Source: Ignavibacteria bacterium CG1_02_37_35
Lineage (GTDB): Bacteria > Bacteroidota > Ignavibacteria > Ignavibacteriales > Ignavibacteriaceae
Assembly: GCA_001871325.1 (NCBI GenBank)
Contig: MNVA01000008.1
Location: 1 to 40,520, forward strand
Length of the DNA stretch: 40,520 nucleotides
Reading direction: 5' to 3'
Made by a program: the position numbers and the translations under genes. This document shows, piece by piece, positions 1-40,520 of the stretch (within the stretch, counting starts at the first letter, position 1; each line of letters starts with the position of its first letter). The notes beneath the pieces were generated by a model. The model was not told the DNA's origin. It did no database searches and saw only the letters and a program-made list of their open reading frames with translations.

Positions 1-1
1 A

Positions 2-202
2 TACAAGAGAGATGTTACCTATGAGGTCTTTCCTATAAAAAGCTATCCGAATACATTCCGCAGACAACTAATTGATTTTGCCGTAAAAATAGTTTCACAC
101 GGTGGGGAGATAATTCTCAAAGTTACCAACGAAGTCAAAGAAAGACTGAACATTTATAAGTTATGGGAGCTATGCCAAACTCAACAAGTAATTCAAGTTT
201 GA
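2..202 (+). mobile_element. C-terminal part of an IS1380-like (DDE group 1) transposase, truncated by the window edge
   Basis: Frame 2 reads YKRDVTYEVFPIKSYPNTFRRQLIDFAVKIVSHGGEIILKVTNEVKERLNIYKLWELCQTQQVIQV*, resembling the C-terminal tail of IS1380-type transposases. Confidence 0.65.
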
Positions 203-598
203 GATTAGAAATTCAGAGAGAAAAAAGAACAACTTATCTTCAAGAAAAATCAGTCGCCGGGATGACTATGTCTAAAAAACTATATGCTATGGCAAGACTT
301 GGCATGGTTTGTCGAAGATCATTAACGATAAAATATATTTGATTAAACTTTGGTGTTTATCTAAAAGTTAAGTAAAATTCCCATAAGAAATTTTTAAAAA
401 AAGATTTTTGTGTCGCAGTTTTTTGTACGCACAAATAAATCGCTCAATTTAGGTAACAAATAATAGCACAACAAGTTTCAAGTAAAAGAAGAAAGTAAAA
501 AGTCCACAGGATAACTTGCTATGATATCCGGCGAGTTATAAACGGTTGTATAGGAGTTATAAATATCGATAGTCCTGCCCCCCAAAAGGAGGAGTTCA

Positions 599-1528
599 AT
601 GAATAATTATATGAAAGCTTTATTAGTCCCTCTTATATTAGTTTCTCTTATAATAGTTTGCGGCGGTTGTTCAGTTGTATCATATAACCGTGCAGAATAT
701 ATTGCAATATTGAAGTCGTATCCTGAATACAAATATGAACGCATAGAAACTTTGCCGGAATTTACTTATGCAAAATCATCTGACAAAAATCTAATAAAAT
801 TAAAAGATACTTTTAATCTTGAAGATAGTGCTGGTAATGGTGATGAAATGTCAAAGCTAATAAATCTTATGAAATGGGTACATAATATTGTGGAATATGA
901 TGGTAATTCGAAAAATCCTTATCCTAAAAATACTTTTAATATTATAAAAACTTGTCATGAAGAAAATAGGGGGATCAATTGTAGAATGATAGCAACAATC
1001 CTAAATGAAGTTTATTTATCAATGGGATTTCAAGCAAGATTTGTTACTTGCATGCCTGAAGAAAAGGATTTCAAAGACTGTCATGTAATAAATGAGGTGT
1101 ATTCTACTACTTTTGATAAATGGATTTATATGGACCCTACGTATGAGGCATATTTTAAAGATGAAAACGGAGACTACTTGAGCATACGGGAAGTAAGAGA
1201 ACGTTTGATAAACGATAAACCTTTAGTGTTAAATGATGAAATAAATCAAAAGCCTGTCGGTTCTTTATTTCGATTTTTTTATAAATTAGGAATAGTGAAA
1301 TTTACCAGAGATGACTACGTTGATTATCTGTCAAAGAACTTATTTAGATTAAACAGCCCGGTTTGTAGTGAATTTAACTATGAAACAAAAGATAAAAATA
1401 GAAGTTATATTGAACTTATTCCGAGAGATTATAAAATAAAGAGTAATCCTGAGATCAAGACTTATGATGGATATGAAATAATGACACATTATACAAGTAA
1501 TCCTGATGCATTTTGGCAAAAACCTTAG
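599..1528 (+). CDS. Lipoprotein with transglutaminase-like domain
   Basis: N-terminal hydrophobic segment with lipobox (IVCGGC); plausible Cys-His-Asp triad motifs GINCRMIATIL, DCHVINEVYS, WIYMDPTYEAY. Confidence 0.75.
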   Translation: MNNYMKALLVPLILVSLIIVCGGCSVVSYNRAEYIAILKSYPEYKYERIETLPEFTYAKSSDKNLIKLKDTFNLEDSAGNGDEMSKLINLMKWVHNIVEYDGNSKNPYPKNTFNIIKTCHEENRGINCRMIATILNEVYLSMGFQARFVTCMPEEKDFKDCHVINEVYSTTFDKWIYMDPTYEAYFKDENGDYLSIREVRERLINDKPLVLNDEINQKPVGSLFRFFYKLGIVKFTRDDYVDYLSKNLFRLNSPVCSEFNYETKDKNRSYIELIPRDYKIKSNPEIKTYDGYEIMTHYTSNPDAFWQKP

Positions 1529-1791
1529 GAGACTTCAATTTCTAATTAGAATCTCTTGGTCTTGGTATAACACACTAGTTTATAAATTAAAAGCGCATAT
1601 TACCAACCAATCAAGCAGATGGCGTTTTCGTTATTGGTATTTGAGTAATTATTGGCATTGTTGTTTAAGCGGCATCCTTGATGTGGGCTGCCAGTTAGTC
1701 GCCACACAATTATATGGTTCTCCTAATTTAAGTTGATCTTCAGTAAATGTCCTAATCTTTACTTAATTTTGAGAAACGGAAATAAAAATAA

Positions 1792-2091
1792 ATGAAAAAA
1801 TATTCTTCTGATGAAATTATAGATATTCTCAAAGGTCATAGGGAATTATTAAAAAAATATAGTGTTCTAAGAATTGGATTATTCGGTTCATTTTCAAGAA
1901 ACGAATCAACTAAGACAAGCGATATTGATTTGCTCGTAGATTTTAAGGATAAATCTTTTGACAATTTTATCGATTTAGCTTTTGAGCTAGAGAAGATTTT
2001 CGGCAGAAAGGTTGATCTTCTTACTGAAAAAGGAATGAGTCCATACATATTTCCATTAGTTAAAAAAGAAATTCTTTGGTATGAAGCGTAA
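1792..2091 (+). CDS. mntA: MntA-type minimal nucleotidyltransferase antitoxin
   Basis: GSFSRNESTKTSDIDLLVDF matches the GSX10DXD nucleotidyltransferase motif; overlaps a HEPN partner. Confidence 0.9.
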   Translation: MKKYSSDEIIDILKGHRELLKKYSVLRIGLFGSFSRNESTKTSDIDLLVDFKDKSFDNFIDLAFELEKIFGRKVDLLTEKGMSPYIFPLVKKEILWYEA

Positions 2092-2431
2092 TATAATTTA
2101 TCTGCAACACATTATAGACGAAATCAATTTCATTACAAATGAAACTAAAAATCTTACTTACGAATCATTTGTGGAAAGCGAAATTTATACGAGAGCTTTT
2201 TCACGTAGTCTCGAAATCATCGGTGAAGCAGTTAAAAACTTATCTAATGATTTTAGAGAAACACACAAAGATATTGATTGGAAGAAAATATCAGGTATGA
2301 GAGACAAATTAATTCATCAATATTTTGGCGTTGATTATGATTTAATTTGGGATGTGGTTGAAAATAAATTACCGGTTATAAAGGGAAAAATTAATTTAAT
2401 TTTTCAAGAATTAGAGCTTAAAAAAAAATGA
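2081..2431 (+). CDS. hepT: HepT-like HEPN ribonuclease toxin (DUF86)
   Basis: RDKLIHQY matches the RX4HXY HEPN motif; overlaps mntA by 11 nt. Confidence 0.9.
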   Translation: MKRNIIYLQHIIDEINFITNETKNLTYESFVESEIYTRAFSRSLEIIGEAVKNLSNDFRETHKDIDWKKISGMRDKLIHQYFGVDYDLIWDVVENKLPVIKGKINLIFQELELKKK

Positions 2432-3885
2432 TTAGTGAAAATCCCAGAGTCAGGTTTGCACCAAGTCCTACAGGATACTTACACGTTGGTGGACTTCGTA
2501 CTGCGCTTTACAATTATCTTTTCGCCAAAAGAAATAACGGCGCTTTCATTCTTCGTATAGAAGATACGGACAGAACGCGCCTTGTTGAAGGAGCCGTTAA
2601 AAATCTAATTACGACTTTGAAATGGGCAGGATTAGATTTTGACGAGGGCCCGGGCAAAGATGGCGGATTTGGTCCTTACGTTCAGTCTGAGCGATTAGCA
2701 CTTTATAAAAGATATGCCGATGAACTTGTTCAACAAAAAAAAGCGTACTACTGTTTTTGCACTTCGGATCGAATAAAACAATTACGTGATGAACAACAAA
2801 AAACCGGACTCCAATCCAAATACGACAAGCATTGTCTTCATTTAACTGAAAATGAAATAAGAGATACGCTGAAAAACAATGAACCCTATGTTATCCGGCT
2901 AAATGTTCAACCTAATGAACTGATCAATATCGAAGATATCATTCGTGGAGAGGTTACGTTTAACAGCAATGTAGTTGACGATCAAATATTATTGAAGAGT
3001 GACGGTTATCCAACCTATCACCTTGCAAATGTGGTTGACGATCATCTGATGAAAATTACCCATGTGATCCGCGGCGAAGAATGGCTTTCATCAACGCCGA
3101 AACATATTTTACTTTATAATTATTTCGGTTGGGAAATTCCAAAATTTGCGCACCTCCCTCTTTTGTTAAATCCCGATAAATCGAAGCTAAGTAAACGTCA
3201 GGGAGATGTTGCGGTTGAAGATTACCGCGCGAAGGGATATTTGAAAGATGCCTTAGTAAATTTTGTTGCTATGCTCGGTTGGAGCGCCGGAGATGATAGA
3301 GAGTTTTATTATCTGGACGAGCTTTGCAGTTCTTTTTCATTGGAACGGGTAAATAAATCCGGAGCGGTTTTTAATATTGAAAAACTTCAAGCGATGAACT
3401 TTGCTCATCTTCAAAAAAAAACCGATGGTGAATTGCTCAATCTGCTGAAGGAAGAAGTTGCGGTTTCATCTTTTAATGACCATTTATTAAGTGATGAAAA
3501 GTTACTTCTTATCATCCAGTCAATGAAAGAGAGGATAAATTTTGTAAAAGAAATTATTCTCAACGCCTCTTATTTCTTCATTGCGCCGCAAACTTATGAT
3601 CAAGATGCAGTTAAAAAAAGATGGACTGCTGAAAGTGCCGGGCTTCTTCAAAAATTTGCCGAAACCATTCGGGGAGTAGAAAATCCATCAAAAGAAGATT
3701 TCGAAAATGCTTTGCACCAGGTTGCTGAAATAGCCGGAGTTAAAAATGGGGCAATAATTCATCCTCTGCGATTAGCCGTCTCCGGAGTTAGCGGCGGTCC
3801 GGGGTTATATGATATTATTTTCATTCTCGGTAAAGAAGAAACGCTTGGGAGGATAAATATCGCCTTAGAAAAAATAATTATCTGA
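2428..3885 (+). CDS. gltX: Glutamate--tRNA ligase
   Basis: RFAPSPTGYLHVGGLRTALYNYL and KLSKRQGDV (KMSKS-like) class I synthetase motifs. Confidence 0.96.
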   Translation: MISENPRVRFAPSPTGYLHVGGLRTALYNYLFAKRNNGAFILRIEDTDRTRLVEGAVKNLITTLKWAGLDFDEGPGKDGGFGPYVQSERLALYKRYADELVQQKKAYYCFCTSDRIKQLRDEQQKTGLQSKYDKHCLHLTENEIRDTLKNNEPYVIRLNVQPNELINIEDIIRGEVTFNSNVVDDQILLKSDGYPTYHLANVVDDHLMKITHVIRGEEWLSSTPKHILLYNYFGWEIPKFAHLPLLLNPDKSKLSKRQGDVAVEDYRAKGYLKDALVNFVAMLGWSAGDDREFYYLDELCSSFSLERVNKSGAVFNIEKLQAMNFAHLQKKTDGELLNLLKEEVAVSSFNDHLLSDEKLLLIIQSMKERINFVKEIILNASYFFIAPQTYDQDAVKKRWTAESAGLLQKFAETIRGVENPSKEDFENALHQVAEIAGVKNGAIIHPLRLAVSGVSGGPGLYDIIFILGKEETLGRINIALEKIII

Positions 3886-4094
3886 TTTTCGGCCTCATTT
3901 AGCCATTTTCGCTATTATGAAATGACAAATAATTCGATTATTTTAGCATACAGAATTATTTCTACTTATTAGGATTTGTTTATCATCTACATTTGCTCCT
4001 CCCTTTTTCTACCGATAGAGATCGCGCGAACTATTCTTCATGAGTTGAAAATTAATTCACGGAAAAATATCAACTACATGAAAGTATACAATAC

Positions 4095-5849
4095 ATGACC
4101 ACAGCCTTCAATGGATTAGGACTCTCCGACGAAATGCTTCAAGCTATCAAAATGAAGGGTTTCGAAGAACCGACTGAAATCCAAAGCAAAATTATCCCGC
4201 TCATCTTACAATCTGAGAATGACTTAATCGGACAAGCACAAACCGGCACGGGAAAAACTGCGGCGTTTGCCTTACCAATTATTGATAAATTGGAACTCAA
4301 AGCCAGCCACCTCCAGGTATTAGTCCTCGTGCCTACTCGCGAACTTGCTATCCAGGTTGCAGAAGAATTTAATTCTCTTCGAGGGCACAAAAATATTCAC
4401 GTCACTCCAATTTATGGAGGACAATCTTACGACACCCAATTAAGAAGATTGAAAAAAGGAGTTGATGTTATTGTTGGAACTCCTGGTAGAGTTATGGACT
4501 TATTGAAGCGAAAGATTTTTTCTCTCGGCAAACTTTCTTTTGTGGTTTTAGATGAAGCGGATGAAATGCTTAATATGGGATTCATAGAGGACATCGAAGA
4601 AATTTTAAGCGGCGCTAACCCTGAGCGAAGAACATTTTTATTCTCCGCAACTATGCCGGAACGCATTTCTAATCTTGCCAAAAAATATATGAAAAACCGC
4701 GAAATTGTGAAGGCAAAACATGCGGGACAAACCATTTCTTTAACCGATCAGGTTTATTTTGAAGTACGCGAATCAGAGAAACTCGAAGCTCTCTGCCGAA
4801 TTATTGATACAACGAATGAATTTTATGGGATTGTCTTTTGCAGGACAAAAAATGATGTTGATTATATTACTTCCAAATTACATGACCGCGATTATGATTC
4901 TGAAGGTTTGCATGGGGATATCTCACAGGCACAACGTGAAAAAATCCTAAATAAATTTAAAAAGAAAAAGACGAATGTTCTTGTTGCAACAGATGTTGCT
5001 GCAAGAGGTTTGGATATTGATGACCTTACCCATGTCATAAATTTTGCACTTCCACAAGATCCGGAGGCGTATCTGCATCGCATAGGTAGAACGGGTAGAG
5101 CCGGAAAAGAAGGAACCGCAATTACTTTTGTATCGCCTGAAGAATACAGAAAATTGATGTTCATTAAAAACATTACTAAAACTGATATTCGTAAAGGACG
5201 CATTCCACGGGTACAAGAAGTTATCAATTTCAAAAAAGAAAAAATCGCTATTGAAATTAAAAATCTTATCACTAAAGGAGTGTCTTCAAATTACGTTACC
5301 CTCGCAAAAGACTTGCTCGAAGGTAATTCCGCTGAAGAAATTACTTCTGCATTGATCCAATACGCATTTCAAAATTCTCTTGAAGAAGGAAGTTACGCTA
5401 ATGTTCAAGACTTCTTCGAATCGAAGAGGCAACCTGGAAAATTTGAATCGAAAGGGAGCGGATCGAGAGGAAGACAAGAAACTCGTGGCGGAAGAGGAAG
5501 AGAAGAAAGACCAAGAGATGGAAGAAGAAGAGATGATAGCCGTGGTGGTGAACGAAGAGGGAGAGAAGAAGGCGGATTTAGAAGTGAAGGAAGAGAAAGA
5601 GGCGGCAAGGGACAAGAAAGATTATTTATTGCCGCCGGGAAAAAAGACGGCTTAAGTCCGAAAAAGTTGGTTGACATGCTGATGCAAAAAACCAACATCG
5701 AATCACGTAGAATTGATGCGGTTCAAGTAATGGACAGTTATTCATTCTTTTCGGTCTCTCCGCGTGATGCTGAAGTTGTCTTAGAAAAATTAAATTCAAA
5801 AAAGAAGGGCGACCGGAGTGTAGTTGAGCGCGCAAAACCTTCGAAATAA
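4095..5849 (+). CDS. deaD: DEAD-box RNA helicase with RG-rich linker and C-terminal DbpA/CsdA-type RNA-binding domain
   Basis: AQTGTGKT, VLDEADEML, SAT, HRIGRTGRAG motifs; R/G/E-rich linker; tail FIAAGKKDGLSPKKLVDMLMQ. Confidence 0.95.
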   Translation: MTTAFNGLGLSDEMLQAIKMKGFEEPTEIQSKIIPLILQSENDLIGQAQTGTGKTAAFALPIIDKLELKASHLQVLVLVPTRELAIQVAEEFNSLRGHKNIHVTPIYGGQSYDTQLRRLKKGVDVIVGTPGRVMDLLKRKIFSLGKLSFVVLDEADEMLNMGFIEDIEEILSGANPERRTFLFSATMPERISNLAKKYMKNREIVKAKHAGQTISLTDQVYFEVRESEKLEALCRIIDTTNEFYGIVFCRTKNDVDYITSKLHDRDYDSEGLHGDISQAQREKILNKFKKKKTNVLVATDVAARGLDIDDLTHVINFALPQDPEAYLHRIGRTGRAGKEGTAITFVSPEEYRKLMFIKNITKTDIRKGRIPRVQEVINFKKEKIAIEIKNLITKGVSSNYVTLAKDLLEGNSAEEITSALIQYAFQNSLEEGSYANVQDFFESKRQPGKFESKGSGSRGRQETRGGRGREERPRDGRRRDDSRGGERRGREEGGFRSEGRERGGKGQERLFIAAGKKDGLSPKKLVDMLMQKTNIESRRIDAVQVMDSYSFFSVSPRDAEVVLEKLNSKKKGDRSVVERAKPSK

Positions 5850-6035
5850 TAATATTAAGTTCTAACCCGGATAAACCGGAAATAACAAAAAACAAATACC
5901 AAATAATATTAAATGAATGGTTGTATGATTGAATGAAAAACATACATCCATTCCTCTTCATTCATTCTCTGATTTATTTGGCTCGTTACTATTCCGCCAA
6001 ATATTACAGGAAATTAAATGCTAACGTATTAAAAG

Positions 6036-6064
6036 ACCCGGGAGTTCCGTCCCGGGTTTTTTTG
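6036..6064 (+). terminator. Intrinsic terminator-like hairpin upstream of glnS
   Basis: ACCCGGGA-GTTCCG-TCCCGGGT perfect 8-bp stem followed by a T run. Confidence 0.85.
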
Positions 6065-6107
6065 TTTTAAATTTCAGTAAATTTGTAATAAAAAAAATTG
6101 AAGCCTT

Positions 6108-7799
6108 ATGAACGAACTACATAACATGGAAATTTCATCTGCATCTCCTAAAAAAAAGAATTTTATTTATGAGATCATTGATGATGATTTACAAACAAAT
6201 AAATGGAAAGGAGACGTTCATACTCGTTTTCCGCCCGAACCAAATGGTTATCTTCATATTGGACACGCAAAATCAATTTTTCTAAATTACGGTATTTCCG
6301 AAGATTTCCATGGAAAATTTAATCTCCGTTTTGATGACACAAATCCCAGCAAAGAAGAACAGGAATATGTTGATTCAATAATTGAAGACGTAAAATGGCT
6401 CGGCGCTGATTTCGAAAAAAGAATATTTTTTGCTTCCGATTATTTTGATCAAATGTATCAGTTAGCTGTTGAGTTGATCAAAAAAGGGAAGGCTTATGTC
6501 TGCGATTTAAATGGAGATGAAATCCGCTCGTCTCGCGGGACGCTAACCGAACCGGGAAAAGAAAGTCCGTTCCGGAACAGGAGCATAGAAGAGAACCTTA
6601 ATTTATTTCAGCGGATGCGCACGGGTGAATTTCGGGATGGTGAAAAAACTCTTCGTGCAAAAATTGATATGGCGTCTCCAAATATTAATTTACGCGATCC
6701 GATTATGTACCGCATCGTTCATGAAGAGCATCAAAGGCAGGGCAAGAAGTGGTGCATCTACCCGACTTATGATTGGGCGCATGGATTGGAAGATTCGATC
6801 GAAAAAATTACCCACTCAATTTGTACATTAGAATTTGAAAACCATCGTCCTCTTTATGATTGGTTTTTGAATGAACTTGGAATGCATCATCCCCAACAAA
6901 TTGAATTTGCCAGGTTAAATTTGAATTATACCGTAATGAGCAAACGAAAACTTCTGCAGCTTGTAAAAGACAATTATGTTGATGATTGGGATGATCCAAG
7001 AATGCCAACTATATCAGGACTGCGGCGCAGGGGTTACACTTCCGAAGCATTGAAAGATTTCACCGAGTCAATTGGAGTGGCAAAAAGAGATGCGATGACA
7101 GATATTTCCCTGCTTGAATTTTCAATTCGCAATGATCTAAATAAGCGCGCTCAAAGGGCAATGGCAGTGCTTCGTCCGTTAAAAATTGTTATAACAAATT
7201 ATCCGGAAGATCAAGTTGAAGAACTGGAAGCGGTTAATAACCCGGAAGACGCATCAATGGGAAAAAGAGTTCTCCCCTTTTCACGAGAAATTTTTATTGA
7301 ACAAACCGATTTTATGGAAAATCCACCAAAAGGTTTTCACCGTCTAATTCCTGGCGGCGAGGTGCGATTGCGTTATGCTTACATTATAAGATGCGATGAA
7401 GCAATTAAAAATGAAACCGGAGAGGTTGTTGAATTATACTGCTCATTCTATCCAGACACAAAAAGCGGTACGGGAACGAGCACAAAAAAAGTAAAAGGAA
7501 CAATTCATTGGGTCTCGGCTTCACAAGCGGTTTCCGTTGAGGTAAGATTGTACGAAAGGCTTTTCACCATTGAAAACCCGGCTTCGGACGAGAATTGGTT
7601 ATCTTTTCTAAATCCAAATTCAGTCGAAATTATTACCGGCGCACTTGTTGAACCATCTCTAAGTAAAGCAAAAATTGGAGAACATATCCAGTTTGAAAGG
7701 AATGGCTACTTTTGTGTGGATTCGAAATATGCAATTAACGAAAGATTAGTTTTTAACCGAACCGTTACTTTAAAAGATAGCTGGAGACCAAAAAAATAA
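6108..7799 (+). CDS. glnS: Glutamine--tRNA ligase
   Basis: [23 protein letters not shown] and VMSKRKL motifs; full-length GlnS organisation. Confidence 0.96.
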
Positions 7800-7805
7800 T
7801 CATAT

Positions 7806-7842
7806 AAGATGATTCAGCTTTATTGATGGATCATCTTTTTTT
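7806..7842 (+). terminator. Intrinsic terminator after glnS
   Basis: AAGATGAT...ATCATCTT 8-bp stem with 16-nt loop followed by a T run. Confidence 0.85.
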
Positions 7843-7910
7843 AAAGTTTGGAATGATTTCCCATCATCCGTAAAAACTCAACCATGAGCCATGCGACTTG
7901 CCGCACTCTG

Positions 7911-8933
7911 TTATTTTTTCCTTTCACTTTTTGGTTTGCCGATAAATGGGCTATTGTTTATTGTTTCAAAAGTAACTTGCATTTCATCAAGCGTTTCTAC
8001 AAGCTGCTTGAGAATACTTAAAAATTGTCCCTGCTGGGTTACAAGAAAATCAGAAAATTTTTCAAGCTTCGGCAACACTTCATTTAGATTGGTAATGGTT
8101 TTACGGATTGGCTCAATAACTTGTTTCCCGCCGGGGTCTATCATTTTAACAATGAGTCCTTCAGGCTTGCTATAAGCAGTTAACACAGTATCCAAGCGCA
8201 TCAACGAAAGATTAACCAAACCCGTCATCACGCGTAACGAATCGGAGATGTTTGCAGCATTAACAACTAATGTGGATAATGGACGTTTGCCGGATTTATC
8301 AGGTTTTGAGATGGTTTCAAAATCAACATTTAAATTGTCGGTAATTTTTTTAAGCCCCTCGGCAACATCGGCCATATTAACCATGGCGCGGAAGAATGCT
8401 CCTTTATCAACATTATTGTCTTTGTTTATATTTTCGGAAAAAGCGGCGAGGTTATAAATAACAGTGTTCAACGGATCGCCGGTTTTTTTAACCATGTTTT
8501 TAGCCAATAGAGCTTCTCCTTGAGGAACATCTATTGCAGGAATCATACTTCCCTCAATTACTACAGAGGAAATATCCGGACCCTGCAGAAACTCAATGGT
8601 ACTTGTATTAGTAACGGGATTAATGCTTTTAAAAAGAGCTGAATTGCTAACAATTTTCTGCTTGAATTCTTCATAGACTTCAAAATCGGCAAGGATATAA
8701 TTATCGTCTGTTAGTATAAAATCAGTAACAACACCAATCTTAAATCCTTTAAAAAAGACTGAAGTAGATGACGAGAGTCCAACAGCATCACCAAATTTGG
8801 CTTTGAAAAGATATTTCTTTTCAAATACCTTGTTTTGCAAAAACAAATACCCTGTTGAAGCGGCTATAATACTAAGCGCAACAATTAGAAAAGTGCCCAC
8901 GATTCTTTCTGAATATCGCATTTTGAATTTCAT
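7911..8933 (-). CDS. MCE-domain (MlaD-like) lipid-transport substrate-binding protein
   Basis: N-terminal TM then FKAKFGDAVGLSSSTSVFFKGFKIGVV MCE signature; adjacent ABC components. Confidence 0.9.
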   Translation of the reverse strand: MKFKMRYSERIVGTFLIVALSIIAASTGYLFLQNKVFEKKYLFKAKFGDAVGLSSSTSVFFKGFKIGVVTDFILTDDNYILADFEVYEEFKQKIVSNSALFKSINPVTNTSTIEFLQGPDISSVVIEGSMIPAIDVPQGEALLAKNMVKKTGDPLNTVIYNLAAFSENINKDNNVDKGAFFRAMVNMADVAEGLKKITDNLNVDFETISKPDKSGKRPLSTLVVNAANISDSLRVMTGLVNLSLMRLDTVLTAYSKPEGLIVKMIDPGGKQVIEPIRKTITNLNEVLPKLEKFSDFLVTQQGQFLSILKQLVETLDEMQVTFETINNSPFIGKPKSERKK

Positions 8934-8936
8934 AAG

Positions 8937-9674
8937 TTACTCTGCTAATAATTTTGAAATTAATCCGGTAACAAAATCAGCGTTTGATTTCTTAAGTACT
9001 TTAAAAGTATCTGACGAGTAATAGGCTCCTTGCTGCAAGAGAATAACCATATCAGCCAACTCATATAACTGTACATCAACGCTTTCGCTAAATATCTGAA
9101 TAATTTTTTCTTCTTTCAACTTTAAAATTAATTTAAAGATAGATTTTTTAATTTCTAAACTGCAGTTCATAAACGGATCGTCGTAAAATATTATTTTCGG
9201 CTCCGTAAGGTACGTCCTTATAAACAGAAGCGCTTTTTGTGTTGATATCGTTAATTTTGCAGGTCGTTCTGTAAGTATTTTTACCGGTAATCCGAAGAAG
9301 TCCATTAGCCCGGAAATTTTCTCTTTTTTTCTGTCAAGCGATATTTCCGGGAAATGAAAATCATAAGGTACCAAAAGATTTTCGAGAACATTTAAATTTG
9401 AAAGTAGCCCGCCATGCTGAAAGACAAAACCGATTTGTTTTCTTACAGCTCTTTCTTTTTTCTGAAACGAAGTATACACATTTTCCCCGCCAAGTAAAAT
9501 CTTCCCTTTATCAGGTTGAATTAAGCCAGCAAGAACTTTGAGCACATTTGAATTCTCCTCCGGCTGATCGGATAAAATACCGTAAAGCTGCCCTCCAAAC
9601 GAAAATGAAAAATCTTTTAGTAGTTGAGTTTCCTTTTTATAGAATACTTTATTTGCTTCTAACTTTTGCATCAT
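8937..9674 (-). CDS. ABC ATPase-like protein (MlaF position) with degenerate catalytic motifs
   Basis: Overall ABC fold pattern (VLAGLIQPDKGKILLGGENVY, IGFVFQHGGLLSNLNVLENL) but Walker A, signature, Walker B Glu and H-loop are altered. Confidence 0.85.
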   Translation of the reverse strand: MMQKLEANKVFYKKETQLLKDFSFSFGGQLYGILSDQPEENSNVLKVLAGLIQPDKGKILLGGENVYTSFQKKERAVRKQIGFVFQHGGLLSNLNVLENLLVPYDFHFPEISLDRKKEKISGLMDFFGLPVKILTERPAKLTISTQKALLFIRTYLTEPKIIFYDDPFMNCSLEIKKSIFKLILKLKEEKIIQIFSESVDVQLYELADMVILLQQGAYYSSDTFKVLKKSNADFVTGLISKLLAE

Positions 9675-10474
9675 ACTAAATAAATAATAGCCGTGAGAAG
9701 AATATCAAAGAGTATGACCCAGCTCAGAGAAAGTACCACTCCTTTTATCGTACGCTGCGGCACTTCCGTTGAGGCAAAGTTAACCTGAAGTCCCTGGTAA
9801 CTTGAGACAACAGCAACTACAAACCCGAAGAAAAGTGATTTGATAAAACTTGAAATAACATCAATAACTGATATTTCAGAAAATAATTTAGTGAGAAAAT
9901 CAAGAATCGGGATCGGCGCAAAAAGGTATGCCATAAACCAGCCGCCCGCTAACGCAGCGACATTGAAATAAATAGTTAGCGCCATCATTGAGAGTACAAC
10001 GCCAAGCACTCTTGGAACGACCAAATATAAAACCGGCGAGATGCCGAAGGAAACAAGCGACTCCACCTCCTGGTTCACTACCATGTTCCCAAGTTCAGCT
10101 GCAATAGCGGTTCCCGACCGTGCAATAATAATAAAGGCGGTAAGCAGCCCTCCAAGTTCACGCAGTATAACTGTTACAAGAATAGTGTAAAGAAGTTTGC
10201 TCTGGCCGAACCCGGGCAGAATCGCGCTTCCTTCAAGAATAATTATTCCGCCGACAGCAACTGCTACAAAAGAGATCAAACCTAACGCTTCGAACCCTGT
10301 AAAAAGAATTTGACGGATCAGGATAAGGCGGGTAATTTTCCTTTGAAGAAAAAAGTTTTTCAGTTCATAAAGAATTTCAAAAACAAAAGAAACCACAGAG
10401 GTAGTCTTCGAATAAAACAACCTCACGCGATTTGCAAATGCTAAAGAAATTTTTTGTACCATAAAATAATTCAT
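9671..10474 (-). CDS. mlaE: MlaE-family ABC permease
   Basis: Multi-TM protein with ELGGLLTAFIIIARSGTAIAAELGNMVVNQEVESL, the MlaE/permease signature. Confidence 0.93.
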   Translation of the reverse strand: MNYFMVQKISLAFANRVRLFYSKTTSVVSFVFEILYELKNFFLQRKITRLILIRQILFTGFEALGLISFVAVAVGGIIILEGSAILPGFGQSKLLYTILVTVILRELGGLLTAFIIIARSGTAIAAELGNMVVNQEVESLVSFGISPVLYLVVPRVLGVVLSMMALTIYFNVAALAGGWFMAYLFAPIPILDFLTKLFSEISVIDVISSFIKSLFFGFVVAVVSSYQGLQVNFASTEVPQRTIKGVVLSLSWVILFDILLTAIIYLV

Positions 10475-10526
10475 CCTTTTAATAGAAACACTGCTCCTCG
10501 AACAAATGTTTAGCAGGATTTATAAA

Positions 10527-12605
10527 TTAATTTTTAATTTTATCTAAAGCTTTTTTTGCGGCATCAAGTAAAAACTTTTCACTTACCGGTTTGCCCGTTG
10601 CATGTATCATCCAAACATCGGGAGAGACACTGCCAAAAGTTGCCATTCTTTCAAATTCTTTTCCAAGATTTCCGGTTTGTTTTATATGTTCATCAATTTG
10701 AAATGAGATGATATGACCAAGCGGATAATCCGGTAAATAAAGGAATGAATCAATCATATGCGAATAAATACCGAGCAGAATCACATCTTTAATTTTGAAA
10801 ACCGGGGCGTAATATTTATTCCAAATATTTTTTGAGATCGTGAGTACAGCTTCTTTTAAGTCCCCTGCGTCAGCGCCGGGATGCCCGTACATCCAATGCC
10901 AAACGTCAATATCAACAAGTGATACACCGGCAATTTCATATGTCGCCCATAAATCTTGAAGGGCGCGTAAGTATTGCGCATTTTCATCCTCCGGTTGTAA
11001 ACCTAATAACGCCAAATCTCTACTTTGAAAAAGAAACGCAAACGCTTCAGTAAAAGCTGTGTTTGGAACTCCCTGCAGCAGATAATGATCAATTGAGTTG
11101 AGTGAAAAAGTCTGCTCAACATTATGCCCCATTTCATGAACTGCTATGTTATAGCCTTTATAATTCATTCCAGATTTATCAACCCTTGTGCGAAGATGAG
11201 CTTTCTCCGAACGCATTCCGGCACCCCATGCATGTCCCGAACCGCGTGCAGGATCAACAACAATATTGTTCGCTAAAAATTTTGCTCTCTCTTTCGAAAA
11301 GCCGAGCTTCTCTAAAAGATTGGGAATATCTGCTTGATAAGCTTGCGGAGTCGGATATTTTTTTGCGACTATTTTATCCAGGTCGGTTTCAGAATATTTA
11401 CTCTTTGACTTGAACCCGTTATACCAAATGTCAAAAGGTTCGAGTGACCGCCCAAGTCTCTTCTCAATTAAGAGAGCCGTCTCTTTCACAAGCGGCGAAG
11501 ATAAAATTGCTTCCAAAATTTCTTTTACACGAACTTCCGGTATTTCACGGTTTTCGTTAAATCTTCTTTCGATCATAGTTTTAGCGGTTGGCGAATAAGG
11601 ATCAGCTAATTTTGAAGCCTTGAAATCATCAAGTAACATTTGATAACGGGTATTTGGTTCGGCTTCGTTGGAAAACATCTTCGTTTCATTTCCGTTTTCA
11701 GAATAGTCTTTTACAGAAGAAACTTTTATTTCATTTGTGAAAGGATTCCAATCCACGGCAGGATTATCAATAGCAATTTGGGGAATAGTCTGCGTAACAA
11801 TTCTTTCCATAACTTTTTGAACTATCCGTTGTTTCTCTAAACCATTTTTTTGAATTTGATAATTTGCTTTTAATTCATCGCGCAAATTCCAATGGGAAAG
11901 TAAACGCATTTTTTCAGGAAAGAGCCGCTCCCCTTTTTCACTAAGTACATGATGCATCCAAATGTTATAACCGGCAATATAGGCTGACGATTTTGCTGAA
12001 GCATCGCCGATAGCTAAATTCACTTCAGCGGGAATTCTTTTTGCGAAGCGTTGAGCCAGCCTCGTTTCAGCCCAATCAATGCGCGACCAATCCCCACTTT
12101 TAGATAAACGATCTTCCAAAGTGGTTAAAGGGAAATTGAGAAGCACCACAAACGCAATTTTATTTTGAAAAAAATCATCGTTAATGTGCGCGGAAGGATC
12201 ATAACCGGCAAATATTTCGTCAACAGGGAGAATAGGACCTAATTCCAAATCTGCCTGCCGACGATAATCTAAACTCAATTTATTGAAATGACCATCGGTT
12301 TGTTCTAAAAGATATTCAAATCTTTCAAATAGCTGATGATGCGTCTCCGCATTGCCGGCATAATTTGTCATTACAAAATCTTCGAACTCTTGTTGGCTTC
12401 CGTCTCCCGACTGCCAGAATTCTGTAACTTGAGTAATTCCTTTTTCAATTTTTAATTTTTGCGAATCACCGTATTTTTGAATTAGTTGATGGTTCAACTT
12501 CTGAGCTGATTGGTCAATCCAATCTGGATTTAACGATTGCGCTTTCATAAAAGTCATTCCAAACAAAATAAAAAAAAGAAATGTTGTTGAAAGAAAATTT
12601 TTCAT
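10527..12605 (-). CDS. Secreted zinc metallopeptidase-like protein
   Basis: Signal peptide; HEMGHN zincin motif followed by TEAFAF. Confidence 0.7.
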   Translation of the reverse strand: MKNFLSTTFLFFILFGMTFMKAQSLNPDWIDQSAQKLNHQLIQKYGDSQKLKIEKGITQVTEFWQSGDGSQQEFEDFVMTNYAGNAETHHQLFERFEYLLEQTDGHFNKLSLDYRRQADLELGPILPVDEIFAGYDPSAHINDDFFQNKIAFVVLLNFPLTTLEDRLSKSGDWSRIDWAETRLAQRFAKRIPAEVNLAIGDASAKSSAYIAGYNIWMHHVLSEKGERLFPEKMRLLSHWNLRDELKANYQIQKNGLEKQRIVQKVMERIVTQTIPQIAIDNPAVDWNPFTNEIKVSSVKDYSENGNETKMFSNEAEPNTRYQMLLDDFKASKLADPYSPTAKTMIERRFNENREIPEVRVKEILEAILSSPLVKETALLIEKRLGRSLEPFDIWYNGFKSKSKYSETDLDKIVAKKYPTPQAYQADIPNLLEKLGFSKERAKFLANNIVVDPARGSGHAWGAGMRSEKAHLRTRVDKSGMNYKGYNIAVHEMGHNVEQTFSLNSIDHYLLQGVPNTAFTEAFAFLFQSRDLALLGLQPEDENAQYLRALQDLWATYEIAGVSLVDIDVWHWMYGHPGADAGDLKEAVLTISKNIWNKYYAPVFKIKDVILLGIYSHMIDSFLYLPDYPLGHIISFQIDEHIKQTGNLGKEFERMATFGSVSPDVWMIHATGKPVSEKFLLDAAKKALDKIKN

Positions 12606-12616
12606 AAGGGTCCTTC

Positions 12617-13627
12617 TTATTTTTCATCAAGAAATTTTTGAATTTCGGTTCTGCATAAATCCAATTCACAGCCAATGGCTAAATGTCCGCAGTCATTTTT
12701 TAGTAAAAGAGTTTTTGCTTTTGTAACTGCGGCAAAATCAAGCGCCGGTTTTGGATTTAGCAGCAGGTCTGTCTCCGATACAATAATAAAAAGTTTTGCT
12801 TTAATTCGTTTAGCAGTTTCTTCAAAAGTTGAATTAAAATTTCGTGTAATATCGTGCGTAAACATAGCATCAATTTGTGTAAGATAACACGCGGTCGTAA
12901 AAATAGGTGAAGTTCTCTCAAACTTTTTTGCCAACTCAGAAAACTTTTCATCCGGATAATTTTTGTTGATGTTTGCCGGAGTTCGCGCTAAAAGTTGAAT
13001 GATAATATTTAACTTTTTCAAAATTTCATTTTCCGGTTCTTCATATTTTTTCCCGGATAAAATTATCTCTTTCATCAACGAAAAAATAATTTTATCGTTG
13101 GAAGTAACTTTCGGTGAGGACGAATAAGGAATGGCTTTATCCATAAAATCAGGATATGCAGCTACGAACTCAAAGACCTGCATACTTCCCATAGAGCCGC
13201 CGATAACAGCAAACAAATGATCAATTCCAAGAATATTTTTTACTACTTTATATTCCGATTCAACCATATCACGGATCGTAATTTCCGGGAAAGGAATTTC
13301 ATCACTATAATTTGTTGGTGAGGTTGAGACTCCGTTCCCAAGCGCATCAACAATAATGATAAAATAATGAGTAGTATCTATCAGTTTATCTGCGCCAAGT
13401 AATCCTACAACATCTTTACTTACCCCTGCAAACCAGGTCGGATATAGAATTGCATTTGTTCGTTCTTGATTTAGCGAACCAAAAGTACGATAACCTATTT
13501 TGCAGTCATTAAGAATTTTCCCGCTTTGTAATTTCAGGTCGCCGATCATACCAAATTGCTGAATGTTCCCGGCAGAACTTTGCTGATAAAAAAGAAGGAG
13601 CCAGACAAAAAGTATTAATCGTTTCAA
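12617..13627 (-). CDS. Secreted alpha/beta hydrolase, homoserine acetyltransferase (MetX)-like
   Basis: Signal peptide; GGSMGSMQVFEF nucleophile elbow; LLKNDCGHLAIGCE His region. Confidence 0.8.
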   Translation of the reverse strand: MKRLILFVWLLLFYQQSSAGNIQQFGMIGDLKLQSGKILNDCKIGYRTFGSLNQERTNAILYPTWFAGVSKDVVGLLGADKLIDTTHYFIIIVDALGNGVSTSPTNYSDEIPFPEITIRDMVESEYKVVKNILGIDHLFAVIGGSMGSMQVFEFVAAYPDFMDKAIPYSSSPKVTSNDKIIFSLMKEIILSGKKYEEPENEILKKLNIIIQLLARTPANINKNYPDEKFSELAKKFERTSPIFTTACYLTQIDAMFTHDITRNFNSTFEETAKRIKAKLFIIVSETDLLLNPKPALDFAAVTKAKTLLLKNDCGHLAIGCELDLCRTEIQKFLDEK

Positions 13628-13628
13628 G

Positions 13629-14960
13629 TTAAGAACCTTTCACCGCTTCTCTTCCGATGCTATAATAGGTGTAATTTAGCTCTTTCATCTTTGACGGATC
13701 AAAAATATTTCTTCCGTCAAAAATTACTTTATTTTTCAACTTAGATGAAACAACGGTAAAATCAGGATTCCTGAATTCATTCCATTCGGTTAAAAGTAGA
13801 AGAGCATCAGCATCGTTGAGGGCGTCGAATTCATTTTCTGAGTAAGTAATACGATCTTGTAGATAAAATTTGGCGGTTCTTGCTGACACGGGATCGTGCG
13901 CCGAAACTGTTGCGCCATGTTTTAACAATTCATTAATAATAACAACCGAAGGGGCTTCACGCATATCATCGGTATTTGGTTTGAATGACAAACCCCACAC
14001 CGCGAAATGTTTTCCTTTAAGATCACCACCAAAATGGGCCAACACTTTTTCAACCAACACAAGCTTCTGAGCTTTATTCACTTGATCAACTGCAGTGAGA
14101 ATTTTTAATGGAGAGTCGTTTTCTGCGGAAGTTTTTATAAGTGCATTTACATCTTTCGGAAAACAAGATCCGCCATAACCGATTCCGGGGAATAAAAACC
14201 TTTTCCCGATTCTATTATCGGTTCCCATCCCGCGCCGGATCATATCTATGTTAGCGCCGACTTTCTCACAAAAATTTGCAAGTTCGTTCATAAAAGTTAT
14301 GCGCATGGCTAAATACGAATTGGCGGCATATTTTGTCACTTCTGCGCTTGCAGTATCCATCGCTATAATTGGATTGCCTTGCCGCACAAACGGTTCGTAC
14401 AATTCTCTCATTCTTTGCATTGAATATTCATTGTTTGTTCCTACAACAATACGATCAGGTTTCAAAAAATCATCTACCGCAAAACCCTCCCGCAAAAATT
14501 CCGGATTTGAAACAACATCGAAATTTTTAACTCCGGCTTGTGCAATTTTATCCGCAACTCTTTTTGCTGTTCCGACAGGAACGGTGCTTTTATTTACGAT
14601 AATTTTAAAAACTTTGTCGCCATTTTCTTTTAATATTTTCCCTATAGATTCCGCAACTCCCAAAACGTATTGCAAATCAGCGGAGCCGTCATCGCCTTGC
14701 GGAGTGGGCAAACAAAGAAAAATTATTTCAGAATTTAAGACAGATTCCTTTAGATCATCAGTAAAAAATAACCTCTTTTTAGCAATATTTCTGTAGAAGA
14801 TAGTTTCAAGACCGGGTTCATAAATAGTAACTTCGGCATTTTTTAATTTTTCGAGCTTCTCTTTATCATTATCAACACAAAAAACATTGTTCCCCATTTC
14901 GGCAAAACAAGTTCCGGTTACAAGTCCGACATAACCGGTTCCCACTACAGCAAGATTCAT
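13629..14960 (-). CDS. UDP-glucose/GDP-mannose dehydrogenase family protein
   Basis: MNLAVVGTGYVGLVTGTCFAEMGN Rossmann motif and GIGYGGSCFPKDVNAL active-site Cys motif. Confidence 0.95.
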   Translation of the reverse strand: MNLAVVGTGYVGLVTGTCFAEMGNNVFCVDNDKEKLEKLKNAEVTIYEPGLETIFYRNIAKKRLFFTDDLKESVLNSEIIFLCLPTPQGDDGSADLQYVLGVAESIGKILKENGDKVFKIIVNKSTVPVGTAKRVADKIAQAGVKNFDVVSNPEFLREGFAVDDFLKPDRIVVGTNNEYSMQRMRELYEPFVRQGNPIIAMDTASAEVTKYAANSYLAMRITFMNELANFCEKVGANIDMIRRGMGTDNRIGKRFLFPGIGYGGSCFPKDVNALIKTSAENDSPLKILTAVDQVNKAQKLVLVEKVLAHFGGDLKGKHFAVWGLSFKPNTDDMREAPSVVIINELLKHGATVSAHDPVSARTAKFYLQDRITYSENEFDALNDADALLLLTEWNEFRNPDFTVVSSKLKNKVIFDGRNIFDPSKMKELNYTYYSIGREAVKGS

Positions 14961-15100
14961 TTAACACTCCTAAATTTTTGTAATGATTTCAATTGAACAA
15001 ACTAAAATTAACTATTTTTATCCGATAAGAAAAAGAGGAGACAGTTAGTAAAAATATTCAGCACAAAATGGTAACAAGATTAATAGGATAAAAACTTGAC

Positions 15101-15227
15101 GGAATGAATGAATGAGTGAGTGAATGAGTGGTTGAATGGTTGAGAAAGCCAAACTTCATACTATTTGTCCCGGTAGCTGTCGGGTTGATTTCCATTCAGT
15201 CATACAGGCATTCAATCATTCATTAAT
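15101..15227. repeat. Copy B of dispersed GAATG-arm palindromic intergenic repeat
   Basis: TGAATGAATGAGTGAG... left arm and CCATTCAGTCATACAGGCATTCAATCATTCATTAATC right arm; nested CCCGGTAGCTGTCGGG near-palindrome. Confidence 0.6.
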
Positions 15228-15363
15228 CAATAACCTTTGGGCTCTTGATTTGAAACGTTATGAGATTCTTAAATCATTTTTCAAAATCGTGACTGTTTTT
15301 TGCCGCAAATTCAGTAATTTTAACAAAAGAAAATCCAAATTTTAGCTAATAAAGGAAGTAATT

Positions 15364-16329
15364 ATGAGCATTTTAGTTGATAAAAAAACGCGCCTCGTAG
15401 TTCAGGGAATTACCGGAAGCGAAGGTTCTTTTCATGCAAAACAAATGATCGAGTACAAAACAAAAGTAGTAGCCGGCGTTACTCCGGGCAAGGGCGGAAC
15501 CAAGTTTGACGATACCGACATCCCAATTTTTAACACGGTTACTGAAGCGGTAAAAATTGCGAAGGCAAATACTTCGATTATTTTTGTTCCTCCGGCATTC
15601 GCGGCAGATGCTATTTTAGAGGCTGCAACTGCCGGCATCAAGGTAATCATTTGTATTTCAGAAGGAATTCCTATAAAAGATATGACGAGAACTTACAACG
15701 CTATCAAGAATAAGGATGTTGTTTTGATCGGTCCGAACTGTCCCGGAGTTATTTCTCCCGGACAAGCAAAAGTTGGAATCATGCCCGGTTTCATTCATAA
15801 GCAGGGAAAAATCGGAGTTATTTCTCGCAGCGGAACATTGACATACGAAGCCGTAAAACAACTAACTGATCTCAACATCGGGCAATCAACTTGCGTTGGT
15901 ATCGGCGGCGACCCGATCATCGGTTCACAATTTTTAAATATTATTAAAATGTTTAACGATGATCCGGGAACTGAAGGAATCGTCATGATCGGAGAAATCG
16001 GCGGAAGCGCTGAAGAAGACGCAGCCGCTTTTATAAAGAAAAATGTTAAGAAACCGGTTGTCGGGTTTATTGCCGGGAGAACCGCTCCTCCCGGAAGAAG
16101 AATGGGACACGCAGGCGCAATCATTTCAGGCGGAAAAGGAACTGCCGCTGAAAAAATGTTGGCAATGAAAAAAGCCGGTATTCACGTCGTCGAAAGCCCT
16201 GCTGAAATTGGAATCACTATGAAAAAAGCTTTGGCAGATTTTTACGGGAACAAGAAACCGATAAAAAAAACATTAGCCAAAACTGCTCTAAAGAAAAAAG
16301 TTGTTAAAAAGAAAGCAGCTAAAAAATAG
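15364..16329 (+). CDS. sucD: Succinyl-CoA ligase alpha subunit with Lys/Ala-rich C-terminal extension
   Basis: [39 protein letters not shown]; tail [25 protein letters not shown]. Confidence 0.95.
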
Positions 16330-16410
16330 TTTTTCTAAAAAAAATTGATTAAGCGTCACCTGTATTGAATTCAGACGACGCAATTTTTATGTACCATAAA
16401 CGGAGAGTAA

Positions 16411-16842
16411 ATGACAAATAGAACATTTGCAATGATTAAACCTGATGCGGTAAAAAAAAATCTAATCGGACAAATAATTACAAAATTCACAGAAGCCGGT
16501 TTCAAAATTAAAGCGATGAAAATGACGCGTCTTACCAAAGAATCAGCACAAGGATTTTATGAGGTTCATAAAGAAAGACCATTTTATAACGGCTTAGTTG
16601 AATTCATGATTTCCGGTCCGGTAGTTGCTTTAGCATTAGAAAAAGAAAATGCCGTAGCCGATTACAGAAAACTTATTGGTGCAACTGATCCGGCTGACGC
16701 TGAAGAAGGAACAATTCGCAAATTGTACGCAGACAGCAAAAGTGAAAATGTCGTTCACGGTTCTGATTCAGATGAAAATGCTGCAATGGAAATTGCCCAC
16801 TTTTTCTCAAGAGACGAATTATTAAATAACTCTACAGATTAA
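16411..16842 (+). CDS. ndk: Nucleoside diphosphate kinase
   Basis: [20 protein letters not shown] and [20 protein letters not shown] active site. Confidence 0.97.
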
Positions 16843-16844
16843 CA

Positions 16845-17477
16845 TTGCTCCACTGGAAAAAAATTTCTTCACAGACAAAATTCCAAAATGACCATTGGAG
16901 TTACTGCATTGATGAATTTCAAGGACTGAATGGAGAGTTTGGTGTTTATCATTACGTCCATACCGCCGGTTCTTCGATGGTGATTCCTGTTACGGTCAAT
17001 AAAAATATCTTAATGGTTAAGCAATATCGTTATTTAAATGATCGTGAAAGTATTGAGTTCCCGTGCGGCGGGATGGAAGAAGGAATTTCTTACCCGGAAA
17101 ATGCTTTAAAAGAATTAAGAGAAGAAACAGGATTTTCCGCAAAATCACTTTTACAGATCGGAGAATTTGCTCCGTATACCGGGGCAGCGGATGAAATTTC
17201 CAAAGTATTTCTAGCAAAAGATTTGTTCCACGCTCCTCTTCCGAAAGACACTACGGAAGAATTTGAAATGCTGGAAAAAACTCCGAAAGAAATTGAAGAA
17301 ATGATCAATAAAAATATTATTTGGGATGGATTAACTTTAGCGGCATGGTCGCTTGCAAGGAGATATTTGCAAAATGATTTATATATTTATGCTCGTCACA
17401 CTTTTTTTTCTTCAATCAATATTTGGTCAGACAGGCAAAAACAATGTTGTTACCGGTGCGGATCGCCTTCTTTCTGA
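16845..17477 (+). CDS. NUDIX hydrolase (ADP-ribose pyrophosphatase-like), TTG start
   Basis: NUDIX box GGMEEGISYPENALKELREETGFSAKSLLQIGEF; start codon inferred as TTG 2 nt after ndk. Confidence 0.85.
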   Translation: MLHWKKISSQTKFQNDHWSYCIDEFQGLNGEFGVYHYVHTAGSSMVIPVTVNKNILMVKQYRYLNDRESIEFPCGGMEEGISYPENALKELREETGFSAKSLLQIGEFAPYTGAADEISKVFLAKDLFHAPLPKDTTEEFEMLEKTPKEIEEMINKNIIWDGLTLAAWSLARRYLQNDLYIYARHTFFSSINIWSDRQKQCCYRCGSPSF

Positions 17478-18615
17478 GAATATTGATTTTGTCGAAGGAA
17501 GAAAACTCGGAATAGTTACAAACCACACTGCAGTACTCTCGAATGGAACACATCTTATTGACGCTCTTTTTGATTCGGAATTTAGAATAAAAATCACTGC
17601 CCTGTTCGGTCCCGAACATGGATTGCGCGGACAGGCGCAAGCTGGAGAAAATGTTGAAAATCTTATTGATGAAAAGACACGCGTGCCAATTTATTCTCTT
17701 TACGGAAAAGATAAAAAACCGACAAAGGAAATGTTGAAAAATGTGAATATGCTCATTTTCGATATGCAAGATGCCGGCGCTCGTTTTTACACTTATCTTT
17801 CCACTCTCTACTATTCACTCCAGGCGGCGGCTGAAAACAATATTCCAATTCTTGTACTCGATAGACCTAATCCTATTGGCGGTATTTACATTGATGGACC
17901 GATTCGTCAAGATTCATTAAACTCCTTCGTAGGAATTATTCCCGTACCAATAGCACACGGAATGACCTTTGGCGAATTGGCGAATTATATTAACGATGAA
18001 AATCTTTTGGGGAATAATTTGCACGCAGAACTTGCGGTCATGAAAATGAGAAACTGGAAGCGAAATTATTTTTTCGAGGACTTAAATCTTCAATGGATAA
18101 AGCCTTCCCCAAACATAACGAATTTAAATACTGCGATGCTCTATCCGGGAACTTGCCTGATAGAGGGGACAAATATTTCCGAAGGGAGAGGAACTGACGA
18201 ACCGTTCTTGACCATCGGCGCACCCTTCATCAAACCAAACCAGTTGGTCAAAGCATTGCGAAAGTTCAAATTTAAAGGATTAACTTTTGCGGAAGCTTCT
18301 TTTACCCCTAAAGATATTCCAAATGTTTCTGTAAACCCTAAGTATGAAGGAAAACTTTGCCGCGGCATTTCAATTAAAGTGACCGACAAAACTAAGGTTG
18401 AATCTGTAAAGTTCGGGATTGCGTTAATTTCTGTTTTGCATAAATTATATCCAAAAGAATTTTTATTTAAGGAAAAATCTTTCGATCTCCTTTCGGGAGA
18501 TTCTAAAATAAGAAGGCAGTTAGTAAAAAATATTTCGCCTGATAAAATTAATAAGTCTTACCTGAAAGAGCTTACCGTGTTCAAAGAAAAAAGAAAAAAA
18601 TACTTACTCTATTAA
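17374..18615 (+). CDS. DUF1343/NamZ-type exo-beta-N-acetylmuramidase-like secreted protein
   Basis: GIVTNHTAVLSNGTHLIDALF, FGPEHGLRGQAQAGE, SEGRGTDEPF; ATG at 17374 preceded by AGGAG and followed by a signal peptide. Confidence 0.88.
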   Translation: MIYIFMLVTLFFLQSIFGQTGKNNVVTGADRLLSENIDFVEGRKLGIVTNHTAVLSNGTHLIDALFDSEFRIKITALFGPEHGLRGQAQAGENVENLIDEKTRVPIYSLYGKDKKPTKEMLKNVNMLIFDMQDAGARFYTYLSTLYYSLQAAAENNIPILVLDRPNPIGGIYIDGPIRQDSLNSFVGIIPVPIAHGMTFGELANYINDENLLGNNLHAELAVMKMRNWKRNYFFEDLNLQWIKPSPNITNLNTAMLYPGTCLIEGTNISEGRGTDEPFLTIGAPFIKPNQLVKALRKFKFKGLTFAEASFTPKDIPNVSVNPKYEGKLCRGISIKVTDKTKVESVKFGIALISVLHKLYPKEFLFKEKSFDLLSGDSKIRRQLVKNISPDKINKSYLKELTVFKEKRKKYLLY

Positions 18616-18624
18616 AGGATCATA

Positions 18625-19671
18625 ATGAAAAAATTACTTGTGCTGACGTTACTCTTCCTTCCCTTTTTTATCGGATGCAACAAAAACGAAGCACCGAAAA
18701 AAGTAGAAAAGACCTTTTCCACTACCTTCGATTCATCGGATATTAAAACCGTTCCGCTCTCCGATGCCACTTTTTCTTCAGTTGATTTAAGTTACGGATT
18801 AAAAAAAGGTTCCGTGTACGATTACCGTTTAACCAGCATTACCAATGATGATCAATCAATTGTGGCTGATACCTCTGTTTCACAAAAGATTAAGCAAGCG
18901 CTTACTTATTTGTTAAAATTATCAGTCAAAGATGTTGACAAAGACGGAGTAATGGAAATTGAGTTTATTTTCAGTTCCGTTAAACTTGATGCTTCCGGAA
19001 ATGGACAATCCTTCTCTTATCAATCGGGGAGGAAGTTATCGAACGATGAGAAATCAAGATATGCAGATTATGAAGCGATCATCAATAATCCATTTACTGC
19101 AAGAGTTGCGCCGAAGGGTGAAATTCTTGAATTCTTCAGAACCGATAGAATAGCAAACAAACTATTGGAATTAAAAGGGTTGAAAGATTCCGTTTCTATG
19201 GAAGAAAAGAAAATGCTTCAGCAACAAATATCGGAAGGCGCTTTAAGACCCCTGCTTACGCAAGTTTTTAGAAAATTACCCGATCAGCAAGTGAAGAAGG
19301 ATTCGAGTTGGACACTAACAAATCCTCCGGTTCAACTTCCCTTTTTTGAAATGACGAATACTCTGCAATTCAGAATAACCGGATTTGAAAAATATCACGA
19401 TGATAACCTCGCAGTCCTTGATGCCGGATTAACTTCAAAATACAAAATTTCTGAAAGAGCAAAGCAGGCAAAAGTTACGGTAAAATCTCCCTCCTATTCC
19501 GGCGAAGGGAAAATTTATTTTAACCTGTCGAAAGGATTAGTTGAGAGATCAAAAACTAATTTGTATTTGAGTATTGAAATGAGCATGAACACCCCTTCAA
19601 GAACCGGAGGGATGCAGAAAGTGACCCAAAAACAAATCACTAAAACAACTAATATTTTAGAACTGTTATAA
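18625..19671 (+). CDS. Uncharacterised lipoprotein (possibly DUF6263-like)
   Basis: Signal peptide with lipobox LPFFIGCNKNE; no catalytic motif seen. Confidence 0.6.
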   Translation: MKKLLVLTLLFLPFFIGCNKNEAPKKVEKTFSTTFDSSDIKTVPLSDATFSSVDLSYGLKKGSVYDYRLTSITNDDQSIVADTSVSQKIKQALTYLLKLSVKDVDKDGVMEIEFIFSSVKLDASGNGQSFSYQSGRKLSNDEKSRYADYEAIINNPFTARVAPKGEILEFFRTDRIANKLLELKGLKDSVSMEEKKMLQQQISEGALRPLLTQVFRKLPDQQVKKDSSWTLTNPPVQLPFFEMTNTLQFRITGFEKYHDDNLAVLDAGLTSKYKISERAKQAKVTVKSPSYSGEGKIYFNLSKGLVERSKTNLYLSIEMSMNTPSRTGGMQKVTQKQITKTTNILELL

Positions 19672-19730
19672 TTAGAGGTTAACTCATACAAAATCTCGAT
19701 CGAAGAACCACGCCCTTAACAGGCTGTCTT

Positions 19731-19833
19731 TAAATGCAAATTGTAGAGCAAGATTGTCTCGCTCATTGCGATTAAAAATGTATCAACGATATTCATGCGC
19801 GAAATAAATTTCGTTCTACAATTATTGCATTTA
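19731..19833. repeat. MITE-like inverted-repeat intergenic element
   Basis: TAAATGCAA(TA)ATTGTAGARC arms inverted at both ends; internal hairpins GAGCAAGA-TTG-TCTCGCTC and CGAAA-TAAA-TTTCG. Confidence 0.6.
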
Positions 19834-19867
19834 CTCTGAATCGCCGGGTTGTACAGAGACTAACCGG

Positions 19868-21970
19868 TTATTTCAATCCTCGTTTTTCTAATAAAGCATC
19901 GGTACCGGGCTTTCTTCCTCTAAACTGTTCATAAAGAACCATCGGATCATCGCTTCCGGCTTTTTGTAAAAGATTTCGGAAGGCTTTAGCTGTGGCTTTA
20001 TCGAACACATCATTTTTTTCTTTAAAGGCAGCGAAAGCATCCGCATCTAAAACAGCCGCCCATACATAACCATAGTAGCCGGCGGCATAACCGTCATCGG
20101 CAAAAATGTGCTGAAAATTTGTGCTCTGATAACGCGATTCGATCTCAGGGATCAGTCCATGCTTTTCTAACGATTCATGTTCGAATGTGAGTGCATCCCT
20201 TTTGTTCGTATCCGAAATTGTATGCCAATCCAAATCAAGTAATGATGCCGCCAGGTATTCAGTTGTTTCAAATCCCTGGTTGAAATGTCCTGCGGTTACA
20301 ATTTTATGTATCAGCTCATCAGGCATAGCTTCTCCCGTTATGTAATGTTTTGCATACATCTTTAGAACTACCGGGTCGGAAGCCCAATTTTCCATTACCT
20401 GAGATGGCATTTCTACAAAGTCAACCGGAACTCTTTTCCCTGATGGATAAATCGAAGTTGCAATCAAATAATGTAAAGCATGACCGAATTCATGGAAGAG
20501 TGTATTCACATCATCAAAACTTAAGAGCGCAGGTTTGTCTTTTGTCGGTTTTGTAAAATTACCAACATTATAAATTATAGGTGAAATAAATTTCCCATCT
20601 ATATTTGACTGGCTTGTAAACTCGCTCATCCATGCGCCGCTTCGTTTGCTGTCTCTGGGGAAATAGTCAATGTATAAAATTCCCACATGTTTGTCATCAG
20701 CTTCCTTGACTTCAAAAACTTTTACATCGGGATGGTAGACGGAAATATTTTTTAATTCAACAAATTGAAATCCATAAAGTTTTGATGCAACGCCAAATGC
20801 ACCGGCAATTACATTTTCAAGTTTGAAATAAGGACGCAGCATCTCGCCATCAAGCGAAAATTTTTCACTTCTCACTTTTTCAGAATAGTACCACCAATCC
20901 CATGGTTGTAGTTTGAATTTTCCGCCTTCGGTGTCAATCATTTTCTGCATATCTGCTGCTTCTTCACCAGCTTTGCTTAAAGCCGGCTTCCACAGATCGT
21001 TCAAGAATTTGTAAACATTTTCAGGATTCTTCGCCATATTAATTTCTAATCTGAAATCGGCATAGGTCTTATATCCCAGCAAATTTGCTTTTTCGACCCG
21101 CAATGATGCCATTTTAGTAAGAATATTTTTTGTGTCTAACTCATTGTTGTTATTGCCGCGGGTTAGATAGGCTTTAAATAATTTTTCTCTAAGTTCTCTC
21201 TTAGGAGAATATTGGAGGAATGGTGTCCAGCTTGGTCTTTGTAACGTAAAAGCCCACTTTCCTTCAAGTCCTTTTCCTTTAGCAGTTTCTGCCGCTCCTT
21301 GAACGACTCCTTCCGGCAATCCGGCAAGGTCATCTTTATTATTAATCACCAAGCCAATCGCATTGGATTCCTTAAGAATATTTTCAGCAAACTTTACCCC
21401 GAGAAGAGAAAGTTCCTCATTTATTTTTTTAAATTTTTCCTTCTCTGCCTTGTTTAGATTTGCTCCGCCACGAACAAAATCTTTATAATAGTTTTCTACC
21501 ACCACTTTCTGCTCTACTGTAAGCTCCAGTTTCTCCTTTTTTTGATAGATACTTTTGATCCGGTCGAAAAATTTTTCATTTAGATAGATCCCGTCAAAAT
21601 GTTTTGAGATCATTGGCGCAGTTTTCTGAGCAATTTCTTGAAGCGTTTCATTCGTGTTGGCTCCGTTTAAAGCGTTGAAAACATTATTGACCTTTGTAAA
21701 CAGTTTTCCGCTTTTTTCAAATGCTTCAATGGTATTTTTGAATGTAGCCTTTTCTTTATTGCTGATTATTTTCTCAACCTCAGCCATCTGTTGTTTCATT
21801 CCTTCCACATAGGCGGGCATAAAGTGTTCATCTTTTATTCGGTCGAACGGTGGAGTACCGAACGGAGTTTTCCATTCTTGAAAAAAGGGATTGTTCATTT
21901 TATTTTTATCCGATTGCATGGTAAATGCGCAAAGTAAGGTTAATAGAAAAACGCTTAAAATTATTTTCAT
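19868..21970 (-). CDS. M3-family metallopeptidase (Dcp-like), with signal peptide
   Basis: TLFHEFGHALHYLI zinc-binding motif; DFVEMPSQVMENWA; full-length M3 pattern. Confidence 0.93.
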   Translation of the reverse strand: MKIILSVFLLTLLCAFTMQSDKNKMNNPFFQEWKTPFGTPPFDRIKDEHFMPAYVEGMKQQMAEVEKIISNKEKATFKNTIEAFEKSGKLFTKVNNVFNALNGANTNETLQEIAQKTAPMISKHFDGIYLNEKFFDRIKSIYQKKEKLELTVEQKVVVENYYKDFVRGGANLNKAEKEKFKKINEELSLLGVKFAENILKESNAIGLVINNKDDLAGLPEGVVQGAAETAKGKGLEGKWAFTLQRPSWTPFLQYSPKRELREKLFKAYLTRGNNNNELDTKNILTKMASLRVEKANLLGYKTYADFRLEINMAKNPENVYKFLNDLWKPALSKAGEEAADMQKMIDTEGGKFKLQPWDWWYYSEKVRSEKFSLDGEMLRPYFKLENVIAGAFGVASKLYGFQFVELKNISVYHPDVKVFEVKEADDKHVGILYIDYFPRDSKRSGAWMSEFTSQSNIDGKFISPIIYNVGNFTKPTKDKPALLSFDDVNTLFHEFGHALHYLIATSIYPSGKRVPVDFVEMPSQVMENWASDPVVLKMYAKHYITGEAMPDELIHKIVTAGHFNQGFETTEYLAASLLDLDWHTISDTNKRDALTFEHESLEKHGLIPEIESRYQSTNFQHIFADDGYAAGYYGYVWAAVLDADAFAAFKEKNDVFDKATAKAFRNLLQKAGSDDPMVLYEQFRGRKPGTDALLEKRGLK

Positions 21971-22276
21971 TCTTTAACTCCTTAAATATTATGTTTGATG
22001 GATGTAAAAAATATGAACTTCTCTTAAATAAACAGCAAAAATATTGTGCTGAAAACGATAAAAATGTTTTTTCGAACTTTAAACTCGTTATATAACAAAG
22101 GATAACGAATGATGAAGTCATTGACTTTTCGAGATCCCCAAGCCCGGTTCATTATCCATTATTATTTTGAAGCCCAGCTCCACATGTGATCATTTTTTTA
22201 ACCACGGGAGCAAAACCTTAAGCCGGATAGACCGGAACCAAAATGTATGAATGAATATTTCTGCTTAGTCTTGAAT

Positions 22277-23590
22277 TTAAACTTTTTGAACAACGATCCT
22301 CATTCCGTCAATTTGAATAACTTTAATCTTCTCACCTTTTTCGATATAATCTCCGGCAGTAACAACATCATAGCGCCTCCCGTTTATGATCGAGGTACCC
22401 GCCGGACGAAGCGTAGTAAAAGCTTCTCCCGTTTTATTCAAAAGATTTTCGTACGAAGGATGAGAGCTAAATCCTTTTTGGGAGGTATTCTCGTCCGACA
22501 AAATTAATCTATTAAAAGTTGTAGACTTTGGAAGATATTTCACTAATAAGAACATTAGAACGACTGAAAAGAAAAGAGCTGTCCCAAGTTGAATAATTGC
22601 AGTGTAAAGAATATTCGAGTCAAAATAAAATTCCGCGTTAAACAGAGAAAAGAAAATCGAACCGATAACTAATCCTATTCCCGCGATGCCTGCAATGCCA
22701 AATCCAGGGATGACAAATATCTCTAAAATCAATAGAACAATCCCAAGCACAAATAATAATATTTGAAATATTGAGGCGATCTGTAAGATGAATGAAGAAC
22801 CGAAGAAGAGTCCAAGTGCAATGAGTGAAATTGTCCCGGCAAAACCCCAGCCGGGCGTTTTTATTTCAGTATAAAGACCGACCAATCCGATCATAATAAG
22901 TAGAGAAGAAATTATGGGGTTATTTAAGAAACGAACAAATGATTCCGCCCAATTTTCATTTTCTGCTATCACAACAGCGTAATGAATATCGAATGCCGCT
23001 AAAACTTCTGAAAGATTTGCCACCGTCGTATCTGAGATTTGATATTTAAATGCCTCTGCTGAGGTAAGAGTAATAAGCGTGGTGCTATCATCTACACCGG
23101 GTATAACCACACGTTCATCAACCATCGCTTCTGCTATATCTGTTCTCCTTCCGTTTTTCTCTGCTGTAGAACGCATCTCGGAGCGCATATACGATTGATA
23201 TTTCTCCGACTGCTTCTGTCCCGTTTGATCAACCACCGTAGTTGCACCGATAGAACTACCGGGAGCCATCGCAATTTTTTTACAGGAAAGAGTTATCAAC
23301 GCTCCGGCAGAAATTGCGCGGTTTTTTACAAAGGCTATTGTTAAAACTTTGCTTTCCAGGATTGCATCTTTAATTTGTGTTGCAGCATCAACTCTGCCGC
23401 CGAATGTGTTTATCTCAAAAACGATGGCTTGCGCGCCTTGAGCTTCCGCATCTGAAATTACTCTTCTAACAAAAGGAGCTAATCCGAGATCAATCTCCCC
23501 TTCAATTTTTGCATGGAAAACTTTTTGCGCGCTAGTGAATGGAGATAGCGTTACAAAGAGTAAACAAAAGGCATATAATAATTTTTTCAT
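22277..23590 (-). CDS. NfeD-type membrane-bound serine protease (ClpP-class)
   Basis: INTFGGRVDAATQIKDAI, APGSSIGATTVV; multi-TM region and C-terminal OB-like NfeD domain. Confidence 0.9.
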   Translation of the reverse strand: MKKLLYAFCLLFVTLSPFTSAQKVFHAKIEGEIDLGLAPFVRRVISDAEAQGAQAIVFEINTFGGRVDAATQIKDAILESKVLTIAFVKNRAISAGALITLSCKKIAMAPGSSIGATTVVDQTGQKQSEKYQSYMRSEMRSTAEKNGRRTDIAEAMVDERVVIPGVDDSTTLITLTSAEAFKYQISDTTVANLSEVLAAFDIHYAVVIAENENWAESFVRFLNNPIISSLLIMIGLVGLYTEIKTPGWGFAGTISLIALGLFFGSSFILQIASIFQILLFVLGIVLLILEIFVIPGFGIAGIAGIGLVIGSIFFSLFNAEFYFDSNILYTAIIQLGTALFFSVVLMFLLVKYLPKSTTFNRLILSDENTSQKGFSSHPSYENLLNKTGEAFTTLRPAGTSIINGRRYDVVTAGDYIEKGEKIKVIQIDGMRIVVQKV

Positions 23591-23725
23591 TTTTCAACCT
23601 GAATCTAATTCAAACTTATTTTCATTGGAAATATACAAAGAGTTGGTGAAAAAAATTAAGTGGCTTTTTGTCCCTGTGGTAAAGTTATCTCGCTACAAAG
23701 TCACGAAAACACGAAGGGCTTAACG

Positions 23726-23842
23726 AATTTATTTCTGTTTCCCCTTCTCCTTCAAAATCAAATGCCCCATTTTATCTCTTTTCGTTTCCAGGTAACGAAG
23801 ATTGTTTTCGTTCGGGAGAATTTCTATCGGGATGCGTTCTAC
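23726..23842 (-). pseudogene. Duplicated 3' end of ribBA
   Basis: Aligns without gaps to 23996-24112 with 6 mismatches; encodes VERIPIEILPNENNLRYLETKRDKMGHLILKEKGKQK*. Confidence 0.9.
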
Positions 23843-23849
23843 TTAAAAT

Positions 23850-23967
23850 CAGCGTAGCCGTAAACGGCAACGCTGTATGAAAAAATCATCGTAAACGATG
23901 ATGACCAAAAATTTCATCCCGATTTATCGGGATTTATTCATGCAGCACAATCCATTTATGGTTGTGC
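23850..23967. repeat. Cluster of four consecutive hairpins with TAAA/TTTA loops
   Basis: CAGCGTAGCCG-TAAA-CGGCAACGCTG; ATCATCG-TAAA-CGATGAT; ATCCCGA-TTTA-TCGGGAT; GCACAATCCA-TTTA-TGGTTGTGC. Confidence 0.85.
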
Positions 23968-23998
23968 GGTGTCTGTAAAAAAATCCGCTGTTATAAAT

Positions 23999-25213
23999 TT
24001 ATTTCTGTTTCCCCTTCTCCTTCAAAATCAAATGCCCCATTTTATCTCTTTTCGTTTGTAAGTAGCGAAGATTATTTGCGTTCGGGAGAATTTCTATCGG
24101 GATGCGTTCTACAATTTCAAGGTCATATCCTTTTAATCCGACTACTTTTTTAGGATTGTTGGTCAACAATTTTATTTTGCGGATACCAAGTTGAAGCAGA
24201 ATTTGCGCGCCTATTCCGTAGTCACGTAAATCAGCACGGAAACCGAGGGCTTCGTTCGCTTCGACGGTATCTTTTCCTTCGTCTTGTAAATTATATGCGA
24301 GTAATTTATTCGCCAAACCAATGCCGCGTCCTTCCTGCCGCATATATACGACAACACCGACTCCTTCTTCTTCGATCATTTCAATTGCACGGTTAAGCTG
24401 GTCGTGGCAGTCGCACCGCAAAGAATGGAAAACATCGCCTGTCAAACATTCGGAATGCATGCGAACAAGCACGGGTTTGGAGGAATCAATTTCTCCTTTA
24501 ACCAAAGCGAGGTGTTCTTTCTTCTCAACTTTATTTTGGAAGAGGAACATTCTGAAATTTCCTTTTGAAGTCGGAAGATTGATCTCTGTAATTTTTTCTA
24601 CAAGACTTTCTTTTTTAATTCGATACTGAATTAAATCTTTTACGGTAAGAACTTTTAAATTGAATTTTTCGGCAAGTTCAATAAGCTGCGGGGTGCGCGC
24701 CATCTCTCCATTGTCTTGTAAAATTTCACAAAGTACTCCGGCATGATTAAGTCCGGCAAGGCTGCACAAATCAACAACGGCTTCGGTATGTCCGGCGCGG
24801 CGAAGAACTCCTTCATCCATCGCGCGAAGGGGAAAGATGTGTCCGGGAACCGCAAAATCATTTCTTCTTGAATTAGGATCAATCATTTTTTTTATTGTTA
24901 CGGCTCTATCTGCCGCGGAAATTCCGGTGGTTGTTCCTTCAACGGCATCAACGGTTATGGTAAATTGCGTTCCGTGTAAAGCAGAGTTTTCATCAACCAT
25001 TAAGGGCAGTTCAAGTTCTTCCAGGCGTTTACCGGTAAGAGAAATGCAGACTAATCCTTTGCCGTGAGTGATCATAAAATTAATTATTTCGGGAGTAACG
25101 AATTCCGCCGCACAGACAAAATCGCCTTCATTCTCGCGGTCTTCGTCATCAATAATGATGATCACTTTTCCGTTTTTTATTTCTTCAATTGCTTCTTCAA
25201 CGTTACAAAACAT
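23999..25213 (-). CDS. ribBA: Bifunctional 3,4-dihydroxy-2-butanone-4-phosphate synthase / GTP cyclohydrolase II
   Basis: DDEDRENEGDFVCAAE (RibB) and HSECLTGDVFHSLRCDCHDQL, RQEGRGIGL (RibA). Confidence 0.97.
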   Translation of the reverse strand: MFCNVEEAIEEIKNGKVIIIIDDEDRENEGDFVCAAEFVTPEIINFMITHGKGLVCISLTGKRLEELELPLMVDENSALHGTQFTITVDAVEGTTTGISAADRAVTIKKMIDPNSRRNDFAVPGHIFPLRAMDEGVLRRAGHTEAVVDLCSLAGLNHAGVLCEILQDNGEMARTPQLIELAEKFNLKVLTVKDLIQYRIKKESLVEKITEINLPTSKGNFRMFLFQNKVEKKEHLALVKGEIDSSKPVLVRMHSECLTGDVFHSLRCDCHDQLNRAIEMIEEEGVGVVVYMRQEGRGIGLANKLLAYNLQDEGKDTVEANEALGFRADLRDYGIGAQILLQLGIRKIKLLTNNPKKVVGLKGYDLEIVERIPIEILPNANNLRYLQTKRDKMGHLILKEKGKQK

Positions 25214-25280
25214 AGAGGGTAACCTTATGCTTTCTCTTTCAGAATATTTTCGTATTTAGATCAATTATACATGTGAACAA

Positions 25281-25500
25281 GAATGGATGAATGAGTGCAT
25301 GGATGAACGTGTAAATGGTTCAATAAGAAAAACTTTAATAATTCATGTGGTAAAATCTTAGCACAGACTAAAGTCCGTGCTACGGAATTTCAAACTATAA
25401 TATGTTTTTGTGTAACCGATTTAATAAAATAAATCCATCATTCAACCATACGTTCATGCAATCATTCAATCTTTTAATTGTCATTCATCCATCTATTCTC
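25281..25500. repeat. Copy C of dispersed GAATG-arm palindromic intergenic repeat
   Basis: Left GAATGGATGAATGAGTGCATGG..., right ...TCATTCATCCAT; nested TAGCACAGAC-TAAA-GTCCGTGCTA hairpin. Confidence 0.7.
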
Positions 25501-25502
25501 TA

Positions 25503-25823
25503 CTAATTTCCTTCTTTGGCTTGAGTAACAACGCCGATAGCAGATTTCTCAAACTTCATTTTAACGTTATCGGAAACTTTCAAAAGGATGGTTTTATCTT
25601 CAACGGTATCAACTGTTCCGTGAATTCCACTTAAAGTAATAACTTTATCTCCTTTTTGAATACCGCTGATAAGTTTTTCTTTTTCCTTAGCTCGTTTCTG
25701 TTGCGGACGAATGATCATAAAATAAAAAATTGCGAAAATAGCGCCGAACATTACGAGTGTGCTGATCATACTTCCGCCGCCGTCTTGACCGGGAGCAGGA
25801 GCCATAGCTATAAGATAATTCAT
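25503..25823 (-). CDS. yajC: Sec translocase accessory subunit YajC
   Basis: FMIIRPQQKRAKEKEKLISGIQKGDKVITLSGIHGTV. Confidence 0.93.
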   Translation of the reverse strand: MNYLIAMAPAPGQDGGGSMISTLVMFGAIFAIFYFMIIRPQQKRAKEKEKLISGIQKGDKVITLSGIHGTVDTVEDKTILLKVSDNVKMKFEKSAIGVVTQAKEGN

Positions 25824-26981
<1,158 letters not shown>

Positions 26982-27033
26982 TCAATTATGATGATGAAAT
27001 TTACGGAAAATGGGACAGGTAAAAAAAGTTTTG

Positions 27034-28044
27034 TCACACGATATTGACTTCTTCTTCTAATTGAATTTCAAACTTTTGATAAACGTCTTCTTTGATTTTC
27101 TGAGAAAGTTGAAGAACTTCGTTTCCATCCGCTTTTCCATAATTAACAAGCACAAGCGCTTGATGTTCGTGGACTCCGACATTACCGGTTCTCTTTCCTT
27201 TCCAGCCGCACTGTTCAATTAACCAGCCTGCGGGAATTTTGATCGTATCTTCTGAAGTGGGAAATCCTTTAAGTGATGGGAATCCTGCTTTTAATTTTGC
27301 ATAATGATTTTTTTCTATTTCGGGATTCTTGAAAAAGCTCCCGGAATTGCCAAGTACTTTTGGATCGGGAAGTTTATCATTCCGAATTTTTATCACAATA
27401 TTGCGAATGTCTGCCAGCGTGGGATTTTTCTTCCCGATACTTTTCAACTCTTGTTCTATTGAACCATAATGAGTGTTCAATTCAAAATTTTTCTGTAATC
27501 TAAAAAGAACGGATGTGATGATGAATTTATTCTTTAATTCATTTTTGAAAATAGTTGTTCGGTATCCGAAATTACAATCGTGTTTGATGAATGTTTTTTC
27601 AGAACTATCTGTTAAATAAATTCCATTTAACGCAAAGAAAGTATCCTTCACTTCTTGTCCATAGGCTCCGATATTCTGAATTGGCGCGGCTCCAACGGTT
27701 CCCGGGATCAATGATAAATTTTCAACTCCATAAAAATTATTCCCCACACAATAAGAAACAAAGTCATCCCACAATTCGCCAGCAAAAACTTCTAACAGAA
27801 CAGAATCTCTATCTTCCTCTATTTTATAGATCCCTTTTTGATTGAATTGAAGCACTAACCCGTCAAAGTTTTTTGTAAACAGAATATTGCTTCCGCTGCC
27901 GAGAAGTAAAATTTTTTCACCTTTAAACTGTTCGAGAACCTTTTTCAGTTCAGTTATAGAAAAAACTTCGCAAAAGTATTTAGCGAATAACCTTAATCCG
28001 AAGGTATTCTTCTTTTGTAAATTATAATTTTCTTGAAGGTTCAT
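27034..28044 (-). CDS. murB: UDP-N-acetylmuramate dehydrogenase
   Basis: LLGSGSNIL, LIPGTVGAAPIQNIGAYGQEVKD, GNSGSFFKNPEI. Confidence 0.96.
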   Translation of the reverse strand: MNLQENYNLQKKNTFGLRLFAKYFCEVFSITELKKVLEQFKGEKILLLGSGSNILFTKNFDGLVLQFNQKGIYKIEEDRDSVLLEVFAGELWDDFVSYCVGNNFYGVENLSLIPGTVGAAPIQNIGAYGQEVKDTFFALNGIYLTDSSEKTFIKHDCNFGYRTTIFKNELKNKFIITSVLFRLQKNFELNTHYGSIEQELKSIGKKNPTLADIRNIVIKIRNDKLPDPKVLGNSGSFFKNPEIEKNHYAKLKAGFPSLKGFPTSEDTIKIPAGWLIEQCGWKGKRTGNVGVHEHQALVLVNYGKADGNEVLQLSQKIKEDVYQKFEIQLEEEVNIV

Positions 28045-28055
28045 TGGTTATAGAT

Positions 28056-29189
28056 TTATTTAATTGCCTGCTCAATATCTGCAATTAAATCTTCAACATC
28101 TTCAATACCCACAGAGAAGCGGACAAGTTTTTCCGTTAAACCGAATTTTTCTCTTTTTTCTTTTGGAACAGATGCATGGGTCATCGAAACAGGATGGCAT
28201 AAAAGACTTTCAACTCCGCCGAGACTTTCTGCAAGCGTAAAAACTTTTGCATTATTCAAAAATTGTTTTGCGGTTTCAAAAGTGTCAAACTCAACGGAGA
28301 TCATTCCGCCGAAGCCGGACATTTGTTTTTTTGCAAGTTCGTGCTGCGGATGTTCCGTCAATCCGGGATAAAAAACTTTTTTTACTTTGGGGTGCTGCGT
28401 TAAATATTTTGCAATTTTCATTGCGTTGGCATTATGCCGATCCATTCTCACCGCGAGAGTTTTTGTTGAACGCAGCGTCAACCAGCAGTCAAATGGCGAT
28501 GGAACCGCTCCCGCAGCATTTTGAATGTAGCGTAACCGTTCTTGAATTTTTTCATTTCCGGTTACTACAATTCCACCAATAATATCACTATGTCCGTTTA
28601 AATATTTTGTTGTGCTGTGCAGAACGATATCAATCCCAAACTCAATTGGACGCTGAAAATACGGGCTCATAAAGGTGTTATCAACTACGCTGATGAGATT
28701 TTTTTCTTTACAAAGATTTGCGACTGCTTTTAGATCGGTTAATGTTAACATCGGATTTGTCGGCGTCTCAACATAGACCATTTTTGTGTTTGGCTTTATT
28801 TCCGCTTCAATATTTTTCACAGTGGAAGTATCAACCCACGAAAAAGATATTCCAAAATCGGTCATGATTAATTCAAACAAGCGGTAGGTTCCGCCGTAAA
28901 CGTTATCGGTAACAATTACATGGTCGCCGCATTTCAGCAATGCCATCAAAGAATTGATTGCAGCAAGACCTGAAGCAAATGCAATTCCGTATTTTCCTTT
29001 TTCAAGTGTTGCGATGTTTGCTTCCAGCGCCGCGCGTGTTAAATTATGTGTCCGTCCATATTCATACCCTTTGTGCACGCCAAGTTCGGGTTGATGATAC
29101 GTTGAGGTTAAATAAACCGGAGTAATAACTGCACCGGTCTCTAAATCGGCTTTTTGTCCTGCATGAATTGCATCTGTTGAAAATCCCAT
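28056..29189 (-). CDS. Cystathionine gamma-lyase/synthase family PLP enzyme
   Basis: YEYGRTHNLTRAALEANIATLE, VDNTFMSPYFQRP, HSTTKYLNGHSDIIGG. Confidence 0.95.
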   Translation of the reverse strand: MGFSTDAIHAGQKADLETGAVITPVYLTSTYHQPELGVHKGYEYGRTHNLTRAALEANIATLEKGKYGIAFASGLAAINSLMALLKCGDHVIVTDNVYGGTYRLFELIMTDFGISFSWVDTSTVKNIEAEIKPNTKMVYVETPTNPMLTLTDLKAVANLCKEKNLISVVDNTFMSPYFQRPIEFGIDIVLHSTTKYLNGHSDIIGGIVVTGNEKIQERLRYIQNAAGAVPSPFDCWLTLRSTKTLAVRMDRHNANAMKIAKYLTQHPKVKKVFYPGLTEHPQHELAKKQMSGFGGMISVEFDTFETAKQFLNNAKVFTLAESLGGVESLLCHPVSMTHASVPKEKREKFGLTEKLVRFSVGIEDVEDLIADIEQAIK

Positions 29190-29206
29190 ATTGTACCTTT
29201 CAAATT

Positions 29207-30574
29207 TTATAATGATGAAGCGTATTCGATTATATCGTACCGCGTAACAATGTCAATGATTCTTCCGAATTCCAAAACTAAAACAGCGGGAGATTCCGCC
29301 AAATGTTTCTTTACAATTTGAAGATCAGTTTTTTCATCAAGCGAAGGAAATGAAGAACCCATTACCTCTTCTACTGTAGCATCAAGCAACGTATGGTTAT
29401 CAACCAAACTTGCCATAACTTTTGCTTCGCGAATACTGCCGACCGATTGTCCATTTTCAATTACCGGAATTTGCGAGAAGCCATTTGTGTTAAGGACTTC
29501 TATAGCATGGCGAACTTTATCTTTCGCTTGCAAAAAAACCAAATTTTTTACCGGACCATTTTTCTTTGCGTTGGATAAATCTCTCAACGATTTCATCTCC
29601 CGATTTAACAGCCGCTTTTCTTTTAGCCATTCTTCGCTGTGCATTTTACTTAAATATCTTTCACCGGTATCGCAAACAATAAAAACGATAACCGCATCTT
29701 CAGGTAAATCTTTTGCGATTTCTAAAGCAGCTTTTGCAATCGTTCCTGTACTGCCTCCGCAGAAAATTCCTTCTTCTTTTGTTAAAGCACGTGAAACAGA
29801 AAATGAATCGAAATCAGAGACATTAATTATTTCATCTATAACGGGAAAATCAATATTCTCAGGGATGCAATCCTGACCAATGCCTTCAACTAAATAAGGA
29901 ACACCTTCACGAAGCTTTCCATCTTTTTTATATTCTTTTAAAATAGAACCGACCGGATCAGCGCCGATAATTTTAATATTCGGATTTTTTTCTTTTAAAT
30001 ATCTTCCAACACCGCTTATTGTTCCGCCAGTGCCAATTCCCGCAACAAAGTGAGTGATTTTTCCGTCAGTTTGTTTCCAAATTTCAGGACCGGTCGTTTC
30101 GTAGTGCGCTTTCGGATTTGCCGGATTCGCGTATTGATACATGAATAATGCGTTTGGCGTTTCCGCTGCAATTTTACGCGCCACATTAACATAATAATCA
30201 GGACTATCATGTTTCACTGCGTTCGGACAAACAATTACCTGCGCACCGAGCGCCTTTAAATAATTAATTTTTTCCGAACTAACTTTATCGGTAACAACAA
30301 AGACAGATTGAAAGCCGCGGATTGCCGCAGCTAACGCTAAACCAATTCCGGTATTTCCGCTTGTCGCTTCCACAACCGTTCCGCCGGGTTTGATAACTCC
30401 GCGGTTAACAGCGTCATCAAGCATTGCAATACCGATGCGGTCTTTAACGCTGCCGCCGGGATTCACCGATTCAAGTTTCGCTAAGATTAACGGCTTCAAA
30501 CCTTTATTTATCTTGTTCAACTTTATCAACGGTGTATTACCAATCGCCTCTAAAATATTATTCTTATAATCCAT
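29207..30574 (-). CDS. Cystathionine beta-synthase-like PLP enzyme with CBS domains
   Basis: [34 protein letters not shown]-terminal CBS-domain pair. Confidence 0.94.
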
Positions 30575-30683
30575 GAAATCCTCTTTTTATAAACGTAATA
30601 ATAAAAACCAGTAGTAAATTTCTAATTCATTATTTTCAAACATATAATCGAACAAGTAAATAGTCTATCGATCAATGCAGCTT

Positions 30684-30758
30684 GAATGGATGAATGATTG
30701 CATGGCTGAATGATCTTTCGATAAAATAAATCAATTGATTTTTTTCATTCATCCATTC
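30684..30758. repeat. Copy D of dispersed GAATG-arm palindromic intergenic repeat
   Basis: GAATGGATGAATGA (30684-30697) perfectly inverted as TCATTCATCCATTC (30745-30758). Confidence 0.8.
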
Positions 30759-30825
30759 TTTCAAACATTCTTTCTACTTAACAAAATCCGCACAATTAGA
30801 TTTCTACCAAACTCATTATTATCCT

Positions 30826-31740
30826 TCACTTGTTAAACCTGTACCCTCTCAAAAACTCTTCAATCTTCAAACGTTTCTTTCCTTCCTGCTGGATTTCCAA
30901 AATGCTCAATGAATTATTTCCACAGCCAAATATCAACTCTGCCGGAGTTTCTTGAATTTCTCCCGGTGCAAGATTTCGCTCAACGACTTTAGTTTTATAA
31001 ACTTTATATGTTTTTTGCTGATGGACGAAAAAGGCTGCCGGGAAAGGCGAAAGTCCACGTACTAAATTATGAATCTCAACTGCATCCCACGCCCAGTTAA
31101 TCGCACAAAGCTCTTTGGTTATTTTAGGAGCCGGTGTCGCCGCTGAATTATCCTGCGGAAGTAGTTGATCCCGCATCTGGGGGGATTGCAAGGCAATCAT
31201 TTTAACTGTTTCGATAACGGCTTGACTTCCGAGTGAACTTAATTTATCATGAAGAGAACCGAAATTATCTTCATCTTCAATCGGAATTTCTTTTTTTAAA
31301 TAAACATTCCCGGTATCAACTTTTTCCGCAAGAGCAAAAGTTGTTACGCCTGTTGTTTTCTCGCCTTTTATTAATGCCCATTGTATCGGTGCGGCTCCGC
31401 GAAACTTAGGAAGAAGCGAACCATGCAAATTAAATGATCCGAATTTCGGCATCGAAAATATTTTCTTCGGCAAAATCCGGAACGCCACTATAACAAAAAG
31501 ATCGGCATTTAATTCTTCTAACTCCGAAATAAAGTTTTCATCTTTTAGATTTTCCGGTTGAAGAGCTTTTATGGAATGTTCAAGAGCAAATGCTTTAATA
31601 GGCGTAAAAGAAACCTGCTTTCCCCGCCCTCTCGGTTTATCCGGTGCAGTAACAACGGCAGCAACTTCATGTCTATGATCGAGAATAATTTGAAGTGATG
31701 GAATCGCAAAAGCGGGTGTTCCGAAAAAAATTATTTTCAT
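30826..31740 (-). CDS. fmt: Methionyl-tRNA formyltransferase
   Basis: MKIIFFGTPAFAIPSL, NLHGSLLPKFRGAAPIQWALIKG. Confidence 0.97.
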   Translation of the reverse strand: MKIIFFGTPAFAIPSLQIILDHRHEVAAVVTAPDKPRGRGKQVSFTPIKAFALEHSIKALQPENLKDENFISELEELNADLFVIVAFRILPKKIFSMPKFGSFNLHGSLLPKFRGAAPIQWALIKGEKTTGVTTFALAEKVDTGNVYLKKEIPIEDEDNFGSLHDKLSSLGSQAVIETVKMIALQSPQMRDQLLPQDNSAATPAPKITKELCAINWAWDAVEIHNLVRGLSPFPAAFFVHQQKTYKVYKTKVVERNLAPGEIQETPAELIFGCGNNSLSILEIQQEGKKRLKIEEFLRGYRFNK

Positions 31741-31746
31741 AAAGAA

Positions 31747-32301
31747 TTACATTGTCCCTTTATCCGTAATCGGATATTCGATCTCAACTTTTCTCGAAAC
31801 AATTTTTTGAAGAGGTTTTTTCACCATCTTTTTCCCCTCGTCATCGAGGCGGTCGGTAAAAAATGTTGCTTGTAAATGGTCGTACTCATGCTGGATAACG
31901 CGGGCAAGTAAATCATCATCTTCAAGTATGTGATCATTCAGATCTAAATCTTGATAAAGAAGTTTTATTCCTACCGGTCTTTCAACTTTTGCACGAATAC
32001 CGGGTAAACTCAGGCAACCTTCTTCCATCACTGTAGTCTCTGCAGAGTATTCGACAATTTTGGGGTTTATGAAAACCATAGGTTTTGTTTTTTCAAATCC
32101 TTTTACTGAAGATAAATCGTAGATAAAAATAGATTTATGGCTGCCAACCTGATTAGCCGCCAAGCCCATTCCATCGGCGTTTCGCATTGTTTCAAACATA
32201 TCATTAATTAAGGTAAGGATCTTCGCATCAACTTTTGAAATGCGGATCGCTTTTTTCCTTAATATTTTATCTCCGTAAAGAGTAATTGGCAAAATCGCCA
32301 T
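31747..32301 (-). CDS. def: Peptide deformylase
   Basis: GMGLAANQVG, EEGCLSLPG, QHEYDHLQATFF. Confidence 0.97.
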   Translation of the reverse strand: MAILPITLYGDKILRKKAIRISKVDAKILTLINDMFETMRNADGMGLAANQVGSHKSIFIYDLSSVKGFEKTKPMVFINPKIVEYSAETTVMEEGCLSLPGIRAKVERPVGIKLLYQDLDLNDHILEDDDLLARVIQHEYDHLQATFFTDRLDDEGKKMVKKPLQKIVSRKVEIEYPITDKGTM

Positions 32302-32312
32302 AACAGTCTTCC

Positions 32313-33263
32313 TTAACTAATTTCTTCAAAAGCGGGCGAAACCGTTTGGGCTTCGCCGTCGGTAAAAATTAATAACTCTGTGGAATAAAAGTACATCCTG
32401 ATGAGCACCCGAAATATAATTAACAACTGCTGAATTAGAAAGGTAAGAAGGAGGAAGTAAACCGGCTTTTTGGGAAGGAAACTGTCAACGACATTATAAA
32501 TTGTCGCGCCAATCGCCACAAATACCAACATGATAAAATAAACCGTCATCACTTTAACAAAATTCTTTTTGATGAACTGGAAAGATTTGTAGAGCGATCG
32601 GAACAATTTTGTTGAATCAATTACCACGATCGCAATTTTCGTATAATCTGAAATAATGTTAATGATACTAATGAGAAGAAGAAAGAAGAGATAACGGAAT
32701 ATCTGCACTGCAAATTCAACGGCAGCATTCTCTTTTTCTAAAAAGATTTGTTTGATCCCATAATCTATCAGAACGTTAATACTGATTGCTGCAAAGTAAA
32801 GCGCTCCAACAACAACAGCAATTTTCAGAAATCTAATAAAATATTTTACGCTTCCGTAAAAGAAATCAACAACGTGATTTTTTTTTGAGTTGGTATAAAC
32901 CGACAACAACCCACCCAAATAGAAAAGCTGTACAAGAACATACACACCGGCAAAAGCATACAGAAGAATAGGTATTGCATCAAGTGAGTTTCTATAGATA
33001 TGACGAAACTGCACATACCAGAGATAATCAAAGCCCAGACTGAGATTACTATTTATAAGAGAGTTCGCTAAACCATGCTGAAGTACTGAAAATAAAGGAA
33101 GAGATAAAGCAAACGCAAAAACGATATTAGTGATCCAGAAAAGGAGAACAAATTTCCGGTGAGCAAAAACCAAACGTGAACCATTCACAAGAATTTCTTT
33201 TATCGAAAGGTTCAAGACAATCCTCCGAAGATCATCAGCAAGTTTTGCACCCAGAAGAACCAT
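32313..33263 (-). CDS. Multi-pass membrane protein of unknown function
   Basis: Several hydrophobic helices; overlaps the upstream M1 peptidase ORF; true start may be internal. Confidence 0.65.
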   Translation of the reverse strand: MVLLGAKLADDLRRIVLNLSIKEILVNGSRLVFAHRKFVLLFWITNIVFAFALSLPLFSVLQHGLANSLINSNLSLGFDYLWYVQFRHIYRNSLDAIPILLYAFAGVYVLVQLFYLGGLLSVYTNSKKNHVVDFFYGSVKYFIRFLKIAVVVGALYFAAISINVLIDYGIKQIFLEKENAAVEFAVQIFRYLFFLLLISIINIISDYTKIAIVVIDSTKLFRSLYKSFQFIKKNFVKVMTVYFIMLVFVAIGATIYNVVDSFLPKKPVYFLLLTFLIQQLLIIFRVLIRMYFYSTELLIFTDGEAQTVSPAFEEIS

Positions 33264-35263
33264 CGCGTGGAAATATAAAGAGCGCCGCTGTATTGCGTTT
33301 TCATTGTATACGAGTTGTTTGCAAAATTGAGATCGAATAAATTTTTTCGCTGAGGATCAATCTCCGCAGCGATAATAGTATTTCTTGTGTTAAAGGTGAA
33401 TCGCTTAATTTTTTCTTTACCATTCCAAAAAGTTTTTATAGTGTCCATATCGGTGTAAAGATCAATTTCCAGCGGTACAACTGCTTCTCCATCCCTCACA
33501 ATAACAATTTCAGCTCGATGCCGTTCAGGGGAAACATCAATCCCAAGTATTTTGTAATCACACGTGTAGGACTTTTCATAAAAATCTGTTATAAGCCACT
33601 CGATATTTTGATGACTGAACTTTCTTAGCGCTGCAAAAAAATCACTCGCTGTTGGATGTTTAAATTTGTACTGATTAAAGTATTGCCTCAAAACAAATAG
33701 TAGTTTCTTTTCGCCAAGATATTTTTCCAACGTAAAAAGGAACAGCGCTCCCTTTGCGTACGAAACTGATTGATAGACCCTCCTGTTCAACAAACGGAAA
33801 CTTGTATCGCTCAACGTTCCAAATGTTGCATATGAGTAGTATGCAGCCATCAAATCAGCTTCAAACGGTTTGGGAATTTGTGTAAGCGTATAAATAAAGG
33901 GAATCCTTTCGATCGCAAGAAGTTCCATCCCGGTTACCGGCAGATAACCGAAAAGCTTAAACGAAGCGAATCTTTGTCCATATTTTTTTTGCAATATTTT
34001 TTGAGAAATGTATTCAGCAAACCCTTCATCAAGCCAGGCTTCGGTTGATTCATTATTGGCGAGGATACCATAAAAATATTGATGAGAGAATTCATGAAGA
34101 ATAACTTCATCTAAATCTTTGGTAAACTCCGGAGAAAAATAATCTTTGGAAAAAGTGAAAAGCGCGGGATACTCCATTGCGCGGATCATTCCGGCTTTTG
34201 TTGGTGCGTCTATAACCGTTAGCGTTCTGTATGGATACGTTCCGATATTTTTTTCAAAGAAATTAAAAGCATTGTTTACAGCTGTAGAAACTCTATTTCG
34301 ACTCCCCTCATTTGTAGTTTGAAGAATGTAATGAACAGTAACTTCCGAATGATCTTTCCGTTTGATTGTATCGGTAAAATCCAGAACATCTTTAGCGGCA
34401 AGCCAGGCAAAATCATGAATATTATTTTGAACTACTTTATACGTTGTGTTCTTCGATTCGACTTTTTTACTTATCACTTCACCGGAAGAGGCAAGTTTGA
34501 AACTATTTGGAATGGTTATTTCAAGCGAGTAGTTGGAGAAATCTGCATAGAATTCCGTGAAAGGATAATAAGGGTCGCAAACCCACCCCGCTGTGCCAGG
34601 CAGGCTTCCATTTTCATACACTCCTAATTTGGGAAACCACTGCGCTAAGAAGAAAAATATTTCGTTCGCATCGTACCCGAATCGGCTGTAAGCTTTGGGA
34701 ATTTTTACCTCATACTCAAACGCAATTTCAAGCGAATCATACTGATTTACCGGTTGATCTATATCGATTTTGGCAACCGTACTATCAAAACGATTACCTG
34801 TTCTGCTGGAAGAATAATTTAATGATTTTGGTTTACCGTTTACTGTTAATTTATTGATATTAATATGAGAATGGGAATTGCCGGGGATTCTTCTCCCACT
34901 TAAAAATTCTGTTCGCTTGTTGCCGAAAGCATTCGGGTAAAGATGAAAATAAAGTTCAGAGGTTGGAATGGTAGATGGATTTTTCCACTTAATGATCTGT
35001 GAAGCTTTGAGCAGCTTCTTTTGAACATCTAAAGAAACTTTGATTGAATAGGAAGAGAATACTTTTGCCACTTGTTTAATTTTACTTCTACTCGAATCAT
35101 CAACATTTACTTTAACGGCTGTGCTGTCGATTATATCACCAACAGCGCTTGTTTGCTTCTCTTGATATTGAAAGAAAGCATAAAAAAGAAAAAGAGATAT
35201 GAGAATTATGTATTTCAAGTATAATTGGATTTCTAAGTTGAATAAAAAAGGGTAATCCTTCAC
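33212..35263 (-). CDS. M1-family metallopeptidase
   Basis: EVILHEFSHQYFYGILANNESTEAWLDEGFAEYIS zinc-binding motif. Confidence 0.93.
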   Translation of the reverse strand: MKDYPFLFNLEIQLYLKYIILISLFLFYAFFQYQEKQTSAVGDIIDSTAVKVNVDDSSRSKIKQVAKVFSSYSIKVSLDVQKKLLKASQIIKWKNPSTIPTSELYFHLYPNAFGNKRTEFLSGRRIPGNSHSHININKLTVNGKPKSLNYSSSRTGNRFDSTVAKIDIDQPVNQYDSLEIAFEYEVKIPKAYSRFGYDANEIFFFLAQWFPKLGVYENGSLPGTAGWVCDPYYPFTEFYADFSNYSLEITIPNSFKLASSGEVISKKVESKNTTYKVVQNNIHDFAWLAAKDVLDFTDTIKRKDHSEVTVHYILQTTNEGSRNRVSTAVNNAFNFFEKNIGTYPYRTLTVIDAPTKAGMIRAMEYPALFTFSKDYFSPEFTKDLDEVILHEFSHQYFYGILANNESTEAWLDEGFAEYISQKILQKKYGQRFASFKLFGYLPVTGMELLAIERIPFIYTLTQIPKPFEADLMAAYYSYATFGTLSDTSFRLLNRRVYQSVSYAKGALFLFTLEKYLGEKKLLFVLRQYFNQYKFKHPTASDFFAALRKFSHQNIEWLITDFYEKSYTCDYKILGIDVSPERHRAEIVIVRDGEAVVPLEIDLYTDMDTIKTFWNGKEKIKRFTFNTRNTIIAAEIDPQRKNLFDLNFANNSYTMKTQYSGALYISTRWFFWVQNLLMIFGGLS

Positions 35264-35436
35264 CCTTGATGTAAAAATATGGAGAAAATTTTTATTTCGC
35301 TAACGAACTGTCTTCATTTTGTAAAGCAGATTAGTTATATGTCCAAAGCTGAGAAGTGTGGCTTTTACACCATCCATTAGCTAATTAAAAGTAGTTAAGA
35401 TGAAGCAAAAAATATAAAATACTATTTTCATTTGAA

Positions 35437-35874
35437 TCATTTAATCAACATTCTAATCATAATAGAATCAAGATTTGCGTTTAAGTGAAATACGGTATCT
35501 TTATTCGAATCAAATCTCCAAAGTTTTTTCCCCGGTTTATAAGCAAACATTTGATCATAATGTATAGGAGGTTTAGCTGCAAAAGCAAAACCAAATTGAA
35601 ACTGTCCATTAACTGAAAACATAAATGGTGCCGTAAAAGGAGATAAGTTTTTGGGGTCATTTAATATATTTATAGAAATAGAATCTCCGATAAAAATTAG
35701 ACTATCTGGAATACTTAGATTTTTAAATCCAACTAAAACACTATCAAGTAATTCTGTATTATTACCAACAACTACAATACCTTTTATTTCTGAATAGTAT
35801 TCTCTAATAGGTTCAACAGATTTATCGCAACCTACGAATAACAAAAGAGCTATCATAAATAAAGATGTTTTCAT
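35437..35874 (-). CDS. Uncharacterised lipoprotein
   Basis: Signal peptide with lipobox LLLFVGCDKS. Confidence 0.6.
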   Translation of the reverse strand: MKTSLFMIALLLFVGCDKSVEPIREYYSEIKGIVVVGNNTELLDSVLVGFKNLSIPDSLIFIGDSISINILNDPKNLSPFTAPFMFSVNGQFQFGFAFAAKPPIHYDQMFAYKPGKKLWRFDSNKDTVFHLNANLDSIMIRMLIK

Positions 35875-35993
35875 ATTACAATTTCAATATTTTAGTTTAT
35901 AATGGTGTGTTATGTTAAAATCCAACACTACCAAATTATTTAACAATTTATTTTTCTCTTGTTCACCCGCCTCTGGTTTAAGTTATACTTCTT

Positions 35994-36272
35994 CTAATAA
36001 TGATATTTGCATTGAAGAAAATTGATTTTGTCATCGCCAACAACATAAACAATGCGATGTTCTTGCGTTAATCTCCTAGACCAAACACCACTACCCAGAT
36101 AGCGGAGCGGTTCCGGTTTACCCATTCCTTCAAAAGGATTTCGCATAATTGCCTCAACCAAATCCAAAACTCGCAACGCAACTTTACGATCTACTTTTAT
36201 CCAATGCGCCAAGTCTTCTCTAAAATCATTGTGAAATATGCTTAACCGCTCTTTTGACGATTTAATTTTCAA
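35994..36272 (-). CDS. yoeB: YoeB/Txe-family mRNA interferase toxin
   Basis: FREDLAHWIKVDRK, NPFEGMGKPEPLRYLGSGVWSRRLTQEHRIVYVV, terminal CKYHY. Confidence 0.93.
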   Translation of the reverse strand: MKIKSSKERLSIFHNDFREDLAHWIKVDRKVALRVLDLVEAIMRNPFEGMGKPEPLRYLGSGVWSRRLTQEHRIVYVVGDDKINFLQCKYHY

Positions 36273-36543
36273 GACCGAATTCCTTTTTTAGGTCTTCTAA
36301 GGACTGTGGGGTATTTTTCTCATTCTGAACTTCTAATAATGCTTTTAATAAACGTTGTGCATTTTTTGGTGAACGCAGGAGATGCGCTGTCTCTAAAATA
36401 CCGGACAGTTCACTTTCGGAGACCAAAGCTACATTTTCAGCATTTTTACGATTAATAATTATCACTTCCTTATTGAGCGAAACCTCATCTAATAATTTTG
36501 CAAGATTAGCTCGCGCCTGGGTATAAGTTAAACTAATTGACAT
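36262..36543 (-). CDS. yefM: YefM/Phd-family antitoxin
   Basis: MSISLTYTQARANLAKLLDEVSLNKEVIIINRKNAENVALVS; overlaps toxin by 11 nt; start placed at internal Met because of the upstream operator. Confidence 0.9.
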   Translation of the reverse strand: MSISLTYTQARANLAKLLDEVSLNKEVIIINRKNAENVALVSESELSGILETAHLLRSPKNAQRLLKALLEVQNEKNTPQSLEDLKKEFGLEN

Positions 36544-36560
36544 ATCAACAACCTTTTTAT

Positions 36561-36579
36561 TGTACAGATACAATGTACA
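36561..36579 (-). promoter_or_regulatory. Putative YefM-YoeB autoregulatory operator (two TGTACA palindromes)
   Basis: TGTACA at 36561-36566 and 36574-36579, directly upstream of the yefM start. Confidence 0.75.
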
Positions 36580-36700
36580 GATATAATTCCTTTTCTACAA
36601 AAGTTACTGTTTCATAAGTTGTGTGAAATAGCGATGTATTTCACACCTTGCGGAACATGTTGTTAAAATCCAACACTGCCATATTAATTATTTATTTCGT

Positions 36701-37438
36701 TCAGTCATCAATAGGCTCAACACCAAGTTGCTCAAGTTGTTCAAGGGCATCCTGCATGGCTTTGAGCGCTTCGGGTGAGTGCCCATGCCAATCAATGATT
36801 TCACTTGTAACCCGTAGCGGCTCACGGGAGCGGAATGACTTCGTCGGATTACCACGAAATTTCTTATCCGTCAAATTGGGGTCATCTTCTATCACGCCGG
36901 TCGGTTCCACAATGTAAATTCTGCCCGGACCATCACCGGCGGCTAACTCCGCTCCCCATGTAGCTGCATCCAATGTGCGGGTAAGATAGACGTAGGTTGT
37001 TCTCCTAACTTTATTGCCAAAGTTAGGAGTAAGTCCCGGCTTGATAAGATCTCCCGGTTTTAGATCAGCGCGTGTGCCATGGTAAAGAGTCCACTCCGTG
37101 ATCTCGCCAATAACCTTCAACGGCTCTCGGGAACGAAATGACATCCAGGGATGACCCGGAGACTTCCAGTCTGTCTGGTTAGAGATATCCTCGACTTCTC
37201 CGATCAGTTCTACTATATAAACTCTTGCCTGATCTTCGCCGACCGCAATTTCTGCCTCCCAAATCGCCGCATCCAAATTGGGAGTCAGGTAAACATAGGT
37301 TGTTATCTCGTCCCCACCACCGACGTCCAGAGGATTGCCGGACTTGATCAGATCTCCCGGCATCGGTTCAGTCCGTGTACCATGGTAGAACCGTTTCGTC
37401 CGTAAGTCGTCGGTTGTACCGGGAATGCTTTTGTCCAT
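36701..37438 (-). CDS. Tandem two-domain Arr-like (rifampin ADP-ribosyltransferase-like) protein
   Basis: Two copies of YHGTR...PGDLIK...TTYVYLT..LDAA.W.AE...YIVE..G..ED...TD....P..SFRSREPL.V; the second is followed by the Arr-type tail WHGHSPEALKAMQDALEQLEQLGVEPIDD. Confidence 0.9.
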   Translation of the reverse strand: MDKSIPGTTDDLRTKRFYHGTRTEPMPGDLIKSGNPLDVGGGDEITTYVYLTPNLDAAIWEAEIAVGEDQARVYIVELIGEVEDISNQTDWKSPGHPWMSFRSREPLKVIGEITEWTLYHGTRADLKPGDLIKPGLTPNFGNKVRRTTYVYLTRTLDAATWGAELAAGDGPGRIYIVEPTGVIEDDPNLTDKKFRGNPTKSFRSREPLRVTSEIIDWHGHSPEALKAMQDALEQLEQLGVEPIDD

Positions 37439-37571
37439 GTCTGTATTTTCCTAATTTTTGATGAGCACCTGTCAACGTGTTATGTTAAAATGCATCACTG
37501 CTGTAAAAATAATTTATAGATTTCCACTCTCGCTCTACTTTAATTGATCCACTACGATGTTTTAATTTTGA

Positions 37572-37656
37572 CCTCGTAGAGGCCATACTATTGCTTGTCT
37601 GCCGGTAGGCAGGTAAAAAAAAATCTCATGCAATCTTAAATCCTCGTAGAGGATTT
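37572..37656. repeat. Palindrome cluster: CCTCGTAGAGG (twice) and CTGCCGGTAGGCAG
   Basis: CCTC-GTA-GAGG at 37572-37582; CTGCC-GGTA-GGCAG at 37599-37612; AAATCCTC-GTA-GAGGATTT at 37638-37656. Confidence 0.75.
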
Positions 37657-37665
37657 ATAAACTCT

Positions 37666-39899
37666 TCACCTCAACAACACCATCTTCTTCGTTTGTATAA
37701 ATTCACCGGCACGAAGTTGATAAAAATATATCCCGCTTGCCAACTGTTGATTGCCAACTGCCGACTCAAATTCTACTTCATAACTTCCCGGTTGTTTTTC
37801 TTCATTTATCAAGTTTGCAACTTCTCTTCCTAACGCATCATAAATTATTATTGTAACGTTACTTTGTTCGGGAATGGAATAACTTATTATCGTCTTCGGA
37901 TTAAATGGATTGGGGTAATTTTGTCTTACTATGAAGGTAAACGGATTATTTGGTACCGGTTCATTAATCGAAGTAACCATTTCTGAAAGTGGTCGTTGCC
38001 AAATAACACCTGAACCATAAGTCCCGGCAAATACATCAGAACCAATAGCGGTAATTGCCCAAACATCAGCATTCGGTAGATTTGCGTCCACATCAGTCCA
38101 ATTCGTTCCATAATCCGTTGAAACAAAAATACTACCGGAACTGGTACCTGCAAATAAATATTCACCAATAAAAGTGAGACATCGAACGTCTTTATTAGAA
38201 AGCCCATTATTTACAGTCAACCAGTTCGTACCGTTATTGGTTGAACGAAATATACCGTCGCCCGTCGTTCCGGCGAAGATAGTTGTGCCAACATAGGCAA
38301 GCGCAATGACCTCTTTATTCGTCAATCCCAAATTTACAGCAGTCCATGAGCTTCCATAATCCGTGGATAGGAATATTCCCTGCGCATCGGTAGCCGCGTA
38401 AAGATTGCTATCAATAAGAGCCAATGCTCTTACCGGGGCACTGCCGTTGGTTATACTTTTTATACTCCAATCTACACCGTTATTTGAGGAGGATAAAACC
38501 TTCCCATACCAACTGCCTGCAAAAATAATTGTATCCCTCCTGGCAAAACAGAAGATTGTTTTATTTGCTTCACTTTGGGTAACACGTGTCCAGTTTTTGC
38601 CATTATTAATTGAACGAAATACTCCACCATCAGACAAAGGATGATCTTGACCGGTGCCAGCTAAGAGGAAAGAATCTGAAATTACAAGTGAACGAACGTA
38701 AGGGATTGATAATCCGCTGTCAAGCACAGCCCAGTTTTCTCCGCGATTGTTTGATAGAAATAAACCTTGTCCATATGTCCCTGCATAAATTGAATTATCT
38801 TTGGCAGTAAGTGTAGTAACAAAAGTGTTTGTCAAACCGTTATTCGATGCGATCCAGTTTAAACCGTTATCATCAGAAACACAAACACCCCCTCCGTATG
38901 TACCTGCCAAAAGTTTTTCCCTTTCGGTTTTTAAAGCTTTAATTCGAAGGGAAGTCAAACCACCGTTAGATTTTTGCCAGTTAATCCCGTTATCGCCGGA
39001 TAAAAATACACCTTCATTTGTACCGGCAGCAAGGTTGGTTTTGGTTTTAGCCAGAGCGAGAACCCGTAAATTGGACAATCCGGTAGTTTCCCAGCTAATT
39101 CCGTTGTCTTTAGGGCACCTCTAAAATCTTGCTAAGAAACCTTCAAGGTTTTTATTTTAGCTAAGTTCGATAAAATTTTAACATAACAAAATATGGTAAA
39201 GATAAACCTTGAAGGTTTTTAGAGATGCCCTTTAGATAATGATACCCCTTCATTGGTACCTGCAAAGATGCCCGCTGAATCTATTAAAATAGTGTTCACC
39301 CATTTTGAAGACGAAGACATTCCGGAATCAGAAGCAATCCAAGTTTTACAGGTGTCTGAAGATATGAACAAACCTAATCTATGTGTTCCTGCTAAGATGT
39401 TTAATCCATCCGTTGACAAAGATGAAACATAAGTATTCCACAGACCCGAAAAAGCCCATGTAACGCCGTTGTCTTTAGAAAGGTAAATACCGTCCCAGGT
39501 TGCCGCAAATAGATTATTCCCGAGTGAAGTAAATGCTGTTACATAAGGGATAGGAAAACTAACTGCTGTCCATGTTAAACCTTTATTTTCCGACAGAAAA
39601 ACTCCGCCTCCTTCCGTACCTGCCACAAGATTTTGCCCTGAAAAAGCAAGTGCATTAATGGTAGGGTTTGTAAGACCGTTATTAAGAGCGGTCCAACTTA
39701 ATCCGTCATCGGTAGAGAGAAAAACTCCCCCCTTATTCGTACCGATATAAAGATTAGAAGTATCCGAGATGATACAATTTATCGTCCCACCGTATGGACC
39801 GTTAGTCTGAGTCCATTGCGCTAACAAAGTTTCTACGTTAAACAACATGCAGATTAAAACGATGGCTAATTGAGATACCCTTTTCATATAAAACCTCAT
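37666..39899 (-). pseudogene. Secreted beta-propeller (BNR/Ycf48-like repeats) protein with T9SS type A sorting domain, split by MITE insertion
   Basis: N-terminal piece 39219-39899 and C-terminal piece 37666-39078 (larger open frame); C-term QNYPNPFNPKTIISYSIPEQSNVTIIIYDALGREVANLI...KKMVLLR; joins in frame when 122 bp are removed. Confidence 0.9.
39113..39230. mobile_element. 118-bp MITE with 14-bp TIRs (GGGCAYCTCTAAAA) and TTTA target-site duplication
   Basis: GGGCACCTCTAAAA ... TTTTAGAGATGCCC; flanking TTTA at 39109-39112 and 39231-39234; internal AAACCTTCAAGGTTT and AAACCTTGAAGGTTT palindromes. Confidence 0.92.
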
Positions 39900-39994
39900 T
39901 TATTTAATAGTACTCATTATTTAAAAAATTACTTTTCTCTTGTTTCTCCGCCTCTGCTGGGACTCTTTACCAATTAAAGAGGTCATGTTTTGTG

Positions 39995-40269
39995 TTAGAA
40001 TATTATAGTACCGACTGTAATTTTAAACATTAATAAATGATTAAAACCAAACCCCCCTGGATTAATGACACCTCCAGAATTAATCGGTTCAAACACAATT
40101 GAAGAATTTATATGCATGAAATCAAAGATATTTAGTCCACATCCTAAATAGATATTTGAATAAAAAAAGAAAAAGTTATGCTTGTCCTGTTCCTTTAAAT
40201 TCCATTGTTGTATGTTTGAATCCCAATATTTACCGTTGGCAATACCTAATCCAAAACCATAAAATAAAT
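39995..40269 (-). pseudogene. C-terminal fragment of an outer-membrane beta-barrel-like protein truncated by an IS
   Basis: Minus-strand frame HLFYGFGLGIANGKYWDSNIQQWNLKEQDKHNFFFFYSNIYLGCGLNIFDFMHINSSIVFEPINSGGVINPGGFGFNHLLMFKITVGTIIF*, ending in Phe as is typical of OMPs. Confidence 0.6.
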
Positions 40270-40520
40270 GGTTCTACCGTTAATAGTGTGAAAATGATAA
40301 ATTAGGGATATGGAAACAAAAGAATTATTTACGCGTTTATTACATCTCCCGGAAGAATGGGAAGTCTATGAAGTTCAATACGAAGATCTTCAGCAAAATA
40401 TCCATTTAAAAATAAGATACTTGAAAAAAGAAGGGGTATGTAAAGGGACAGGTGAAATCTGTCCAATTTATGATTATCGCCCGGAAAGACAGTGGAGGCA
40501 TCTGGACTTGATGGGCTACA
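40270..40520 (+). mobile_element. Left end and N-terminal transposase of an ISL3-like insertion sequence (runs off window)
   Basis: Putative TIR GGTTCTACCGTTAATAGTGTGAAA, then ORF from 40310 METKELFTRLLHLPEEWEVYEVQYEDLQQNIHLKIRYLKKEGVCKGTGEICPIYDYRPERQWRHLDLMGY with an ISL3-type CxxxxxxC...WRHLDL motif. Confidence 0.75.

Follow-up and report, generated by a model that had tools for sequence, protein, structure and literature searches.

ABC transporters are ATP-driven by definition. Among them, the Mla systems are the closest described relatives of the locus studied here. In E. coli, the contact of the ATPase MlaF with the permease is mediated by the coupling helix of MlaE (PMC7790496). It is disputed in which direction Mla systems transport and whether they require ATP, and a transfer of phospholipids from MlaD to MlaC, which took place without ATP, has been reported in vitro (reviewed in PMC10212509). 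A single ABC site is assembled from two chains, Walker A, Walker B and the H-loop coming from one of them and the signature from the other; in Pdr5, the losses are split over the two nucleotide-binding domains (NBDs) and one site is complete (PMC7756269). For the MCE system Pqi, the described components do not include an ABC ATPase (PMC10897342). A survey of Mla systems from 2023 identified MlaF by synteny and noted that its annotation is uncertain, and in its passages on this protein a loss of motifs is not mentioned (PMC10665443). In the open PMC literature, which defined the scope of our search, we found no report on a dead MlaF or on a homodimeric ABC transporter with a comparable loss.

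The window analyzed here is the whole stretch of 40,520 nucleotides of contig MNVA01000008.1 from Ignavibacteria bacterium CG1_02_37_35. It contains a compact operon of three genes (Table 1). The ORF of the ABC subunit, hereafter called pseudo-MlaF, begins with ATG, encodes 245 amino acids, overlaps mlaE by 4 nt and is separated from the MCE gene by 3 nt. An earlier, sequence-only reading had assigned it to the MlaF slot between mlaE and the MCE gene, an assignment with which coordinates and Pfam results agreed, and had claimed that the ABC scaffold is kept, which was borne out by a match to PF00005 (E=3.6e-13) and by the NBD fold of an AF2 model. The MCE protein possesses a single MCE domain (residues 40-98) followed by a long C-terminal region. 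Thus, an MlaE permease, an MCE protein encoded in the same operon and an ABC-fold NBD adjoining the permease, as typical of MlaEFD, were all present, but the NBD lacked functional ATPase motifs. With 52.6 bits, pseudo-MlaF scored below the curated cut-off (441) of the NCBIfam MlaF equivalog NF008809.

Table 1. Position of the operon genes and of the former ATP-site motifs of pseudo-MlaF in the window
Feature	Coordinates	Strand	Evidence or remark
mlaE-type permease, 267 aa	9671..10474	-	PF02405 E=5e-56; distinct MlaE subfamily
pseudo-MlaF, NBD of ABC fold that lacks the catalytic motifs	8937..9674	-	PF00005, AF2, 6xgz match
MCE (MlaD-type) protein, 340 aa	7911..8933	-	PF02470 E=7e-8
Former Walker A, residues 35-43 SDQPEENSN	9546..9572	-	no GK[ST]; predicted extra helical turn with E39, E40
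Segment behind the Q-loop that faces MlaE, retained, residues 83-103, FVFQHGGLLSNLNVLENLLVP	9366..9428	-	information content
Retained R137-P138-A139, immediately before the lost signature	9258..9266	-	conservation analysis
Former signature, residues 141-145 LTIST (canonical LSGGM)	9240..9254	-	alignment
Walker B region, residues 160-167 KIIFYDDP, with Asp in place of the catalytic Glu	9174..9197	-	alignment
Former switch-His region, residues 196-200 SESVD, with S198 aligned to the His	9075..9089	-	alignment

The genes upstream of mlaE (PHP, ROK, B12-binding, FMN reductase) vary among genomes and gave no clue to the function. Most relatives harbor a fourth operon gene downstream of mce, which encodes a TPR protein with a lipobox and was found linked in six genomes; in the genus of the window no dedicated ortholog of it was seen. 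Loci with the TPR lipoprotein gene after mce belong to several phyla. At two verrucomicrobial loci (L202 and L203), mlaE is directly followed by the gene for the TPR lipoprotein, with neither an NBD nor an MCE gene in between, an arrangement that possibly represents a further step of reduction. MlaE genes without an adjoining NBD gene were also observed: one on another contig of the same genome (C27:1847-2476) encodes a canonical-looking MlaE (PF02405, E=1e-71), has neither an NBD nor an MCE gene as neighbor and is followed by a methyltransferase gene, three reside in Bacteroidota MAGs, and three in Cloacimonadota just after dnaB-like genes. Elsewhere on the minus strand of the window, we noticed a 245-aa protein with two tandem rifampin ADP-ribosyltransferase (Arr-ms) domains (36701-37438) and a protein with BNR/Asp-box repeats and a C-terminal sorting domain of type IX secretion (37666-39078).

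The loss of Walker A, signature, catalytic Glu and switch His, the main claim of the sequence-only reading, was confirmed for the window protein by alignment, Walker B ending with D165-D166-P. The Q-loop had been regarded as normal. This holds true for the genus of the window, in which the Gln is present; in the rest of the family it is missing, most relatives carrying D, E, N, R or A instead. A sister genome of the same genus (68% identity) exhibited identical losses (SNRNEENSN / LTISV / DDP), and in 13 further genomes of the family, all from other genera, Walker A and signature were likewise absent. With these matching losses, both chance and a sequencing error were excluded. The permeases of these loci form a subfamily which we defined by the MlaE profile A1, since its members scored at least 175 bits and canonical MlaE proteins at most 148 bits in the same searches. 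Subfamily MlaE was detected in 16 of 80 genomes of the family. The ABC subunit was readable in 15 of them, the sixteenth locus ending at a contig edge, and the ortholog alignment revealed that none of the 15 proteins contains GK[ST].

Since dS between the window gene and that of the sister species is saturated (2.2, at a dN of 0.23), closer pairs of dead copies with unsaturated dS were used for dN/dS. The values were 0.05-0.08 for L014/L015 and 0.08-0.26 for L130/L131/L133/L137, while canonical pairs gave 0.03-0.12. A sister species with canonical motifs together with a dN/dS near 1, which would have contradicted the sequence-only reading, was not found; instead, the catalytic loss is shared by orthologs and accompanied by purifying selection, as expected for a conserved pseudoenzyme. 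In the window and its sister species, dN amounted to 0.13 for mlaE and 0.11 for mce. Pseudo-MlaF thus evolves approximately twice as fast as its neighbors, and the constraint on it is therefore partial. Such rapid evolution, along with the missing motifs, could also be explained by gene decay within a system that is dying out, or by an assembly artefact, but 56 dead copies with open reading frames, dN/dS values far below 1, a conserved gene order, and MlaE and MCE proteins that are intact and more conserved than the ABC subunit make this extremely improbable. As the losses are conserved in orthologs under purifying selection, decay or artefact is ruled out for pseudo-MlaF, in line with the earlier view that the gene does not decay randomly. 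Judging by its motifs, the window protein is very probably a pseudo-ATPase.

The AF2 model of pseudo-MlaF showed the NBD fold with a pLDDT of 92 and a pTM of 0.89, though AF2 was trained on ABC folds and may force this fold. In a Foldseek search, E. coli MlaF (6xgz) was the closest MlaF structure (TM 0.87) and one of the best PDB matches overall, with an ABC protein from Thermotoga ranking slightly higher. The helix that begins at Lys67 in the model of a canonical MlaF of the same genome, which served as control, starts at P38 in pseudo-MlaF. P38 aligns with G64 of the canonical protein, so in the model an extra turn bearing E39 and E40 occupies the loop. Over the nine residues of the former Walker A, the mean charge was -2.25 in the dead Ignavibacteria set versus +1.55 in canonical proteins, and an acidic residue resides at position 4 or 5 of this segment in all 16 dead copies of the set. 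According to sequence and model, the former P-loop would be a site that repels phosphate.

ABC permeases are contacted at their coupling helix by the Q-loop region of the NBD. We compared the conservation of this region with that of the ATP-contacting blocks. The former Walker A block contained 1.6-1.9 bits in three dead lineages versus 3.4-3.6 bits in active ones, the signature block 2.1-2.2 bits versus 4.3 bits in canonical proteins, and the H-loop block 1.8-2.9 bits versus 3.6 bits. Residues 83-103, which include the motif SNLxxxEN, yielded 3.3-3.6 bits in the dead lineages versus 3.2 bits in canonical proteins and active relatives. N93, E98 and N99 are invariant across all three dead lineages, and the RP before the signature as well as K147 and R153 behind it are nearly invariant. 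The MlaE coupling region (ELGNMVVNQEVESL in the window protein versus canonical ELGSMRVTEQIDAM) is alike in members with a dead ABC subunit and in those keeping GK. Thus, the ATP-contact blocks drift while the segment behind the Q-loop and the coupling region of MlaE stay, from which we concluded that the nucleotide face was lost and the permease face kept. The suggestion of a structural subunit is supported by this contrast, by the loss across genera and phyla, and by the purifying selection.

Beyond the family, profile A1 gave matches in three further samples, each named after the phylum of its seed genomes: Cloacimonadota (41 of 125 genomes), Spirochaetota (37 of 247) and Verrucomicrobiota (19 of 241). 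Motifs were counted over distinct ABC subunits (F proteins) adjoining subfamily MlaE. Spirochaetota retained GK[ST] and an SxG-type signature in 45 of 47 proteins each, the catalytic Glu in 28 and the His in 22. In Cloacimonadota, GK was preserved in 5/29, signature and His in 0/29; Ignavibacteria/Bacteroidota kept GK in 3/22, the signature in 0/22 and the His in 2/22, and the 18 verrucomicrobial proteins lacked all three. Lys, signature and His were jointly absent from 56 of 69 non-spirochaete subfamily proteins versus none of the 33 canonical MlaF controls, all of which retained the five features. The 56 dead copies stem from three groups of phyla. Some subfamily members were peculiar: L065, from a Nitrospira MAG, has kept Walker A (GPSRSGKSL) next to LNHGE at the signature and DDP. 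Spirochaete loci such as L055 contain the genes for MlaE, F and MCE. The MAG of L055 is labelled Treponema, a genus which the 2023 survey lists without Mla homologues (PMC10665443).

To follow the losses, a tree was built from MlaE, a protein that does not contain the trait. On the careful tree, GK and the signature required at least 5 and 3 changes, Glu and His at least 11 and 10; a larger, quickly built tree gave 5, 3, 15 and 11 in this order. A single clade of all GK-less proteins was rejected (p-AU 0.004), by which one ancestral loss of Walker A common to all was ruled out. A clade of GK-less Ignavibacteria and Cloacimonadota was rejected as well (p 0.007) and one of Verrucomicrobiota, Cloacimonadota and Ignavibacteria weakly (p 0.026), all p values being somewhat optimistic because the groups were chosen once a first tree was known. 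A strict order, hydrolysis first and binding last, fits the Spirochaetota and was abandoned in view of L010 and L093, which are devoid of Walker A while still possessing Glu and His (L010 retains EEP and a His). From the sequences, the loss of hydrolysis residues before the binding motif would be a tendency only.

Could a canonical MlaF encoded elsewhere pair or alternate with pseudo-MlaF and supply ATP hydrolysis to the subfamily permease? The search for a second canonical MlaF, suggested by the sequence-only reading, was successful, since the genome contains two canonical MlaEF pairs (C201 and C238), each MlaF adjoining its own MlaE. Moreover, one to three further MlaE genes were present in all 17 checked genomes of the order or class that possess the subfamily, and mycobacterial MceG is reported to stabilize both the Mce1 and the Mce4 transporter (PMC9947336). 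However, the operon encodes only one NBD, itself without either half of the ATP site, whereas heterodimeric ABC transporters with a degenerate site have two NBD chains that jointly keep one complete site. Since a site is built from two chains and both Walker A and signature are gone from pseudo-MlaF, a canonical partner would be unable to rebuild it, and the proposed heterodimer was not supported. Furthermore, the coupling region of subfamily MlaE differs from that of canonical MlaE and remained unchanged when F died. In some Spirochaetota MAGs, which may be incomplete, subfamily MlaE was the sole MlaE found and its F already lacked Glu and/or His, so a second system is not necessarily required for hydrolysis residues to be lost. 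We consider a canonical partner unlikely.

Alternatively, pseudo-MlaF may have an altered site that still accommodates a nucleotide or some other small ligand, and may gate the permease as an allosteric sensor. Six dead Cloacimonadota MlaFs (L130, L131, L133-L135, L137) share the fixed motifs GSYGYYNG / ISYTSKK / INKPLFN (Y/F-Y-N-G in the Walker A, ISYTSKK in the signature and NKPLFN in the Walker B position), which hints at some new constraint on these sequences, and a Walker B-like Asp is frequently retained. The kept first Asp of Walker B, the Q-loop Gln in the genus of the window and the EEP and His of L010 make weak nucleotide binding conceivable; judging from these residues, pseudo-MlaF may bind nucleotides weakly in a non-canonical manner. 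On the other hand, in the family of the window, acidic residues occupy the former phosphate site, for which the model predicts a helix, and the residues of the former site vary between lineages, so that a common ligand site is not visible. A sensor function is thus rather improbable.

We favor, with a rough probability of two thirds, a structural NBD in an MlaE-MCE complex that works without an ATP cycle at the pseudo-MlaF subunit. This reading builds on the observed motif loss, its recurrence and the purifying selection, on the fact that operon and MlaE-facing surface were retained, and on the predicted loss of the P-loop. Pseudo-MlaF, a conserved pseudo-ATPase, would neither bind nor hydrolyze ATP. 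It would clamp the cytoplasmic coupling helix of its own MlaE permease and, by analogy with E. coli Mla, from which the stoichiometry is taken, might keep an MlaE2-F2-MCE6 assembly together. The complex could serve as a passive or gradient-driven conduit for lipids from the inner membrane through the MCE tunnel, and in most relatives the TPR lipoprotein would complete the lipid bridge. For the passive, ATP-independent step we see an even chance; energy for transport could come from another source. The recurrent loss of all ATP-holding and ATP-splitting residues from a gene that remained intact, under selection and beside its partner genes probably means that the motor was kept as a structural part of an ATP-free machine. 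The wider picture falls somewhat short of even odds: a subfamily of ABC transporters would have abandoned ATP several times independently, with the dead motor as scaffold of an ATP-free lipid bridge between the membranes and living relatives keeping the intermediates, in which Glu and His changed often and Walker A rarely. The subfamily offers natural dead mutants of the Mla/MCE machine, which would allow a direct test of an ATP-free MCE-MlaE complex, and in the Spirochaetota series one can study in which order the residues are lost.

With MlaFEDB/MlaEFD of E. coli and Veillonella, the window system shares the order permease-NBD-MCE, the MlaE and MlaD Pfam families and the NBD fold. It differs by its missing ATP-site motifs, a divergent MlaE subfamily with a coupling-helix sequence of its own, and the TPR lipoprotein in most relatives. 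Like PqiABC/LetAB, it would be an MCE transporter without an ABC ATPase, and permease, MCE protein and lipoprotein parallel PqiA, PqiB and PqiC, the latter being a lipoprotein partner like the TPR protein of the relatives; unlike there, the permease is MlaE and not PqiA/LetA, and a dead NBD has been retained. The mycobacterial Mce systems with their shared MceG illustrate that the gene for the energy source may lie outside the operon, though to our knowledge they do not contain a dead NBD in the operon. In Pdr5, TAP, CFTR and ABCG5/G8, a site kept for structural reasons has likewise lost Lys, Glu, His and signature, Pdr5 being the nearest parallel for the extent of loss, but one site remains complete in them and ATP is still bound. 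The window chain is devoid of Walker A and signature together, so its homodimer has no complete site. While the degenerate ABC transporters known from a review of them keep at least one working site, the loss found in the window and its relatives is recurrent, graded and complete.
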